A stretch of 64,000 nt of DNA, from assembly GCF_003313325.1 (NCBI RefSeq), contig NZ_QMHQ01000002.1:124001-188000 (forward strand). The letters run 5' to 3'. Shown piece after piece: positions 1 to 64,000 of this stretch. The stretch is from Pedobacter namyangjuensis. GTDB taxonomy: Bacteria > Bacteroidota > Bacteroidia > Sphingobacteriales > Sphingobacteriaceae. The notes below the pieces were generated by a model. It searched no databases. It had not been told where the DNA came from and worked only from the letters and a program-made list of their open reading frames with translations. Position 1 is the stretch's first letter. Every line of letters starts with the position of its first letter. The translations under genes and the position numbers were made by a program.

Positions 1-1
1 T

Positions 2-1030
2 ATGGGCTTGGTCCCCTTCGCAACATCATCTATAGCGGTAATGTTCGTACTGCTATTTATCAATGGATGGTTTCAGGGTATGGGATGGCCGGCTTGTGGC
101 AGGGTAGTGGCTCACTGGTATTCCGTTAGAGAAAGAGGTACTGCAATGTCGGTTTGGAATTTAGCGCATAATCTAGGCGGGTTTTTGGTTGGTCCCTTAA
201 CCGTTTTGGGTTTCGAACTTTTCGCAGATTGGCACGGCAAGTTGTACTTCCCAGGTTTAGTAGCTATTTTATTCGCTTTGGTAGCATTATTATTAATTAG
301 AGATACGCCACAATCGGTTGGTTTGCCCCCAATTGAAGAATACAACAACGATTATCCTAAAAGTTATGATGCCAAAACGCAAGAGAAAGAGTTTTCTGCG
401 AAGGAGATATTTTTAAAATACGTTTTAAATAACCGCTTGCTATGGTACATCGCGGTAGCCAATGCTTTTATTTATTTAGTTAGGAACGGTATTATAAATT
501 GGGCACCTACTTTTTTACAAGAAGCAAAAAGTTATACGCAGTCTGAGGCAGCTTGGGCATCTGGCGGCTATGAATTGGCAGCAATTCCAGGAACTTTACT
601 TTGCGGTTTGTTAAGCGATAAGGTTTTTAAAGGAAGAAGAGCTCCAGTAACAATCATATATATGATGATGACATTGGTTGCAGTATTATGTTACTGGTTA
701 ACCCCGGCAAATAATCATTTGTTAATTAATGTTTCTTTATGGGGTATTGGTTTTTTTATCTATGGTCCGGTTATGTTAATAGGCGTACAAGCTATAGATT
801 TAGTACCTAAAAAAGCTGCCGGTACGGCTGCAGGGTTAACCGGTTTATTCGGCTATTTTATAGGAGACCTATTGGCGAATGCAGCTTTGGGCAGATTGGT
901 TGACAAGCAGGGTTGGGATGCTAGTTTTATCGTAATAGCTATTTCGTGCTTATTGGCTGTATTTTTTACTTCGTTTACCTGGAATAGAGAAAAAGCTAAT
1001 TTAGGCAACTTAACTCCTTTATCTCATTAA
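2..1030 (+). CDS. glpT: Glycerol-3-phosphate transporter GlpT (5' truncated by window edge)
   Basis: Major facilitator of the organophosphate:phosphate antiporter family, importing glycerol 3-phosphate in exchange for phosphate at the inner membrane. The frame is open to the left edge, and comparison with the recalled E. coli GlpT suggests that about 109 N-terminal residues are missing, so the Met at base 2 is internal. Visible signatures include a WFQGMGWP stretch (residues 23-30), SVWNLAHN (50-57) whose His56 lines up with E. coli His165, Arg161 in YLVRNG lining up with substrate-binding Arg269, and KKAAGTAAGLTGLFGY near residue 275. The many hydrophobic segments fit the C-terminal three quarters of the protein. 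It is followed 12 bp later by a secreted hydrolase, and a GDPD-type phosphodiesterase lies downstream, which suits uptake of released glycerol phosphate. Confidence 0.93.
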   Translation: MGLVPFATSSIAVMFVLLFINGWFQGMGWPACGRVVAHWYSVRERGTAMSVWNLAHNLGGFLVGPLTVLGFELFADWHGKLYFPGLVAILFALVALLLIRDTPQSVGLPPIEEYNNDYPKSYDAKTQEKEFSAKEIFLKYVLNNRLLWYIAVANAFIYLVRNGIINWAPTFLQEAKSYTQSEAAWASGGYELAAIPGTLLCGLLSDKVFKGRRAPVTIIYMMMTLVAVLCYWLTPANNHLLINVSLWGIGFFIYGPVMLIGVQAIDLVPKKAAGTAAGLTGLFGYFIGDLLANAALGRLVDKQGWDASFIVIAISCLLAVFFTSFTWNREKANLGNLTPLSH

Positions 1031-1042
1031 AAAATTAATAGA

Positions 1043-1729
1043 ATGAAGCTTTTTAAAAATTTCTTTACCGTTGTTTTGCTTTTTAGCATTTGTATTAACT
1101 ATGCAACTGCACAAACCGCAAAATGGGATAGCACTTATCGCCCAGGTAAATACTTAGAACTTGTGCAGAAGTTTAAGGCAGAGCCTAAATCTAAAAAAGA
1201 TGTTGTGTTTTTGGGAAACAGCATTACCGCTGGCACAGATTGGGCTAAACTTTTAAATTTGCCACAGGCGAAAAATAGAGGAATTTCAGGTGATATCACC
1301 TATGGTGTATTAGAGCGTTTGCAAGAAGTAATAGATGGCAAACCGAAAAAAGTATTTGTTTTGATAGGTATAAACGATATTTCTAGAAATATTCCAGACA
1401 GTTTAATCCTCAACAATTACAAAGCTATTATTAATCGTATTAGAAAAGGCTCTAAAAAAACGCAAATTTACTTTAATACACTTTTGCCGGTAAACAGTTC
1501 ATTCCAAAAGTTTAAAAATCACTACGGCAAGGATGACCATATTCTTTATTTGAATTCGGAAATTAAAAAATTGGGTGCAAAAAACGTAACCATTATAGAT
1601 TTATATCCAGTGTTTTTAGATAGTGAAAATCACTTACGTGCAGAGCTTACCAAAGATGGTTTACATCTCATACCAGAGGGATATAAAGTTTGGGCAGATT
1701 TCTTAAACCAAACGGGATATTTAAAATAA
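1043..1729 (+). CDS. Secreted SGNH/GDSL-family hydrolase
   Basis: Predicted periplasmic or exported esterase-type hydrolase of 228 residues. A signal peptide ends near ATAQ (residue 24). The four SGNH blocks are present: Ser60 in FLGNSIT, Gly83 in GISGD, Asn111 in GIND, and Asp205/His208 in DGLHL, giving a complete catalytic set. The family resembles PAF-acetylhydrolase-like and carbohydrate esterases; the substrate cannot be read from sequence. The gene starts 12 bp after glpT and ends at a clear terminator, so the two are probably co-transcribed. Deacylation of a lysophospholipid or of an esterified glycerol phosphate would fit the neighbours, but this is inference. Confidence 0.85.
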   Translation: MKLFKNFFTVVLLFSICINYATAQTAKWDSTYRPGKYLELVQKFKAEPKSKKDVVFLGNSITAGTDWAKLLNLPQAKNRGISGDITYGVLERLQEVIDGKPKKVFVLIGINDISRNIPDSLILNNYKAIINRIRKGSKKTQIYFNTLLPVNSSFQKFKNHYGKDDHILYLNSEIKKLGAKNVTIIDLYPVFLDSENHLRAELTKDGLHLIPEGYKVWADFLNQTGYLK

Positions 1730-1747
1730 TAGCTCCATAACACATGA

Positions 1748-1784
1748 AAGCCGAATACCTTAACTGGTGTTCGGCTTTTTTTTG
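1748..1784 (+). terminator. Rho-independent terminator after the glpT/SGNH genes
   Basis: A 12-bp stem (AAGCCGAATACC at 1748-1759 with GGTGTTCGGCTT at 1766-1777, one G-T pair) is followed by a run of T. It closes the glpT operon. Confidence 0.85.
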
Positions 1785-2024
1785 CCCCGAAAATACGGGG
1801 TTGTAACGCAAGTGAACAAACAGTTGCTTTTAGTTTAACCGTATGTTAAGTTTCACGTTAATTTAATTGGTTTTAAAGTATCATGTAGGACATATTTTTT
1901 TTGATTTTATGTAGTAAGATGTTTAAAATCAGTGTTTTGTTTAATTGTGAATCGCTTTTTAAAAAAGGTTTAAAGAAGTTAGTTGATTTAATATCCGATT
2001 AACTTTCGCTTTAACTAAAAAGTA
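1785..2024. other. Intergenic region before susC
   Basis: This A+T-rich stretch has no credible reading frame. It starts with a small hairpin, CCCCG at 1785-1789 pairing with CGGGG at 1796-1800, with no T run after it. The rest probably holds regulatory sequence for susC, but I see no recognisable operator. Confidence 0.4.
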
Positions 2025-2032
2025 AACCTTTG
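2004..2032 (+). promoter_or_regulatory. Possible Bacteroidota promoter for susC
   Basis: AACCTTTG at 2025-2032 matches the -7 consensus TAnnTTTG in all but one position. TTTC at 2004-2007 could serve as the -33 element with a 17-bp spacer. The position, about 36 bp before the ATG, is suitable. The match is imperfect. Confidence 0.35.
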
Positions 2033-2068
2033 CGCTCGTAAACAAGACAAATTTTTAAACGAAATCAA

Positions 2069-5000
2069 ATGGAGAGAAATCTACTCGAGCATTTTAAAAA
2101 GTACAAGGTTGCAAAGTTAAGTTTTGTAGTCGCTTTGCTCTTACTTGCCCAACCAAATTTCATCTTGGCTGGCGAAACTTCAATACCTATTTTATGGCAA
2201 TCCAAAAATGTTACTGTTAGAGGTAAAGTTGTTGATGATGCGGATGGTTTAGGGATACCAGGCGTAACTATTATGGATAATAATAAAAAGGTATACGGCG
2301 TAACCAATAACGATGGTGAATTTAGCCTTATTCTGCCAACGGGAACAGAATTGCAGTTTAGCATGCTTGGTTATGCAAGCGTAAAAAGAATAGTTCCTCA
2401 AAATGGCGGTATCTTGAATATTAGGTTAACAGTTGCTAATAACGACTTGCAAGAAGTTGTAGTAACAGCTTTAGGTATTAAGAGAGAAGAACGTGCCTTG
2501 GGTTATGCAGTTACTAAATTAGACAGTAATGCTTTTACAGATGCCGTTGCAAGTAACTGGACCGATGCACTTTCTGGTAAAGTAGCCGGATTAAATTTAG
2601 TTAGATCAAATGGGGGACCTTCCGGTTCGAATAAGATTATTCTTAGGGGAGAGAATAATCTTACGGGAGACAACGAAGCACTGATAGTTTTGGACGGAGT
2701 TGTTATAAACAATAGTGGTGGTAGAAGAAGTGCTAATGCATCTGATGGAGTTTACGGAACGGGTAGCGATAACATGCCTGCGGATTATGGAAGTACCATT
2801 AACGATATTAATCCAGAAGATATTGAAAGTGTAACGGTGTTGAAAGGCCCCGGTGCAGCAGCTTTGTATGGACAACGTGGTGCAAATGGTGCGGTTATCA
2901 TTACAACTAAATCTGGAGCTCTGGCCAGAAAAAAGGGCGTGAACATTAAATTCACTTCAAATGGCTCAATAGAATCTATTAATCGTTGGCCAGATATGCA
3001 ATATGAATACGGTCAAGGGTTAGATGGAGCCGCTCATTATTCTTACGGTGCAAGTGCAGATGGGGCAAGTACAAGTGGTACAAGTTCTGCTTACGGCCCG
3101 AGGTTTGATGGACAATCATTTTTCCAGTACGATCCGGTTAGACAGGCAGTCGGATTAACTAGAACGCCTTGGGTTCCTTACAAAAATCAAATTAGAGACT
3201 TTTTCGATTCTGGTTATAACCTAACCAACTCCTTGAGCATCGATGGAGCTCTAGGTAGTACCACTGCACGTGTATCTATAAACAATCAGAATAATACATG
3301 GATTGTTCCAAACACAGGTATGGAGCGTACAACGCTATCATTATCAACCTCTACAAAAGCTACAAAAAAACTTACACTAACTACAAAATTTACTTACAAT
3401 AACAGATTTAGTGATAATTTGCCCGGAAATGGTTACGGTAACCAATCTTTAATGTATTGGTTTATATTCTGGCAACCTAATGCAGATTTAAATTGGATCA
3501 AAAATTATTGGGTGAATGGACAAGAGTTTAAACAAATCAAATATCCTTACAGTTCATTCCCAGAAAATCCTTACGCTATTGTTAATGAATTTATCAATAG
3601 AACGAATAGAAATAACTACACGGGTAATGCGCAGGTAAACTATGCTTTCAATAAGCAATTAAGTTTAACAGTTCGTGCATCAATGGACATGGTTGACGAA
3701 TTTCGTGCGCAAGAAAGACCTTATGATGCCGGTAGTAGATTACCACAAGGCTCATATCGTCAACAGAATATCTATTCTCACGAAGTTAGTGGCGATTTCC
3801 TGTTAAGATATAACACGTCAATTAACAAAGATTTAAAATTGATGGCAACAGCAGGGGGAAGCATGTTGAAAAATAAATATCAAAGAAAAGATTTAAGAGC
3901 TGACGGACTGTTAGTTCCAAATATTTATAGATTAGATAACAACCTTTATCCGTTAATATCTATTCCGGATACAAGCCGATATGAAATTAATAGCTTTTAC
4001 GGCTTAGCATCTTTAGAGTTTAAAAACTATTTGTATTTAGATTTAACAGCACGCCAGGATTGGAGTAGCGTTTTGGCTACACCAACAAGAACAGATAATG
4101 TTGGCTTTTTCTATCCTTCAGCTAGTTTAAGTTTTATCATGTCTGATGCATTTAAATTCCCTAAAGTTTTTGATTTAGCTAAGTTAAGAATTTCGGCTTC
4201 GCAAGTAGGTAGTGGTGGTACAACACCTTACAGAACTGCTTACAATTATATGTTGGCGGCAAATGGAACCTACCCAGATAGTTCGTTAATTAACCCTGGT
4301 ACCTTGCCAAATGTAAACTTAAAGCCTTTAAAAACCAATACTTTAGAGTTTGGTGCAGAGTTTAAATTGCTTAAAAATAGAGTAGGGTTAGACATAGCCT
4401 ACTATTTAGGAAATACGAATAACCAAATTTTAACGAGAATCGTTGACAGGGCATCTGGATTTAACAATGCGATAATTAATGCTGGTCAGGTAAACAATAC
4501 AGGTGTAGAGGTAACGCTAAACGGTACACCTATCCAAAACAAAAAAGGTGGATTTGTTTGGAATTCAAACATTGTATTTTCTCATAACAAAAACAAAATT
4601 GTAAGTCTGCCAGATAGCTCAATCATTATCGGTACTGGTCCAATTGCTGGTGGCCAAATTGTTGCCAGAGTAGGTGGTAGTATGGGCGATATTTACGGAA
4701 GAGGTTATGTAAGATCTCCACAGGGGGATATCGTTTACGACGAAAGAACAGGTTTTGCTAAAATTACTACAGATGTAGTACCGTTGGGCAATACTATTCC
4801 AAAATACAAATTCGGTTGGCAAAATACTTTCTCTTATGGTAATGTAAGTTTAGGAGTGCTTTTCGATGCGCAGGTTGGTGCTGTAGGCCATTCGTTACTT
4901 AACTATAAAATGGTTGAACAAGGTAAATTAACAAGTACTTTGCCAGGTAGGTACAATGGTATAATTGGCGATGGTGTACTGCAAAATGCAGATGGCACAT

Positions 5001-5335
5001 TTAGACCAAATGATATTATTACTTACGATATTGATGAATACTATCGCTCGCATATGGGTGCTGATAACGCTGAAGGAAGTACGTTTAATACTGACTTTAT
5101 AAAGTTTAGAGAGGCTACCTTAAATTATCGCCTTAGCAAGAGATGGTTAAGAAACACTGGTCTTTCATCTGTAACTATAGGTGTTTATGGTCGTAATTTA
5201 TTTATCTGGTCGCCTTGGCCAATGTTCGACCCAGAATTTGGAACATTATCAGGTTCAGATATTAATAGAGGATTTGAAGTTGGCCAATTCCCCTCAACCA
5301 GAACTTTCGGCTTTAACCTATCAGTTGGAATATAA
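2069..5335 (+). CDS. SusC/RagA-family TonB-dependent outer-membrane transporter
   Basis: Outer-membrane channel of 1088 residues that imports large nutrients with its SusD partner, powered by TonB. Order of parts: signal peptide (about 1-35), a CarboxypepD_reg-like domain (about 48-122) with the GVTNNDGEFSL segment, a TonB-box-like LQEVVVTALG (127-136), a plug domain ending in the typical TVLKGPGAAALYGQRGANG block (about 255-273), then a long beta-barrel finishing in the aromatic-rich C-terminus usual for barrels. The SusD gene starts 11 bp downstream. Neighbouring phosphodiesterases and GlpT suggest a phosphorylated glycerol-type or phospholipid-derived substrate rather than a glycan, and no glycoside hydrolase is nearby. 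That assignment is inferred from context only. Confidence 0.95.
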   Translation: MERNLLEHFKKYKVAKLSFVVALLLLAQPNFILAGETSIPILWQSKNVTVRGKVVDDADGLGIPGVTIMDNNKKVYGVTNNDGEFSLILPTGTELQFSMLGYASVKRIVPQNGGILNIRLTVANNDLQEVVVTALGIKREERALGYAVTKLDSNAFTDAVASNWTDALSGKVAGLNLVRSNGGPSGSNKIILRGENNLTGDNEALIVLDGVVINNSGGRRSANASDGVYGTGSDNMPADYGSTINDINPEDIESVTVLKGPGAAALYGQRGANGAVIITTKSGALARKKGVNIKFTSNGSIESINRWPDMQYEYGQGLDGAAHYSYGASADGASTSGTSSAYGPRFDGQSFFQYDPVRQAVGLTRTPWVPYKNQIRDFFDSGYNLTNSLSIDGALGSTTARVSINNQNNTWIVPNTGMERTTLSLSTSTKATKKLTLTTKFTYNNRFSDNLPGNGYGNQSLMYWFIFWQPNADLNWIKNYWVNGQEFKQIKYPYSSFPENPYAIVNEFINRTNRNNYTGNAQVNYAFNKQLSLTVRASMDMVDEFRAQERPYDAGSRLPQGSYRQQNIYSHEVSGDFLLRYNTSINKDLKLMATAGGSMLKNKYQRKDLRADGLLVPNIYRLDNNLYPLISIPDTSRYEINSFYGLASLEFKNYLYLDLTARQDWSSVLATPTRTDNVGFFYPSASLSFIMSDAFKFPKVFDLAKLRISASQVGSGGTTPYRTAYNYMLAANGTYPDSSLINPGTLPNVNLKPLKTNTLEFGAEFKLLKNRVGLDIAYYLGNTNNQILTRIVDRASGFNNAIINAGQVNNTGVEVTLNGTPIQNKKGGFVWNSNIVFSHNKNKIVSLPDSSIIIGTGPIAGGQIVARVGGSMGDIYGRGYVRSPQGDIVYDERTGFAKITTDVVPLGNTIPKYKFGWQNTFSYGNVSLGVLFDAQVGAVGHSLLNYKMVEQGKLTSTLPGRYNGIIGDGVLQNADGTFRPNDIITYDIDEYYRSHMGADNAEGSTFNTDFIKFREATLNYRLSKRWLRNTGLSSVTIGVYGRNLFIWSPWPMFDPEFGTLSGSDINRGFEVGQFPSTRTFGFNLSVGI

Positions 5336-5346
5336 TTTTAAATAGA

Positions 5347-6924
5347 ATGAAAAACAAGATATATAAAGCACTAGCAATAATTTTGGTAGGTGCTACTACG
5401 CTTACTTCATGTGATAAAGGATTTGAGGAAGTAAATACAGATCCTATAAATATTAAAGCTACTACACCGGATAAACTGTTGGCTCCTGCCTTGGTTTCAT
5501 CGCTTACAGCTGGTATGCAACGTAACCGAAACTTTAATAACGAATTAATGCAAGTTACCGTTAGTATTAGCGATGGTGATGCAACAGTTTTTAGGTATGA
5601 ATTTAGAAGGACATTTGCTGATTATCTTTGGAATTCTTGGTTTATCCAAATAAACAACTTTAAAGACATACATGCTTTGGCAAGTCAACCAGAAATGCTC
5701 AACGAGTCTTACCAAGCTATATCCCTAATTTGCCAATCTTGGTTGTTTTCTAACTTAACGGATACCTACGGCGATATACCTTACAGTCAAGCTGCGCAAG
5801 GAAAAAACCAGAATGTAGAACCGGTTTTCGATAAACAACAAGACATTTATCAAGATATTTACAAAAAACTAGAGGAGGCAAATACCTTGCTGGCAAAGGG
5901 TGTAGCCATTGTTCCTTCCAGCGACCCCATGTTTAACGGAGACGTTTCGAAATGGAGGAAGTTTAGCAATTCTTTGTATTTAAGGTTGTTATTAAGAGCT
6001 TCGCGTAAAGCAGAAGTAGCTAATACAAACATTGCAAAAATTAAGCAAATTGTTGAGGGCAATGCTACTAATTACCCTATCATGCAAAGCAACAGCGAGA
6101 GTGCAACCGTTAGATGGACTGGTGAAATGGGTACTGGACCTTTTGTTTCGCCATACGTAAACGGAGTGAGGGTGCAGGATTTTAGAGCCGCAAGTTTAGG
6201 TTCGTTCTTTATTGACCACCTTAGAGATTGGGACGATCCTAGGTTGAAAACCACGGCGCCTTACGGCACCGGAGGTACAGGCGCAACGAATAGATGGGCG
6301 ATAAACCAAGCGCCTACCGGAGGGTATAAAGGTACACCGAGTGGTTACGCTATCGGCACAGGTCAGGATAGACAATCTTATTTCTATTCTTCCGATCAAC
6401 TAATTTCTAATGTGGCTTTAGGTGCAAAATCTTTACAACAGTCTCCTCTAACAGGAATTTTGATGAACTATGCAGAATTACAATTCATTTTAGCAGAAGC
6501 AGCAACTAAAGGCTGGATTAATGGATCGGCTGAAGATTTTTATAATAGTGGTATTGCAAGTTCTATCAATTATTGGGTTCCGCCGTTTCCAGCCGATGGA
6601 AATCATCCTGATGTTCAAGGGTATATAACCGGAGCTGATATTGAATGGGATAATGCCCTTAATCTTGATGGAAGAATGGAGTTGATTCATTTGCAAAAAT
6701 ATTATGCCTTATTCATGGTAGATATGCAACAATGGTTTGAATATCGTAGAACTGGACATCCGATTTTGCCTAAAGGACCTGGTTTGAGAAACGGTGGCGT
6801 GATGCCAGCGAGAATGACTTACCCAGTTTATGTGCAATCGGCAAATCCAACTAATTATAAAGTTGCTGTAACAAATCAAGGTGTAGATGAAATTTTTACC
6901 AACGTATGGTGGCAAAAACCATAA
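5347..6924 (+). CDS. SusD/RagB-family surface lipoprotein
   Basis: Substrate-binding lid of the SusCD complex, 525 residues. The lipobox LTSC places the lipidated Cys at residue 22. The body is alpha-helical with TPR-like repeats and most resembles the SusD-like group seen with peptide or non-glycan SusC partners: NTDP near residue 30, LTDTYGDIPYSQA near 138-150, and a C-terminal EYRRTGHP motif. It lies 11 bp after susC and 35 bp before the DUF5689 lipoprotein, so the three form an operon. The ligand is unknown. Confidence 0.93.
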   Translation: MKNKIYKALAIILVGATTLTSCDKGFEEVNTDPINIKATTPDKLLAPALVSSLTAGMQRNRNFNNELMQVTVSISDGDATVFRYEFRRTFADYLWNSWFIQINNFKDIHALASQPEMLNESYQAISLICQSWLFSNLTDTYGDIPYSQAAQGKNQNVEPVFDKQQDIYQDIYKKLEEANTLLAKGVAIVPSSDPMFNGDVSKWRKFSNSLYLRLLLRASRKAEVANTNIAKIKQIVEGNATNYPIMQSNSESATVRWTGEMGTGPFVSPYVNGVRVQDFRAASLGSFFIDHLRDWDDPRLKTTAPYGTGGTGATNRWAINQAPTGGYKGTPSGYAIGTGQDRQSYFYSSDQLISNVALGAKSLQQSPLTGILMNYAELQFILAEAATKGWINGSAEDFYNSGIASSINYWVPPFPADGNHPDVQGYITGADIEWDNALNLDGRMELIHLQKYYALFMVDMQQWFEYRRTGHPILPKGPGLRNGGVMPARMTYPVYVQSANPTNYKVAVTNQGVDEIFTNVWWQKP

Positions 6925-6959
6925 ACTAATTTAATTATTTGATTATTAACATTTTTAAA

Positions 6960-8540
6960 ATGAAAAAATATATAATTTATACTTTCCTATTGGTTGCCGT
7001 TTTTAGCATTGCCGCTTGTGAAAAAGATATAGTTGGTAAAGGGAAAATAAGTCCGTACATACCAATTTACGATTTGAAAAACCTGCATAAAGGGGAAGAT
7101 GTAACCTTGGATATGGACAACATGTTTGGTTCTGATCATATTAGCGGAATTGTTGTTTCTGACCACAGCGGAGGGAACCTTCCAGAAGGTTTACTAATGA
7201 TCCAAGATAAAAAACGTCTAAGTCAACTAAGAGGGATAGCTATTCCAATTGGAGCTGATGCAACAAAATATGTTAGAGGAGATTCTGTTAAGATTGCAAT
7301 AGTAGGAGGCGTTCTAAAAAGGGTAGATGGTATGTTGCAAATTACAAATGTTCCTGCTTCTGCAATTACTAAACTTGGATCAAATATGCCTATTGAACCG
7401 AACCGTGTGCCAAGTAGCAATATTTTGGCAGATCCTTTTAAATATGAAAGTACAGAAGTGGTTATTGTAAAAGGTGGATTTGATCCTTTGCCTCAACCAT
7501 CAGATGTTTTGAATGGAGATAAGATTTTAAGTGATGGTTTTGCTAATCTAACATTACACACGGCTCCAACTTCTAAGTTGGCTGGAAAGAATAATCTTCC
7601 AGTATTGGGTAATTTTTATGGTGTGGTTGTGCTAAGAAATAATGCGGATGGGAAAATCGCTGTGCAACATAGAGTTCGTAAAGATGATGATATTGTTTAC
7701 CTGAGTTCTGTTATCGAAATTTCGCCAATTATTATTACCGGTTTTATTAATGATCCACAAGGTACAGATAACAACAATGAGTATATGCAGTTTATGGCGA
7801 CTCGTGATATTAACTTCTCTGAAACACCCTTTGCAGTGGTAACAAATAACAATGCTGGCGCAACGGTTCCGCAGGGTAATCCCGCAAATGGTTGGGCAAC
7901 GGGTGGGGGTAAAACTTACAAGTTTAACCTAACAACTGGTACAGCTAAAAAAGGAACATTTTTTTACGTGGGTGGTACAAATAGAAGAATTAATAGTAGT
8001 AATTCTACTTTAATTACAGAAGCAAACTGGATTAAAACACGTAATTATGGTACAACTGCTGGTGAGGGTTTTGGAACTGCAACTACTAATTTATTGGCGA
8101 ATAGTGGTAACGCGTTTGGTATAGCTGTTTTTGCAGGAACAACCGTTACCAAAGAGTCTAAACCAATTGATGTGGTGTTCGTATCTGCGGGAGGTAGTTT
8201 GTTTGATGCAGCAACTAATGTAGGCTACAGGATAGCAAATAATGATTTTTATGATGTTGTTAATCCAATTACAATAGAATCGCAACCATTTTACAGACAG
8301 GGTTCTAACACGCTTAATTTTATTTATACTACTCCAGCAGATCAAGGGTTTTTCTATAAATTGGGTGGTGAGTATAACACCTCGCTCGGTCGTTGGGCTA
8401 AAGTTAGAACACAGACTAATCTTAAATTAGAAAAAAACTCAACATTAGATGCTATTGAAGGAATATCTATTAGAGTAGGTTACGATGGTACCGGAAAGGA
8501 AATTAGTCGTGATACTATTCCGCCTACAATTCTAAGATAG
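6960..8540 (+). CDS. DUF5689-domain surface lipoprotein
   Basis: The ATG at 6960 is chosen over the upstream TTG at 6939 because it gives a proper lipoprotein signal, with the lipidated Cys at residue 20 (SIAAC). The 526-residue product has an N-terminal DUF5689-like region (about 30-220; VSDHSGGNLPEGLLMIQD and a following OB-like beta-rich part) and a C-terminal region of about 250 residues with a lamin-tail-like or jellyroll look (GFINDPQGTDNNNEYMQF). DUF5689 proteins are often the third gene of SusCD operons, probably acting as surface ligand-binding factors. No catalytic motif is visible. A terminator follows. Confidence 0.8.
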   Translation: MKKYIIYTFLLVAVFSIAACEKDIVGKGKISPYIPIYDLKNLHKGEDVTLDMDNMFGSDHISGIVVSDHSGGNLPEGLLMIQDKKRLSQLRGIAIPIGADATKYVRGDSVKIAIVGGVLKRVDGMLQITNVPASAITKLGSNMPIEPNRVPSSNILADPFKYESTEVVIVKGGFDPLPQPSDVLNGDKILSDGFANLTLHTAPTSKLAGKNNLPVLGNFYGVVVLRNNADGKIAVQHRVRKDDDIVYLSSVIEISPIIITGFINDPQGTDNNNEYMQFMATRDINFSETPFAVVTNNNAGATVPQGNPANGWATGGGKTYKFNLTTGTAKKGTFFYVGGTNRRINSSNSTLITEANWIKTRNYGTTAGEGFGTATTNLLANSGNAFGIAVFAGTTVTKESKPIDVVFVSAGGSLFDAATNVGYRIANNDFYDVVNPITIESQPFYRQGSNTLNFIYTTPADQGFFYKLGGEYNTSLGRWAKVRTQTNLKLEKNSTLDAIEGISIRVGYDGTGKEISRDTIPPTILR

Positions 8541-8559
8541 ATAAACATTAGAACAAAAA

Positions 8560-8590
8560 ATGGCTGGTAATTTTACCAGCCATTTTTTTT
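8560..8590 (+). terminator. Terminator of the SusCD operon
   Basis: A perfect 11-bp stem, ATGGCTGGTAA at 8560-8570 with TTACCAGCCAT at 8573-8583, is followed by eight T. An A run on the left side could let it work for the opposite strand too. Confidence 0.88.
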
Positions 8591-8656
8591 ATCTGTAATC
8601 GCAACTTGCAAAAGTTAGTGTTGCAGGGGAATATTTAGTTCATTACAGGTTATATT

Positions 8657-9604
8657 CTATTTCTTTTTGCCAAAATATTTTTGCTTTTCGCTTTTGCTGG
8701 GCATTAATGGTTTTAAAGCTTCATAAGTTGCAATGGGCAAATCAGTTTCTATAACGTTAACGCCTAGTTTAATTAGATTTTGGTAAGCGTTTTTTCTTTC
8801 TTCAACTGTTTTAAGTTTATCGTAACTAGGTGCAGCGCCGATCATATACATCATTTTATTGGCATTAATTTTCTGGTAAATATTTTTGCTTTCAGTTTTG
8901 TATTCTGCGCCAACATAAGCCATTACCTGTTTGAGCGGAATACCAGCATCTTTCAGTTCATCTATGGTTTTGTTTTCTAGTATTTTCTTAACAAAGAAAA
9001 AGTTACTATCTCTAGCCAAATAGATTTTTGCCTGCTCCGTGGTGTGCAAGCCGACAATCACGTAATGTGTAGCTTTAAGTTTTTTTACTAAATCCGCAGT
9101 CATTTCAAAAGGAACGCCCTTCCAATCTAAACTTAAAATAGTTTTTCCTCTAGCCCAAATAATAGCTTCTTCTAAAGTTGGAATTTGTGCGTTGGTTAAA
9201 TTTCCGTTCACATCCTTTAACCGCAACTTTTTCAGCTCAGCTAATGTATAGTCACTAACTTTTCCTTTGCCATTGGTGGTTCTATTAAGCGTAGCGTCAT
9301 GCATTAAAACAATAATGCTGTCTTTGCTTAATCGAGGGTCTACCTCAAAAAATGACGGTAAATATTTCAATGTATTTTCAAAGGTTTCAATAGAATTTTC
9401 GGGAAAACCCATTTCCATTCCACCTCGGTGCCCGCTTACAATTGGTATATCTTTTCCGGTATATGCAAAAAAATCATGTAGCTGTTTAACATTTTTCACA
9501 TCTATAGTATGGATGATTTTTTCCTGTGCTATTGCGTTTGTATTATAATTTAGCCCTGCAATTAGCAGTGCCAAATAGCTCGCTTTTTTAAAATTCAATT
9601 TCAT
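8657..9604 (-). CDS. Secreted glycerophosphodiester phosphodiesterase-family protein
   Basis: GDPD/PI-PLC-type TIM barrel of 315 residues that cleaves glycerophosphodiesters to glycerol 3-phosphate and an alcohol. A signal peptide ends near AIAQ (residue 27). Catalytic motifs are complete: His59-Arg60 in GHRGG, Glu69-Asn70 in PENS, Glu87 and Asp89 in FEVDPR, and His102 in MHDATLNRTT. It lies next to the SusCD operon and its expected product is the substrate of the nearby GlpT. It is transcribed away from the metallophosphoesterase at 9775, so the two share a 170-bp divergent promoter region. The exact alcohol group is unknown. Confidence 0.9.
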   Translation of the reverse strand: MKLNFKKASYLALLIAGLNYNTNAIAQEKIIHTIDVKNVKQLHDFFAYTGKDIPIVSGHRGGMEMGFPENSIETFENTLKYLPSFFEVDPRLSKDSIIVLMHDATLNRTTNGKGKVSDYTLAELKKLRLKDVNGNLTNAQIPTLEEAIIWARGKTILSLDWKGVPFEMTADLVKKLKATHYVIVGLHTTEQAKIYLARDSNFFFVKKILENKTIDELKDAGIPLKQVMAYVGAEYKTESKNIYQKINANKMMYMIGAAPSYDKLKTVEERKNAYQNLIKLGVNVIETDLPIATYEALKPLMPSKSEKQKYFGKKK

Positions 9605-9774
9605 TATTAAAGTACTAAAATGTTATGTTTCCGCTAAGTTAAATTTACAATGTTAGTGTAATATTAAATGTGGTTTTAAGCTGAGCTTGGCTAGAAAATA
9701 CAAGAATTTATTAAGCTTTAATTAACATTTACCTTATATACGGTTGATAGCTTCGCGATAAATAATAAATAATT

Positions 9775-11346
9775 ATGAGAAAGATATTTTTAGTAGGAGC
9801 GGGCTTACTATTATCGCTTGGCGTAAGTGCACAAAGTGTGGTAAAAGGTTATGTTTATAATGATGTAAATGCAAATGGCAAAGCCGATAAATCTGAGAAA
9901 GGTTTGCCAAAAGTTGCAGTTACTAATGGTAGTGCGGTTGTACTTACCGATGCAAAAGGTTATTACGAATTGCCAATAGGCGACGATCAAATTATATCGG
10001 TTATAAAACCTACGGGTTATAAAGTTCCTTTAAACGAAGATAACCTTCCTCAGTTTTTTTACAACCACAAGCCAAATGGCTCGCCAGCGTTAAAATACAA
10101 AGGTGTTAGTCCAACCGGTGCATTGCCTAATGCTGTAAATTTCTTTTTAACCGAAGCTAAGGAAAACAGCGATTTTACAGCGTTGATTTTCGGAGATCCA
10201 CAGGCTTATAATTTAGATGAAATGGAATATTACGCTAAAGGTGTTGTTGCTGAAGTTGAAGGAATTAAAAATGTTGCCTTTGGTTTAAGTATGGGCGATT
10301 TGGTGGGCAACGATCCAACTTTGTTTGCACCTTACACCAAAGCAACTAAAAAGGCGGGTATTCCATGGTATAATTTAATGGGTAACCATGATATTAATTT
10401 TGATGTTAAGGATGATAAATATTCTGACGAGTCTTACGAATCTCATTTTGGTCCAACAGATTATGCTTTCAATTATGGTAATGTACACTTTATAGTATTG
10501 GATGACATCATTTATCCAGATCCTAGAGGAGGTAAATCTTACTGGGGTGGGTTAAGATCTGAGCAATTAGAATTTGTAAAAAACGATTTGAAATTCGTTC
10601 CGAAGGATAAATTGATAGTTATAGCTTTTCACATTCCAATCGGCTTTGCCGGAGAAAATGATGCTTTTAGAGAGGCAGATAGAAATCAGCTTTTTGAATT
10701 GTTGGCAGAATATCCGAATACTTTGTCATTATCAGCACATACGCACAATCAAAAGCAAATGTTTTTTACGAAAAAGGATGGCTGGAAACAGACAAAGCCA
10801 CATCATCACTACAACGTTGGTACAACTTCTGGTAATTGGTATTCGGGAGAATTGAACGAAATTGGTGTGCCGGTTTCTACCATGAGCGATGGTACGCCAA
10901 AAGGTTACGCTTTTATTAACTTTAAAGGAAATCAATATACAGTAGACTACAAAGTAGCCGGAAAAGCTAAAGATTTTCAGATTGAAATATATGCACCTAA
11001 AGTTTTAGAAAAAGATAAAAAGACATCAGCAGGAATTTATGCAAACTTTTTTATGGGTAGCGAGAAAGATGAGGTTTTGTACAGGCTTGATGGTGGGGCT
11101 TGGAAAAAAATGAAATATGTTTTAGAAAGCGATCCTGGATTCTTATCTACTTTGCATAAATGGGACAATACGGAAACTTTATTATCCGGTCGTAGGCCAA
11201 GTGCACCAGCAGAATGTAAACATTTATGGAGAGTAGCGGTGCCGGCAAATTTAAATGCGGGAGAACATACAATTGAAGTTAAAGCTACGGATATGTTTGG
11301 TAAAACTTATACGGCTAGCAAGAAGTACAATATTCTGGCTAAATAA
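9775..11346 (+). CDS. Secreted calcineurin-like metallophosphoesterase with MetallophosN/C domains
   Basis: A 523-residue phosphoesterase with a signal peptide ending at VSAQ (20). Residues 22-128 are an Ig/SdrD-B-like N-terminal domain (GYVYNDVNANGKADKSEKG segment), residues about 133-340 the two-metal catalytic domain, and the rest a C-terminal beta domain. Metal ligands are visible: Asp141 in FGDPQ, Asp175 in MGDLVGN, Asn204-His205-Asp206 in GNHD, a HIP His near 287 and SAHTH near 320. This three-domain layout is typical of secreted Bacteroidota phosphodiesterases. Together with the divergent GDPD it suggests sequential phosphodiester breakdown. The substrate is not determined. Confidence 0.87.
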   Translation: MRKIFLVGAGLLLSLGVSAQSVVKGYVYNDVNANGKADKSEKGLPKVAVTNGSAVVLTDAKGYYELPIGDDQIISVIKPTGYKVPLNEDNLPQFFYNHKPNGSPALKYKGVSPTGALPNAVNFFLTEAKENSDFTALIFGDPQAYNLDEMEYYAKGVVAEVEGIKNVAFGLSMGDLVGNDPTLFAPYTKATKKAGIPWYNLMGNHDINFDVKDDKYSDESYESHFGPTDYAFNYGNVHFIVLDDIIYPDPRGGKSYWGGLRSEQLEFVKNDLKFVPKDKLIVIAFHIPIGFAGENDAFREADRNQLFELLAEYPNTLSLSAHTHNQKQMFFTKKDGWKQTKPHHHYNVGTTSGNWYSGELNEIGVPVSTMSDGTPKGYAFINFKGNQYTVDYKVAGKAKDFQIEIYAPKVLEKDKKTSAGIYANFFMGSEKDEVLYRLDGGAWKKMKYVLESDPGFLSTLHKWDNTETLLSGRRPSAPAECKHLWRVAVPANLNAGEHTIEVKATDMFGKTYTASKKYNILAK

Positions 11347-11370
11347 CATTTTTTTTTCACTTAGTGAAAT

Positions 11371-11401
11371 AAAAAAAGAGGTCCTTGAGACCTCTTTTTT
11401 T
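11371..11401. terminator. Bidirectional terminator between convergent genes
   Basis: An A run, AGAGGTC at 11377-11383, a 5-nt loop, GACCTCT at 11389-11395 and a T run form a symmetrical hairpin. It serves the metallophosphoesterase on the plus strand and the CpxP-like gene on the minus strand. Confidence 0.88.
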
Positions 11402-11415
11402 GTTATAGAATAATT

Positions 11416-11838
11416 TTAATTCTGTTTTTCAACTTTAAGTTCTATTTTATCGCCTTTGCGGATTCTATTACCTTTTTTGCCTTTTGCTCTAGTTTTCATC
11501 TCATCTCTAGAAGCGTTAAGCTTTGTTCTCTGTTCTGGTGTTAAAATGGCATCTAGTTTTTCCCTGTTAGCTTTCATGTAGTTTTTACGTTCATCGACTT
11601 GGCCTTTTAAAGCATCAACGTCGTGTTTACGCCACTCAGCCATTTTACCAGCACGTTCAATTTCTAACTGCTTAACCTTTTGTTTCTGATCGTTAGTTAA
11701 ATCCAGTTTCTGTTGCAAGTTGTTAGCATATTTTTCTGCTCTCTGCTCAGGGTTTAAAACTTCTCTTTTTTGTTTTTGAGCGTAGCTTGCAGTAATTCCC
11801 ATTACTACTAAAGCTACAGTGTAAATTAATTTTTTCAT
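11416..11838 (-). CDS. Small Spy/CpxP-like periplasmic protein
   Basis: Exported helical protein of 140 residues with a signal peptide ending near SYAQ (21). Two LTxxQ-type motifs, LTNDQ at 47-51 and LTPEQ at 99-103, and long charged helices between them resemble the Spy/CpxP periplasmic chaperone family. The C-terminal end is very rich in Lys and Arg. Such proteins are usually induced by envelope stress, but no dedicated sensor gene is adjacent. The upstream gene on the same strand begins 78 bp away, so it probably has its own promoter. Confidence 0.7.
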   Translation of the reverse strand: MKKLIYTVALVVMGITASYAQKQKREVLNPEQRAEKYANNLQQKLDLTNDQKQKVKQLEIERAGKMAEWRKHDVDALKGQVDERKNYMKANREKLDAILTPEQRTKLNASRDEMKTRAKGKKGNRIRKGDKIELKVEKQN

Positions 11839-11916
11839 CGGTTTTAAATTTGTGTTATTTAATGGGATAGATGAAAAAATGCTACTAAAGATTAATTTAT
11901 AACCTGTTAAAAATTG

Positions 11917-12693
11917 TTAATTTTTATTTAACTGAGAAATTGATTTTTGCATTTGAGCCATCATGCTTGATAAAGTTTCTATTGTTGGCTCTGGCGTTGG
12001 TTCTGGCAATGCTGTAGATATATAAGCCTTTGCTTTCCATATTTCTAAAATATCATCCGCGTCAACTGCATAAGTATCATACATTTTATTATCAGATACA
12101 AGTTTAAGCTCTTTATGTTCTTTAAAGCGATTACCTGCACGTTTATAAACTACACCTTCATTTTTGCTAATGATAACATAAGTATCGCCTGTTTTTACAT
12201 CATTCCAATTATCCAAATACTCACCAATAATTATACTGCCCGGTTGTATAGGCAACATCGAATCACCCATAATTTCAAATGCACGGTAAGTTCCTTGTCT
12301 TAATGTAGGTAGGGGGAGTTGAAATTTGGGTAGGTTTTGTATGTACTGAGGGTCTGAAAAACCATTTAAATAACCTGCACTTGCCTTTACCGGAACAAGT
12401 TCTATGTTTTCGTTATCGTTCTGATCAACCGAGATGCTAAGTACGCGTAGATTGGAACCCTGGCTTTTAGGTTTAGGTTTCCAATTATCATTTATCGTAT
12501 CGTTAATAAATTCGTCGATTGTTAAATCAAAGTATTCTGCTATTTTTTTTAGTAAATCGTATTTTGGTTCTGCTCTATCTTCCTCGTAAGCGCCTATTAA
12601 AGATCGCTTAATTTCCATTGCATCAGCGAATTGTTGCTGTGTGTGACCTTTTTTCTTCCTAAGGTATTTAAGGTTTGATGAGATGTTTGACAT
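11917..12693 (-). CDS. XRE-S24 (LexA/CI-like) repressor
   Basis: Transcription factor of 258 residues. Residues 7-64 form an XRE helix-turn-helix (HTQQQFADAMEIKRSLIGAY). Residues about 100-225 form an S24 peptidase-like domain with the dyad Ser145 (MGDSML) and Lys184 (VVYKRA), and an Ala106-Gly107 pair (KASAGY) in the position of the self-cleavage site of LexA and CI. The C-terminal tail (about 230-258) is short and Pro/Thr/Gln rich. It is not the classical winged-helix LexA. The gene faces a degenerate GIY-YIG gene across 131 bp containing repeated TTAGTA half-sites, which suggests self-regulation and control of that neighbour. DNA-damage-triggered cleavage is inferred from the family. Confidence 0.88.
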   Translation of the reverse strand: MSNISSNLKYLRKKKGHTQQQFADAMEIKRSLIGAYEEDRAEPKYDLLKKIAEYFDLTIDEFINDTINDNWKPKPKSQGSNLRVLSISVDQNDNENIELVPVKASAGYLNGFSDPQYIQNLPKFQLPLPTLRQGTYRAFEIMGDSMLPIQPGSIIIGEYLDNWNDVKTGDTYVIISKNEGVVYKRAGNRFKEHKELKLVSDNKMYDTYAVDADDILEIWKAKAYISTALPEPTPEPTIETLSSMMAQMQKSISQLNKN

Positions 12694-12720
12694 AAAAATA
12701 TTTTAAAATAAATTTGTTTT

Positions 12721-12760
12721 TACTAAAATTGTTAGTATTATTGTGCCAATAAAGTTAGTA
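12721..12760. promoter_or_regulatory. Candidate operator for the XRE-S24 repressor
   Basis: In the divergent intergenic region, TACTAA (12721-12726) and TTAGTA (12732-12737) make a 6-bp palindrome with a 5-nt spacer. A further TTAGTA follows at 12755-12760. Placement between the repressor and its divergent neighbour suits an operator. Binding by this repressor is inferred. Confidence 0.45.
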
Positions 12761-12824
12761 ATATTTATTTGAAGTGCAAGAATTAATCTAATTAATTTAG
12801 TTTTTACCCCTTAAGCCAAGAGCC

Positions 12825-13175
12825 ATGAAAAAATTTGTTTACATCGTAACCGACAGAAACCGTACTAGTTTACATGTAGGAATGAGTGCCGATCTAATTA
12901 AAACATTGGATTTTTATAAGCAGATGCCTAACTTATTTTTTGATAGTGGACAACAGCTTACACGTTTAGTTTATTTTGAAGAATTTAAAACAGAAGCGCA
13001 AGCTTTAAATCGTTTTAAGGTGGTAAGCAGGTTTACACGTTTGCAGAAGGAAAGGGTAGTGCGTTCTTGCAATCCAGATTGGATTGATTTAACTATTGGT
13101 TTGGACTTCGAAAATATTATTATGCACCAAAAGTTAAACACTCAGGTGGCGTTGCCATTAAGCATTTTATCTTAA
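12825..13175 (+). CDS. Degenerate GIY-YIG-fold protein
   Basis: A 116-residue protein resembling the small GIY-YIG nuclease (UvrC-N-like, YhbQ-like) fold: VYIVTD at 5-10 in place of GIY and HVGMS at 17-21 in place of YIG, then LVYFEEF at 48-54, an A-x-x-R/F segment and NPDWIDLT at 83-90, which is typical of the end of this family. The Arg normally following YIG and the Glu of the REK motif are not seen where expected (LIKTLD and LNRFKVV), so nuclease activity is doubtful. It may bind DNA without cutting it. It is divergent from the S24-type repressor and ends at a strong terminator. Confidence 0.65.
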   Translation: MKKFVYIVTDRNRTSLHVGMSADLIKTLDFYKQMPNLFFDSGQQLTRLVYFEEFKTEAQALNRFKVVSRFTRLQKERVVRSCNPDWIDLTIGLDFENIIMHQKLNTQVALPLSILS

Positions 13176-13190
13176 GATTATATTCTACAT

Positions 13191-13223
13191 AAAAAAAGCG
13201 CTAATCAAATTAGCGCTTTTTTT
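13191..13223. terminator. Bidirectional terminator
   Basis: AGCGCTAAT at 13197-13205 pairs perfectly with ATTAGCGCT at 13209-13217. It is flanked by seven A on the left and seven T on the right, so it can stop transcription from both convergent genes. Confidence 0.9.
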
Positions 13224-13238
13224 ATAGTCATTATTTGT

Positions 13239-16200
13239 TTACCAGCCGGGTGCAAAGTTTAAGCCAAATACACCTTTGCCTCCCAAGTCTTTACGTTGAA
13301 AAGGTATGGCGTAATATGGTTCTAAAATAAGTGCTCCAAAAAGATTTACCCTTAATGAAATACCTAAACTCACTGCCGGAACTCGTTCGTTTGTAGTTGC
13401 GGTAGTAACAGGAGCACCCTGATCATCTAAAATTGGGTTGCCTTGATTGTCCAACACATTTACAATTTGATAAGTTGGTTGCCCGCTAAATTTAACTTTA
13501 GAGTTTTCATTCCAAGCTAAACCTGCATCAACAAATAAATTCAAATCTGATATTAAGAATCTCGAAGGAATTTGAGCTAATTTTTTAGGTCCAGTAAACG
13601 GCAATCTCACTTCGAAATTAAAAACGGCAATTTTACTTCCTGATAACTGGTTAATATCAAATCCGCCTTGGTTTTGGCTTCTGTACAAAGAATTTGCTTC
13701 GTATCCTCTAATAAAATAAGGATAACCTACAAATAGTGGATAAAGGTTTTCGCCTTCTTTGCCTAATCTTAAATAATTATAACTTCTAACAGCAAAGGTA
13801 ATAGGTTTAAGTCTCCAGTATTTTCTTAGATCTACATTTACTCCAGTAAAACTGAAATCTCCAAAATACTGTTCGGCACCAACTCTATATCTAAAGCCAT
13901 CTAAAGGGCCTGTTAAACCATTGATACTGTTATCGCCAACAAAAGAGGCGCTGGTTTGCATTAACGTAAATGAATTTAAAGGCACTCCAAACTCATTCGA
14001 TGCCTGGCTCAACGGAATTTTTGATCTATCAGAACCAACATAGAACCCGTCGTAGGTGTAATAATTACTCATCCTATCAATTCTGTAGCTATATCTAGAT
14101 AAAGCACCACCAGCTTCGAAACGATGAACTTTGCTAAACGGTAGCGATCCGAAAACTTGAACCTGATCTTCAAATGTTCTAATCAGATTGGTACGATCGT
14201 TAATTACTTCAACAGGTGTACCGTTGTTATCAATCTGATCTTGAACAATTTCTCTAAAACCGGTTACATAAGGGATATGGGAGATTCCTGCTCCCCAGCT
14301 GATTCTGTTTTTCTGGTTAACGTAGCCAACCATTCCACCAAAATCATAAATTTCTCCATTTACAGCTAAGTTTGCAACTATCTGGTTTCTACCTAAAATA
14401 TCGCTAAAAATACCCATTATACCACCTTGCATGCCGGTACCAAATCTGCTTGTAGAAACGCCAACACCACTGTTCGCAAGGTAATCTAGTTTGAATTGTG
14501 GTCTGTAAGCAACTGTTTTCATCGAGTCAACAGATGTTTTTTCGAAGCGATTAAAATTACCTAAGTTAGAATTTACAATGTTTACGCCAACGTTTTCAAC
14601 TGGAGGCAAAATTGCCGCGTCGAAGTTTACATCTGTTGCGCTAACTGTTTTAGATTTGAAGTTGCTTAGTGATGAGTTGTATAAAGTATAGCGTTGGTAA
14701 CGATAATAACTATAAATAATATCATCGTTCCTAGAAACGGTAATTGCTGGCGAATATTCGGTTATACCGCTAATGCCAGTAAAATAATCCGTTAATTGTT
14801 TAACGCTATTATCGGTTAAGTTATACTCATATAAATTCCTAAATCCATCTCTGTTTGATAAGAAAAAGATTCGTTTACTATCGCCAGAAAATTGTGCATT
14901 TAAGTTGTTTGCTCCAACAAATACTGGAATATCACTTAACGTTTTGGTTTGTCTATCATACAGCGTTAAGTTTATAGGGTTTACTGCAGTTAAGTTACCG
15001 CTTACATCCGCAACTCTCTCAGAAGAGAAAACTATTTTTTTCCCATCAGGCGAAAAATTTGGAGCATAGTCAGAGTATTCGTCATTGGTAATTTGCGTAA
15101 TTGCCTTTGTATCCAAATTATAAGAGAAGATGTCACTTTGCCCTTCTACCATACCACTAAATGCAATTTCTTTTCCATCTGGCGACCATGTTAAATTGCT
15201 AAACTGCTCAACTTTATCCATCCCGGTTCTTAAAACCGTACTTCCATTATCTACATTTATAATAAGTAGTTGATTTCGGCCCTTACTAAAAATACTAAAT
15301 GCAAATTGTTTACTATCTGGCGACCAGGTTCCTGCGGATTCTAAAAAGTTGAAGTCGTCTATATGAGAATTGGATACCTGACTTGAAAGTTTACGGATGA
15401 TCTTTCCGGTCTTTGCGTCGGCTAAAAATAAATCTATCCCGAAAAGATCTTTCTCTGATAAAAAGGCAAGATATTTTCCATCAGGACTAACTGCTGGCGC
15501 CACATTCATATTGCCCGCATTTTTATTATCAATGATTTTAGTTCCTGAAATTTTAATCTGAGAACTATCTGCTTTTAAAAGTGGGCGATAGTGTTGTTCA
15601 ATGGAGTTTTTCCATAAACCAGATAACGTCTTATCATCATAACCAAAAGTGTATTTTATGCCATTTTCATAACCAAACCTAGCGGTAGCCTTAAATAGTG
15701 GAACTATAGTCGTATCGCCATATAAAGAACCTACAAAAGTCCAAAAAGCCTGTCCGTATCTGTAAGGGAAATATTTATTTGAATTAGTCAAATCTTTTAA
15801 AGAAGGAATATCGCGATTAAGCAAAGCATCACGCATCCACATGGAAGTAAATGCATCTTTTTTGCCGACAGAAAGATATTCGGCCATACCTTCAACCATC
15901 CATAATGGTGTATTACCAACGTTCTCCAACGGAATTGAATCCTTCTCTAATAACATGTGATACTGGAAAGCGTGCACCAGCTCATGCCCTAACACATGTC
16001 TTGTTTGGCTATTTAAATCCAACACCGGCATAATTACCCTGTTCTTAAAAGCTTCAGTTACACCGCCCGTACCAACACTTGGGTTTGTACCCATCAATGC
16101 TGTTGTCTGTTGAAAATCTGGATGATTGTTATACAGAATGATTGGATTTTTCCTTAAGAAAGTATCACGAAAAACTTCTTGGTGCATTTTGTACCAAGTT

Positions 16201-16409
16201 TCTGCATCCTGTGCAAACTTTTTAAGTAATTTTTCGTTTTTTATATAATAGTAAATTTCAAAATGAGGCGTCTGCATCACCTTAAAATCTGCTTTTTTAT
16301 ATCTTACTACATTTTGCCCGAAAAATTGTGCTTTCGTGTTAAAAGCAAATGCAAAAAGTAAAAATAAAATAAGTAGGGATTTTCTGTAAAGGGTAAATTT
16401 TATATTCAT
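13239..16409 (-). CDS. Outer-membrane metallopeptidase / TolB-like propeller / beta-barrel protein
   Basis: A 1056-residue exported protein with a signal peptide ending near TKAQ (28). Residues about 35-260 form a peptidase-MA-like domain with HELVH at 142-146 and a downstream WMVEGMAEY (Glu173, Glu177) that can supply the third zinc ligand. Residues about 290-590 carry several PD40/TolB-like propeller repeats (APAVSPDGKYLAF, LTWSPDGKEIAF, APNFSPDGKKIVF). Residues about 640-1056 look like an Omp85/surface-antigen-type barrel that ends in FAPGW. Automatic pipelines often call such proteins TolB, which is misleading. It lies 63 bp downstream of the PBP1A gene with no terminator seen between, so co-transcription is possible. 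The physiological substrate is unknown. Confidence 0.8.
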   Translation of the reverse strand: MNIKFTLYRKSLLILFLLFAFAFNTKAQFFGQNVVRYKKADFKVMQTPHFEIYYYIKNEKLLKKFAQDAETWYKMHQEVFRDTFLRKNPIILYNNHPDFQQTTALMGTNPSVGTGGVTEAFKNRVIMPVLDLNSQTRHVLGHELVHAFQYHMLLEKDSIPLENVGNTPLWMVEGMAEYLSVGKKDAFTSMWMRDALLNRDIPSLKDLTNSNKYFPYRYGQAFWTFVGSLYGDTTIVPLFKATARFGYENGIKYTFGYDDKTLSGLWKNSIEQHYRPLLKADSSQIKISGTKIIDNKNAGNMNVAPAVSPDGKYLAFLSEKDLFGIDLFLADAKTGKIIRKLSSQVSNSHIDDFNFLESAGTWSPDSKQFAFSIFSKGRNQLLIINVDNGSTVLRTGMDKVEQFSNLTWSPDGKEIAFSGMVEGQSDIFSYNLDTKAITQITNDEYSDYAPNFSPDGKKIVFSSERVADVSGNLTAVNPINLTLYDRQTKTLSDIPVFVGANNLNAQFSGDSKRIFFLSNRDGFRNLYEYNLTDNSVKQLTDYFTGISGITEYSPAITVSRNDDIIYSYYRYQRYTLYNSSLSNFKSKTVSATDVNFDAAILPPVENVGVNIVNSNLGNFNRFEKTSVDSMKTVAYRPQFKLDYLANSGVGVSTSRFGTGMQGGIMGIFSDILGRNQIVANLAVNGEIYDFGGMVGYVNQKNRISWGAGISHIPYVTGFREIVQDQIDNNGTPVEVINDRTNLIRTFEDQVQVFGSLPFSKVHRFEAGGALSRYSYRIDRMSNYYTYDGFYVGSDRSKIPLSQASNEFGVPLNSFTLMQTSASFVGDNSINGLTGPLDGFRYRVGAEQYFGDFSFTGVNVDLRKYWRLKPITFAVRSYNYLRLGKEGENLYPLFVGYPYFIRGYEANSLYRSQNQGGFDINQLSGSKIAVFNFEVRLPFTGPKKLAQIPSRFLISDLNLFVDAGLAWNENSKVKFSGQPTYQIVNVLDNQGNPILDDQGAPVTTATTNERVPAVSLGISLRVNLFGALILEPYYAIPFQRKDLGGKGVFGLNFAPGW

Positions 16410-16472
16410 GTTACGAATGATAAGAATTTATATGTTGATCTACGGAATTGTTTAATGTTTAGTTTTTAGCGT

Positions 16473-18920
16473 TTAGTTACCGCCATTTTTCTTTTTCTCT
16501 TTTTCTTCCTGGCGTTCTTTTCTGCGTTGCTCACGCTCTTCCTTTTTAGTTAGCGGAACTACAGGTGGCGTAGTTTGTTTTGCGGGAGTTTCTGCAGCTT
16601 TTTTCTCTTCAACCTTTTGTATTTCGCCTTCCGTTTTAACAGGTGCTTGTACGTCAATAATTGGCTCGTCGATACCTGCAGAGTCCAAATCCAAGCTGTC
16701 TACAACAGTTGTGTCTATTCTCGGTCGAGGAGTAGGGCAGTTGTAAGTTCGCGTAATTTCTACTTTAGCTTTAGGGAAGGCTCCGTAAGTATAACCACTG
16801 TTTGGATCTTTGTAAACCTTCTCCATAAATTTTGCAAAAATAGGAAGCGCTGTTCTAGAACCTTCACCTGTTTCGCCATTTCTAAAGTGAGCTGTTCTTT
16901 CATCGCAGCCAACCCAAACACCGGTTACCAAATCTTTTGTAATGCCCATGTACCAGGCATCAACGTAATCAGAAGAAGTGCCTGTTTTTCCACCAATCTG
17001 GTTTCCTTTTTTAAACAAATCCCATTCCCATAATGCTTGAGATGTTCCTCCAGGTTCTTCCATGCCCCCTCTAAACATATATAACATTAACCAAGCAATT
17101 TCTTCACTTAGTGCACGTTTTGTTTTTGCGGTAAATTCTTCAATAATGTTATTATTGTTGTCGGTAATTTTTTCTACTAAAATAGGATCAGTTCTCATAC
17201 CTTCATTTAAAAAGGTGCTATAAGCCTTTACCATTTCAAAAACGGTAACATCATTTGAGCCCAAACTAACAGATGGTACAGATTCTAGATGGCTATCAAT
17301 ACCGCATTCGTGCGCCCATTTAACCACATTGTCCCATCCAACTTTTTCTGTAACCTGTGCCGTAACGGTATTAACCGATTTTCCCATTGCCCAACGTAAA
17401 GACATTTCTTGGTAACTGTAACTCCAGTCGGCATTTTTAGGCTCCCAATATTCTGTTTTACCTTTATTTTGATACGCAATTTTAACAGGTTTGTCTGTAA
17501 ATTTATCGCAGGGGCTCATTCCGCTTTCCAAAGCCGCTAAATAGGCAAATGGTTTAAAAGTTGATCCGGCTTGTCTTTTAGCCTGATTTACGTGATCGTA
17601 TTTAAAAAATTTATGGTCTATACCGCCAACCCAAACTTTAATTTTGCCTGTTTTAGGCTCCATCGTCATCATGCCGGTATTCATAATTTTTCCGTAATAA
17701 CGGATAGAATCCATTGTGCTAAATAATGTATCCGTATCACCTTTATAAGTAAAAATGGTCATCTTCTTTTTCTTATTGAAATAAGCATCAATAGAATCTA
17801 CATTGTTGTTGTATTTTTTTGCCAATAATTTATAAATCGGTAAACCTTTTTTGGCACGTTCCGGATAATCAACTTTTTTTCGTTCTGAATCTTCCCAAGG
17901 ATCTTCATTGCCCCAAACACTATAGAACCTGCGCTGTATAACTTTCATTTGATCTTTAACCGCTTCTTCGGCATAACCTTGCAGTTTAGAATCAATTGTG
18001 GTGTAGATTTTTAAACCATCTTCGTAAAGATCGTAGTTATTGTCTTCGCACCATTTTTCTAGATACTTATCAACCGCCGCACGTAGATAAGAGTCGCCAC
18101 TTGTAGCATCAACCATTTTACCTTCCTTAAGTTGTATCGGTTGTTTTGTTAGTAGCGCCAAACTATCCTTACTTAGGTAATCGTATTTGTTCATTTGGCT
18201 CAAAACTGTATTTCTACGTTGTAAAGCGCCGTCAGGATTTTTAGTAGGGTTATAAAGATTGGTTCCTTTTAACATTCCTACTAGAAGTGCTGCTTCGGTA
18301 ATACTCAAATCTTTAGATTCTTTATCAAAATAAACTCTTGCAGCGGTTTTTATACCATAAGCATTATTACCAAACGATACTGTATTTAGGTACATAGTAA
18401 TAATGTCGTTTTTTTCGTAATTGCTCTCAAGTTTTAAGGCGGTCATCCATTCTTTCAGTTTCGAAACTAATGTTCTAACCAAAGGGATATGTTTTACTAA
18501 ACCAGAAGATTTGCTGTATCTGGTACGATAAAGATTTTTTGCCAATTGTTGCGTAATTGTACTTGCACCCCCTTCTTTACCCAAGCCAACAACGGCTCTG
18601 CCTACTGCTAAAGCATCTATCCCCGAGTGCTTATAAAAGCGAACATCTTCGGTTGCTACTAAAGAGTGAATAACGTTTGGAGAAATTTCTGCGTAAACAG
18701 CTGGCGTTCTATTTTCTTTAAAATACCTGCCGATTAATTTGCCGTCGGCAGTATAAAGTTCTGAGCCAACTTGTTGAGCAGGTTTTTTTATGTCGGCATA
18801 ACTTGGCGAATAACCAAACAGCCATAAAAAGTTAAGTTGTAAAGCGCAAAAGAATACTATAACAAAAAATAGAAAGATTGAAATATATCGGATGAACTTA
18901 TTCTTTATTTCTTTGAACAT
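16473..18920 (-). CDS. Penicillin-binding protein 1A (bifunctional peptidoglycan synthase)
   Basis: Class A PBP of 815 residues that polymerises glycan strands and cross-links peptides at the inner membrane. A single transmembrane anchor lies at about 12-36. The family 51 glycosyltransferase domain has catalytic Glu91 in the EDVRFYKHSG motif and GGASTITQQLAKNL at 117-130. The transpeptidase domain has Ser453 in STFK, S515-V-N517, and K645-T-G-T. The C-terminal tail after about 730 is Lys/Glu/Pro rich and low in complexity. Length and motif order are normal for Bacteroidota PBP1A/MrcA. Confidence 0.95.
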   Translation of the reverse strand: MFKEIKNKFIRYISIFLFFVIVFFCALQLNFLWLFGYSPSYADIKKPAQQVGSELYTADGKLIGRYFKENRTPAVYAEISPNVIHSLVATEDVRFYKHSGIDALAVGRAVVGLGKEGGASTITQQLAKNLYRTRYSKSSGLVKHIPLVRTLVSKLKEWMTALKLESNYEKNDIITMYLNTVSFGNNAYGIKTAARVYFDKESKDLSITEAALLVGMLKGTNLYNPTKNPDGALQRRNTVLSQMNKYDYLSKDSLALLTKQPIQLKEGKMVDATSGDSYLRAAVDKYLEKWCEDNNYDLYEDGLKIYTTIDSKLQGYAEEAVKDQMKVIQRRFYSVWGNEDPWEDSERKKVDYPERAKKGLPIYKLLAKKYNNNVDSIDAYFNKKKKMTIFTYKGDTDTLFSTMDSIRYYGKIMNTGMMTMEPKTGKIKVWVGGIDHKFFKYDHVNQAKRQAGSTFKPFAYLAALESGMSPCDKFTDKPVKIAYQNKGKTEYWEPKNADWSYSYQEMSLRWAMGKSVNTVTAQVTEKVGWDNVVKWAHECGIDSHLESVPSVSLGSNDVTVFEMVKAYSTFLNEGMRTDPILVEKITDNNNNIIEEFTAKTKRALSEEIAWLMLYMFRGGMEEPGGTSQALWEWDLFKKGNQIGGKTGTSSDYVDAWYMGITKDLVTGVWVGCDERTAHFRNGETGEGSRTALPIFAKFMEKVYKDPNSGYTYGAFPKAKVEITRTYNCPTPRPRIDTTVVDSLDLDSAGIDEPIIDVQAPVKTEGEIQKVEEKKAAETPAKQTTPPVVPLTKKEEREQRRKERQEEKEKKKNGGN

Positions 18921-19200
18921 GCTATAAAGATGGAAAAAAACGTGAAATATTACCTGTTAAAATGTGTTAAAATCGGACGTAAAAAAGCAATTGCATACTT
19001 TAAAACACAATAAAATTAATAATCCGAATACAAATTAACGTAATTAATTCGCGTAAATTTCAGCTAATTATAAAATATTAACCAGTTCATATTTTTATCA
19101 ACTATTGCAAGGTGTAAAACAGCCTTTAAATAATATTGTTTAGACTATGGCTGTTAGAAAAGCTATTTAATTTTCAATTATATTTAGGGAAATTTAGACT
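18921..19200. other. A+T-rich divergent intergenic region
   Basis: This 280-bp gap separates the divergent PBP1A and PPK2 genes. It must contain both promoters. A weak TATATTTA near 19178-19185 could be the -7 element for PPK2. No repeat, small gene or RNA was recognised. Confidence 0.35.
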
Positions 19201-20082
19201 ATGAAAACCAATACAAAAAAATATCAGGTTACCGCCGGAAAAAAGTTTAAACTTAAAAATTTCGACACCTCTTACAATGGCCATTTAGATAAAGAGAGTG
19301 GTAAGCTCGAGCTTGAAAAAGTTAAAGAAGAACTATCTGCACATCAAGAATCGCTTTACGCATCAAATACCTATTCGCTTTTAGTAATTTTTCAGGCTAT
19401 GGATGCAGCAGGTAAGGATAGCGCAATTGCTCATGTTATGTCTGGCTTAAACCCTCAGGGTTGCCAAGTTTACAGTTTTAAAACTCCAAATAGCGAGGAA
19501 TATGAACATGATTTTTTATGGAGGCACTATAAAGCTTTACCAGAACGAGGTAGGATAGGAATACATAATCGATCGCATTACGAAAATGTATTGGTTTGTA
19601 AGGTGCATCCAGAATATGTATTAAGTGAAAATATTCCGGGGTATAGTGATGTAAAGAAAATTGACAAAAAGTTTTGGGACACACGTTATGAAAGTATTCG
19701 AAATTTCGAAAAACATCTTATAGCCAATGGAACCAAAATTGTTAAAATATTTCTTCACGTTGGTAAGGATGAACAAAAGCAAAGATTTTTAGATAGGATA
19801 GAAGAGCCAAGTAAAAATTGGAAGTTCTCTGCCGGCGATTTAAAAGAAAGAGCACTTTGGGATAAATATATGAAAGCCTACGAAGAGACCATACAGGAAA
19901 CAGCAACAGAAGATGCGCCTTGGTATGTAATTCCGGCAGATAAAAAATGGTATGCCAGATTAGCAATTAGTCAGATTGTAGACGATGCTTTAGCGGATAT
20001 GAAATTGAAATTTCCGGTGTTGCCAGATGAAGAATTAAAACAGTTGGAAAGTTTGAAGCAACAATTGTTGAACGAGAAATAG
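19201..20082 (+). CDS. Polyphosphate kinase 2 family protein
   Basis: Cytoplasmic PPK2 of 293 residues, transferring phosphate between polyphosphate and nucleotides, in this family usually to make NDP or NTP from polyphosphate. The Walker A stretch MDAAGKDS is at 67-74, the RIGIHNRSHYENVLV motif at about 118-132, and a helical lid region with DRIEEPSKNWKFS follows near 197-209. The single-domain size fits class I or III PPK2, and I cannot decide the nucleotide preference by eye. It stands alone and converges on a serine hydrolase gene. Confidence 0.9.
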   Translation: MKTNTKKYQVTAGKKFKLKNFDTSYNGHLDKESGKLELEKVKEELSAHQESLYASNTYSLLVIFQAMDAAGKDSAIAHVMSGLNPQGCQVYSFKTPNSEEYEHDFLWRHYKALPERGRIGIHNRSHYENVLVCKVHPEYVLSENIPGYSDVKKIDKKFWDTRYESIRNFEKHLIANGTKIVKIFLHVGKDEQKQRFLDRIEEPSKNWKFSAGDLKERALWDKYMKAYEETIQETATEDAPWYVIPADKKWYARLAISQIVDDALADMKLKFPVLPDEELKQLESLKQQLLNEK

Positions 20083-20089
20083 AAAATTA

Positions 20090-20123
20090 GGATTATGGAG
20101 GCTGTTATTTGTTTCCATAATCC
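20090..20123. terminator. Possible hairpin terminator between convergent genes
   Basis: GGATTATGGA at 20090-20099 and TCCATAATCC at 20114-20123 form a perfect 10-bp stem with a 14-nt loop. It overlaps the last codons of the serine hydrolase gene. The following run is T-rich but interrupted, so efficiency is uncertain. Confidence 0.45.
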
Positions 20124-21355
20124 ATTTTCATTTTGCTTAAATCTGCTGGATTAACCTTTTTTCGACTTAGCTCGTATTCGTAAATTTCTTTACCAATGTT
20201 TTTCATAAAGGGATAGCAAACGGTTTCATATTCATATTTGCCATCGTTGTAAATACCATCTTCATTACTTTGCACAACAGCCGTTAAAAAAAACTCAACC
20301 TTATTTTTGAAATCTACGAAATAGGCATTGTCTATTATAAAACCGTAGCTATCTCCATACTTATTAAATATTCTAATTTCTTTATCCAAAATCGCATTCT
20401 TTTCTCGACCGTAGAAAATCATTTTAGCATAAGTAGGCCAAAACTCCTTTTCATCATATTTTGGGTAATCGCTTTCGGTAGGTAACTTGCTCATATAAGT
20501 GTAAATGAGTCTGTAATCTTCGGCTGTTAAGTTAAAACGCTCATTTTTATTATAAGCTTCCGGACTAATAAGTCGCTTCATCATCGAATGCTGATCGGTA
20601 ATGCTGAAGACATTTTTGTTTTCGAAGCTATAAGGTTTGTTTACCAATTCGTCTTTACTATCCATATAACCTTTGCCAACAAATAGGTTGGTTAAATCGA
20701 GTGGATATTCTTTGTCATCGTATTGCGCTGCTTGGCTATAAATTAATTTATCGCCATCGTAAAACGATATTGGGTTGGTATGTTTAGAAGCTTCGCCACC
20801 ATCGCCTATGGCTAAACGATTTAAAATTCTGCTTTCGTTCATTCCATATTTTTTAAGCTTCGCATTAATTTCTGCTCTGCCAATAAATTCAAATAACCTA
20901 TTAAAAGCGTCATTATCACTGGTTAGCAAAATCTTTTTTACATAATGAGCAATAGAGGGCTTTCCATTTTCCGAAGTTGCGTCCTTAAAAACCTTAGTTT
21001 GTCCCTTAAAATTGCTGTCGGTTACCATTGTAAGATTAACGTTAAGTCCTTTTTGGCTAAGCTCATTCACTTTTTCTACTGCAAAAATAACTCCAGCTAA
21101 TTTCACCGTACTTGCAGGGTAAAAATATCGCTTTGCGTTAAGGTTGTAGGTAAATGTTTTAAAAGAAGGTTTGTTTTTTTTATCTCTGTTAACCTGCGTG
21201 TACATTAACTGGATCTCGTTTTTTGTAGGGTGGTTTAAGACTTTTCCAAAAAGATCAGGTTTAGCTTCCATTAGTTTTTGTAAAAAAGTAGTATCGGTTT
21301 TTTGGGCCATAACAGAACAGTTGCCAAATAATAAAAATAATAAAATATAACGCAT
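20105..21355 (-). CDS. Secreted class A beta-lactamase-fold serine hydrolase
   Basis: Exported 416-residue protein with a signal peptide ending near VMAQ (18). It has the active-site series of the penicillin-recognising fold: Ser82-x-x-Lys85 (STVK), Ser146-Asp147-Asn148 (SDN) and Lys332-Tyr333-Gly334 in place of KTG. A clear class A omega-loop ExxLN motif is not found, and the protein is over 100 residues longer than typical class A beta-lactamases. It may be a peptidase or esterase rather than an antibiotic-resistance enzyme. It is monocistronic, with the promoter probably in the region shared with the B12 riboswitch locus. Confidence 0.75.
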   Translation of the reverse strand: MRYILLFLLFGNCSVMAQKTDTTFLQKLMEAKPDLFGKVLNHPTKNEIQLMYTQVNRDKKNKPSFKTFTYNLNAKRYFYPASTVKLAGVIFAVEKVNELSQKGLNVNLTMVTDSNFKGQTKVFKDATSENGKPSIAHYVKKILLTSDNDAFNRLFEFIGRAEINAKLKKYGMNESRILNRLAIGDGGEASKHTNPISFYDGDKLIYSQAAQYDDKEYPLDLTNLFVGKGYMDSKDELVNKPYSFENKNVFSITDQHSMMKRLISPEAYNKNERFNLTAEDYRLIYTYMSKLPTESDYPKYDEKEFWPTYAKMIFYGREKNAILDKEIRIFNKYGDSYGFIIDNAYFVDFKNKVEFFLTAVVQSNEDGIYNDGKYEYETVCYPFMKNIGKEIYEYELSRKKVNPADLSKMKMDYGNK

Positions 21356-21418
21356 AGCGATGAATTTATACGCTAATATAAAGGATTATTGAGCTAGCTG
21401 AAACAAAGTTGATGACGA

Positions 21419-21449
21419 TTTGATTTTAGCGCTAATTTGCATACATTTG
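21419..21449 (+). promoter_or_regulatory. Bacteroidota-type promoter for the B12 uptake operon
   Basis: TTTG at 21419-21422 (-33) and a perfect TACATTTG at 21442-21449 (-7, consensus TAnnTTTG) are separated by 19 bp. The expected start of transcription, about 21456, coincides with the beginning of the riboswitch. Confidence 0.8.
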
Positions 21450-21455
21450 CGACGC

Positions 21456-21616
21456 TTTTGGTTCTCGATGAAAGTTGAGATTAAAAGGGAATACAGTGAG
21501 AATCTGTAACTGTCCCGCAGCTGTAAGCTCTGTAATTGGTTTTCTATTCACCGCCACTGTTTAAGTTTAAAACGGGAAGGCCTGAAAACTTGGAGCAAGT
21601 CAGAAGACCTGCCTTT
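21456..21616 (+). promoter_or_regulatory. Cobalamin riboswitch
   Basis: The leader carries the conserved cobalamin aptamer segments in order: GGTTCTCGATG (21460-21470), AAAAGGGAA (21483-21491), GTGAGAATCTGTAACTGTCC (about 21497-21514) followed by CGCAGCTGTAAG, CCACTG (21554-21559), GGGAAGGC (21574-21581) and the B12-box-like AGCAAGTCAGAAGACCTGCC (21594-21613). In this class adenosylcobalamin binding lowers expression of downstream uptake genes. Location just before a BtuB-like receptor gene confirms the role. Confidence 0.95.
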
Positions 21617-21652
21617 AGCATTATAATTTCATAGCTTTCGGGGATTGAAGCT

Positions 21653-21718
21653 AGGAGTGTAAGCTTGTTTGTAATTACATGCTCCTTAATTTCTGTTTGC
21701 TGTGGGTTTTAACTCACA
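21653..21718 (+). promoter_or_regulatory. Likely expression platform of the cobalamin riboswitch
   Basis: Between aptamer and start codon are two hairpins. AGGAG-TGTAA at 21653-21662 pairs with TTACA-TG-CTCCT at 21675-21686, and a TGTG/CACA-based hairpin lies at about 21700-21718, just before the ATG at 21725. Neither has a strong T run, which suggests control of translation start rather than termination. This is inference. Confidence 0.45.
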
Positions 21719-21724
21719 ACAAAA

Positions 21725-23734
21725 ATGTATAAAAACAAAAATGCTCATTTTGGCTTTTTTTGTTCGTTTATGGCATGCTTATGCCCGTTGGTTTTGTCTG
21801 CACAAACAGATACCATCAAAATCGAACAATTAAAAGAGGTTCAAATAAAGGCTAATAGGTTATTACAATTGCAGTCGTCGGCCACGCCGGTACAGCTGTT
21901 GTTTGGCAATGAACTAAAGCGTATGAACAGTCTTTCTGTTGCCGATGCCATACGTTATTTTTCTGGCGTACAAATTAAAGATTACGGCGGTATAGGCGGG
22001 CTGAAAACTATTAATGTGCGCAGTATGGGCAGTAACCATACCGCTGTGTTTTATGATGGCGTTCAGTTAGGCAATGCGCAAAATGGACAAATAGATCTAG
22101 GTAGATATTCTTTAGACAATATTGAAGAAATTTCACTTTACAGCGGGCAAAAGAACGATTTGTTGATGCCTGCCAGGGGATTCGCTTCTGCCAGTTCGTT
22201 ATATTTAAAAACCCCTTTTCCAAAGTTCGAAGTCGGAAAATCGCGTAATGTTCGCTTAAGTTTAAAAGCAGGTTCGTTCGGTTTGTTGAATCCGGCTTTT
22301 AATTTCGATCAGAAAATCGGAAAACTTGCCCTGAATATAAATGCCGAGTTGACAAATGCTAATGGTAAATATAAATATCGTTATACAAACAGCGTTTACG
22401 ATACAACTGTTGTTAGGCATAATGCTGATATTTTTTCTAAAAGGGTAGAAGGTGCTTTGTACGGAGTTACCGCGGACAGTAGCAAATGGCATGTTAAAAT
22501 TTACAATTACAATAGCGAGCGTGGTATTCCGGGAGCAATTGTTGCCAATAAGTACGATTTTACGCAACGACAATGGGATGATAATTTTTTCGTACAATCA
22601 TCTTTTCAAAGCAGAACCGATAAAAAATATCAAATATTAGCAAATATAAAATATGCTTACGATTATACCAGATACTTAGATCCGGACCGTGTTTCGTTAG
22701 CTGGGCCGCTGAATAATAAATACACGCAACAAGAATGGTATTTTTCATTAGCACAAGAGTACAGTTTAACTAATTTCTGGAATGTCTCTCTTTCCACCGA
22801 TTATATAAGACAAGGTTTAGATGCCAACTTGTACGATTTTGCCTATCCTACTAGGCAAACTGGCTTAGTTGCAATGGTTTCTAAATTGCACTGGCCAAAA
22901 TTTAATGTACAAGCTAACGTACTGGCAACATTTGTAAACGATGAGGTAGAAAGCAATATCCCGGCAGGAAACAAAGCCGAATATACCCCTACCGTTATGG
23001 CTTCTTGGAAACCATTTAGCGAAGCTGATTTTAGGGTTAGAGCGTTTTACAAATCTATTTTTAGGATGCCGACATTTAACGACTTGTATTACACGTTTAT
23101 TGGTAACAGTAATCTCGATCCTGAATATACTAATCAATACAACCTTGGCTTAACGTATTCTAAAACCATTCAAAATAAAAATTTAGTCAGTTTTTCTGTT
23201 CAAACGGACGGATATTTTAATAAGGTTAGAAACAAAATTGTGGCGGTGCCAACGCTAACGCTTTTTAGATGGACGATGCTGAATTTGGACAAAGTTGAAA
23301 TAAAAGGCTTCGAGACCAATATCCAAACAGTTTGGCGTTTTGGTGAGGTTAATGCCCAAGCAAAATTGAATTACACTTATGAGCAAGCCTTGGATAAAAC
23401 GCCAACCGGTTTTTCTTACAATATGCAAATACCGTACATTCCATTGCACAGCGGTTCATTAACCTTGGCGGGAGATTACAAGAGTTTTGGCTTAAATTAT
23501 AGCTATATCTACACTGGCGAACGCTATAGTCAAAAAGCCAATATTCCTGTAAATTATGTAAAACCTTGGTACACGCACGACCTCTCTTTACAGTATGCTT
23601 TTAAGCAGGCAAAGGTTAATTATCGCCTTGCGACAGAGATAAACAATCTTTTTAACCAATACTATGATGTAGTGCTAAACTACCCAATGCCAGGAAGAAA
23701 TTTTAGAATAACATTGATTGCAAACTTTAACTAA
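21725..23734 (+). CDS. BtuB-like TonB-dependent cobalamin receptor
   Basis: Outer-membrane receptor of 669 residues with a signal peptide ending near LSAQ (about 27). A TonB-box-like LKEVQIKA follows near 36-43, then a plug domain (about 50-165; SVADAIRYFSGVQIKDYGG, INVRSMGSNHTAVFYDGV) and a barrel ending in ITLIANFN. The gene follows a cobalamin riboswitch directly and is followed after 6 bp by a propeller lipoprotein, matching the BtuB-BtuG arrangement known in Bacteroides. Cobalamin transport is therefore well supported, though the sequence alone only shows a TonB-dependent receptor. Confidence 0.9.
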   Translation: MYKNKNAHFGFFCSFMACLCPLVLSAQTDTIKIEQLKEVQIKANRLLQLQSSATPVQLLFGNELKRMNSLSVADAIRYFSGVQIKDYGGIGGLKTINVRSMGSNHTAVFYDGVQLGNAQNGQIDLGRYSLDNIEEISLYSGQKNDLLMPARGFASASSLYLKTPFPKFEVGKSRNVRLSLKAGSFGLLNPAFNFDQKIGKLALNINAELTNANGKYKYRYTNSVYDTTVVRHNADIFSKRVEGALYGVTADSSKWHVKIYNYNSERGIPGAIVANKYDFTQRQWDDNFFVQSSFQSRTDKKYQILANIKYAYDYTRYLDPDRVSLAGPLNNKYTQQEWYFSLAQEYSLTNFWNVSLSTDYIRQGLDANLYDFAYPTRQTGLVAMVSKLHWPKFNVQANVLATFVNDEVESNIPAGNKAEYTPTVMASWKPFSEADFRVRAFYKSIFRMPTFNDLYYTFIGNSNLDPEYTNQYNLGLTYSKTIQNKNLVSFSVQTDGYFNKVRNKIVAVPTLTLFRWTMLNLDKVEIKGFETNIQTVWRFGEVNAQAKLNYTYEQALDKTPTGFSYNMQIPYIPLHSGSLTLAGDYKSFGLNYSYIYTGERYSQKANIPVNYVKPWYTHDLSLQYAFKQAKVNYRLATEINNLFNQYYDVVLNYPMPGRNFRITLIANFN

Positions 23735-23740
23735 TATAAA

Positions 23741-24853
23741 ATGAACAAATTAAAAAAATCTGCAAAACTATTGCTGTTAGTAGGCCTCACTAGCATTTTG
23801 TGGTCATGCCGTAAAGACGATGGAATTGTACCGGAAGAGCAAGAACAATTGCCAGGGCAAACAATAACGGCTGTAAACGGACTTTACGTCTTAAATGAAG
23901 GGAACTGGGGTGCTGGTAGGGCCTCTTTAGACTACTACGATTACGCTTCTGGCATCTATAGAAGAAATATCCACGGTCAAATAAACCCGGATGCAACTTT
24001 AGGTTTAGGTGATGTTGGAAACGATATCAAAATTTACGGTTCTAAAATGTACATTGTAGTTAACGGATCTAACAAAGTTGAAATATTAAATGTTAAAACC
24101 GCCCAAAAAATAGGCGAAGTTGACCTAACAAACTGTCGTTATGTAACATTCCATAAAAACAAAGCTTATGTAACTGCTTACGAGGGTGTTGTTGCGGTTA
24201 TTGATACTGCAAGTTTAAAATTAGAGACTAAAATTAATGTGGGCCAGCAACCCGAAGAGATGGCGGTAATAGGCGAGAAGCTTTATGTTGCGAACTCTGG
24301 CGGTTACAATGCACCAAATTACGAGCGTACTATTTCTGTTATTGATTTAGCTACAAACAGAGAAATCAAAAAGATAGATGTAGGTATAAATTTACATCGA
24401 TTAAGGGTTGATCAATATGGAGATATTTATGTAACCTCTAGAGGAGATTACGGCGCTGTTAAATCTGCAATTTATGTTGTTGATTCGAAAACGGAAACAG
24501 TTAAGAAAAAGCTGGATATAGAAGTTAGCAACTTTGTTATAGACAAGGATTTTGCATACGTAATTAGCACGGCGTGGAGTAATGCTACGCAATCTGAAAC
24601 AATTTCTTACGGGAAGATAAACGTTAAAGATGAAACTATTTTATCTGGCGGGTTTATTACAGACGGTACACAGGCCGATATTACGAAACCTTATGGGATA
24701 GCAGTAGATCCATTATCATCAGATATTTATGTAACCGATGCTAGAGACTACGTTACACCTGGCACGCTTAATTGTTACGACAAAACTGGCAAGCGAAAAT
24801 TTTCTGTAACTACCGGTGATATACCTGCTCACCTTGTTTTTTATACCAAATAA
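23741..24853 (+). CDS. BtuG-like YncE-type beta-propeller surface lipoprotein
   Basis: Lipoprotein of 370 residues with lipobox LWSC (Cys near 23). The rest is a seven-bladed YncE/YVTN-like propeller: repeats such as KIYGSKMYIVVNGSNKVEIL, GEKLYVANSGG with TISVIDLATNREIKKIDVG, and GIAVDPLSSDIYVTDARDY. Bacteroides BtuG is a surface propeller of this family that captures vitamin B12 with very high affinity and hands it to BtuB. The position 6 bp after the BtuB-like gene under a cobalamin riboswitch supports the same role here. Residues directly contacting cobalamin cannot be judged from sequence. Confidence 0.85.
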   Translation: MNKLKKSAKLLLLVGLTSILWSCRKDDGIVPEEQEQLPGQTITAVNGLYVLNEGNWGAGRASLDYYDYASGIYRRNIHGQINPDATLGLGDVGNDIKIYGSKMYIVVNGSNKVEILNVKTAQKIGEVDLTNCRYVTFHKNKAYVTAYEGVVAVIDTASLKLETKINVGQQPEEMAVIGEKLYVANSGGYNAPNYERTISVIDLATNREIKKIDVGINLHRLRVDQYGDIYVTSRGDYGAVKSAIYVVDSKTETVKKKLDIEVSNFVIDKDFAYVISTAWSNATQSETISYGKINVKDETILSGGFITDGTQADITKPYGIAVDPLSSDIYVTDARDYVTPGTLNCYDKTGKRKFSVTTGDIPAHLVFYTK

Positions 24854-24878
24854 TAATTACACAAATAACAAATATCAA

Positions 24879-26006
24879 ATGAAGATCAAAAATTACCTTT
24901 TAATTGCGTTGCTTTCTACAACAGTATTAATTTCTTGTGAAAAAGAAAAAGCTGAACAACCTCCAGTTCCAATTCTATCTAGAACCTTTGTAGATATTAC
25001 GGCCAAGTTAAATGAGAAAGAAGTCTTTTCTGTAAGCAAACTAGATGACAAAACTTTTCAAAGCGAATGGAAATTGGATGGTAAAGTTGTAAGTACAGCA
25101 GACAGCTATGAATTTACAGGCGTAACAGCTGGAACTTATACTTTAGTTTACACTGCAACAAACGGTGCAGGAAGTTTTAGTTATACTTATAAAATTAATA
25201 TTCCGGTTCCTGTAGTAGGTACTAAGCCAACAAGTAGCAAATATATCAGCAAAGTTTTCGAATATGCTCCAGCTCCAGGTCAGCACATTAACATGGCCAA
25301 TTTAGGTTCTCCTGAGCAGGCACAGAAGTTAGTTGGTAGCATTTCTAATATGGTTTCTTTAGGCGGTTTTGGTGGTTACATCATTTTTGGTTTCGACCAT
25401 TCTGTTGTTAATCAAACTGGTGCCGATTTAGCTATTTATGGTAATCCGCTTGCGCCGCCAAGTGCGTTTGCAGAACCGGGGATTGTAATGGTTAGTCAAG
25501 ATAAAAACGGTAATGGTTTGCCAGATGATGAGTGGTTTGAATTGGCTGGAAGCGAATATTCAAAATCAACAACTATAAAAAATTACGAAATTACCTATAC
25601 AAATCCTAAAGCGGCTGCCAGTGTAGCATGGACAGATAACCAAGGTAATAGTGGATTTGTAAACAATAGCGGAAAGCGAGTTAATTTTTATCCACTTTTT
25701 GCGGCCAATCAGGATAAAATTACTTTTAAAGGTACCTTGCTTCCATCTACTTTAAGCGCTACTGGTTTAGTTACAAATGGAGCATTTGATTGGGGCTATG
25801 CAGATAGTTATTCGGCCGGTGATGATTATAAAACCAAACAATACAATAGCTTCGATATTTCTTGGGCTGTAGATGCAACAGGAAAAAAAGTTACGCTTAA
25901 TACAGTAGACTTTATTAAAGTTTACACTGCGCAAAACGTAAACGCTAGTTTCTTAGGAGAGATTTCTACAGATGTAAAAGGTGCAGCTGACTTAAATATT
26001 AAGTAG
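24879..26006 (+). CDS. PKD-like-domain surface lipoprotein of the B12 locus
   Basis: The ATG at 24879 is preferred to an upstream in-frame ATG at 24816 because it begins a lipoprotein signal with Cys at residue 20 (VLISC) and avoids overlap with the propeller gene. The 375-residue product has a PKD/Ig-like domain (about 35-110; QSEWKLDGKVVSTADSYEF) and a C-terminal domain with GGYIIFGFDHSVVN and DKNGNGLPDDEWFELAGSEY, often labelled cell surface protein. It is the third gene of the riboswitch operon, 25 bp after the propeller gene. Cobalamin binding, as for other accessory lipoproteins such as BtuH, is possible but unproven. Confidence 0.78.
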   Translation: MKIKNYLLIALLSTTVLISCEKEKAEQPPVPILSRTFVDITAKLNEKEVFSVSKLDDKTFQSEWKLDGKVVSTADSYEFTGVTAGTYTLVYTATNGAGSFSYTYKINIPVPVVGTKPTSSKYISKVFEYAPAPGQHINMANLGSPEQAQKLVGSISNMVSLGGFGGYIIFGFDHSVVNQTGADLAIYGNPLAPPSAFAEPGIVMVSQDKNGNGLPDDEWFELAGSEYSKSTTIKNYEITYTNPKAAASVAWTDNQGNSGFVNNSGKRVNFYPLFAANQDKITFKGTLLPSTLSATGLVTNGAFDWGYADSYSAGDDYKTKQYNSFDISWAVDATGKKVTLNTVDFIKVYTAQNVNASFLGEISTDVKGAADLNIK

Positions 26007-26061
26007 AATTTTTTAAAAACTTAATGCTGGATATAGTTTTTCCAAAGTATTAGTTTTTTTA

Positions 26062-26069
26062 TAACTTTG
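26062..26069 (+). promoter_or_regulatory. Promoter -7 element before the DUF6580 gene
   Basis: TAACTTTG is a perfect TAnnTTTG. A T-rich segment at 26037-26041 is only a weak -33 candidate. The site implies that the DUF6580 gene can be expressed apart from the riboswitch operon. Confidence 0.5.
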
Positions 26070-26107
26070 TCAACACTATCTCTTAAAAAGATTGATAATC
26101 AAATAAA

Positions 26108-26689
26108 ATGGAAAATAAATCGAATAACAGAACTTTAGTACTATTACTTTTTATGGTGTTAATCATTGGCTTAAGGGTAGTAGCTCCATTATCTCCAGAC
26201 TTTAAGTTAATTGCTAACTTTTCTGGCATAGGTGCTGTAGCTTTATTCGGCGGTGCTTACTTTAAAGACCGTTTCAGTGCATTTTTATTTCCGGTTTTAG
26301 TTCTTTTTTTAAGCGATTTAGGCCTTGTTTTAACTATGGGTAAGGATTATGGTTTTTACCAAGGATGGTATTATACCTACATCGCATTTGTATTAATGGT
26401 AGTTGTAGGCAAATTAATGCTTGCAAAGGTTAACGTACAAAACGTAATCGGTGCCGGTATTGCTGCGGTTTTTATACACTGGATAGTTTCTGATTTTGGC
26501 GTGTGGTTGGGCTCTACTTTTTACCCTCAAACCTTTGCTGGTTTTTGGGCTTGTTTGGTAGCGGCAATTCCGTTTGAACTTAAGTTTTTATACGGCACAT
26601 TAGGTTATTCTGCCTTAATGTTTGGCGTATTCGAAGCATTAAAAGTTAAATACCCAACTTTAAATTATCAAAAAGCTATTCATTCTTAA
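26108..26689 (+). CDS. DUF6580 integral membrane protein, putative transport component
   Basis: A 193-residue polytopic membrane protein with about five or six hydrophobic segments and short polar loops. The length, compact shape and motifs such as ANFSGIGAVALFGGAYFKDR resemble DUF6580 proteins, which look like substrate-binding S components of ECF vitamin transporters. It lies 101 bp after the B12 operon and before a terminator, so a role in cobalamin or precursor passage across the inner membrane is plausible. It has its own promoter-like sequence, which weakens the operon argument. No ECF ATPase or T component is visible in the window. Confidence 0.7.
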   Translation: MENKSNNRTLVLLLFMVLIIGLRVVAPLSPDFKLIANFSGIGAVALFGGAYFKDRFSAFLFPVLVLFLSDLGLVLTMGKDYGFYQGWYYTYIAFVLMVVVGKLMLAKVNVQNVIGAGIAAVFIHWIVSDFGVWLGSTFYPQTFAGFWACLVAAIPFELKFLYGTLGYSALMFGVFEALKVKYPTLNYQKAIHS

Positions 26690-26710
26690 ATTAAAGAAAC
26701 GAATATAATC

Positions 26711-26743
26711 AAACCCTTCTGTTTAGTTACAGAAGGGTTTTTT
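26711..26743 (+). terminator. Terminator after the DUF6580 gene
   Basis: AAACCCTTCTGT at 26711-26722 pairs with ACAGAAGGGTTT at 26729-26740, a perfect 12-bp stem followed by T residues. The sirtuin gene begins 16 bp further on. Confidence 0.9.
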
Positions 26744-26758
26744 GTTTATTTTAGCTCT

Positions 26759-27451
26759 ATGAAAAAGCGATTGGTAGTTTTAACAGGTGCTGGCATTAGC
26801 GCAGAGAGTGGCCTAAAAACCTTTAGAGGAGCCGACGGTTTGTGGGAAGGATACAATATTATGGACGTTGCTACGCCAGAGGCTTGGTCAAAAGATCCTG
26901 TTCTGGTGCAACAGTTTTATAACGAGCGACGTGCTCAGGTTTTAAAAGCTGAACCGAACGACGCTCATCGTCAACTGGTTGCTTTAGAGGAATATTTTGA
27001 TGTACATATAATAACGCAAAATATAGATGACCTTCATGAAAGGGCCGGTTCTACAAAAATTACTCATTTGCATGGTGTTATCACTTATGGGCAATCTTCA
27101 AAAGATTCGAACCTCATATATAAACTAAACACCAACGAGATAAAAATGGGGCAGTTATGTGAACTAGGTTCGCAACTGCGTCCGCACGTTGTTTGGTTTG
27201 GTGAGCCTGTACCTATGATTGAAAACGCGGCAACCATTTGCGAGCAGGCAGATGTTTTTATGGTTGTCGGCACTTCGCTTGCGGTTTATCCGGCAGCAGG
27301 ACTTATAGATTTTGTTCCTTCAGAAGTTAGCAAATATATCATTGATCCAATAATTCCTCCTGTAAGAAATTACAAAAACCTAATAAAGGTAGAAGCATCA
27401 GCTACAGATGGAATTGAAAAAATTTTTAAAGAATTAATAGCTGATGCATAG
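26759..27451 (+). CDS. Sirtuin-family NAD-dependent protein deacylase lacking zinc cysteines
   Basis: Cytoplasmic Sir2-fold enzyme of 230 residues that removes acyl groups from lysines using NAD. Visible motifs: GAGISAESGLKTFRG (11-25), QNIDDLHERAG (about 91-101) and the catalytic His in HLHG, then RPHVVWFGE and GTSLAVYPAAG. The FYNERRAQV segment keeps the Tyr and Arg that mark CobB/SIRT5-like desuccinylases. The small-domain region between HLHG and RPHVVWFGE holds one cysteine instead of the usual four, so the structural zinc site is missing. It overlaps the next gene by 8 bp. Confidence 0.88.
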   Translation: MKKRLVVLTGAGISAESGLKTFRGADGLWEGYNIMDVATPEAWSKDPVLVQQFYNERRAQVLKAEPNDAHRQLVALEEYFDVHIITQNIDDLHERAGSTKITHLHGVITYGQSSKDSNLIYKLNTNEIKMGQLCELGSQLRPHVVWFGEPVPMIENAATICEQADVFMVVGTSLAVYPAAGLIDFVPSEVSKYIIDPIIPPVRNYKNLIKVEASATDGIEKIFKELIADA

Positions 27452-28136
27452 TTTAATTCCCGTGGTTGTCAGCTGGAGTGGTGGCAAAGATAGTATGTTG
27501 GCACTCCATCGCATATTGCAAGAGAATAAATACGATGTGCGGTACTTGCTAACCACTGTAAACAAGAAATTTGGTCGGGTTTCAATGCATGGTGTTAGGA
27601 CTAGTTTGCTATCAGAACAAGCCGATTCTCTAGATATTCCATTAAAAACACTTGAAATGCCGGAATTGCCTACAATTGGAGCTTATGAAGCAACGCTAAA
27701 CAATGCTTTAATGCAATTTAAATTAGAAGGTATAAGTCACATTGTTTTTGGAGATATTTTTTTAGAGGATTTAAAGCAATATCGGGAAACTCAGGTTGCC
27801 CAGCTGGGTATGTCTGCTGTATTTCCACTTTGGGGTTCGCAGAGCGAAGCTTTGATAGCTGAATTTATAGATTTAGGGTATGAAACTATCGTTGTGTGTT
27901 CGCAAGATGGTTTGCAAGAATTTTGCGGTCGAGTGATAGATCGGTCTTTTGTATCGTCATTGCCTGACAGAATTGATCCTTGTGGAGAGAACGGAGAATT
28001 TCACACGTATGTGTTCAATGGCCCGATGTTGAAAAGTAAAATCAATTTTGAAATTGGCGAAAGGGTTTTTAAAACTTTTCCTAATCCAAATCAATCTAAA
28101 AAAGACATAGGTTACTGGTACATAGATTTAATATGA
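27444..28136 (+). CDS. Dph6-like ATP-pyrophosphatase (diphthine-ammonia ligase family)
   Basis: Adenine-nucleotide alpha-hydrolase-fold protein of 230 residues with the PP-loop SGGKDS at 12-17 and a family-typical HGVRTSLLSEQADSLDIPL segment (about 50-68). In eukaryotes and archaea this family makes diphthamide on elongation factor 2, a modification bacteria do not have, so the bacterial reaction is unknown. It probably activates a carboxylate by adenylation and amidates it. The start ATG lies inside the last codons of the sirtuin gene, implying coupled translation. Nearness to the B12 locus may or may not be meaningful. Confidence 0.82.
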   Translation: MHSLIPVVVSWSGGKDSMLALHRILQENKYDVRYLLTTVNKKFGRVSMHGVRTSLLSEQADSLDIPLKTLEMPELPTIGAYEATLNNALMQFKLEGISHIVFGDIFLEDLKQYRETQVAQLGMSAVFPLWGSQSEALIAEFIDLGYETIVVCSQDGLQEFCGRVIDRSFVSSLPDRIDPCGENGEFHTYVFNGPMLKSKINFEIGERVFKTFPNPNQSKKDIGYWYIDLI

Positions 28137-28179
28137 TTGCTAAAAAAAAACATTTGGATTTTTTTTCAATAAGAAAAAA

Positions 28180-28197
28180 GTCGTATATTGGTATGAC
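28180..28197 (+). promoter_or_regulatory. Candidate operator/promoter of the RES/Xre operon
   Basis: An imperfect palindrome (GTCGTATATTGGTATGAC, arms GTCxTA and TAxGAC) lies 15 bp before the antitoxin ATG. It includes TATATTGG, a weak -7-like element. Autoregulation by the antitoxin is usual in this family, but this site is a guess. Confidence 0.3.
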
Positions 28198-28211
28198 AAA
28201 TTGTTTGAATC

Positions 28212-28643
28212 ATGAAAACAATAAATTATCAATATCCCGAACGCAATTCTATGCAAATTGCTTCAGAGCCAGAAGTGTTATATTTAACCGGCAAAAAACT
28301 AAATGAATTTTCAATGGCTAGTTTCGAAGAACTTAGCAGAAAACTTTCTTTTAGTCAAGCAGAATGGGCTGACATTTTGCATATCAGTGATAGAACCTTA
28401 CAGCGCTACATTAAAGATGGCAAACCTTTCGAAGGGTTATATGCTGAGCATCTTTATCAATTAGAGAATTTAGCTGTTATGGCTTCGGAGGTTTTTTCAT
28501 CCCCAGAAACCCTTAAAAATTGGTTGATATCTTCTAAAAATGTTTTGGGTGCTAATCTTGATTTTAATACTTTGAAATCTTTTTGGGGTGTAAAACTTAT
28601 TGCTACTGAGCTTGGTCGTATTGCTCATGGAGTTTATATATGA
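28212..28643 (+). CDS. Xre/MbcA/ParS-family antitoxin of a RES toxin
   Basis: A 143-residue protein with a helix-turn-helix at about 40-75 (SFSQAEWADILHISDRTLQR) and a C-terminal toxin-binding domain of the DUF2384 type (about 85-143), ending in LGRIAHGVYI. It is followed by a RES-domain gene whose ATG overlaps its stop codon as ATGA. The pair matches type II Xre-RES systems, in which this protein neutralises the toxin and represses the operon. Confidence 0.9.
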   Translation: MKTINYQYPERNSMQIASEPEVLYLTGKKLNEFSMASFEELSRKLSFSQAEWADILHISDRTLQRYIKDGKPFEGLYAEHLYQLENLAVMASEVFSSPETLKNWLISSKNVLGANLDFNTLKSFWGVKLIATELGRIAHGVYI

Positions 28644-29104
28644 TACTCTATCGTTTATGCGACAAAAAGTACGTTGATGATTTGACCGGTATAGGTGCTA
28701 AATTATTTGGAGGTAGGTGGAATGAAGTGGATACGCCTTGTATTTATACTAGTCAGCATTTGTCTTTGGCGTTTTTAGAAAAGTTTGTGCATGCCAATGC
28801 TAAAGAGAATATGTTAAATGTAGCTGTGCTAGAGATAGAAATTCCTGATGATGAAGAAGTTGTTATAAAAGTTGATGCTGGAAAACTTGACTCTCGATGG
28901 AAAAACGATATTTCTTATACGCAGTGGCTTGGAACACAAATTTTAAATGACTCTTCAGTTTTGGCTTTTTCAGTTCCATCTGTTCTTATTCCTCAAGAGC
29001 GAAATTTTATTATCAATCCGAATTCAATTCAAATGGACAAGCTTAAGATTAAAAGCGCCGTAGATTTTAAAACTGATTACAGGTATCTACAGCGCTTAAT
29101 GTAA
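28640..29104 (+). CDS. RES-domain toxin (NAD-degrading family)
   Basis: A 154-residue protein of the RES family, whose studied members deplete NAD and stop growth. The hallmark stretch is present: Arg5 in YRL, GIGAKLFGGRWN at 17-28, IYTSQHLSLAFLE with Glu47, and later VPSVLIPQERNFIINP near 118-133. All usual conserved positions appear intact, so the toxin should be active. The start overlaps the antitoxin stop. The downstream gene is convergent only 3 bp away. Confidence 0.9.
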   Translation: MILYRLCDKKYVDDLTGIGAKLFGGRWNEVDTPCIYTSQHLSLAFLEKFVHANAKENMLNVAVLEIEIPDDEEVVIKVDAGKLDSRWKNDISYTQWLGTQILNDSSVLAFSVPSVLIPQERNFIINPNSIQMDKLKIKSAVDFKTDYRYLQRLM

Positions 29105-29107
29105 TTT

Positions 29108-29743
29108 TTATTTCTTGTAGAACAATTTACTTAAGTTTGGTTTAATTCCAACCGAAATTGGAACGGTAGCGAAACTGCGGTTTTGGATCTTGGTAAACCC
29201 ATGCATATATCCAGCTTCTATAAAAAGGTTTGCACCGCCTATATTATATTCAGTTCCTGCTCCGGCTTCAATCATTCCCATACCGATACTTTTATTGTCG
29301 AGCTCTGCAATCTGAGTTCCGTTGTTTACAGTTATCCTTGGTGTAAGTACCATCCCGCCACCACCACCGGCAAATCCGTAAAAAGCAAATTTTCCAGAAA
29401 TTTTTCGGTAGCCGAGCGCAACGTTTAACAAATAAGTGGTTGCTCTAGATTTTTGCAAGGCGTAATTATAGCCATTATCTGGAGCAAGTTCATTCATAGA
29501 AAATGCGTGTAAACTAACTTTAGGATATAAGAATAATCCACTATTTCCTAAACCTAAATTTAATCCTAATGAAGTAGAGAATTTGGGTTTCAAATAGTCT
29601 GCGGTTTCGCCTACCGGAAAAGCAAAACCAATTCCACTCATGGTGTAAAGTTTGTCGGGGCGTTGTGTGTTTTGTGCGAAATTTTTCTGAGTGCTAGCAA
29701 TCATAATTGCGACAAAGAATAGGGGGGCTAAATACTTTTTCAT
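29108..29743 (-). CDS. Outer-membrane beta-barrel protein (OmpA-N/PorT-like type)
   Basis: The ATG at 29743 is preferred to one 33 bp upstream because it begins directly with a signal peptide (cleaved near NFAQ). The mature part, about 190 residues, has alternating beta strands with Gly and aromatic residues (GLNLGLGNSGLFLYPKVSL, GFAGGGGGMVL, NLFIEAGYMHGF), as in small 8-stranded barrels. No catalytic or binding motif can be assigned. It stands alone between a toxin gene and a non-coding stretch. Confidence 0.72.
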   Translation of the reverse strand: MKKYLAPLFFVAIMIASTQKNFAQNTQRPDKLYTMSGIGFAFPVGETADYLKPKFSTSLGLNLGLGNSGLFLYPKVSLHAFSMNELAPDNGYNYALQKSRATTYLLNVALGYRKISGKFAFYGFAGGGGGMVLTPRITVNNGTQIAELDNKSIGMGMIEAGAGTEYNIGGANLFIEAGYMHGFTKIQNRSFATVPISVGIKPNLSKLFYKK

Positions 29744-30100
29744 ATATAGTTGTTGATCGATTTTTAGCAACAACATACGGAGAGAAGTTTTTGTTTTCGC
29801 CAGTGCCTGAATGCAATTTTTTTAGCTAATATTGAAGTGTTTAATAAAGTTGTTGTTTTTTCACGAAAATAAAATAAAATAGCCAAACCTCTCATAAATT
29901 TGGCTATTTAAATAAACAAAATATTATTCTTTATCAATATTTAGTCGTCTGTATTTCAATACTTTGTTTTTATTAACATTAAGTTTTAGTTTTTTTAAAT
30001 TGTACTTTTAAGATGTTATTGATCGTGAAATACAGAATTAAATTTTGTTTACTTATTTAAGTTGTTTACTTACAGTTTTTTATGTTTGTTATATACAGTT
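29744..30100. other. A+T-rich non-coding stretch with two inverted repeats
   Basis: No credible coding frame is seen here. It contains a hairpin terminator at 29877-29909 and a perfect 10-bp inverted repeat, CTGTATTTCA at 29949-29958 and TGAAATACAG at 30026-30035, enclosing 67 bp. A small RNA could be encoded, but no promoter is convincing. Confidence 0.35.
29868..29909 (-). terminator. Terminator on the minus strand
   Basis: AAATAGCCAAA at 29877-29887 and TTTGGCTATTT at 29899-29909 form a perfect 11-bp stem. On the minus strand it is followed by a T-rich tail, so it could end transcripts from the 30101-30349 gene. Confidence 0.65.
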
Positions 30101-30349
30101 TTACTGATGTCTTTTATAAGTAGACGAGAAATCCGTTCTCATCGTTTTAAATCTTTCGATTACACTGGCAACAAACTCTTCGTCTAATAATTCAAATACT
30201 TCATTAGCTCCACCTCCTGTTAAGTCTAGCTCTGATAGTTTGTAGCTTTGCTCGAACTGACCTTGCTCAAACTTGATAATGTATTTTTGGTTCATGCTAA
30301 ACAAGGTAACCTTGCATTCTGGTAATGGTAATTCTGCTATAATTCTCAT
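30101..30349 (-). CDS. Small conserved hypothetical cytoplasmic protein
   Basis: An 82-residue protein not recognised by me. It lacks a signal peptide, membrane segment or cysteine pair. The N-terminal half looks beta-rich (KVTLFSMNQKYIIKFEQGQF) and the C-terminal half helical with many acidic residues (NEVFELLDEEFVASVIERF). It is separated from the peptidase gene upstream by a hairpin, so it is probably transcribed alone. A coding gene is supported by normal codon use and a long non-coding flank. Confidence 0.6.
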   Translation of the reverse strand: MRIIAELPLPECKVTLFSMNQKYIIKFEQGQFEQSYKLSELDLTGGGANEVFELLDEEFVASVIERFKTMRTDFSSTYKRHQ

Positions 30350-30363
30350 ATTATTTAAATGAA

Positions 30364-30398
30364 AATCGCCATTGAAAATTAACTTAACAATGGCGATT
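30364..30398 (-). terminator. Terminator of the S46 peptidase gene
   Basis: AATCGCCATTG at 30364-30374 and CAATGGCGATT at 30388-30398 form a perfect 11-bp stem, 14 bp past the stop codon of the peptidase gene. The T run on the minus strand is short. Confidence 0.7.
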
Positions 30399-30412
30399 AG
30401 GTTCGAAATATT

Positions 30413-32581
30413 TTAAAGTTTAACGCCCATTTCTTTTAGTAGAAAATCGGCCTTGTCAATTTTTGAAGCAACCCATAAAACGTAACGAATATCTACCCCG
30501 ATAGATCGGCTGTAGCTTTCATTCCAGGCATAGTCGTTTATGGTGGCTCCATAAGCACGATCAAAGTTAACGCCGATAAGTTCTCCGTTTGCGTTCATAA
30601 TTGGCGAACCTGAGTTTCCTCCAGTTGTGTCCATATTGTATAAGAATGATACAGGAACATCATTTAAGTCCTTCTTTGCAAAAGGACCAAAATCCTTCGC
30701 TTCCCAAAGTGTTTTAATTTCGTTTGGATAAGCAAATTCAGGTTTTCCAGATGCGCCTTTTTCTAAAATTCCTTTAATGCTGGTGTATGGAGCCATATAT
30801 GTTGCATCTGCAGGCGAGTAACCTCTAACATGGCCGTAAGTTAATCGAAGTGTGCTATTGGCATCAGGTATAAAGCCTTTCTTTAAAAACTTTTCTTTAA
30901 CATTTACGTAATCACCCATCAGTTTGTTTAACACGCCATCACGTCTATCTTTCTCAGGCTTTAAATCTGCAATTTGTTTCGCAATGCCTTTCTCGAATTC
31001 TAAAATCGCATCGTTATAATCATTAATAGATTTGCTTGATTTTAATAATGTGCTGAATACGTAGTTTTGGTCTTTAAGTTTACTCAGTCCAAAAGAATCG
31101 TTAATAAAGTCATTAATCATGGTTTCATTGTTCGAACCCTTGCTGGTAATTTTGTCAACGGCACTAACACGTTGTATCGTGTTAAACGCAGATGCATCAC
31201 TTAGCATTTTCTTTAAAATTTTTCTATCTACATCAATATCGTACGATTCGTAAATGCCATTTAAAGACTGTTTTAGTTTAGAAACATTCTCGTTAAAAAA
31301 TGACTCCTTTTGAGCATTTGGCTGGCTAGAAAGCGCAGTTTTGAACGCGTTTATCTGTTTAGAAACGTTTAACAAACTAGTTGAGGTGTAGATCTGGGTT
31401 AACCATAAATCGCGGTTTGCGTCCCCGTTTATTTGCTTATAAAGTTGATCTATGTTGCTCATCAAACTTCCGTATTGAGCTTTTACTTCCGTGTTGCCGT
31501 TAATAAACTCGGCTAATGCAGCGTCTTCTTGTTTTTTCTGCGCAACAAGGTCTATCGCTTTTAAGCCTTGTAATTTGCCTCTGTAGTTTTTCATTACATT
31601 GGCATTTCTCTTAATTCGGGTTGCAAGCTTAAGTTCGGTGGTTTTATCTTTTTTGCCAGCGTTTTCCATCGTTGCGTTCTGGAAGTCGTACAAGTCTGAG
31701 GTGTAAGGAAGTACGAATTCTTGCTGGTAGGCTATAAATTGCGCAGGACGATGACGGAACGTTCTTCCCGGATAACCTAAAATGAATACAAAATCTTCTT
31801 CATTTGTTCCCGCAGGATTTACTTTCAAGAATTTTTTAGGCGTGTAAGGGATGTTGTCCTTTGAGTATTTTGCAGGTTTACCATCCTTTCCAACGTAAGC
31901 TCTCATAAACGAGTAATCTCCCGTGTGACGAGGCCAAACCCAGTTGTCGGTTTCGCCACCATATTCTCCAACCTTACGATTTGGGATATATACTAACCTA
32001 ACGTCTTGTATGGTTTTGTATTTAAATAAAACGTAGCTCTTTCCGATAAACATTTCAGATACTTCGGCTTTAATGCTTGGATCGTTTTTTTCAGCCTCCA
32101 ATGCAATGTTTTTCATGGCATTGTTTATCAATTGAAGTCTTGTTGCGGGATCATCAATTTGCGCAACTGCACCTAATACCTTATCCGAAACATCTTCATA
32201 ACTATCAGTAATTCGACAGGTTAAGCCTTTGGCTTCAATTTCTTCTTCATTTGATTTTGCTACAAATCCATTGTTTAGATAATCTTTTTCTGGCGTACTA
32301 GCTAATTGTACGGCGCTAAACGCACAATGGTGGTTGGTAATGATTAAGCCTTCGTTAGATACGAATGATCCTGTACACCCGCCAACATTTACCAAAGCAT
32401 CAACTAAACTAATTCCATTTGGGTTATAAACTTCGTTTTGATCAATTTTCAGCCCTGCTTTTTTTAAATCCACTTTGTGTATTTCGCTCAGTGGAAACAT
32501 TCCTTCCTCAGGTGTTTTATAGGCATACTGCGCTAATCCACCACAAAGCAGTAAAGTGATTAATAAGGTTTTCTTGTTCAT
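30413..32581 (-). CDS. S46-family dipeptidyl peptidase, DPP11-type
   Basis: Periplasmic serine exopeptidase of 722 residues that removes dipeptides from peptide N-termini. The ATG at 32581 begins a signal peptide and is chosen over one 30 bp upstream. Catalytic His85 sits in ITNHHCAF, an Asp lies in WPRHTGDYSFMRAY, and Ser657 in GGNSGSP. Eighteen residues after the Ser is Arg675 in VNFDR, equivalent to Arg673 of Porphyromonas DPP11, which confers preference for Asp/Glu at P1; DPP7 has Gly there. So acidic-residue specificity is predicted. It is monocistronic with its own terminator. Confidence 0.92.
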   Translation of the reverse strand: MNKKTLLITLLLCGGLAQYAYKTPEEGMFPLSEIHKVDLKKAGLKIDQNEVYNPNGISLVDALVNVGGCTGSFVSNEGLIITNHHCAFSAVQLASTPEKDYLNNGFVAKSNEEEIEAKGLTCRITDSYEDVSDKVLGAVAQIDDPATRLQLINNAMKNIALEAEKNDPSIKAEVSEMFIGKSYVLFKYKTIQDVRLVYIPNRKVGEYGGETDNWVWPRHTGDYSFMRAYVGKDGKPAKYSKDNIPYTPKKFLKVNPAGTNEEDFVFILGYPGRTFRHRPAQFIAYQQEFVLPYTSDLYDFQNATMENAGKKDKTTELKLATRIKRNANVMKNYRGKLQGLKAIDLVAQKKQEDAALAEFINGNTEVKAQYGSLMSNIDQLYKQINGDANRDLWLTQIYTSTSLLNVSKQINAFKTALSSQPNAQKESFFNENVSKLKQSLNGIYESYDIDVDRKILKKMLSDASAFNTIQRVSAVDKITSKGSNNETMINDFINDSFGLSKLKDQNYVFSTLLKSSKSINDYNDAILEFEKGIAKQIADLKPEKDRRDGVLNKLMGDYVNVKEKFLKKGFIPDANSTLRLTYGHVRGYSPADATYMAPYTSIKGILEKGASGKPEFAYPNEIKTLWEAKDFGPFAKKDLNDVPVSFLYNMDTTGGNSGSPIMNANGELIGVNFDRAYGATINDYAWNESYSRSIGVDIRYVLWVASKIDKADFLLKEMGVKL

Positions 32582-32683
32582 ATTGTTGTGTATTATACTC
32601 GTAAAATTCAAATCTAGTCATTTTGTTCAAAGCAAGTACAGTATGTTGAATAGTCTTCTAAATGTTAATATGTCTTGCAGTAA

Positions 32684-32713
32684 TTTAAAATATCGTTCCA
32701 TTGCTTAGATTTG
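32684..32713 (+). promoter_or_regulatory. Promoter for msrC
   Basis: A perfect -7 element TAGATTTG lies at 32706-32713. A -33-like TTTA at 32684-32687 precedes it by 18 bp. The start codon is 23 bp downstream. Confidence 0.6.
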
Positions 32714-32735
32714 TATAAATTCATTTTTATTTATT

Positions 32736-33212
32736 ATGGCTGAAGATTTAAGTATTTCTAGGATAGGTACAAAAGAGGAGCAATACGAATCGCTGATTCC
32801 TCAGATAGAGGCGTTGCTTTATGGTGAGACAGATTTAATAGCAAATTTAGCTAACATTTGTGCGGCCCTGAAGGAACAATTTGGTTGGTTTTGGGTTGGT
32901 TTCTACTTGGTTAAAAATGATGAATTGGTGTTAGGACCCTTTCAAGGCCCTGTTGCTTGTACGCGTATTAAAAAAGGCAAGGGGGTTTGTGGTGCATCGT
33001 GGCAACAGGAACAGATCTTAATCGTTCCGAATGTCGATGAATTTCCTGGTCATATTGCTTGCGCATCAGCTTCAAAATCTGAAATTGTATTACCACTTTA
33101 CAAGGCAAATGAAATTATCGGAGTCTTAGATGTAGATAGTGAATATCTTTCTCATTTTGATGAAGTTGATGAACTTTATTTAAAGAAAATTATTAGCTTT
33201 TTAAATGCCTAA
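32736..33212 (+). CDS. msrC: Free methionine-(R)-sulfoxide reductase (GAF domain)
   Basis: Cytoplasmic enzyme of 158 residues that reduces free methionine-R-sulfoxide. It is a single GAF domain with the three family cysteines, Cys75 (VACTRI), Cys85 (KGVCGA) and Cys109 (HIACAS), each exactly nine positions before E. coli Cys84, Cys94 and Cys118. It overlaps the next gene by 8 bp, so repair of oxidised methionine and of alkylated bases is co-expressed here. Confidence 0.94.
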   Translation: MAEDLSISRIGTKEEQYESLIPQIEALLYGETDLIANLANICAALKEQFGWFWVGFYLVKNDELVLGPFQGPVACTRIKKGKGVCGASWQQEQILIVPNVDEFPGHIACASASKSEIVLPLYKANEIIGVLDVDSEYLSHFDEVDELYLKKIISFLNA

Positions 33213-33810
33213 ATTAAGCCAATCTTTTTATCAGCAAAGCGATGTCTTGAATTTGGCAAAACAATTATTGGGTAAGCAGTTATTTACTTTGATTGATGGT
33301 GTTTTGACAGGCGGCGTTATAGTAGAAACAGAGGCATATAATGGAATAATTGATAAAGCGTCTCACGCTTACAATGGCAGATATACGCCGAGAACAGCTA
33401 CAATGTATCAATCTGGTGGCGTTTCTTATGTTTACCTGTGCTACGGAATTCATTATTTGTTTAATGTTGTTACTGGCGGTGAGGGAATACCACAGGCTGT
33501 TTTAATTCGGGGGATTGAGCCTGTTGTAGGTATAGAGGAAATGATGCTAAGAAGAGGGATGGATAGGTTCGCAAATAGAATAACTGCTGGGCCAGGAGCG
33601 CTCTCAAAGGCATTAGGTATAACTAAAGAACTGAATGCAAAAGATTTAATAGGTGATGAAATTTGGATTGAGAATAGTGCAATTTCTTTTAAGGAAGGTG
33701 AAATTATAGCTTCTCCGAGGGTTGGTGTAGATTATGCTGGGGATCACGCTCTTTTACCTTGGCGATTTTATGTTAAAGGGAATAAATTTGTTAGCAAGCC
33801 AAATTCTTAA
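33205..33810 (+). CDS. DNA-3-methyladenine glycosylase (AAG/MPG family)
   Basis: Base-excision enzyme of 201 residues that removes alkylated purines. The catalytic block VETEAY holds Glu43 and Tyr45 (human AAG Glu125 and Tyr127), with His54 in KASHAYNG matching His136. YVYLCYGIHYLFNVV at 75-89 and ITAGPGALSKALGI near 131-144 are family signatures. Translation is probably coupled to msrC through the 8-bp overlap. Confidence 0.95.
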   Translation: MPKLSQSFYQQSDVLNLAKQLLGKQLFTLIDGVLTGGVIVETEAYNGIIDKASHAYNGRYTPRTATMYQSGGVSYVYLCYGIHYLFNVVTGGEGIPQAVLIRGIEPVVGIEEMMLRRGMDRFANRITAGPGALSKALGITKELNAKDLIGDEIWIENSAISFKEGEIIASPRVGVDYAGDHALLPWRFYVKGNKFVSKPNS

Positions 33811-33879
33811 TTCTATGCTTTCTGGATTTACTGGCAAACCTTTCATTACATCAGGTGTTTTATAACAAAATCATCTGAT

Positions 33880-34368
33880 ATGAAAAATGAAAAAAACATA
33901 GCCATACTAAAGGAAATCGCTGAGAAGGTTAGAATTTGTATGTTGAATACAATTGATAGCAAAGGGAGTTTTAGTAGCAGACCCATGGGGACTGCAAAAA
34001 TAGAGGAGGATGGGAGTATTTGGTTTTTTACTAATGAGTATTCGTTAAAATCGAAAGAAATATCAAAAGATAATGACGTTAATTTGGGATATAGCGATCC
34101 TTCTAGTAATACATATTTATATGTTAATGGGAAAGCGGAATTAGTTGATGACCAAGCTCGTAAGGAAGCATATTTTTCGCCTTTTGTAAAAGCATGGTTT
34201 CCCGATGGTGCTAGCGATCCGAATTTGATTTTAATAAAAGTTACACCAGACGTTGCTGAGTATTGGGACGCTAGTTCTAGTAAAATGGTGGTTGTTTTTA
34301 ATATGCTAAAAGCAATTGTTACTGGAAGTACACCGGATTTGGGAGAACATGAAAAGTTGAAATTTTAA
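33880..34368 (+). CDS. Pyridoxamine 5'-phosphate oxidase-like general stress protein
   Basis: FMN-binding split-barrel protein of 162 residues of the general stress protein 26 type. The pattern SRPMGTAKIEEDGSIWFFTN near 38-57, followed by VNLGYSDPSSNTYLYVNGKA near 67-86, is typical. These proteins bind FMN or F420-like cofactors, and the reaction here is unknown. It lies 69 bp after the glycosylase gene and before a terminator, so it may be part of the same stress-related transcript. Confidence 0.85.
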   Translation: MKNEKNIAILKEIAEKVRICMLNTIDSKGSFSSRPMGTAKIEEDGSIWFFTNEYSLKSKEISKDNDVNLGYSDPSSNTYLYVNGKAELVDDQARKEAYFSPFVKAWFPDGASDPNLILIKVTPDVAEYWDASSSKMVVVFNMLKAIVTGSTPDLGEHEKLKF

Positions 34369-34392
34369 ATAGGATAAATGTTTTAAAAATAA

Positions 34393-34421
34393 AGTCTAGC
34401 CAAATGGTTAGGCTTTTTTTT
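34393..34421 (+). terminator. Terminator before kynU
   Basis: AGTCTAGCC at 34393-34401 pairs with GGTTAGGCT at 34406-34414 (two G-T pairs), followed by eight T. Confidence 0.75.
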
Positions 34422-34435
34422 GTTATAATTGGTGT

Positions 34436-35722
34436 ATGAATTTTGAGAATAATTTAGCCTATGCGCAGGCTTTAGATTCAAACGATCCGCTTCGGGAATT
34501 GCGTGAAGAATATTTATTTCCCAAGCAAAATGGGAAACCATTTATCTACCTATGTGGTAATTCTTTAGGATTGCAACCTAAAGTTGCAAAAGAGGTTCTG
34601 AACAATCAGTTATCTAATTGGGAAAACCTGGCGGTTGAAGGTTGGTTTGAAGGAGAATCTCCATGGATGTTTTACCACAAAGAACTTAAAAAACTCATGG
34701 CACCAATTGTTGGAGCTAGCCCCGAAGAGGTTTGCCCAATGAATACGCTCACGGTTAACCTGCATTTATTGATGGTTAGCTTCTATAAGCCAACAGCCAA
34801 AAAGTTTAAAATCATAATGGAAAGTGGAGCATTTCCATCAGACCAATATGCTATCGAAAGTCAGGTTCGTTTTCGTGGTTTTAATCCTGCTGATGCAATT
34901 ATCGAAGTAAAGCCACGTGAAGGTGAATACACGTTACGGACAGAGGATATTGTAAACAGTATAGTGGAAAACGGCGATGAAATTGCTTTAGTGCTTTTTG
35001 GAGGGATAAATTATTTTACCGGTCAATGGTTTGATATGCCTGCAATTACTAAAGCTGGCCACAGTATTGGAGCGGTAGTTGGCTTTGATTTGGCACACGC
35101 TGCGGGTAATGTTCCTGTTCAGTTGCACGATTGGGATATAGATTTCGCCTGCTGGTGCTCTTATAAATACCAAAACGCTGGCCCAGGTGGTATAGGTGGG
35201 ATTTTTGTGCACCAAAAGCATTTCTCAGATAGCTCTTTAAATCGCTTTGCGGGATGGTGGGGTTACAAAGAAAAGGAGAGATTTAAGATGGAAAAGGGTT
35301 TTATTCCTGAGCTCGGTGCAGATGGTTGGCAAGTGAGTTGTACGCAAGTAATGCCAATGGCGCTTTATCATGCCTCGTTGAAATTATTTAAAAAAGCAGG
35401 TTTCATGACGGCATTAAGAAATAAAAGTATTACGTTAACTGAATACCTTTTTTATGTTATAGATCAAGTTAATATAAAATTAGGTAAAGAACAATACAAG
35501 ATTATTACCCCGAGAAATGAAAACGATCGAGGCGCTCAAGTTTCTATTATCGCCAAAGAAAACGGAAAACAGATATTTGATGCACTAGTGGCTGAAAACA
35601 TATTAGGAGATTGGCGAGAACCTAACGTTATTCGTTTAAGTCCGGTACCTATGTACAACAGTTTTGAAGATGTTTTCAGAACCGGCAAATTATTGTTAAA
35701 TCTTAGCAAAGCTGAAAAATGA
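34436..35722 (+). CDS. kynU: Kynureninase
   Basis: Pyridoxal-phosphate enzyme of 428 residues that cleaves kynurenine to anthranilate and alanine, or 3-hydroxykynurenine in NAD synthesis. The PLP lysine is Lys244 in CSYKYQNAGPGG; Asp218 and His221 in GFDLAHAAGN fit the cofactor-binding site; LCGNSLGLQPK at 39-49 and ESGAFPSDQYA at 129-139 are family motifs. The stop codon overlaps the bestrophin start as ATGA. No other kynurenine pathway gene is seen in the window. Confidence 0.95.
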   Translation: MNFENNLAYAQALDSNDPLRELREEYLFPKQNGKPFIYLCGNSLGLQPKVAKEVLNNQLSNWENLAVEGWFEGESPWMFYHKELKKLMAPIVGASPEEVCPMNTLTVNLHLLMVSFYKPTAKKFKIIMESGAFPSDQYAIESQVRFRGFNPADAIIEVKPREGEYTLRTEDIVNSIVENGDEIALVLFGGINYFTGQWFDMPAITKAGHSIGAVVGFDLAHAAGNVPVQLHDWDIDFACWCSYKYQNAGPGGIGGIFVHQKHFSDSSLNRFAGWWGYKEKERFKMEKGFIPELGADGWQVSCTQVMPMALYHASLKLFKKAGFMTALRNKSITLTEYLFYVIDQVNIKLGKEQYKIITPRNENDRGAQVSIIAKENGKQIFDALVAENILGDWREPNVIRLSPVPMYNSFEDVFRTGKLLLNLSKAEK

Positions 35723-36579
35723 TAAATTATAACCCTAAAGAATGGGTACACTTTATATTTCATATTCATAAGGCAGATACGTTTAGAAAGTTGTGGCCGT
35801 TGATGATAAGCGTTGCCGTGTTTTCCGCAGGAGTTGCTTATCTGGAGCTAAATTACCTTAAATTGGCCGAAACAACCTATATCAAAAATGTGGGCATGAT
35901 GCACAATTTATTAGGTTTTGTAATTTCTATGCTATTGGTCTTTAGAACTAATACATCTTACGATAGATGGTGGGAAGGAAGACGTTTTTTAGGCGGATTA
36001 GTGAATGTAAGTCGCAATTTTGCCATAAAATTAAAAGCGTCTAATCTTAGTCAAGATGATATTGAATTTTTCAAATACGGAATTCCAAAATATGCTTTTG
36101 CCTTAAAAGAGCATTTGCGAGAAAAGCAGTATTTCGGTAAAGACAGCTTTTTAATTGAAGTTGATGGCGGTAAACATATCCCAAACCAGATTGCTGGTAG
36201 TCTTTTCAGCAGGCTTTATACTTTGCAGGCAGAAGGTAAAATAACGCAGGAACAGCTTATCACGTTAAGTAATGATGCTAATCAGTTTACTGATATATGT
36301 GGAGGTTGTGAGCGAATAAAAAATACTCCCATTCCATATTCTTATAGTGCTTTCATAAAGAAGTTTATCTTCATTTATGTTCTTACGTTGCCAATAGGAT
36401 GGGTTTTTAGTTTAGGCTATTTTGTAGTGCCAATTGTTCCTTTTATATTATACGTGCTAGCCAGTTTAGAATTGATTGCAGAAGAGATTGAGAATCCCTT
36501 TGGAGAAGACGCAAATGATTTGCCAGTAGATCAGATTTGCAATAACATAGAGAAGCACGTGAGAGAAATTTTGGGCTAA
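35719..36579 (+). CDS. Bestrophin-family membrane channel (YneE-like)
   Basis: A 286-residue inner-membrane protein of the bacterial bestrophin family, which forms pentameric ion channels. Signatures include the membrane segment at about 25-45, GFVISMLLVFRTNTSYDRWWEGRR (split over residues 66-89) and a second hydrophobic pair near 205-250, then EEIENPFGEDANDLPVDQI near 256-274. It overlaps kynU by 4 bp and is followed after 3 bp by an HDAC-like gene, so the three are translated together. Ion selectivity cannot be read from sequence. Confidence 0.9.
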   Translation: MINYNPKEWVHFIFHIHKADTFRKLWPLMISVAVFSAGVAYLELNYLKLAETTYIKNVGMMHNLLGFVISMLLVFRTNTSYDRWWEGRRFLGGLVNVSRNFAIKLKASNLSQDDIEFFKYGIPKYAFALKEHLREKQYFGKDSFLIEVDGGKHIPNQIAGSLFSRLYTLQAEGKITQEQLITLSNDANQFTDICGGCERIKNTPIPYSYSAFIKKFIFIYVLTLPIGWVFSLGYFVVPIVPFILYVLASLELIAEEIENPFGEDANDLPVDQICNNIEKHVREILG

Positions 36580-36582
36580 TTA

Positions 36583-37485
36583 ATGATTAAGATAGCCTAC
36601 CATAAATTATACGCACATCCTTTACCAGAGGGACATAGGTTTCCGATGTTGAAGTATGAGTTGATACCAGAGCAACTTTTACACGAAGGGACGATAACAC
36701 AAGAAAATCTGTTTGAACCAGAAGTTTTGCCCGAAAAGTATATTGTAAATACCCATGATTACGACTATTGGGAGCAATTAAAAAACCTAACGCTTTCGGC
36801 AAAAGATCAGCGTAGAATTGGTTTCCCGTTAAACGAGCAGTTAGTAGAGCGAGAAATTAGAATAGCGCAGGGAACAATAGACGGAGCTAAATTTGCCCAG
36901 CAAAATGGTGTGGCCTTTAATGTTGCTGGTGGAACGCACCATGCAGGGAGCGATTGGGGAGAAGGATTTTGTTTGTTAAACGATCAAGCTATAGCTTCTA
37001 ATTATTTACTAGAAAATAAGTTAGCTAGTCGTATCTTAATAATAGATTTAGATGTGCATCAAGGAAATGGCACCGCAGAAATATTCGAAAGAGAGGAGCT
37101 TGTGTTTACTTTTTCTATGCATGGCGATAAAAATTTTCCTTTTAGAAAGGAGCAATCCAATTTAGATATTGCATTGACAGATGATACGGATGACGAGGGA
37201 TTTTTGAATAAACTGTACGAAGCATTGCCAAAATTATTTAAACAACACCAGCCCGATTTTGTATTTTATCTATCTGGGGTAGATGTTTTAGCGAGTGATA
37301 AATTGGGCAAAATCTCGTTAACTAAAGCAGGTTGTAAACAACGTGACCAATTTGTATTTGAAACTTGCTTAAAACACAATATTCCTGTTCAGGTGAGTAT
37401 GGGGGGTGGATATTCGGAAGATATCAAGGTTATTGTTGATGCGCATTGTAACACCTTTAGGACGGCTTTTGATTTATACAGTTGA
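36583..37485 (+). CDS. Histone-deacetylase-family amidohydrolase
   Basis: Zinc enzyme of 300 residues that removes acetyl groups from lysine or small amines. Active-site features are complete: His119-His120 in GGTHHA, zinc ligands Asp157 and His159 in DLDVHQGNG, Asp239 in DVLASDKLG, and Tyr277 in MGGGYSED. The size fits the AcuC/class IV-like bacterial group. The neighbours do not reveal the substrate. The window thus holds two unrelated deacylases, this one and the sirtuin at 26759. Confidence 0.9.
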   Translation: MIKIAYHKLYAHPLPEGHRFPMLKYELIPEQLLHEGTITQENLFEPEVLPEKYIVNTHDYDYWEQLKNLTLSAKDQRRIGFPLNEQLVEREIRIAQGTIDGAKFAQQNGVAFNVAGGTHHAGSDWGEGFCLLNDQAIASNYLLENKLASRILIIDLDVHQGNGTAEIFEREELVFTFSMHGDKNFPFRKEQSNLDIALTDDTDDEGFLNKLYEALPKLFKQHQPDFVFYLSGVDVLASDKLGKISLTKAGCKQRDQFVFETCLKHNIPVQVSMGGGYSEDIKVIVDAHCNTFRTAFDLYS

Positions 37486-37491
37486 TCGTTT

Positions 37492-38013
37492 ATGAGATAT
37501 TTAAAAACAATATTGGTGCTAATTGTTTTTGCATCCTGTAATCGGGAAAGTAAAAAGACTGAGAAAACGGATACTTCTAAGCTTGTAGTGGCGCAAAATA
37601 CTTCACAGTTTAACACCAAGTTGGATTCAATAAGGAACCAAATTAATAGCATGGACAAAAGTGGCGGAAAAAGTGTAACCTATATATTTTCATTAGAAGA
37701 ATTACCGAGTTTGGAAGGTAATGAAGTAAAGGCCTTTTACGTAAACGGTAAATTATATAAAATTGAAATGGAGGTTTTTGGCGAAACCGGTAAAGCTAGC
37801 TTTAATTATTTGTTTAAAGATGATATTGTAAATGTAATGGAGCGAAGGTATAGCTATAACGGAATGCTTACCGACGTAAAGAGCGATGCCGATATCAAGT
37901 TAAGCGAAGAAAACAATTATCAGATCTATTTTAACGGTAAACGCATGGAAAATTCTAATACAACGGATTCAATGTATTTAGCCATTATGAAGAACGTTCC
38001 TACTAAACTTTGA
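37492..38013 (+). CDS. Hypothetical lipoprotein
   Basis: A 173-residue protein with lipobox FASC (Cys16). I do not recognise the rest. It contains a charged linker after the Cys, a coiled stretch (LDSIRNQINSMDKSG) and then a beta-rich part with VNGKLYKIEMEVFGETGKAS, which looks like small Bacteroidota periplasmic lipoproteins. It starts 6 bp after the deacetylase gene, so it is probably the last gene of the kynU operon. Confidence 0.7.
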   Translation: MRYLKTILVLIVFASCNRESKKTEKTDTSKLVVAQNTSQFNTKLDSIRNQINSMDKSGGKSVTYIFSLEELPSLEGNEVKAFYVNGKLYKIEMEVFGETGKASFNYLFKDDIVNVMERRYSYNGMLTDVKSDADIKLSEENNYQIYFNGKRMENSNTTDSMYLAIMKNVPTKL

Positions 38014-38049
38014 TGTTCTTTTTAGCATCGGCTTTTTTTCTTTATGCTA

Positions 38050-38170
38050 GCGTGAGGGATAGACGCGAAAATCCTTTTATTTTTGGTCAGTAGTATGGTT
38101 AAATTTGGCTAGCACAAAAAATAAAAGATTGTAGCAAATAGCCCGACCCTTTAGGGGCACGCCCAAAAAG
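38050..38170. repeat. Intergenic repeat-like element, copy 1
   Basis: A structured stretch with a perfect inverted repeat, CTTTTATTTTT at 38074-38084 and AAAAATAAAAG at 38117-38127, extended by AAT/ATT with one bulged C. The left flank is GCGTGAGGGATAGACGCG; the right flank AGATTGTAGCAAATAGCCCG is followed by a CCCTTTAGGGG hairpin. A second element with the same layout lies at 55870-56020. The pattern resembles intergenic repeats I recall from Sphingobacteriaceae genomes; function unknown. Confidence 0.55.
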
Positions 38171-38231
38171 ACAATTTGGTTAGTCTACATTTAAAATAAC
38201 TATATTATAAGTAATTTGTACTTTTACATCA

Positions 38232-38960
38232 ATGATTAAACTGCTAAAAAAGCTCCATTTCTTTTATTTTACTTTTTGGATTGTAAGCTTTTTCTTTCTT
38301 TTTTGGCCTCTGTATTATTGGGGAACGCGTAAGCCTAGCAGATATTTAACGCTAAATAAATTACGTGCAATACATGCATTTGTAGCTTGTGCGCTTTCGG
38401 GCGTATTTTTTAGATTTAAATTTGAAACTCCATTAGATCCAAAACAAACTTATATCTATTGTGCTAACCACACCTCTAATTTGGATATTGTTCTGTTTTG
38501 TCTTTTGGCCAAAGGCCGATTTCATTTTATGGGCAAAGAGGAATTAATGAAAAACCCTGTTTTAGGTATATTTTTTAGAACTATAGATGTGGCGGTTTCT
38601 AGAGCAAGTAAGATTTCGGCATTTAGAGCTTTTAAAAAAGCTGGTGAAAATTTAGATAAGGGGATGAGTTTAATTATTTTCCCGGAAGGAAAGATAGATG
38701 ACTTATATCCACCAATTTTGCATGAGTTTAAAAATGGACCTTTTAGGTTAGCTATTGAGCATAATGTGCCAATTGTGCCAGTTAGTATTACAAACGTTTG
38801 GGAAATAATGTGGGACAGTGGATTTAAATATGGTACGAAGCCTGGATTAGGGATTATTTATGTACATGAACCTATTTCTACCGCGGTTTTGGCAGTAGAA
38901 AGTGATGATGCTTTAAAACAGGAGATTTTTAATAAAATTAATAGTAAGTTGCGAAAATGA
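38232..38960 (+). CDS. 1-acyl-sn-glycerol-3-phosphate acyltransferase (PlsC family)
   Basis: Membrane-associated acyltransferase of 242 residues making phosphatidic acid in phospholipid synthesis. Motif I NHTSNLD has His80 and Asp85 in the HX4D arrangement; FPEGKI at 150-155 is motif III; PIVPVSI near 190 is motif IV. One hydrophobic segment lies at about 12-32. Its stop codon overlaps the gatC start (ATGA), so the two are co-translated. Confidence 0.9.
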   Translation: MIKLLKKLHFFYFTFWIVSFFFLFWPLYYWGTRKPSRYLTLNKLRAIHAFVACALSGVFFRFKFETPLDPKQTYIYCANHTSNLDIVLFCLLAKGRFHFMGKEELMKNPVLGIFFRTIDVAVSRASKISAFRAFKKAGENLDKGMSLIIFPEGKIDDLYPPILHEFKNGPFRLAIEHNVPIVPVSITNVWEIMWDSGFKYGTKPGLGIIYVHEPISTAVLAVESDDALKQEIFNKINSKLRK

Positions 38961-39247
38961 TAATTGATAGCAAGACAGTTTATAAAGTTGCTGATTTAGC
39001 AAGAATTGCCATAAAAGATAACGAGGTTGATACATTGACGGGTGAGATGAACAAGATTCTTACTTTTATGGAAAAGTTAAATGAATTGGACACAACAGGT
39101 GTAAAGCCTTTGGTTTACATGAACGAGGAATTTAATGTTTGGCGTGAAGATGTTGCAAAACAAGAAATAACGGTTGCTGATGGACTTAAAAATGCAGCTA
39201 AACATAATGAGCGTTTTTTCTTTGTGCCAAAGATTATAGAAAAATAA
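38957..39247 (+). CDS. gatC: Asp-tRNA(Asn)/Glu-tRNA(Gln) amidotransferase subunit C
   Basis: The small 96-residue subunit of GatCAB, which converts misacylated Glu-tRNA(Gln) and Asp-tRNA(Asn). VADLARIAIKDNEVDTLTGE (residues 11-30), MNKILTFMEKLNELDT and the VWREDVAKQE pattern are typical of GatC. The GatA and GatB genes are not nearby, which is common. It overlaps the acyltransferase gene by 4 bp. Confidence 0.93.
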   Translation: MIIDSKTVYKVADLARIAIKDNEVDTLTGEMNKILTFMEKLNELDTTGVKPLVYMNEEFNVWREDVAKQEITVADGLKNAAKHNERFFFVPKIIEK

Positions 39248-39303
39248 GCACGTGCTTGTAACATTTACCTGCTACGGTTGGTCTAAAAAAACAAAAACAA
39301 ATA

Positions 39304-40062
39304 ATGGAGAAAGCACTGATTAACATTAAAGAAATTGGCCGTAAATATGTAATCGGGACCGAAGTTATACATGCCTTAAAATCAGTTAGTTTAGATATAA
39401 ACAAAGGCGAGTTTGTTGCTTTAATGGGCCCATCTGGATCGGGGAAATCGACTTTAATGAATATTTTGGGATGCTTAGATACACCAAGCAAAGGCGACTA
39501 TGTTCTTAATGGAACTAATGTTAGCCAAATGAGTGACAATGAATTAGCAGAAGTTAGAAACAAAGAAATTGGTTTCGTTTTCCAAACTTTTAATTTGTTG
39601 CCTCGTTCTACATCTTTAGATAATGTTGCTTTGCCATTAATTTACGCTGGTGCTAGTAAAAAAGAACGTGATGCCAGAGCGCAAAAAGCTTTAGAGAATG
39701 TAGGTTTAGGAAATCGTGTTACACACAAACCCAATGAACTTTCTGGTGGTCAGCGCCAACGTGTTGCAGTTGCAAGGGCGTTAATTAACAATCCATCTAT
39801 TATTTTGGCCGATGAACCAACGGGTAACCTCGATACAAAAACATCTATAGAGATTATGGGTTTGTTGGAAGAAATACACAGCAAAGGGAATACAATTATT
39901 TTAGTAACCCACGAGGAGGATATTGCCCAGCATGCACACAGAATTGTTAGAATGCGTGATGGATTGATTGAAAAGGACTATATTAACGAAGATATTAAAA
40001 CAGTGTCGCCACGATTGTCTCACCTTAAAGAAAAGGGCGATGATTTTGAAAGTATTATATAA
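39304..40062 (+). CDS. ABC transporter ATPase of the MacB/LolD type
   Basis: A 252-residue ATPase with Walker [10 protein letters not shown] at 42-50, Q-loop in [10 protein letters not shown], signature LSGGQ at 146-150, Walker B ILADE at 167-171 and switch His in VTHEED. Its closest type powers MacB-like permeases (lipoprotein release, drug efflux, envelope functions). The tail after about 225 extends beyond the usual end. No permease is adjacent; one of the matching class lies at 43352, after queA, and could be the partner. Confidence 0.92.
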
Positions 40063-40170
40063 GTTTTAAGCAATAGGTTTTACATAGTAAGTTTGTGGTG
40101 TTGCGTTTTAACTTCTATTTTGCAGCTACATATGTATAAGTTATAACGTAATACTTAAAACCTTCTTGAT

Positions 40171-40719
40171 ATGAAGATTTACACCAAAACAGGAGACAAA
40201 GGGCAAACATCGTTAATTGGTGGCACGCGTGTGCCAAAATATCATGTTCGCATAGATAGTTATGGTACTGTTGATGAATTGAACTCTTATATAGGTTTAA
40301 TCATGTGTCAGGAGATTGAAGCGCATCATCAAACCATTCTTAAAGAGATTCAAGATAGGTTATTCACAATCGGATCTTCATTGGCTTCTGACCCTGACAG
40401 GTCAAAAATGAAAATTCCTGACTTGTTGGAGAGCGACATTACACTTTTAGAGATTGAAATGGACGCAATGAATGACGTTCTACCAGCGTTAAAACATTTC
40501 GTTTTACCAGGCGGTAATACAGTGGTATCTTACTGTCATTTAGCTCGTTGCGTATGCAGAAGAGCAGAGCGTTTAACGGTGCAGTTAGCAGAAGAAAGTT
40601 TTGTTGACAGCAATATTACAATTTATTTGAACAGATTAAGTGATTATTTGTTTGTTTTGGCACGAAAACTGAATGCAGATGCTAAAACAGCTGAAAACAT
40701 TTGGATACCACGTTTATAA
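40171..40719 (+). CDS. Cob(I)alamin adenosyltransferase, PduO type
   Basis: A 182-residue enzyme that converts cob(I)alamin to adenosylcobalamin with ATP. The N-terminal KIYTKTGDKGQTSLIGGTRV binds ATP, and RCVCRRAERLTVQLAEE near 129-145 is the other family signature. It acts on the vitamin brought in by the uptake operon at 21-26 kb, so the cell appears to salvage corrinoid and activate it. The gene lies 108 bp after the ABC ATPase gene. A -33-like TTTG at 40092-40095 and TATTTTG at 40116-40122 suggest its own promoter; no riboswitch is visible. Confidence 0.93.
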   Translation: MKIYTKTGDKGQTSLIGGTRVPKYHVRIDSYGTVDELNSYIGLIMCQEIEAHHQTILKEIQDRLFTIGSSLASDPDRSKMKIPDLLESDITLLEIEMDAMNDVLPALKHFVLPGGNTVVSYCHLARCVCRRAERLTVQLAEESFVDSNITIYLNRLSDYLFVLARKLNADAKTAENIWIPRL

Positions 40720-40737
40720 AAGTGGTGGAAAAAAATA

Positions 40738-40770
40738 TTTGTTTTGCTTGTTTTTTTTAACATACTTTTG
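40738..40770 (+). promoter_or_regulatory. Promoter for the DUF2795-like gene
   Basis: TTTG at 40738-40741 and a perfect TACTTTTG at 40763-40770 lie 21 bp apart, and the ATG follows 41 bp later. Confidence 0.65.
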
Positions 40771-40811
40771 CGAAAACAGTAAAACAAGATAATTTATAAT
40801 AAACTAAGAAT

Positions 40812-41033
40812 ATGTATTGGACATTAGAACTAGCATCGCACTTGGAAGACGCTCCATGGCCTGCAACAAAAGACGAATTAATTGATTACGGTATTCGTTC
40901 TGGTGCACCTGTAGAGGTGATTGAAAATTTACAAGCGCTGGAAGATGACGGTGAGCCTTACGAAACAATTGAAGAAATTTGGCCAGACTATCCTACTAAA
41001 GATGATTTCTTCTTTAATGAGGATGAATATTAA
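40812..41033 (+). CDS. DUF2795-family small acidic protein
   Basis: A 73-residue acidic cytoplasmic protein with the pattern YWTLELASHLEDAPWPATKD, ALEDDGEPYETIEEIWPDYP and an acidic C-terminal end. I recognise it as the short conserved DUF2795-like protein common in Bacteroidota. The function is unknown. It has its own promoter and terminator, which suggests high, independent expression. Confidence 0.8.
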   Translation: MYWTLELASHLEDAPWPATKDELIDYGIRSGAPVEVIENLQALEDDGEPYETIEEIWPDYPTKDDFFFNEDEY

Positions 41034-41044
41034 TAGCTAGAATT

Positions 41045-41076
41045 AAAGCCTTCGAAAAAAAATCGGAGGCTTTTTT
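41045..41076 (+). terminator. Terminator after the DUF2795-like gene
   Basis: AAGCCTTCGA at 41046-41055 and TCGGAGGCTT at 41063-41072 form a stem with one G-T pair, followed by a T run. Confidence 0.8.
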
Positions 41077-41184
41077 ATTTCCCTATAGAACAATTTGAAA
41101 ACTGCTTTGTTAATGATGGAGAAAAACGATTAACGAATCGAATTATCATTTAAAAATTAACAATTCTACTTAAAACTTAAACTT

Positions 41185-41337
41185 ATGGGAAATCTACTTT
41201 ATGTTATCGCAGTTATTTTAGTAATCATTTGGGCTATTAGCTTCTTCGGTGGTTTTTATACAGGTGGTATTATCCACGCATTATTGGTAATAGCTATTGT
41301 AGCTATTTTATTAAGAGTAATTAGAGGCGCAGCCTAA
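41185..41337 (+). CDS. Tiny membrane protein of the lmo0937 type
   Basis: A 50-residue protein that is short enough to be missed by gene callers. It starts MGNLLYVIAVILVIIWAISF, continues with GGFYTGGIIH, and has a second hydrophobic helix ending in LLRVIRGAA. Two transmembrane helices separated by a Gly-rich turn are typical of small lmo0937-like proteins often linked with stress. The ATG at 41185 is 109 bp after a terminator and a terminator follows, so it forms its own transcription unit. Confidence 0.8.
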   Translation: MGNLLYVIAVILVIIWAISFFGGFYTGGIIHALLVIAIVAILLRVIRGAA

Positions 41338-41354
41338 TAGAAAAGGAATTACTA

Positions 41355-41387
41355 AAAAGCTCCAGCAAAATATTTGCTGGAGCTTTT
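41355..41387. terminator. Bidirectional terminator between the tiny membrane protein and ispD
   Basis: AAAAGCTCCAGCAAA at 41355-41369 pairs with TTTGCTGGAGCTTTT at 41373-41387, a perfect 15-bp stem. It abuts the ispD stop codon and serves both convergent genes. Confidence 0.9.
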
Positions 41388-42053
41388 CTATTTTATAAGT
41401 AAACTAGCTAATTCTAAATCTTCCGGATAGGTGATCTTGAAATTGTTTCTCTCACCTTCGATTAAGTTTATTCTAAATCCGGCTTTTTCTACTACCGAAG
41501 CGTCATCAGTAAAACTAGCCTGATAATGTTGCTGGTAAGCAATTGTTAATTGTTCTAACTGAAATGTTTGTGGCGTTTGTATCAAAACTAGCTCATCACG
41601 ATTAACCACTTCACTATTTGTCTCTGAAATAACTCTGCGAACTGAATCGCTTGGTTTAATGCTTGTGATAGCGTTACCATTTTCTTCAGCAGAACTGTAA
41701 GATTTAACAATTAGTTTTGCACTTGTAAGCGGTCTTACTGCATCATGTATAGCAACAAATCCATCCTCTTTTATCGCCATTAAACCATTCCTCACAGAGT
41801 GAAATCTTTGTTCTCCACCGTTTACTAATAAATGCGGAATATCAAAATTGAACTGAGAACATAACTCATTCCAATAGGCATGCGCATCTGGATTTAATAC
41901 TAAAATTATTTCTGGTTTTACTGGCGTGTTGTAAAAGGCAGAAATAGTATGCATTAGCACAGGTTTATCTTTAAGTAATAAAAACTGCTTTGCTACATTC
42001 GTTTGCATTCTCTTTCCAGAACCAGCGCCAACAATTATTGCGTAATACTTCAT
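41388..42053 (-). CDS. ispD: 2-C-methyl-D-erythritol 4-phosphate cytidylyltransferase
   Basis: MEP-pathway enzyme of 221 residues making CDP-methylerythritol on the way to isoprenoids. The nucleotide-binding loop GAGSGKRM is at 9-16, followed by KQFLLLKDKPVLMHTI; AIHDAVRPL and a TDDASVVE segment with the conserved Asp residues follow. Length is normal. The queA gene lies upstream in the same direction, with a terminator hairpin between. Confidence 0.94.
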   Translation of the reverse strand: MKYYAIIVGAGSGKRMQTNVAKQFLLLKDKPVLMHTISAFYNTPVKPEIILVLNPDAHAYWNELCSQFNFDIPHLLVNGGEQRFHSVRNGLMAIKEDGFVAIHDAVRPLTSAKLIVKSYSSAEENGNAITSIKPSDSVRRVISETNSEVVNRDELVLIQTPQTFQLEQLTIAYQQHYQASFTDDASVVEKAGFRINLIEGERNNFKITYPEDLELASLLIK

Positions 42054-42075
42054 AGCTGTAAAGCTAAAAAAGAGA

Positions 42076-42123
42076 AATAAAAAAAGGGTGAGAATTAAAG
42101 AATTTCTTTAAAACCTCACCCTT
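42076..42123 (-). terminator. Terminator of queA
   Basis: AAGGGTGAG at 42084-42092 and CTCACCCTT at 42115-42123 close a loop containing a smaller AAAGAA/TTCTTT hairpin. The minus-strand tail is T-rich. Confidence 0.8.
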
Positions 42124-42141
42124 AAAAAATTAATTAAGATT

Positions 42142-43191
42142 TTATATGATCAACATCGCGTCGCCGTAGCTATAGAAGCGATATTTTTCTTTAACTGCAA
42201 CCTCGTAAGCATTCATTACGTTTTCGTAACCACCAAACGCACTAACCATCATTAACAAAGTAGATTCAGATGTATGGAAATTGGTGATCATGCTGTTCGC
42301 AATGCTAAAATCGTAAGGAGGGAAGATAAATTTGCTTGTCCAATCATTAGCGGCTTTTAACGTTCTGTTAGAAGAAACTGCAGATTCGATAGCACGCATT
42401 GACGTAGTACCAACCGCACAAATTCTTCTTTTTTCTTCCAAAGCTTTGTTAACCGTATCTGCAGCCTTTTGCTCGATGATAAATTGCTCAGAATCCATCT
42501 TGTGCTTAGTCAAATCTTCCACTTCAACAGTTCTAAATGTGCCTAAGCCAACGTGTAATGTAACTTCAGCAAAGTCTATACCTTTTAGTTCAAGGCGTTT
42601 CATTAACTCTCTACTGAAATGTAAACCGGCAGTAGGTGCCGCAACTGCACCCTCGTGCTTAGCAAAAATAGTTTGGTAACGTTCTTTGTCTAAATCAGTT
42701 GCTTTACGCTTAATGTATTTAGGAAGTGGTGTCTCTCCTAAAATCTCCACGTTTCTTCTAAACTCTTCGTCTGTACCGTCAAACAAGAAACGAATTGTAC
42801 GACCACGAGATGTAGTATTATCCACAACTTCAGCAACTAACAAATCATCGTCACCGAAATATAATTTGTTGCCGACACGGATTTTACGAGCTGGATCTAC
42901 TAAAACATCCCATAAACGTAATTCTTTGTTCAACTCGCGAAGTAAGAAAACTTCGATTGTAGCACCAGTTTTTTCTTTATTGCCATATAAACGAGCAGGA
43001 AAAACCTTAGTGTTGTTAAGAATCATTACATCCTTATCGTCAAAATATCCTAAAACGTCTTTAAAAATCTTATGTTCAATCTTACCACTATCCTTGTGTA
43101 AAACCATTAAACGAGCCTCGTCTCTATGTTCTGCTGGATTATTTGCTAAAAGCGATTCGGGTAAATTAAACTTAAATTGAGATAACTTCAT
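42142..43191 (-). CDS. queA: tRNA ribosyltransferase-isomerase QueA
   Basis: S-adenosylmethionine:tRNA ribosyltransferase-isomerase of 349 residues, a late step in queuosine formation in tRNA. Clear family segments are [20 protein letters not shown] near 8-27, [10 protein letters not shown] near 183-192, [12 protein letters not shown] near 209-220, and [12 protein letters not shown]. Length fits the family. Its upstream region carries no obvious riboswitch. Confidence 0.95.
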
Positions 43192-43331
43192 GTTTTATTG
43201 ATGTAGTAAATTAGGGCGCAAATTTACATATTTAATTCTCTATTTTATAATTTATATTACGTACTATATCCGCCAGTAAAAATTAAATTGTATTTTTTAT
43301 ATTATACTTACAAAGCTGTAACCTTTTTAAG

Positions 43332-43339
43332 TATTTTTG
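43332..43339 (+). promoter_or_regulatory. Promoter -7 element before the ABC permease gene
   Basis: TATTTTTG is a perfect TAnnTTTG, 12 bp before the ATG at 43352. No good TTTG at -33 was found. Confidence 0.4.
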
Positions 43340-43351
43340 GTCTAAACCAAC

Positions 43352-44596
43352 ATGATGATATTTAGAATTATTGGCGAGAGCTTTCGTTTCGCATGGGACG
43401 CCATCAGCCAGAATAAACTCCGCACCGCATTATCCCTTTTAGGTATTACAATAGGTATATTTATAATTATCGCGGTTTACTCTGGTGTAGATAGCCTACG
43501 AGACAAAATCCAAAGCAGTGTAGATAAGCTGGGTTCTAGTACATTGTTTGTTCAAAAATGGCCATGGATTTTTGAAGATAATTCTCCATGGTGGAAATAT
43601 ATGAACCGTCCGGAACCATCTTTGCGTGATTACGCAGGGTTAAAAGACCGCATGGATATGGCTGTTGGTGTTTGTTATGAGGTGAATGCCAGCAACAGGA
43701 CAGTTAAATATAATAGTAGTTCGGTAGAGGGGGCAAACGTTGCAGCGGCTTCTCATGAATATGATAAAACTTGGGATTTGGAATTTCAGGAGGGTAGATA
43801 CTTCACCGCCAACGAGAGCCAATACGGATCGCCAGTTTGTATTTTAGGCGCCGAAATTGCCGAAGGTTTATTTGATACAGATAGCCCGATTGGTAAACAG
43901 ATTAACGTTATGGGGCGAAGAGTTACCGTAATTGGCGTTTATAAAAAAGAAGGCGAAGACATGATGGGAATGTCTCAAGATAAGAACGTTCTTATTCCAC
44001 TAAATTTAGCCAAAGGGATTTTTGATGTTAATAACGAAAGGTATAATCCGCAGGTTACGGTTAGAGGCAGAGAAGACATCTCTTTAGAAGAGGTAGAAAA
44101 TGAGCTAAGAGGTTTAATGCGTTCTATACATAGGTTAAAACCGGGTGAAGAGGACGATTTTGCTTTGAATAAAACTACGATGCTATCTAATCAGTTAGAT
44201 ATTATGTTTGGTGTAATTAATATTGCAGGGACCATAATTGGTGGCTTTTCGGTATTAGTAGGAGGCTTTGGTATCGCAAATATTATGTTTGTTTCTGTTA
44301 AAGAGCGTACCAATATTATTGGTATTCAGAAGTCATTAGGTGCTAAAAACTATTTCATTTTGATGCAGTTTGTTTTCGAATCTGTTGCATTATGTATTAT
44401 GGGTGGTTTGCTTGGGCTGTTGCTAGTGTACATATTATCTGTAGTTATTACCAGTACATCAGATTTTAAGGTAACGCTCTACCTTAAAAATATTATAACG
44501 GGTTTATCTTGGTCTGTAGCAATCGGACTTATAGCCGGATTTTGGCCAGCATACTCCGCTTCAAGGTTAGATCCGGTAGAAGCAATCAGGTCTTAA
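43352..44596 (+). CDS. MacB/FtsX-family ABC transporter permease
   Basis: A 414-residue permease with one transmembrane helix near 25-45 (TALSLLGITIGIFIIIAVYS), a periplasmic MacB-PCD-like domain (about 50-270) and three C-terminal helices from about 285, where FGIANIMFVSVKERTNIIG and PVEAIRS are typical. It lacks the ATPase domain of full MacB and so needs a separate ATPase; the gene at 39304 is a candidate, but linkage is broken by queA and ispD on the opposite strand. Substrate is unknown. Confidence 0.9.
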   Translation: MMIFRIIGESFRFAWDAISQNKLRTALSLLGITIGIFIIIAVYSGVDSLRDKIQSSVDKLGSSTLFVQKWPWIFEDNSPWWKYMNRPEPSLRDYAGLKDRMDMAVGVCYEVNASNRTVKYNSSSVEGANVAAASHEYDKTWDLEFQEGRYFTANESQYGSPVCILGAEIAEGLFDTDSPIGKQINVMGRRVTVIGVYKKEGEDMMGMSQDKNVLIPLNLAKGIFDVNNERYNPQVTVRGREDISLEEVENELRGLMRSIHRLKPGEEDDFALNKTTMLSNQLDIMFGVINIAGTIIGGFSVLVGGFGIANIMFVSVKERTNIIGIQKSLGAKNYFILMQFVFESVALCIMGGLLGLLLVYILSVVITSTSDFKVTLYLKNIITGLSWSVAIGLIAGFWPAYSASRLDPVEAIRS

Positions 44597-44650
44597 GCTT
44601 TTTAGATCTACTAAAGGGCACTTCGTTAGTTGCTTAAAATATTTTATAAA

Positions 44651-44686
44651 AAAAAGAGCGCTGAATTATTCAGCGCTCTTTTTTTT
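44651..44686. terminator. Bidirectional terminator
   Basis: GAGCGCTGAA at 44656-44665 and TTCAGCGCTC at 44669-44678, with five A before the stem and a run of T after it, form a symmetrical hairpin between two convergent genes. Confidence 0.9.
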
Positions 44687-44716
44687 ATAGGAATTCCACT
44701 TTATGGAATTTAGGAA

Positions 44717-45913
44717 TTAAACTAATTTACTCAATGCTTCTTTTATTCTTCTCAAAGCTTCTGTTAAAGCCTCATCAGATGCCGCATAAGATAAACGGAT
44801 GTAATTATTGTTACCGAAAGAATCTCCACCAACGGTTGCTACATGTCCTTCATTTAAAAGGTATAATGCTAAATCAGCTGAATCTTTAATTTCAGTTCCA
44901 TTGGCGTCTTTTTTGCCAAAAAAAGAACTAATTTCTGGGAAGAAATAGAAAGCACCATCTGGAAGATTGGTTTTTACACCTGGTATATCATTAAGCAAAT
45001 CGTAAACTAATTGTCTTCTTCTAGCAAATGCTTTTTTCATTTCTAAAACAGTCTCAAGTCCTTGGTCATACGCAGCAATGCCAGCACGTTGCGCAATAGA
45101 ACATGTACCCGATGTAGTTTGGCCTTGCATTTTATCGTTAGCTGCTGCAATTTCTTTACTAGCTGCAATATAACCTAATCTCCATCCCGTCATTGCAAAG
45201 GCCTTAGAAAAGCCATTTACAACAATTACCCTTTCTTTAATGCTGTTAAACTGCGCTATCGATTCGTGTTTATCAACAAAGTTGATATGCTCGTAAATTT
45301 CATCAGATAGAATAAAAACGTTCGGATATCTTTCAAAAACCTCAACCAATGCCGCCAGTTCATCTTTGCTGTACACTGAACCTGTAGGGTTACAAGGCGA
45401 AGAAAACATGAAAAGTTTTGTTTTAGGTGTAATGGCTGCCTCTAATTGCGCTGGGGTAATTTTAAAATTGCTTTCAATATCTGTATCTATAAAAACAGAT
45501 TTACCTTCTGCCAAAACAACCATCTCAGAGTAAGAAACCCAATACGGAGTAGGGATAATTACCTCATCTCCAGGATTAATTAAAGTTAAAATAACATTTG
45601 ACAATGACTGTTTTGCTCCTGTAGAAACAACAATTTGAGAAATATCGTAATCTAGGTTGTTCTCTCTCTTTAACTTATTAACAATAGCTTGGCGCAATTC
45701 TGGGTAGCCAGGAACAGGAGAGTAACGAGTATAGTTTTCGTCTAAAGCTTTTTTCGCGGCTTCTTTTACATGTTCTGGCGTATTAAAATCTGGCTCGCCA
45801 ATGCTTAGGCTAATAACGTTGATTCCTTTTGCTGCTAACTCACGACCTAATTTGGTCATTTTTAGGGTGGCAGACTCAGATAAACTGTTGATTCTTTGGG
45901 ATAAAAATGTCAT
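44717..45913 (-). CDS. Class I pyridoxal-phosphate aminotransferase (aspartate aminotransferase type)
   Basis: A 398-residue PLP enzyme from the ATG at 45913, chosen because the region upstream is weakly conserved and begins in a poor context. The PLP lysine is Lys237 in NGFSKAFAMTGWRLGY; SIGEPDFNTP at 37-46, NPTG at 175-178 and SDEIYEHI at 203-210 are typical of the Ib subgroup, which usually transfers amino groups between aspartate, prephenate or other amino acids and 2-oxo acids. It stands alone. Confidence 0.92.
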   Translation of the reverse strand: MTFLSQRINSLSESATLKMTKLGRELAAKGINVISLSIGEPDFNTPEHVKEAAKKALDENYTRYSPVPGYPELRQAIVNKLKRENNLDYDISQIVVSTGAKQSLSNVILTLINPGDEVIIPTPYWVSYSEMVVLAEGKSVFIDTDIESNFKITPAQLEAAITPKTKLFMFSSPCNPTGSVYSKDELAALVEVFERYPNVFILSDEIYEHINFVDKHESIAQFNSIKERVIVVNGFSKAFAMTGWRLGYIAASKEIAAANDKMQGQTTSGTCSIAQRAGIAAYDQGLETVLEMKKAFARRRQLVYDLLNDIPGVKTNLPDGAFYFFPEISSFFGKKDANGTEIKDSADLALYLLNEGHVATVGGDSFGNNNYIRLSYAASDEALTEALRRIKEALSKLV

Positions 45914-45974
45914 AATGAAATTGTGAGGTAGCAAATATAAAAACATTTGCTATTAGGCTCTAAAAAAAGATAAT

Positions 45975-46007
45975 TTTCGTAAAATATCGGTTTAAAACGT
46001 ATTTTTG
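45975..46007 (+). promoter_or_regulatory. Promoter for the CDF transporter gene
   Basis: TTTC at 45975-45978 and a perfect TATTTTTG at 46000-46007 are 21 bp apart. Transcription from about 46014 fits the TTG start at 46028. Confidence 0.5.
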
Positions 46008-46027
46008 AATTTTTAAAAATAACTCCA

Positions 46028-47005
46028 TTGCAACCAAAAAAGAAGGCTATTCTCGTATCACTCTGTGTTAGTATTCTTTTAATGCTGGCAAAGTTTGTTG
46101 CGTATTTTTTAACCAACTCAAATGCCATTTTAACCGATGCTGCCGAAAGTGTAGTTAATGTACTTGCCAGTGCCTTCGCGTTCTATAGTATTTATTTAGC
46201 TACTATCCCAAAAGATCAAAATCATCCTTATGGGCATGGAAAAGTTGAATTTTTTTCAGCTTTCGTTGAAGGTGTGTTAATTGGCGTTGCAGGTATAATC
46301 ATTATACTAAAATCTAGCTACGATTTAATCTACCCGAAGGAAATTAGTCAACTTTTTGATGGAGCGATTATAATTGGAGCAACTGGGCTAATTAATCTTT
46401 GGGTTGGCTTTTATCTCATTAATATCGGTAAAAAACAACGTTCTATTACGCTAGAAGCAGATGGGAAACATTTGTTAACTGACGCTATTACGAGTGGTGG
46501 CCTAGTGGTAGGTATTATTTTAATTCAGTTAACCGAACTTTTCTGGCTCGACAGTGCAATTTCTATCGTACTAGGTGTTTACATTATTTACAATGGCTAT
46601 AAGTTGACCAGAAGATCGGTTGGCGGGCTAATGGACGAGAGTAACATAGAATTGGTTAAAGAAATAGTGGGCATTTTGCAAGCTAATAGAGCAGACAGTT
46701 GGATTGATGTACATAATTTAAGGGCACAACAATACGGAGCGGATTTGCATGTGGATTGCCACGTTACTTTGCCTTATTATTTTGATTTGGTTGCTGTACA
46801 TCAAGAAATTTCCAATATAGATCAGCTTATAAATGTATCTGGAAACCACAAAACAGAACTTTTTATACATGCTGATCCATGTTTGCCGGCGTGTTGCAAT
46901 TACTGCAAAATGCCAAATTGCCCAGTAAGAGCAGAAGAATTTAAAGGAGAAATAGCTTGGAACATGGATAACGCCACAAAAAACCAAAAACACTTTAGCC
47001 AATGA
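46028..47005 (+). CDS. Cation diffusion facilitator with a C-terminal cysteine cluster
   Basis: Inner-membrane metal/proton antiporter of 325 residues, exporting divalent cations such as Zn, Fe or Mn. The best start is TTG at 46028 since it lies just after the promoter. About six hydrophobic segments are followed by a cytoplasmic metallochaperone-like domain (about 205-280). TM2 carries Asp37, and TM5 His148 with Asp152, as in YiiP-type sites; the partner Asp in TM2 is not conserved. Beyond the usual end is a cluster of five cysteines, Cys285, 289, 290, 293 and 298, likely a metal-binding site. It overlaps the NUDIX gene (ATGA). Confidence 0.9.
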   Translation: MQPKKKAILVSLCVSILLMLAKFVAYFLTNSNAILTDAAESVVNVLASAFAFYSIYLATIPKDQNHPYGHGKVEFFSAFVEGVLIGVAGIIIILKSSYDLIYPKEISQLFDGAIIIGATGLINLWVGFYLINIGKKQRSITLEADGKHLLTDAITSGGLVVGIILIQLTELFWLDSAISIVLGVYIIYNGYKLTRRSVGGLMDESNIELVKEIVGILQANRADSWIDVHNLRAQQYGADLHVDCHVTLPYYFDLVAVHQEISNIDQLINVSGNHKTELFIHADPCLPACCNYCKMPNCPVRAEEFKGEIAWNMDNATKNQKHFSQ

Positions 47006-47439
47006 GTTATTTTAACGTAAGAGTTTACGGTTTGCTAATTAATAGTCAAAATGAAGTTTTGCTAAGCGATGAACGCGAATACGGAATGAAGTTCACAAAA
47101 TTTCCTGGAGGAGGAGTTGAGCTTGGTGAAGGATTAATTGAAGCATTAAAACGTGAGTTTATGGAAGAATGTTATGCTGAAATAGAAGTGCTCACGCATT
47201 TTTACACTACAGATTTCTACGAAAAATCGTCATTTAATGATAGTCAGGTCTTAAGCGTTTATTATTTGGTAAAAGAAGTTTTTCCTTTACAATTAGGCTT
47301 TAAAACTGCTGTTTTTGATTTCGATGAGGGTCAAAACCAATCTTTTAGATGGAGAAAAATTACCGATATAACGGAAGATGATGTAACTTTTAAAACTGAT
47401 AAAGCCGTAGTTTCCTTGCTTAAAAATCTAGATACTTAA
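47002..47439 (+). CDS. NUDIX hydrolase
   Basis: A 145-residue NUDIX enzyme, cleaving a nucleoside diphosphate linked to another group. The Nudix box is intact: GGVELGEGLIEALKREFMEE near 37-56, that is G-x5-E-x7-RE-x2-EE. An N-terminal beta sheet precedes it (VRVYGLLINSQNEVLLSDER). It overlaps the CDF gene by 4 bp and the next gene starts 1 bp after its stop, so the three are in one operon. Substrate cannot be named. Confidence 0.92.
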   Translation: MSYFNVRVYGLLINSQNEVLLSDEREYGMKFTKFPGGGVELGEGLIEALKREFMEECYAEIEVLTHFYTTDFYEKSSFNDSQVLSVYYLVKEVFPLQLGFKTAVFDFDEGQNQSFRWRKITDITEDDVTFKTDKAVVSLLKNLDT

Positions 47440-47440
47440 T

Positions 47441-48298
47441 ATGGGCGAAAGAATTTTGTATAAGCTCCTGCCAATTTTAAAAGTTATATTATTTCTGTTC
47501 TTTGTAATAATTTGCCTTATTCCATTTGGAATTATAGCCCAATTAAACTTTATACCTTTTCAGCAAAATTCTATAATAACTGATTTGGTTATTGAAAGCT
47601 CTTTAACATTGGCCATTTTTGGTGCTTTGTTAATGATGTTTAAAATACTGCCTTCAGTTTATTTTAGTGATGTTTTCATTGTAAGGGAAGGAATTTTAAC
47701 AGGTTTTGCAAAAGGTACTACAATTGGCGTTGTACTCTTATTATTTTGCGTAGCTATACTTTACGCGTCGGGATTTGTACAATTGAATGCTAATCAAATA
47801 AGCGTAACTATGTTTTTTGGTTATTTACTATTTTTTATAGTAGTAGCTATGTTCGAGGAATTAATGTTTAGAACATTTCCTCTATTTGTTTTTGCAGAGC
47901 GATATCCGATTGTGATAACTATTTTAATTAACGGTTTGTTGTTTGCATTTGTACATGCCGGCAATCCTGGCTTTACTTGGTTGGCTATGTTAAATATTAC
48001 CTTGGCCGGAGCGTTATTTTCTTTATTTACTTTATTAAAAAAGAATATAAGTTGGGCAATTGGTATTCACTTTGGATGGAATTTTGCGCAAGGTATTTTA
48101 ATGGGCTACAAAGTTAGCGGTACGAATACGCCAGCAGTGTTATCTGCAAAACCAATAGGGCAAGCTTTTATCTCTGGTGGTAGTTTTGGAGTTGAGGGAT
48201 CCATTATTTGTACGGCAGTATTTTTAGCGATGATTATTTTTATACTAAAAAACTATAGGATAGAACCGATTGTTACAAAGGAACTAATCGAAGAATAA
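47441..48298 (+). CDS. CPBP-family intramembrane protease
   Basis: A 285-residue membrane protein with about seven or eight hydrophobic segments and the full CPBP (Abi/CAAX-type) motif set: Glu139-Glu140 with Arg144 in MFEELMFR, His172 in FVHAG, and His210/Asn214 in GIHFGWNFAQG. Members cleave peptides within the membrane, as for bacteriocin self-immunity or protein maturation. It starts 1 bp after the NUDIX gene and is followed by a thioredoxin gene 16 bp later. Confidence 0.9.
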   Translation: MGERILYKLLPILKVILFLFFVIICLIPFGIIAQLNFIPFQQNSIITDLVIESSLTLAIFGALLMMFKILPSVYFSDVFIVREGILTGFAKGTTIGVVLLLFCVAILYASGFVQLNANQISVTMFFGYLLFFIVVAMFEELMFRTFPLFVFAERYPIVITILINGLLFAFVHAGNPGFTWLAMLNITLAGALFSLFTLLKKNISWAIGIHFGWNFAQGILMGYKVSGTNTPAVLSAKPIGQAFISGGSFGVEGSIICTAVFLAMIIFILKNYRIEPIVTKELIEE

Positions 48299-48314
48299 TA
48301 TTAATAGTTAAGCG

Positions 48315-48611
48315 ATGTCGAAGTTTAATGAAATGATAAATGGCGAAAAGCCGGTTTTGGTTGATTTTTTTGCTGAATGGTGTGGGCCATGTAAAATGAT
48401 GGTACCTATTTTAGACCAGTTGAAAAGCGAAGTAGGTGATAAAGCGTCTATTATTAAGGTTGATGTTGACAAAAACCAAAATGCGGCCGCTGCTTATAAT
48501 GTGCAAGGTGTACCAACATTAATTTTGTTTAAACAGGGAAAACAAGTTTGGCGACAAAGTGGTGTTGTACCAGCGAGTACTTTAAAACAGCTTATAGAAA
48601 GCAATAGTTAA
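48315..48611 (+). CDS. trxA: Thioredoxin
   Basis: A 98-residue single-domain thioredoxin with the active site WCGPCK at 22-27 and the cis-proline VPT near 76-78. It has no signal peptide, so it works in the cytoplasm as a disulfide reductant. It is the last gene of the CDF-NUDIX-protease run; the next gene is convergent and only 4 bp away, with no terminator recognised. Confidence 0.95.
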
Positions 48612-48615
48612 CTAT

Positions 48616-49254
48616 TTAAACCTTTACAACCTTATTTGGTGTTATTGCAAAGACCTGTTCCTGGGGTTTAGGTTTAATTAAATACAGACCTGTAAATGCA
48701 CTAAATGCAGGCATTACGGCATGTTCATTACCGAAATAAAAACATGGAAATTTTAGGCGTTGTTTTGCTTTGCCAATAATGCTTATTCCTGGATGTACGT
48801 GGCCACTAATAGGATAAAGGTCTTTTTCGTTACACTTTATTGCATCATGTATAAAGCAAAAGTTTCTAGCACAAAAGCTAGGTTCATGTACTTCTATGCC
48901 TAAATCGTTGTATTGGTTATTATGTAAATGATCATGGTTGCCCTTTACCAGCAGAAAATTTACATTTTTATAGTCGGCTTTCCATTTTTCAAATACATCA
49001 ATGTCGCTGTTAATTTCATGGTGAAACATATCGCCATTTATAAGCAAAGTAGAAGGTTGGTAGTGATTAAATAAGGTTGTTAGGCGTTGCAAATCGCTCT
49101 GAGCCAAGGTAGATGGAACTTGAACACCAGCTTTGCGAAAGTGTGCCGCCTTTCCTAAGTGTAAATCGCTTATAGCTAATATCTTTTGTGCAGGGAAATA
49201 AATTGCTCGTTCTTTATCTAAAATCAGTTCTTCTGCTCTAATCGTTATCGTCAT
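48616..49254 (-). CDS. pdeM: Ligase-associated DNA damage response endonuclease PdeM
   Basis: Metallophosphoesterase of 212 residues belonging to the cluster of ligase-associated repair proteins. Metal-binding signatures are Asp30 and His32 in ISDLHLGKAAH, Asp75 in INGDMFHHE, Asn106-His107 in GNHDHLH and the late SGHVHPG. It is the last gene of a four-gene minus-strand operon, 9 bp after the helicase gene. In this family it is thought to nick or cleave DNA in repair. Confidence 0.9.
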   Translation of the reverse strand: MTITIRAEELILDKERAIYFPAQKILAISDLHLGKAAHFRKAGVQVPSTLAQSDLQRLTTLFNHYQPSTLLINGDMFHHEINSDIDVFEKWKADYKNVNFLLVKGNHDHLHNNQYNDLGIEVHEPSFCARNFCFIHDAIKCNEKDLYPISGHVHPGISIIGKAKQRLKFPCFYFGNEHAVMPAFSAFTGLYLIKPKPQEQVFAITPNKVVKV

Positions 49255-49263
49255 TTAGTAGTA

Positions 49264-51735
49264 TTACTTAAAAACTTCAGCTTTCATCCGCTCAATTCTG
49301 TGTTCTAATTCTTCTGAGCTCATATTAGCTCGTAAACTATCAACCTTAATTGGAAAAGAAAGCGGTGTAAACCTTTTCGGGTTGGTAATAACTATGGTGC
49401 TATTCTGAATTCTCTGTAATGCTTCTAAAAGCCTCGCTTCTTCCAGTTGTAAATAGAACACTTCATCGTAAGCCTGGCGCAAAAGTAAATTATGTTTGTC
49501 GTAATCGCTAAAAACATTAAAAAACAAACCTGCCGATGACTGGAGATGTTTATTTGCAACGTATTTGCCGGGATAGCCTTGAAACACCAAGCCAGCAATA
49601 CAAGCTATATCGCGGAATTTTCTGCGTGCCATTTCTGTAGAGTTGATGCTCAGTGTAATATCTTCAGTTAAATTATCGGGAGAAAATACTTCGTATGCAA
49701 TTGCGTCGTCCATAGGTATTTCGGTATCACTCAATAATTCAAACCCATAATCGTTCATCGCGATGGAAAATGTGATAGGAACTAATCTGCTTAACCTATA
49801 AGCAACCAAAGCAGCTAAAATTTCGTGTACTAATCTTCCTTCAAACGGATAGGCAAAGAGGTGAAATCCCTCTCTGTTGTTAATCATTTCAATTAATAAT
49901 TCATCATTTCTGGGCACATGAGATCTTTCTTGCTGCACCAAAAATAGGGGATAAACTACATCTAGTTCTTCTTCTTGATGTGTTTTATTTAGTACCTCGT
50001 TATATTTTTTACGTAGCACCTGCCCGAGATTTGAAGATAAGGGTAAGCGACCGCCCAGCCAACTTGGCGACATTGCCCGTTTCTTTTTACTCCTGCGAAC
50101 AATAACCGTCATATCTTTTATCTGCACAAAATCTAATATTCTGCCCGCAAGCGTAAAACTGTCATCAGGTTTTAATTTCGAAACGAAATATTCTTCAACC
50201 ATACCGATATAGCCACCAGAGAGAAATTTTACTTTTAGCATAGCGTCGCTAACAATCGTTCCGATATGCAATCGGTGGCGCATTGCAATTTGTCTGCTTT
50301 TCACCTTCCAAAGTCCATCTTCGTCTTTTATTACCTTTTTAAACTCTTGGTAAGCAGTTAAACTGTCTCCACCAGAGGTGATAAATTGCATTAACCAATT
50401 CCATTCTTCTGGTAAAAGCATGTTAAAAGCATGGGTACTTTTAACTTCGTTGAAAATTAATTCATCATCGAAACCATCGCCCACGGCCAACGTAACAAGG
50501 TATTGAATTAACGTGTCAAAAACCATTATAACCGGTTCTCTGCTTTCTATATTATTATCTTTTGCTGCCTCTTTAATTGCCGCAGCCTCTACAAGCTCTA
50601 ACGCGTGTGTGGGCAGGAAATAAATTTTGGAAGTTTCTCCAGGCGAGTGCCCAGATCTGCCCGCACGTTGTAAAAACCTGGCTACGCCTTTAGGTGATCC
50701 TACTTGCACAACCGTATCAACCGGTTTAAAATCTACTCCTAAATCTAAAGACGAGGTTGCAATTACCGCTTTAAGCAAACCGGTATGTAGCGAGTCTTCT
50801 ATCCAATTTCTCAGTTCAAAATCTATAGAACCATGATGTATGGCAATTCGCCCAGCAAGTTCCGGATCTAAATTTAGCAGATGCTGATACCACATTTCAG
50901 ACTGACCGCGAGTGTTGATGAAAATAAGTGTGGTTTTGCTTTTTTCTATAATTGGCAAAAGCTTGTAAGCCAATTTTAAACCCAAATGCCCAGCCCAAGG
51001 TAAAGTCTCTATGTAATCTGGTAATATCGATTTTATCTCTATTTTTTTGTGCAGTTTGGCTTTAACAATTATCCGCTTTGCGTTAATATCTGGTTCAATT
51101 ACCTCTAAAGCTTGCTCTATGTTGCCAATGGTAGCCGAGATGGCCCAAACGCGTAAATAGTATTCTTTAGCAGCTTTTTGCAAACCTTTAATTCTAGATA
51201 TGGCTAGTTCTACCATTACGCCACGCTTACTGCCCAAAAGTTCATGCCACTCATCGGCAACAATACATTTTAGGTTTTTAAACAAAGTTGATGAGCCTTT
51301 TTGTGCTAACAATAAGTGTAAGCTTTCTGGTGTTATAAGCAAAATCTCGGGCATAGATTTTTTTTGTTGCAGTTTTTCTGCCTGAGAAGTGTCACCATTT
51401 CTAACGCCAACATACCAGTCCAAATCTAGTTCTGTTAATACCTCTCGCATTGCTCTTGCAATGTCCTTTGCTAACGATCTTAGTGGCGTAATCCATATCA
51501 ATTGTAATCGATCTTTTGAAGTTGTTTTCGCGACACCTTTTTGATTAAGAGCCTCAATTACAACGGCCAAAAACACCGAGAAAGTTTTACCAAAACCAGT
51601 AGGGGCGTTTACCAACCCACTATAACCATCGGCATAGTAGCTCCACGTTTCTTTCTGAAAATCAAAAGGCTTTTTACCATCAGCTTTCAGCCAATTAGCT
51701 ACTTTTTTATAGCCTGGTGTTTTTGTTAAACTCAT
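49264..51735 (-). CDS. Ligase-associated DEXH-box helicase (Lhr-core type)
   Basis: Superfamily 2 helicase of 823 residues. Walker A APTGFGKT is at 44-51, DEWH at 161-164, the SAT motif in WAISATIG near 208, and motif VI QRAGRSGHS near 363-371; a large C-terminal Lhr-type region follows. Such proteins travel with an ATP-dependent DNA ligase, a nuclease and PdeM, and unwind or remodel DNA during damage response. It overlaps the ligase gene by 4 bp, confirming the operon. Confidence 0.93.
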   Translation of the reverse strand: MSLTKTPGYKKVANWLKADGKKPFDFQKETWSYYADGYSGLVNAPTGFGKTFSVFLAVVIEALNQKGVAKTTSKDRLQLIWITPLRSLAKDIARAMREVLTELDLDWYVGVRNGDTSQAEKLQQKKSMPEILLITPESLHLLLAQKGSSTLFKNLKCIVADEWHELLGSKRGVMVELAISRIKGLQKAAKEYYLRVWAISATIGNIEQALEVIEPDINAKRIIVKAKLHKKIEIKSILPDYIETLPWAGHLGLKLAYKLLPIIEKSKTTLIFINTRGQSEMWYQHLLNLDPELAGRIAIHHGSIDFELRNWIEDSLHTGLLKAVIATSSLDLGVDFKPVDTVVQVGSPKGVARFLQRAGRSGHSPGETSKIYFLPTHALELVEAAAIKEAAKDNNIESREPVIMVFDTLIQYLVTLAVGDGFDDELIFNEVKSTHAFNMLLPEEWNWLMQFITSGGDSLTAYQEFKKVIKDEDGLWKVKSRQIAMRHRLHIGTIVSDAMLKVKFLSGGYIGMVEEYFVSKLKPDDSFTLAGRILDFVQIKDMTVIVRRSKKKRAMSPSWLGGRLPLSSNLGQVLRKKYNEVLNKTHQEEELDVVYPLFLVQQERSHVPRNDELLIEMINNREGFHLFAYPFEGRLVHEILAALVAYRLSRLVPITFSIAMNDYGFELLSDTEIPMDDAIAYEVFSPDNLTEDITLSINSTEMARRKFRDIACIAGLVFQGYPGKYVANKHLQSSAGLFFNVFSDYDKHNLLLRQAYDEVFYLQLEEARLLEALQRIQNSTIVITNPKRFTPLSFPIKVDSLRANMSSEELEHRIERMKAEVFK

Positions 51736-53324
51736 AACGTTGATGCCAATAGTTGCCTTAAATCGTCTAAAGTATTTATTTCATCAGCTTTTTTATCTTT
51801 TCGCCAACGGGCGATACGAGGAAATCTTAATGCTAAACCGGCCTTATGACGTTTGCTTTCTGCAATACCTTCAAATGCAATTTCAAATACCAACTCTGGT
51901 TTAACCGTTCTAACCGGACCAAATTTTTCGATAGCGTTTTTGTTTACGAATGAATTTACTTCTTTTATTTCTTTGTCTGTTAAGCCCGAATAAGCTTTGG
52001 CAATAGTGATCAGTTTATTCCCATCACGCACTGCAAAAGTATAATCTGTAAAAAAGTTAGCCCGTCGTCCGCTACCTTTTTGGGCATAAATCATAACTGT
52101 ATCAACCGTAAACGGATTTATTTTCCATTTCCACCAATCGCCACGTTTACGCCCAGTATGAAATGTAGAGCTTAGCTTTTTAAGCATTATGCCTTCGCTA
52201 TTTATTTCTCTAGCGGTTTCTCTAATTGTAGCCAATTGCTCCCAACTTTTAAAATTTATTACAGGCGATAGCAACGCAATATTTTTAGTAACTAGACCAC
52301 CAATTACATTTTCTAGAGTTGATCGTCTTTTTTCTAACGGTTCCTGTCTAATGTCTTCGCCATTAAATTCTAAAATATCATAGGTGAAAAAACCAATCGG
52401 TGCATCGTTTAATTGAGATTTATTAATTGTCTTTCTATTTAATCTTTGCTGTAAAGTGCTAAATGATTGTACTTTGCCATCTTTTATTGAAAGTATTTCT
52501 CCATCCAAAACTACACCATTCGGTAACTCATCTTTTAAAAAATGTAACTCTGGAAATTGATCTGTAACCAATTCTTCGCCTCGAGACCAAATGAAAAGTT
52601 CGTCGTTTCGTTTTACGATTTGTCCGCGTATGCCATCCCATTTCCATTCTGCTTGCCACTCGGTTGTATCGCCTAAATTTTCTGGTTCTGTTTCTAAAGC
52701 ATAGGCTAAGCAAAACGGGTATGGCCAAGAGTTATCGGTGTTTACGTGGGCACCCTCAATCAAACCCAAATACGTTATTTCATCAGGTTGCCATTTACCC
52801 ATAATGCTGTGCATTATTTTGCTGCTATCTTCATCACTTTGTTTGGCAATGGCATTAACCAGCATTTTATTGGAAACACCAATTCTAAAATTACCCGAAA
52901 TTAGCTTGTTAAAGATGAAACGTTCTTGAGTATTAAGGCTGTTCCAAGTATCTAAGATATACTCTTTTTTAGCCTCGTCGTCTTTTCCGTTTAATTGAGC
53001 AAGCTCATTTATCCATTGGTGCAAAGGTTTGTCGATATTTCTTTCTGCTGGCGGAAGTACTAAAGCAATGGTTTCACTTAAATCGCCAACACTACTATAG
53101 CTCTCTGCAAATAGCCATTCGGGTATACCGCTTAGTTCTATTGCCCATTGTTTTATTAAGGATGTGTTTACTGGCCTTTTAGGTTTTTTGCCAGTAAACA
53201 TTGCAATTACATAAGGCTTATCTCTGTCATCCGCCTCGTTAAAATAACTTACCAGCGCCGCAATTTTATCGTTGGTTTTATTACTAAGCTCTAACTCCTG
53301 AATTAGTTGCGAAAATCGTTTCAT
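51732..53324 (-). CDS. ATP-dependent DNA ligase
   Basis: A 530-residue ligase that seals DNA nicks with ATP. The adenylated lysine is Lys228 in KWDG, with later nucleotidyltransferase motifs VVLDGEI and EGIMLKKLSS, and a C-terminal OB-fold region with KRGDWWKWK. An N-terminal DNA-binding domain occupies about 1-200. It overlaps both neighbouring genes (ATG-TGA overlaps of 4 bp), as in the standard ligase-associated cluster. It is additional to the NAD-dependent ligase expected elsewhere. Confidence 0.95.
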   Translation of the reverse strand: MKRFSQLIQELELSNKTNDKIAALVSYFNEADDRDKPYVIAMFTGKKPKRPVNTSLIKQWAIELSGIPEWLFAESYSSVGDLSETIALVLPPAERNIDKPLHQWINELAQLNGKDDEAKKEYILDTWNSLNTQERFIFNKLISGNFRIGVSNKMLVNAIAKQSDEDSSKIMHSIMGKWQPDEITYLGLIEGAHVNTDNSWPYPFCLAYALETEPENLGDTTEWQAEWKWDGIRGQIVKRNDELFIWSRGEELVTDQFPELHFLKDELPNGVVLDGEILSIKDGKVQSFSTLQQRLNRKTINKSQLNDAPIGFFTYDILEFNGEDIRQEPLEKRRSTLENVIGGLVTKNIALLSPVINFKSWEQLATIRETAREINSEGIMLKKLSSTFHTGRKRGDWWKWKINPFTVDTVMIYAQKGSGRRANFFTDYTFAVRDGNKLITIAKAYSGLTDKEIKEVNSFVNKNAIEKFGPVRTVKPELVFEIAFEGIAESKRHKAGLALRFPRIARWRKDKKADEINTLDDLRQLLASTL

Positions 53325-54355
53325 TGGATTTCTTCTTTTACAGTATTTTCAGTTGATTCTCCAATTATGTCATCATCTTCAGCACCATATTTTGTAGTAA
53401 CTTCTTCGGCACTAATGCCGATTTCATTCAGATATTTTGCAAAAACAGCTGTCGAACCATGTGTTACGAAAACTTTCTCAGCTTCTGTAGCTTTTATAGC
53501 CTCAAGTAAACCTGGCCAATCGGCGTGGTCGCTTAGCGCAAATCCGGCATCGGCGCTACGCCATCTTCGGCCTGCTCTAACTGCCATCCAGCCTGAGCAA
53601 ACGCCTATTGCAGGCTGTTGAAGATTTTTTACCCACCTTCCGTCTGCTAAAGCTGGGGGTATAATTACAATACCTTTTTGTAATTCGTCTTTTTTAATTT
53701 CGGGTGTAATTCTAATCGTTTCTGGAAGTTGTACGCCAGCGCCTGCAAAACCTTCGTTTAAATTTGCTATAGAATTATGTACATAGATAGGATAGTGGCC
53801 AGCAAGATTTTTAATTAATCGTTGTGCTTTGCCTAAACTATACGCAACTAAAATGCTGGTTTTTCCTTTTAAATTGTTGTCTGTAATCCAACTTATTATT
53901 TGGTCGAAAATAAGTTGTTGAGCTTGCCAGGTATAAATTGGCAGGCCGAAAGTGCTTTCGGAAACAAATGTATGGCATTTTACAGGCTCAAACGCCGTGC
54001 TAATGCCATCGTATTCAACTTTGTAATCGCCAGAAACAACGCAAATTTCTCCTTTATATTCCAATCTAATTTGTGATGATCCAATAACGTGTCCTGCCGG
54101 AAAAAGACTCAGTTTAACGCCATTAATATCTATTTCTTTATTATATGGTAAAGTTTCGACATTATCTTCCAAGGCATAACGTTGTTTTAAAATAGGTTTT
54201 GTTAGCTCATGGCATAAATAGTTTTTATTGCCCCATTTCACATGATCTGCATGCCCATGTGTGGTTACAGCATAATCTACAGGATGCCAGGGGTCTATGT
54301 AAAAATTGCCTTGTTTGCAGTAAATACCTCGGTTTGTAAATTCAATTAATGCCAT
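53321..54355 (-). CDS. Ligase-associated DNA damage response exonuclease (metallo-beta-lactamase fold)
   Basis: A 344-residue metallo-beta-lactamase/beta-CASP-like nuclease from the ATG at 54355, preferred to one 18 bp upstream because the conserved start MALIEFT begins there. The zinc-binding HGHADH is at 33-38, with SGDYK and a late SDHADW block. It is the first gene of the repair operon and would process DNA ends for the ligase. Its 5' side faces the satD promoter region with an array of half-sites starting 44 bp away. Confidence 0.92.
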   Translation of the reverse strand: MALIEFTNRGIYCKQGNFYIDPWHPVDYAVTTHGHADHVKWGNKNYLCHELTKPILKQRYALEDNVETLPYNKEIDINGVKLSLFPAGHVIGSSQIRLEYKGEICVVSGDYKVEYDGISTAFEPVKCHTFVSESTFGLPIYTWQAQQLIFDQIISWITDNNLKGKTSILVAYSLGKAQRLIKNLAGHYPIYVHNSIANLNEGFAGAGVQLPETIRITPEIKKDELQKGIVIIPPALADGRWVKNLQQPAIGVCSGWMAVRAGRRWRSADAGFALSDHADWPGLLEAIKATEAEKVFVTHGSTAVFAKYLNEIGISAEEVTTKYGAEDDDIIGESTENTVKEEIQ

Positions 54356-54398
54356 ATCGATATAAACAACCAAGCTAGAATTAAGTTTTTTAAGTAAT

Positions 54399-54474
54399 TA
54401 TCGCGTAAAAAGCCGATAAATTGAATTATCGGGTAATTAGCCGATATTTTGAATTATCGGATAAATACCCGATA
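54399..54474. promoter_or_regulatory. Array of six alternating half-sites with exact 14-bp spacing
   Basis: TATCGC (54399), CCGATA (54413), TATCGG (54427), CCGATA (54441), TATCGG (54455) and CCGATA (54469) begin at exactly 14-bp steps and alternate in orientation. Equivalently this is 2.7 copies of a 28-bp tandem unit; spacers are also alike (GTAAWWAG and xxTTGAAT). The last site ends 9 bp before the satD ATG, so binding would block translation start or promoter clearance. The SatD C-terminal helix-turn-helix is the obvious candidate binder. Confidence 0.75.
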
Positions 54475-54482
54475 TTAGTTTT

Positions 54483-55094
54483 ATGAAAGCAGTTATAACA
54501 GGAGATATTATTAACTCAAGAGCATTGCCTCCAGATTGGATAAATACGCTTAAGAGTTCATTAGGCAATCTTTTCGGTAAACAAATAAAATGGGAAATTT
54601 TTAGGGGAGATAGTTTTCAGGTAGAGCTGAGCGCACAAGATGCTCTTATTAACGCCATTTACATAAAGGCTTGCATTAAAACTTTAAAAAAAGCAGATGT
54701 GCGTATTGGCATTGGCATTGGAAAAAAAAGCGTAAATGCTGCTAAGGTTACAGAAGCAAATGGCGAGGCTTATATAAACTCTGGAAACGCTTTTGATACA
54801 TTAAAAACAAATAAGGTAAATATGGCTATTACAACACCTTGGCCAACAGTAAATGAAGAGCTGAATTTATTTATTAAATTAGCTTTAATTAGCATGGATA
54901 GTTGGGGGCAGATTAGTGCTGAGATGGTTAAATATGCTATAGAAAATCAAAATACCAAACAAGATAAAATTGCAAAACTTGCCGGCAGAAGCCAATCTTC
55001 GGTTAGCGAAGCTTTAAAAAGGGCACATTTTACAGAAATAATGGAACTAGAACATAGGTACAGAACCCAAATGAATCAACTAATTAAAAACTAA
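54483..55094 (+). CDS. SatD-family protein with C-terminal helix-turn-helix
   Basis: A 203-residue cytoplasmic protein that I place in the SatD family. The N-terminal part has GDIINSR (7-13), RGDSFQ (41-46) and RIGIGIGKKSVN (74-85) followed by GEAYINSGNAFD, a pattern reminiscent of a nucleotide-cyclase-like fold with changed residues. The C-terminal part (about 158-181; KQDKIAKLAGRSQSSVSEAL) is a good helix-turn-helix. The stop codon shares a base with the start of the DUF3307 gene (TAATG), so the two are coupled. Self-regulation through the half-site array is inferred. Family function is poorly known. Confidence 0.82.
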   Translation: MKAVITGDIINSRALPPDWINTLKSSLGNLFGKQIKWEIFRGDSFQVELSAQDALINAIYIKACIKTLKKADVRIGIGIGKKSVNAAKVTEANGEAYINSGNAFDTLKTNKVNMAITTPWPTVNEELNLFIKLALISMDSWGQISAEMVKYAIENQNTKQDKIAKLAGRSQSSVSEALKRAHFTEIMELEHRYRTQMNQLIKN

Positions 55095-55813
55095 TGGAAA
55101 TTGCCTTAATTAAGCTCTTGCTTGCACACATACTGGGCGATTTCTTTTTGCAACCAAATAGTTGGGTTACAGAAAAAGAGCAGCTAAAACTAAAATCGGC
55201 CAAGCTGTATTGCCATGTAGCTATACATGTTGCCCTTATATTTTTGGTTTTTATGTCGTTTAACGTATGGAAGATTGCTTTAGTAATAGGCGCTACTCAT
55301 CTAGTTATAGATGCTATGAAACTTAGTTTCCAAAAAATAAAAACGCAAAGGCTATGGTTTTTTATAGATCAGCTTTTGCATATTACGGCAATAGTTATAT
55401 GCTGGAGTTATTATTACGGAAATAATATTGATTTTAGTTTTTTAAATAACGACCGTTTTCTGCTCTTTGCTTTCGGTGCGCTACTGCTTACTTCGCCAGC
55501 AGCAGTTTTTATAAGAGTAGTTATTGCCAGATGGATGCCCAATGCCACTAACACAACAGGATTATCTACAACATCATTACAAGATGCTGGTAAATATATA
55601 GGCATTATGGAGCGTTTACTCATCTATCTTTTTGTTTGCACCCATCACTTTGAGGCAGTAGGTTTTCTATTAGCGGCAAAGTCTATTTTTAGGTTTGGAG
55701 ATTTAAAAGATGCCCATGATATAAAACTAACCGAATACGTGCTAATTGGTACCTTGCTAAGTTTCGGTATTGCGCTGGTTGTGGCGCTAGCCGTTTTGGC
55801 GATTAGTTTGTAA
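55094..55813 (+). CDS. DUF3307 integral membrane protein
   Basis: A 239-residue membrane protein with about six hydrophobic segments and conserved polar residues in them: LAHILGDFFLQP near 9-20, YCHVAIHVAL near 39-48, GATHLVIDAMK near 71-81, and FFIDQLLHI near 90-98. The repeated His/Asp pairs suggest metal or ligand binding within the membrane. DUF3307 genes commonly follow satD-like genes, and here translation is coupled. Activity is unknown. Confidence 0.83.
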   Translation: MEIALIKLLLAHILGDFFLQPNSWVTEKEQLKLKSAKLYCHVAIHVALIFLVFMSFNVWKIALVIGATHLVIDAMKLSFQKIKTQRLWFFIDQLLHITAIVICWSYYYGNNIDFSFLNNDRFLLFAFGALLLTSPAAVFIRVVIARWMPNATNTTGLSTTSLQDAGKYIGIMERLLIYLFVCTHHFEAVGFLLAAKSIFRFGDLKDAHDIKLTEYVLIGTLLSFGIALVVALAVLAISL

Positions 55814-55869
55814 GATTAAATTTCTGCTATTTCTTAATTTTTGTTTAGGCAATGCCAATAGTAGAAAAA

Positions 55870-56020
55870 GCCTGCGTAAAATAAACCCGACCGTATTGGA
55901 AATACTTTTTGTTTTACTGGCTTTAGTCACCGAACTGGATAATGCGTAATATGCGGAAATATCTTTCTGCCAGAGATTATGACGAAAACAAAAAGATTGT
56001 AAAGTAGGGCGGGACCGAGT
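55870..56020. repeat. Intergenic repeat-like element, copy 2
   Basis: CTTTTTGTTTT at 55905-55915 and AAAACAAAAAG at 55985-55995 form a perfect 11-bp inverted repeat, followed by ATTGTAAAGTAGGGCGGGACC. Copy 1 (38050-38170) has a stem of the same length and composition followed by ATTGTAGCAAATAGCCCGACC. The arms differ while pairing is kept, which suggests selection on structure. Confidence 0.5.
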
Positions 56021-56052
56021 GTAACTAGATGACACTACAGCATGTTTTCTAA

Positions 56053-56084
56053 TAAAAAAGCCACAGCTATAAGTAACTGTGGCT
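56053..56084 (-). terminator. Terminator of the DPP IV gene
   Basis: AGCCACAG at 56059-56066 and CTGTGGCT at 56077-56084 form an 8-bp stem with a T run on the minus strand. Confidence 0.8.
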
Positions 56085-56105
56085 CTGCGTATGTTTTTAA
56101 AAGAA

Positions 56106-58277
56106 TTATCTTGCTCCTGGAGGGCAGTTTTCTTTTAAGAATTTTGTAAAGGTTAATGCCAGGTGCTGTCTAGTTCCTTCGCCTTCGCTAATACTGTGCG
56201 AACGGTTTGGATAGCTCATTAATTGAAACACTTTTTTGTTTTTTACCAATTCGTTAATCAACATGTCTGCATTTTGGTAATGTACGTTATCATCACCGGT
56301 ACCGTGTATGTACAATAAGTTACCAACCAAATTTTTAGCATGTGTAATTGGCGATCCTTTTACATAAGCTTCGGTACTTGGAAAAGGCGTGCCCATGTAG
56401 CGCTCTTGATAAATATTATCGTAGGTTAATTGGTTGGCAACCGCAGCAACTGCGATACCTGTTTTGTAAATTTCTGGGTATTGAAACAATAAGTTTAATG
56501 TAGATGAACCACCGCCACTCCAACCGTGAACCGCAACGCGATCTTTATCTAAGAAAGAGTAGGTTGCCAATAATTTTTTGGTTGCCATTGCCTGATCGCG
56601 AATATTAAGGATACCTATATTTTTGTAAATAGATTTTCTCCAGGTAGTGCCTTTTGGAACAGGTGCACCACGGTTATCCATAGAAATATAGATATAACCA
56701 TCTTTTGCCATATCGCCCGCGTACAGGTTATTGTTTCCAGCACCCCAAACATCGGCCGCTGTCTGCGACGCTGGTTCGCCGTAAACGTAAAATAAAACAG
56801 GGTATTTTTTGTTAGGATTGAAGTCATCAGGTTTTTTCATCCAGCCATCTAGTTCAACACCGTCTTCTGTGGTTACTTTAAAAAACTCGACTTTGTTTTT
56901 TGGCGGAGATTGTTTAGATAACTGTGTAGTAATGCTACCGTCCATAGTTAAAGGCTGACCTGCAGCAAAATTCATCCACTCGGTAACCGGTTGTACGGTA
57001 GAACTGTTGTAGCTGTGGCGAGCAAATAATCCGTTAGGAGAAATTGAATAGCTGTGCGTACCCGGTAAAACAGAAGGCGTAACCATTTCTAGCTTGCCTT
57101 TACCATCTAACTTTGTTTTGTAAAGATATTTTTGGGTAGCATTGGTAGGCGAAGCCATGAAATAGATGGTATTGTTTTTCTCGTCAACCAAGCTTAAATC
57201 AATAATATCGTAGTTGCCTTTGGTGATTAAGGTTTCTTTTTTACCGTCTTTGCTAACGCGATAAAAGTGGTTGTAGCCATCTTTTTCGGTTTGATAAATG
57301 AATTCCTTGTTGCCGTTTAACCAAATAAATTGATCCTGAGCATCTATCCACGAATTGTTTTTTTCTTTGTAAATTTCGGTAATTGTATTTGCCGTAACGT
57401 TAGCTACAAATAATTTGCTCTCGTTTTGTTGGCGATTTAGTTGTTGCAAAATAATCTCATTGGTGTTAGGGATCCACTGCATACGAGGAATGTAGTTTTG
57501 TACGTTATCTCCAGGAACTGCTAACCAATTGGTTTTTGCAGTAGCAATATCAACCACACCAATTTTGCAAGCCGAAGGATCTTGGCCAACTTTTGGATAT
57601 TCTACCGGTACATTAAATGCGTAGATAGAATCTGTATTATTAATCATTAAAAAGTTTTTGATCTTGGTAGCATCAATTTGCCAGTAGGCAATAGATTTTC
57701 CGTCTGGCGACCATCTGAAACCATCTAGGCAACCAAATTCTTCTTCGTAAACCCAGTCGAAAGTTCCGTTAATCATTCTGTCGGTGCCATTGGTAGTAAG
57801 AGCTTTTGCAATTCCAGTAGCTAAATCTTCTACATAAACATTGTGGCCACTTACATACGCTACTTTGCTGCCATCTGGAGAAAATTTGGCAAACATTAAA
57901 GATGACGCCGGCTTATCTTTACCTATTTGGGTTAATTTATTATTGGTGATATCGGCAACCCAATAATCTCCACGGCTATCTTGTCGCCAAACTCTTTTTG
58001 TGTTTGTGTAAATTAACGCTTTAGTACCATCATCTGTAAGCTGAAAACTTCTAACAGGTATTGGATTTTGCGTGTTAGGTGCGGTTAACAAGCTTCTGCT
58101 GATAACAGTTTTACGCTCGTTTTTTGGTAAAGTGATACTAACAATCTCTCCGCCAGCATTGGTGTAATAACCATTGCCATCCTTTGTCCAGTTAATACCA
58201 CCACGTTGCGCTTTAGCAACATTAGCGCCTGTAAGGGCTAATACAGCTACAGCAATTAGAAGTTTGGTAATTTTCAT
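56106..58277 (-). CDS. Dipeptidyl peptidase IV (S9 family)
   Basis: Exported serine peptidase of 723 residues with a signal peptide ending near AKAQ (24). A DPP IV-type propeller domain covers about 60-470 and includes DWVYEEEF at 174-181, whose Glu pair anchors the substrate N-terminus. The alpha/beta hydrolase domain has Ser587 in GWSGGG, Asp662 in GTGDDNVH and His694 in NRSHSIS. Cleavage of X-Pro or X-Ala dipeptides is expected. With the DPP11-like enzyme at 30413 it gives the cell two complementary peptide-trimming activities. Confidence 0.93.
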   Translation of the reverse strand: MKITKLLIAVAVLALTGANVAKAQRGGINWTKDGNGYYTNAGGEIVSITLPKNERKTVISRSLLTAPNTQNPIPVRSFQLTDDGTKALIYTNTKRVWRQDSRGDYWVADITNNKLTQIGKDKPASSLMFAKFSPDGSKVAYVSGHNVYVEDLATGIAKALTTNGTDRMINGTFDWVYEEEFGCLDGFRWSPDGKSIAYWQIDATKIKNFLMINNTDSIYAFNVPVEYPKVGQDPSACKIGVVDIATAKTNWLAVPGDNVQNYIPRMQWIPNTNEIILQQLNRQQNESKLFVANVTANTITEIYKEKNNSWIDAQDQFIWLNGNKEFIYQTEKDGYNHFYRVSKDGKKETLITKGNYDIIDLSLVDEKNNTIYFMASPTNATQKYLYKTKLDGKGKLEMVTPSVLPGTHSYSISPNGLFARHSYNSSTVQPVTEWMNFAAGQPLTMDGSITTQLSKQSPPKNKVEFFKVTTEDGVELDGWMKKPDDFNPNKKYPVLFYVYGEPASQTAADVWGAGNNNLYAGDMAKDGYIYISMDNRGAPVPKGTTWRKSIYKNIGILNIRDQAMATKKLLATYSFLDKDRVAVHGWSGGGSSTLNLLFQYPEIYKTGIAVAAVANQLTYDNIYQERYMGTPFPSTEAYVKGSPITHAKNLVGNLLYIHGTGDDNVHYQNADMLINELVKNKKVFQLMSYPNRSHSISEGEGTRQHLALTFTKFLKENCPPGAR

Positions 58278-58364
58278 GTTATAGTTTTATAAATTGTTGA
58301 TATGATTCTTGATATCTGCTAGTAATTCGCTTTGCGTTAAAAAAAGCAAACTGAAAAAAAGCGC

Positions 58365-58427
58365 AAAAAAAATCAGGCTTTTAGCATTGGCGGCTAATTT
58401 AATAAAAACCAATGATAAAAGCCTGAT
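58365..58427 (-). terminator. Long-stem terminator after the 58447 gene
   Basis: ATCAGGCTTTTAGCATTGG at 58372-58390 pairs with CCAATGATAAAAGCCTGAT at 58409-58427 (one mismatch in 19). It is followed on the minus strand by a run of T. Confidence 0.88.
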
Positions 58428-58446
58428 GCAGTAATTAGGTTAGCTA

Positions 58447-59091
58447 TTATTGGCCACCGCCTTGCATAGCTTGTAATTCCTCGTAAGTAATTTCGTCGTA
58501 ACCTTTCGGGATTTCAGTAACAGATAGTGCATCAACTTTACCCTCTGTTGCAGATTTTAAGGTTACAGTACCGCCTTTTCCAGTAAATTTAACTATCGTA
58601 CCTTTAACATCTTTAAATTCTCCTGTAAACATATTTAAAGGAATTTCAGCATCTTTTGTAATCCAAACCTCATAACTTTCGCCAGCAGCATTTTTATAGG
58701 TATATTTTTCTGCGTTATACGTTGCAATAACTTGTTTTTCGCCAGTAGCTTTAAAATCAGATAATTTCCCGCCACCTAATGCCTCAGTTTGCTTGTCTAC
58801 ATCAGCTTTAGACATTTTTGCCGCTTTTTGCATTTGAGCAACTGGTACATCAACTAAAACCAATCCTGTTCCGTTTTTGCTATCGTTAAAAATACCAATA
58901 GTGGCCGGTCCAGCAGCTATCTCTAATTTAGAAATGTCGCCGTTGAATTTAATTGTTTGCTCTGAATCTCCTTCAGCATTTTTCATGGTGTATACCAAAG
59001 TGCCGGCAGAAATTTTCTTTTGTGCTTGTGCGAAAGCAGCACTACTAATTAAGATTACGGCAATTACGCCAGTTTTAAAAGATTTAAACAT
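58447..59091 (-). CDS. Secreted hypothetical protein (DUF4412-like)
   Basis: A 214-residue exported protein with a signal peptide ending near AQAQ (23). The mature part looks like a beta-rich LolA/DUF4412-type fold (AGTLVYTMKNAEGDSEQTIK, TYNAEKYTYKNAAGESYEVW, TGEFKDVKGTIVKFTGKG). It ends in the low-complexity MQGGGQ. The function is unknown; ligand-binding or envelope roles are typical of such folds. It lies 21 bp after the hydratase gene, so it may be the last gene of that operon. Confidence 0.68.
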   Translation of the reverse strand: MFKSFKTGVIAVILISSAAFAQAQKKISAGTLVYTMKNAEGDSEQTIKFNGDISKLEIAAGPATIGIFNDSKNGTGLVLVDVPVAQMQKAAKMSKADVDKQTEALGGGKLSDFKATGEKQVIATYNAEKYTYKNAAGESYEVWITKDAEIPLNMFTGEFKDVKGTIVKFTGKGGTVTLKSATEGKVDALSVTEIPKGYDEITYEELQAMQGGGQ

Positions 59092-59112
59092 TGTATTAGT
59101 TTTAATTTTAGT

Positions 59113-59892
59113 TTACCATTTAATTTCTTCTCTCTTTAAAAAAGCGCCAATTCCATTCTTAAAATCGTTGCTTTCTCTTACCCTTGCATTAATCTGAACC
59201 GCCATATCTAAACTTTTTTCTAAAAATGGATTGGTGGTTTCGTTTATTAATTGCTTAGTTACCATTAACGAGTTTGCCGATGTGTTATTACAAAGGTTAA
59301 TCGCAAAATCATTTACAGTTTGATTGATAACCTCTTTTTTTGTTACATAAGTAATCAGGTTATATTCTAAAGCCTTTTCTGCGCTAAATAAATCTCCTGT
59401 TAAAAGTATTCGTTTGGCAATCGTTTCACTCGTTTTACGCATTAAAAAACAGGACACTATTGCCGGTACAAAACCTAGCTTAACTTCGGTATATCCGAAA
59501 TTTGCTTCTGGAACTGCAAAAATAATATCGCAAACTGTTGCTAAACCGCAACCACCCGCTATCGCATGGCCCTCAACTTGCGCAATTACAACTTTCGGAA
59601 GATAGTAAATTGCGGTATATAATTTTCTTAAATTGTTAGAGTCAGTTAAATTTTCTTCGTGCGAATTGCCTTGTATTTTCTGTAAATAGGCTAAATCTGC
59701 ACCCGCACTAAATGAGGGGCCATTGCCCTTCAATATCACTACTTTAACTTCATCATCTTCGCCGGCCTTTAAAAAAGTTTCGGTTAATAAATTTATTAAA
59801 TCTGGATTTAACGCATTACGTTTATCAACTCTGTTTAAAGTTATGGTTGCAATTCTGTTACTTACTTCATACAGTACCAAATCTTCTGCCAT
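59113..59892 (-). CDS. Enoyl-CoA hydratase/isomerase family, LiuC-like
   Basis: Crotonase-fold enzyme of 259 residues. The oxyanion-hole segment SFSAGADLAYLQ is near 61-72, and GHAIAGGCGLATVCDI near 112-127 has Gly where many hydratases have the first catalytic Glu, while FGYTEVKLGFVPAIVS keeps the second Glu. This single-Glu pattern and the VPAIVS motif are like methylglutaconyl-CoA hydratase of leucine degradation. It is 9 bp after the comEC stop, so they are likely co-transcribed without an obvious functional link. Confidence 0.85.
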   Translation of the reverse strand: MAEDLVLYEVSNRIATITLNRVDKRNALNPDLINLLTETFLKAGEDDEVKVVILKGNGPSFSAGADLAYLQKIQGNSHEENLTDSNNLRKLYTAIYYLPKVVIAQVEGHAIAGGCGLATVCDIIFAVPEANFGYTEVKLGFVPAIVSCFLMRKTSETIAKRILLTGDLFSAEKALEYNLITYVTKKEVINQTVNDFAINLCNNTSANSLMVTKQLINETTNPFLEKSLDMAVQINARVRESNDFKNGIGAFLKREEIKW

Positions 59893-59901
59893 ACAACTGG
59901 T

Positions 59902-61992
59902 TTATTTTAGGTTTACCAAATATGCTTTATTTTTCTTTAACACAAAGTGATTTAATCGTTTTTTGTTTGCATCATTTACAAATTCTTCAATTCGATAATC
60001 TTTATTGCTTGCATCAATTAGTAAATTTTTAAAATCGATTTCTGTTGCTAACTGCTCAATTTTTAGCTTAGGATTTTTATGCAACCATACGCTTTCGAAG
60101 CTAGGTTTGTTTTTGATGTTCTTGTAATTCAACGAGCTATCGATTACTAGAATTCTATAATTATTAAACACGATTTGATTTTGCTTTTTGACGAAACTTT
60201 CCATAACCGTATCACTGCTCATGGCTAAGAAATCTACTTTTGAAACCTGAAGCTGATCTAGCGCAGGCTTTACAAAAAACTCGAAATTTTTGTCGCTTTT
60301 TGTTAAATCTGTAAGCAATGTTGCACCATTACCGTTAATAAAGGCAGCTGCATAGTTTTTTCTGAGGGTAAAGTGTATAATTTTTTGCTGACCCGAAAAG
60401 TTTTCTTTTTGAACCAAAACAACGGATTGATAAGCAATAAATAATATTATTGAAGTAAAAAACAGCTTTTTGTTTGGACGTTTACTAAGCGAATAAATTA
60501 GCATGGACAATATGATGGAAAGTGCAAACAATTGCCATTTTGTTATCCAAATAGAATTTATTCCAGAAAAAGGCAATTCGGCGATCCACTTTAATCCGTT
60601 ATTGGTAAAAGTTATAATCCACTCAAATAGTGGAGCTAGAAAATATACCCGTAACATTAAAATTCCTATCCCTAAATACATCATCAGCGTTAGCGGAATT
60701 AAAATAAATAGGTTTGCTACAATAAAATATACTGGAAATTGATGAAAGTAGTAAATGCTTAGAGGGTAGGTTGCCAATTGGGCAGCCAAACTCATAGCTA
60801 CTGTAGCCCATAATTTATCCAGCCATTTATTTTTTATATACATCCAACTGTATATTTTTGGCTGGAGGTATATCAATCCAAAAACAGCTAAAAACGATAG
60901 CTGAAAACCAACATCCCAAACCAGAAATGGATTGTAAATTAACAGGCATATGGCGGTAAACGCCAATATATTGTAGCTATTGCTGTTTCTATTAAATGAT
61001 TTTGCAATAATAAAAACACTAAGCATTACGGCAGATCTTAACACAGAAGGAGAAAAACCTGTTAAAAGCGAATAATACCAGATGAGGGAGCAGATTAAGA
61101 CAAGTTTTACTATTCGCCCGATTAATTTTTTATCGAGAAAGAAAAGTGCCCAATTAAGAAAAAGGTAAATAATGCCAACATGCATTCCCGAAACCGAAAG
61201 TGCATGTATGGTACCGGTTTTAGAGTAGGCATTAAGTGTTTCTTTACTTAAATCGCTTCTGTAGCCCAATACCAAAGTTGATGCAACTGCGAAGGCTTCA
61301 TCATTTTTTATCAGTTTTCTGTAAATAGCAACTTGCCTTTGCCTAACGTCTAAGGCATAATTTATTAATGAGTTTCCTTTATTCTTGCCAATTTTTATTA
61401 AATGATCTTGATTTACGAAACTTTGATGATAAACATTCTTACTTGCAAGCCAGGCTTTAAAATCAAATTCGGCGGGATTGTAGGATGGTTCGACTGCTAA
61501 ATATTGGGCAGAAACTAAAAGTTCATCCCCATATTTAAGTTTTATTGGCTTAGTTTCATTTAGCTTTAAAGCAAGTAACAATTTGCCAGACTTTTCTACA
61601 GCTTCACCATGTACATAAGCTTGGGTAACGTTAGTTTCAAATCTCAATATGTCGTTTGTTTGCTCAGGTTCATTAGCAATCCAAACTTTTAAGTATTCGT
61701 AATCTTCATTGGCATAATAGTCTGTTTTAAAAGATTGGTTATGCAAAATGCATATTAATCCGCCGAAGGCAAAAAAGAATAAATGAAACAAAACACCAAT
61801 AATTCCTTTAAACTGATAAGCCTTAAACTTTTTATAAAATGCATTAATTATCAGTAAAACGAAAAATAGAATAACATTTACACTTGCTATAAGCAATAAA
61901 CTTTCTTTAGTTGCCGAAATATATGCGCAAATAATTCCCAGTATAAATGGAACTAAAATCCTAACAAATATTATTTCTGCTTTAAATGTCAA
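59902..61992 (-). CDS. ComEC/Rec2-family DNA uptake channel
   Basis: A 696-residue polytopic membrane protein of the ComEC family, which carries single-stranded DNA across the inner membrane in transformation. An N-terminal DUF4131-like region (about 30-200), the conserved competence segment with GTIHALSVSGMHVGIIYLFL near 261-280 and LLTGFSPSVLRSAVM near 314-328, and several membrane helices follow. The C-terminal region after about 545 seems to lack the HxHxDH motif of a metallo-beta-lactamase domain. The gene starts 5 bp after the HhH/beta-barrel gene. Confidence 0.9.
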   Translation of the reverse strand: MTFKAEIIFVRILVPFILGIICAYISATKESLLLIASVNVILFFVLLIINAFYKKFKAYQFKGIIGVLFHLFFFAFGGLICILHNQSFKTDYYANEDYEYLKVWIANEPEQTNDILRFETNVTQAYVHGEAVEKSGKLLLALKLNETKPIKLKYGDELLVSAQYLAVEPSYNPAEFDFKAWLASKNVYHQSFVNQDHLIKIGKNKGNSLINYALDVRQRQVAIYRKLIKNDEAFAVASTLVLGYRSDLSKETLNAYSKTGTIHALSVSGMHVGIIYLFLNWALFFLDKKLIGRIVKLVLICSLIWYYSLLTGFSPSVLRSAVMLSVFIIAKSFNRNSNSYNILAFTAICLLIYNPFLVWDVGFQLSFLAVFGLIYLQPKIYSWMYIKNKWLDKLWATVAMSLAAQLATYPLSIYYFHQFPVYFIVANLFILIPLTLMMYLGIGILMLRVYFLAPLFEWIITFTNNGLKWIAELPFSGINSIWITKWQLFALSIILSMLIYSLSKRPNKKLFFTSIILFIAYQSVVLVQKENFSGQQKIIHFTLRKNYAAAFINGNGATLLTDLTKSDKNFEFFVKPALDQLQVSKVDFLAMSSDTVMESFVKKQNQIVFNNYRILVIDSSLNYKNIKNKPSFESVWLHKNPKLKIEQLATEIDFKNLLIDASNKDYRIEEFVNDANKKRLNHFVLKKNKAYLVNLK

Positions 61993-61997
61993 TGCTA

Positions 61998-64000
61998 TTA
62001 AAATTGGTAACGAACTTGTAATTTAACTTCAGTTTTTTTGTTGCCTTTTATCTCGTCCAAACCAGAGCCAACGGTTTCTACACCTTGATAAATGAACATA
62101 GCGTATCTTGCCCAAACATCTAAACGTTTTGCTAATTTGTATTTTAGGTTTAAGTAGTTTCTAAATCCCCTTCCGCTGTACATGCCAAAAGAAAAATTAT
62201 AAAGTACGTCATCCTCGTAAGCGTATATTCTGCTGTTGTAAGAGGCTGTATTAAAATATGCAACCCTTAAGTTTCCATTAAATTTTGATAGGTTAGGGGT
62301 ATAGGAGATATCCTGGTAGATCATATATCCAAACTCTGCTGTAGGTTGGCCTTTTTTAAATTGTGATACTTCAACTCGGTTTTGAAAACCTAAAGACTTA
62401 GATAACTTCCAACTTACATCTGCTCTATAAGATTCTTTTTTAACATGATCCAAGTAATTTATTGCCACATCTAAATCTGTGTTTTGTTGTTTAAGTTCAC
62501 TTTTATATCTTAAAAATGCCTTAAAGGTTTTGTTTGGGGTGTAGGTTAGTTGGGCTAAATATTCATATCCATTGGAAGGTGCATCAATTCTAAATTTAAG
62601 CCAAGGAAATTTGAAATAATCTGCATAAATAGAAAAATTCCAAGCTTTTACCGGCGTGATGTTCAACCCCGCATAAAATCCATTTTCGTTAAACGCTTCA
62701 CTGGCTTCTGCTGTAGCCTGATTAAAAAAGTTGTGGTGATTTTTTTGGTAATTGCGATGTAACACAACTGCGGAAACTTTTGAAGATAAACTAATCAATG
62801 CGCCGTTTAAAAATCCATAACCACTGTTGAGGCTTTTAGCGGCTTCTCCAAATAGATAGATGTTTTTATAACTGTAGTTATAATTTACACCAACGTTTGT
62901 TAACGATAGACCCGTAAAATTATATTTTCTGTAGAGTTGAGTTCCGGTTATAAAAGCCTTATCGAATTTTGTAAGATAGCCTATAGCTCCAATGCTTAAA
63001 TTTTTATGTTGATATTGAACTACACCACCAAAAATTTGTTGGCTAACGCTATTTCTATTCTTAATTTCTGTTGCAGTTCTATGGTAGCCTGTTTCACTTA
63101 AGTTTGCTAACACCGATTCTCTGTTTTCATTCAAATCCAAACTAGCATCTAAGTTTCTAAATGATACGAAAGGAGTAAAGTCTATACGTTTTGTAAGCGA
63201 AACTGTTGTGGCTAAACCTCTTAAAAAAGAATATTCATTAGCAGAGGTGTAAGCTCTCAGGCCGATATCCTTCTTTGCAACAGATGCAACATCTGGCGCT
63301 TTGCCAAAAGAAAATCCAGTCCAAAGTGTTAAACCTTGTCCAAATTGTAGGGAATAGTCGCCGACAACAATTTTCTTAAATCGCCCGGTATTGTAGACTG
63401 CAACGTGTGCGGTTTGAAAATCGAAAAGAAATTGTTTGTCACCTTTAAAAAAATATTCGCCGGCGTCTTTCTCGAATATTAACGAAGCAGAAACGCGATT
63501 ACTGTAGTTGTACTTATAACGAAATAGAAAACGTTCTTGAGATCCTAAATATCTGCTTCCGGGTAACTCTGTAAAGCCTTTCGGCTTTTCTAATAACCTG
63601 GCCATACGTATAACTAAATCGTTGTCTGCCAGTACGCGTAAATTTCTCCAGGTAATTTTATCAACCAAGTCAGTTTGGTTAAGCGTTACAAACGGCAACA
63701 GTCGCTGTACCGTTTCAAGATCAAAATTTGGGATGCTTTGCAATTCTAAAACATCTATCAACTTTCCATTTTTTTCTAAATGCGTAAAAAGGTTGCTAAT
63801 TTGCAATGGCGAAAGAAAAATTAGACTATTTAATTCTTCTGTAGTCGTCTTATTTAGGTTTATCGGTCGCTTCTTGTAGAATAATAATCTGTCTTGTAGC
63901 TCAGATAAATCGAAATCTTCGGGCAGGTTTTCAGCCAAGCTTTCAATTAAGTCTTGCACAAATTTATCATCTTGTGTTTGCGCCTTTGTAGCAAAGCTGA
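61998..64000 (-). CDS. Helix-hairpin-helix/outer-membrane barrel protein (5' end cut)
   Basis: A minus-strand gene that runs off the right edge. A GTG at 63959 is possible as start, but the frame stays open up to 64000 and translates to FATKAQTQDDKF, the end of a signal peptide, so the true start lies outside. Residues 30-125 after the GTG carry two ComEA-like helix-hairpin-helix segments (INLNKTTTEELNSLIFLS and SIPNFDLETVQRLLPF). The rest (about 130-653) is a beta-barrel with strands ending in LQVRYQF. It lies 5 bp before comEC, suggesting a role in DNA uptake, though this is not shown. Confidence 0.82.
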   Translation of the reverse strand, partial: SFATKAQTQDDKFVQDLIESLAENLPEDFDLSELQDRLLFYKKRPINLNKTTTEELNSLIFLSPLQISNLFTHLEKNGKLIDVLELQSIPNFDLETVQRLLPFVTLNQTDLVDKITWRNLRVLADNDLVIRMARLLEKPKGFTELPGSRYLGSQERFLFRYKYNYSNRVSASLIFEKDAGEYFFKGDKQFLFDFQTAHVAVYNTGRFKKIVVGDYSLQFGQGLTLWTGFSFGKAPDVASVAKKDIGLRAYTSANEYSFLRGLATTVSLTKRIDFTPFVSFRNLDASLDLNENRESVLANLSETGYHRTATEIKNRNSVSQQIFGGVVQYQHKNLSIGAIGYLTKFDKAFITGTQLYRKYNFTGLSLTNVGVNYNYSYKNIYLFGEAAKSLNSGYGFLNGALISLSSKVSAVVLHRNYQKNHHNFFNQATAEASEAFNENGFYAGLNITPVKAWNFSIYADYFKFPWLKFRIDAPSNGYEYLAQLTYTPNKTFKAFLRYKSELKQQNTDLDVAINYLDHVKKESYRADVSWKLSKSLGFQNRVEVSQFKKGQPTAEFGYMIYQDISYTPNLSKFNGNLRVAYFNTASYNSRIYAYEDDVLYNFSFGMYSGRGFRNYLNLKYKLAKRLDVWARYAMFIYQGVETVGSGLDEIKGNKKTEVKLQVRYQF

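What the first reader, a model, noticed from the sequence alone, without database searches (positions are those of the whole stretch)
54399..54474. Six alternating half-sites at an exact 14-bp period in front of satD
TATCGC/CCGATA/TATCGG/CCGATA/TATCGG/CCGATA start at 54399, 54413, 54427, 54441, 54455 and 54469. The step is 14 bp every time and the orientation flips each time, making a 28-bp tandem unit. The spacing is too regular for chance in such A+T-rich DNA and resembles cooperative binding of a multimer along DNA. The array sits between the DNA-repair operon (start codon 54355) and satD (start 54483), so one protein could control both.
Basis: partly seen in the sequence, partly recalled or inferred. 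Interest (0 to 1): 0.82.

Follow-up and report, generated by a model that had tools for sequence, protein, structure and literature searches.

The report
SatD's self-matching 28-bp operator ladder
The repeated DNA ladder in front of satD is found before most of the satD genes examined across Bacteroidota, at nearly the same spacing, and its letters change in step with the predicted DNA-reading helix of SatD itself, so SatD likely multimerises on it to control its own gene and that of a partner membrane protein.

Summary
In detail: six alternating half-sites, 14 bp apart, at 54399-54474; a two-unit ladder occurs nowhere else in the 4.33-Mb assembly. It is general. A scan that assumes no letters finds a 27-29-bp ladder before 168 of 196 distinct satD genes, against 1 of 1500 control windows. 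Geometry stays; letters change by lineage (22 consensus half-sites in 141 loci), together with SatD's recognition helix: on a tree of SatD's other domain, residues 176, 172 and 173 rank first of 201 columns (p down to 5e-12), and residue 171 changes only where bases 1-2 do. Partner-protein columns do not reach this. The ladder belongs to satD, not the repair operon: 14 of 14 fetched exonuclease loci without satD beside them lack it, and no exonuclease was found left of 122 of 168 ladders. SatD is predicted to be a cyclase/GGDEF-type palm, both metal-binding aspartates kept, plus a C-terminal HTH. Best reading: cooperative autoregulation, probably repression, of a satD-DUF3307 module. SatD binding was not measured; nucleotide gating and the partner's job are inferred.

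The parts
54399..54474 (.). operator ladder: three 28-bp units (TATCGS-N8-CCGATA), six half-sites every 14 bp, orientation alternating
   Evidence: (score 33.4; shuffle maximum 16.6)
54399..54404 (+). half-site 1, TATCGC (the only one that departs from TATCGG)
54413..54418 (-). half-site 2, CCGATA
54427..54432 (+). half-site 3, TATCGG
54441..54446 (-). half-site 4, CCGATA
54455..54460 (+). half-site 5, TATCGG
54469..54474 (-). half-site 6, CCGATA, ending 8 bp before the satD start codon
54483..55094 (+). satD (203 aa): predicted palm/nucleotide-cyclase-fold domain plus C-terminal HTH; proposed autoregulator
   Evidence: Pfam PF16264 33.2 bits, cut-off 29; AF2 pLDDT 97.4
54504..54506 (+). codon of Asp8, first putative metal ligand (D in 194 of 195 aligned distinct SatDs)
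54609..54611 (+). codon of Asp43 in RGDSF, second putative metal ligand (D in 194 of 195)
54993..55022 (+). predicted recognition helix of the HTH (residues 171-180), the part that co-changes with the half-site letters
   Evidence: helix; covariation
55094..55813 (+). DUF3307 membrane protein (239 aa), overlapping the satD stop by 1 base; second gene of the module
   Evidence: PF11750 98.8 bits; downstream of satD in 200 of 205 loci
53321..54355 (-). ligase-associated exonuclease, first gene of the divergent repair operon; neighbour, not part of the module
   Evidence: TIGR04122 447.8 bits; exonuclease loci without satD have no ladder

Best explanation
The six half-sites are an operator array that the SatD protein encoded just downstream likely binds as a cooperative multimer, which is predicted to shut off the promoter of its own satD-DUF3307 operon. 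Shown: the ladder and its 28/29-bp geometry recur before satD genes of many lineages, its letters differ by lineage, and they change on the same branches as residues 171-176 of SatD's HTH. Inferred: each HTH reads one half-site and pairs of HTHs read each 20-bp palindrome. Neighbouring dimers touch, which would explain the fixed 8-9-bp gap between palindromes. Occupying the array would cover the -7 box, so SatD would set its own level and that of the membrane protein. Predicted only: the N-terminal palm domain binds a nucleotide with metal through Asp8 and Asp43, and the ligand sets whether the multimer holds or leaves the ladder.
For: Ladder before 168 of 196 distinct satD loci, period 28 (126), 29 (41) or 27 (1), three units in 123; 1 of 1500 control windows passes the same 220-bp scan and 0 of 1500 pass the 300-bp scan at period 27-29. 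Of 201 SatD columns, the three that best co-change with the half-site are 176, 172 and 173, and residue 171 changes on exactly the 4 branches where bases 1-2 change; all lie in the helix that AF2 puts at 171-180. Best of 234 DUF3307 columns on the same tree: 3.7e-6 against 6.1e-12. The pairs read like a code: TATCGG goes with Ser172 and Glu or Asp at 176 in 67 of 67, TATCAC with Asn172 and no acid at 176 in 10 of 10, TATTCC with Lys176 in 5 of 5, TATTAC with Ala172 and Arg176 in 3 of 3, ATTCGG with Glu171 in 5 of 5, TATAAG with Gln176 in 7 of 8. Recent switch: L022 is 91% identical to L042, has S172P and E176G, and all six half-sites read TATCTG instead of TATCGG. Among loci with N domains under 50% identical the recognition helix predicts bases 4-6 better (2.21 of 3) than 17 other 9-residue stretches (at most 1.75) or the whole N domain (1.59). 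TAnnTTTG boxes facing satD are inside the ladder in 43 loci (expected 11.8) and just after it in 25 (expected 2.1), and 31 of 88 share their TA with a half-site.
Against: No binding, expression or structure of a SatD-DNA complex was measured. 28 of 196 loci miss the threshold. The window itself has no exact TAnnTTTG box in or near its ladder, so its promoter is not placed; repression rather than activation rests on box positions in other species. SatD columns outside the HTH (20, 75 and others) also co-change with the half-site at about 5e-6 to 4e-5, a level that DUF3307 columns reach too; that is the background. APC-corrected mutual information does not pick the recognition helix for bases 3, 4 and 6. 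L092 and L094 have Ser172, Ser173 and Glu176 yet a TATCTG consensus; their ladders mix both words. Glu176 and CG at bases 4-5 disagree in 20 of 141 loci. The higher identity of half-sites (0.90) than of spacers (0.64) and linkers (0.58) within ladders is partly built in, as the scan selects for alike half-sites. L018 and L022 repeat their linkers as well, so some ladders may have been copied unit by unit. No nucleotide has been shown to bind.
Confidence: 0.8

Rival explanations
1. The ladder is a shared operator for the divergent DNA-repair operon and satD, so that one protein links DNA damage repair to satD.
For: It lies between the two start codons, 43 bp from the exonuclease start; the exonuclease is the left neighbour in 46 of 168 ladder loci.
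Against: 14 of 14 fetched exonuclease loci without satD beside them have no ladder, 16 of 16 with satD have it; no exonuclease was found left of 122 of 168 ladders; minus-strand -7 boxes inside the ladder in only 8 of 168 loci.
Confidence: 0.1
2. Another, unlinked DNA-binding protein binds the ladder and controls satD; SatD itself does not bind it.
For: Binding by SatD was not measured; many regulators act in trans.
Against: The half-site letters follow SatD's own recognition helix, first of 201 columns on the tree, which a trans-acting protein would not produce; a two-unit ladder is at one place only in the genome.
Confidence: 0.07
3. The palindromes act in RNA, as a row of hairpins (attenuators or stability elements) in the satD leader.
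For: Four terminator-like sites, two on each strand, are called in the ladder.
Against: The stems have only 6-7 pairs; in other species -7 boxes lie inside or after the ladder, so much of it would not be transcribed; a 28/29-bp period and covariation with an HTH are not expected of hairpins.
Confidence: 0.05
4. The ladder is a neutral tandem repeat kept by slippage.
For: In L018 and L022 whole units including linkers repeat.
Against: Half-sites are more alike within ladders than spacers and linkers (0.90, 0.64, 0.58; partly built in); nearly the same geometry with 22 different consensus half-sites that track the recognition helix; absence from satD-less loci.
Confidence: 0.02

Closest known systems
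NrdR (ribonucleotide-reductase repressor)
   Same: A repressor with a nucleotide-sensing domain that oligomerises and binds a pair of boxes (abstract of PMC12051234), often also at its own gene (start of the abstract of PMC9110341 in the search listing).
   Different: NrdR has a Zn-ribbon and an ATP-cone and binds best when its two boxes are an integer number of helix turns apart; SatD has a predicted cyclase-type palm and an HTH, usually six or more half-sites, and a 28-bp step, about 2.7 turns. Works alike at most; not a relative.
BldC (Streptomyces)
   Same: Cooperative multimer along a repeated DNA array (abstract and section headings of PMC5859096).
   Different: BldC binds direct repeats head to tail and lacks an effector domain; SatD half-sites alternate in orientation and SatD has a second, enzyme-like domain.
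Class III nucleotidyl cyclases, GGDEF diguanylate cyclases, Cas10 palm, GTP cyclohydrolase III
   Same: Predicted fold of SatD residues 1-140 and two Asp positions shared with Ma1120.
   Different: SatD carries a DNA-binding HTH, has RGDSF where a GGDEF motif would stand (my reading), and no catalysis is shown.
Autoregulated toxin-antitoxin operons (e.g. AbiE)
   Same: Two-gene operon (AbiE: start of the abstract of PMC3985639 in the search listing); that such operons are repressed by their antitoxin through repeated inverted sites is recalled.
   Different: No toxicity shown for DUF3307; the ladder is longer and its geometry more rigid than in the operons I recall.
Streptococcus SatD (secretion and acid tolerance)
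   Same: The same family name; reported as essential in the strains tested though 178 of 249 S. pyogenes genomes have it (passages of PMC11323703).
   Different: Its upstream DNA and partner could not be reached with these tools.

Membership tests
SatD family (PF16264) | score over Pfam's gathering cut-off | tested here: met
   33.2 bits against 29
SatD family (PF16264) | conserved Asp8 and Asp43 (GDI and RGDSFQ motifs) | tested here: met
   D in 194 of 195 aligned distinct sequences at both places; L137 lacks both
class III cyclase / GGDEF palm superfamily | palm fold | tested here: met
class III cyclase / GGDEF palm superfamily | two metal-binding Asp | tested here: met
   Asp8 and Asp43 align with the DI and GD positions of Ma1120 (E 0.0014, profile of alignment A2); that these are its metal ligands is recalled
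class III cyclase / GGDEF palm superfamily | sequence match to the Pfam cyclase or GGDEF models | tested here: not met
   only SatD reported at E 0.001
class III cyclase / GGDEF palm superfamily | nucleotide cyclase activity | not testable with these tools
   needs an assay
NrdR | Zn-ribbon plus ATP-cone | tested here: not met
   no such domain
BldC-like MerR regulators | head-to-tail binding on direct repeats | tested here: not met
   half-sites alternate in orientation; the binding mode itself was not tested
toxin-antitoxin operon | two adjacent, co-directional genes with an operator-like array in front | tested here: met
   DUF3307 follows in 200 of 205 loci, ladder in 168 of 196
toxin-antitoxin operon | one product is toxic and the other neutralises it | not testable with these tools
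   no assay; only the essential-accessory report in S. pyogenes
known anti-phage defence systems | match to PADLOC models | tested here: not met
   no match below E 0.014 for four proteins

The most novel reading that the evidence does not exclude
SatD is the founding member of a class of nucleotide-gated regulators: a palm/cyclase domain that makes or senses a nucleotide fused to an HTH that polymerises with fixed pitch along a 28/29-bp ladder. The array is kept for function while both sides of its recognition code drift together, and it holds down a membrane protein that is harmful when freed, a guard-type module of housekeeping chromosomes found in at least two phyla.
Probability: 0.3. Interest if true: 0.88.

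Novelty: new variant of a known kind. Interest (0 to 1): 0.74.

Why it matters
It would give a function, an operator and a readable recognition code to a widespread protein family whose name comes from acid tolerance in a Streptococcus. It offers a natural series in which a multi-site operator and its likely regulator have switched specificity together many times while the geometry stayed nearly fixed, so that how a regulator changes its DNA word without losing its target can be tested directly. It also predicts a regulated membrane protein for which no solved fold was found, and suggests why satD could be essential where present yet absent from other strains.

Tried and rejected
Joint control of the repair operon: tested with exonuclease loci lacking satD and rejected as the main role. 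Known defence system: no PADLOC match below E 0.014, no phage record, three plasmid records, one viral contig; left neighbours in other lineages look like ordinary chromosomal genes (read by eye), so no defence-island case. DUF3307 fold: AF2 model pLDDT 92 gave no PDB match below E 0.8; left open. APC-corrected mutual information did not single out the recognition helix for bases 3, 4 and 6; the plain sum and the tree test did put it first. The Segatella plasmid satD (L244) shows no ladder (13.2; wrong start, scanned from the annotated start with the same result).

Literature: as whole words SatD family and DUF3307 gave two papers, one seen in passages (PMC10326533), one in the listing only; other searches showed no report of the ladder in their listings; subscription journals are not held.

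Rows dropped: two fetched loci in which my script did not find satD again (L175, L213); 13 of 209 satD loci as duplicates (196 distinct), 15 of 140 distinct loci without a usable ladder call (13 under the threshold; L080 for period 27, L147 for odd spacing); L148 for unclear register, 17 of 18 further in-class loci added (L207 under the threshold); out-of-class SatDs (other register) left out of the covariation tests. The threshold of 17 was set after seeing the shuffle maxima, then checked on 1500 windows. The first 300-bp count had no matching control; searches added it (one search stopped with a formatting error after its first count). In the 300-bp control 8 of 1500 windows pass 17 at some other period, up to 24.8, none at 27-29. 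The PF16264 search missed the window's own satD (no match for G000), so its counts, the 0 of 14 controls included, are lower bounds.

Full report
Observation. The window is part of a 4,330,132-base, 29-contig assembly of a Pedobacter-like bacterium: the named genomes with the closest SatD are Pedobacter; the assembly itself is unnamed. In it a two-unit ladder with up to 3 mismatches occurs only here, while single palindromes with mismatches are at background (191 against 189 for the reversed control).

Neighbours. On the left, divergently, stands the ligase-associated DNA-damage cluster: exonuclease TIGR04122, ligase TIGR04120, DEXH helicase TIGR04121 and PdeM TIGR04123. On the right stand satD (PF16264, 33.2 bits against a cut-off of 29) and, overlapping its stop by one base, a DUF3307 protein (PF11750, 98.8 bits). 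A DUF3307-like protein follows satD within 300 bp in 200 of 205 loci with more than 400 bp of downstream sequence.

Is the ladder general? satD was sought in 59 relatives (24 with a match), in public genomes (best 80 loci kept of 572 stretches), in 395 genomes of the class (48 with a match) and in 296 of the phylum (65 with a match; 0 of 14 control genomes, which missed the window's own satD, so lower bounds). I scanned the upstream DNA with a model that fixes no letters (any 6-mer, its reverse complement, free spacing and period). Shuffles reached at most 16.6 (306) and 16.2 (168). With 17 as threshold, 168 of 196 distinct satD loci pass with period 28 (126), 29 (41) or 27 (1), both with 220 bp and up to 4 units and with 300 bp and up to 8 units. 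Controls from elsewhere in the 80 named loci: 1 of 1500 windows with the first setting (17.07); with the second 8 of 1500 at other periods and 0 at 27-29. Three units are the commonest number (123), then four (29), and 2, 5, 6 or 8. Of the 28 that miss, 18 have 28 or 29 as their best period. Outside Bacteroidota, two Pseudoalteromonas records have two units of another word at period 28 (17.9 and 18.0) with a DUF3307 partner, and a viral contig has three units at 29 (33.7). A Segatella plasmid copy has none (13.2).

Geometry is kept, letters are not. In 141 loci whose half-sites could be put in one register there are 22 consensus words: TATCGG 67, TATCGT 13, TATCAC 10, TATAAG 8, TATCTG 7, ATTCGG 5, TATTCC 5 and others (in some ladders a letter is a bare plurality). 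Within ladders half-sites agree at 0.90, spacers at 0.64, linkers at 0.58 (136 ladders); part of that difference is built in, since the scan selects alike half-sites. L018 and L022 repeat whole units, so unit copying contributes.

Who binds it? The letters co-vary with SatD itself. By weighted mutual information the top three protein columns are 176, 172 and 171 (124 loci, effective number 34). By co-change on a tree built from residues 1-140 only, the top three of 201 columns are 176 (19 of 29 changes on half-site branches, 4.6e-12), 172 (13 of 19, 1.6e-8) and 173 (15 of 26, 2.7e-8); residue 171 changes 4 times, each time where bases 1-2 change (4e-9). As a control, the best of 234 DUF3307 columns reaches 3.7e-6, which is also about the level of SatD columns outside the HTH: that is the background. 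AF2 places a helix at 171-180 (mean pLDDT 97.4), the second helix of the HTH, and the coupled residues start it.

The pairs read like a code. TATCGG goes with Gln171, Ser172 and Glu or Asp at 176 in 67 of 67. Asn172 goes with TATCGT (11 of 13) and TATCAC (10 of 10, none with an acid at 176). Asn173 with Glu176 gives TATCTG (3) or TATCTT (2). Lys176 gives TATTCC (5 of 5), Ala172 with Arg176 TATTAC (3 of 3), Gln176 TATAAG (7 of 8), Glu171 ATTCGG (5 of 5). Among loci whose N domains are under 50% identical, the recognition helix predicts bases 4-6 best (2.21 of 3, against 1.16-1.75 for 17 other stretches and 1.59 for the N domain). A recent switch shows it directly: L022 is 91% identical to L042, differs in the helix by S172P and E176G, and reads TATCTG in all six half-sites; L060 has the same two residues and the same word. 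Exceptions: L092 and L094 keep Ser172, Ser173 and Glu176 with ladders that mix TCTG and TCGG, and Glu176 and CG at bases 4-5 disagree in 20 of 141 loci. That correlated positions often are true contacts was shown for MerR regulators (abstract of PMC5045206).

The ladder belongs to satD. Of 30 exonuclease loci fetched, 16 have satD beside them and all 16 have the ladder; 14 do not and none has it (highest score 16.2, at period 22). One of those 14 genomes, G026, has a different satD elsewhere with its own TATAGA ladder. Of 168 ladder loci 46 have the exonuclease on the left; in 122 none was found. In other lineages the left neighbours differ, among them genes that look like rmuC, a thioesterase, IMP dehydrogenase and a UvrD-type helicase, named by eye from their sequences.

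How it may act. The Bacteroidota -7 consensus TAnnTTTG (recalled) facing satD lies inside the ladder in 43 of 168 loci (11.8 expected) and within 40 bp after it in 25 (2.1 expected); facing the other way it is inside in 8. In 21 loci (31 of 88 motifs) its TA is the last TA of a half-site. Binding and RNA polymerase would thus compete, which argues for repression. In the window itself no exact box is present; near matches are TAAGTTTT (54382) and TAGTTTTA (54476). A 14-bp step is 1.33 helix turns, so half-sites wind around the DNA and return to the same face every 42 bp; three units make 84 bp, eight turns at 10.5 bp. A multimer that wraps the DNA fits this better than a row on one face (inference).

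The partner. DUF3307 has conserved His/Asp in its first half (H12, D16, H41, H69, D73, H96 at 90% or more of 65 sequences). The part shared by the partners, including those of about 105 residues in distant genomes, is the C-terminal half (G170, E173 and K196 in 199 of 199), not the stretch Pfam names (5-116). Its model meets no solved fold. In S. pyogenes satD is reported as essential in the strains tested although only 178 of 249 genomes have it (passages of PMC11323703). A repressor or antidote of a harmful partner would behave so, but I could not check the partner there.

Comparison and verdict. It works somewhat like NrdR (nucleotide sensor that oligomerises on repeated boxes; abstract) and BldC (cooperative multimer on repeats; abstract), but lacks defining features of both. 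I file it as a new variant of a known kind, autoregulation through tandem operators, with an unusual protein and an unusually rigid and widely kept geometry.

Noticed in passing
L137 (G111:C8:453449-457048): A satD homologue that has lost Asp8 and Asp43, has no DUF3307 partner and no ladder: metal site, partner and operator are gone together.
   Followed up: partly
L023 upstream of satD (G009:C1): satD without DUF3307 downstream whose ladder is down to a single palindrome; the exonuclease next to it is interrupted by a stop codon.
   Followed up: partly
L140 and L146 (genome G108): One genome with two satD genes; L146 has a weak ladder (17.5) but no DUF3307 partner found, L140 has both.
   Followed up: no
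window 55094-55813 and the partners in L169, L172, L176 and others: In distant genomes the satD partner is only about 105 aa and matches the C-terminal half of the 239-aa protein; the most conserved residues lie there, outside Pfam's DUF3307 stretch.
   Followed up: partly
L247 (viral contig IMGVR_UViG_3300012148_000149): A contig filed as viral carries satD, a DUF3307 partner and a three-unit 29-bp ladder of a different word.
   Followed up: partly
L244 (Segatella copri plasmid NZ_CP137558.1): satD-DUF3307 pair on a 93-kb plasmid, between a helix-turn-helix regulator gene and an IS1182 transposase, with no ladder found.
   Followed up: no
window 48616-54355: Complete ligase-associated DNA-damage cluster (exonuclease, ATP-dependent ligase, DEXH helicase, PdeM) on the minus strand.
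   Followed up: no
window 56057-56086: A 13-pair hairpin followed by T on the minus strand, just after the long open frame 56106-58277; looks like an ordinary terminator.
   Followed up: no
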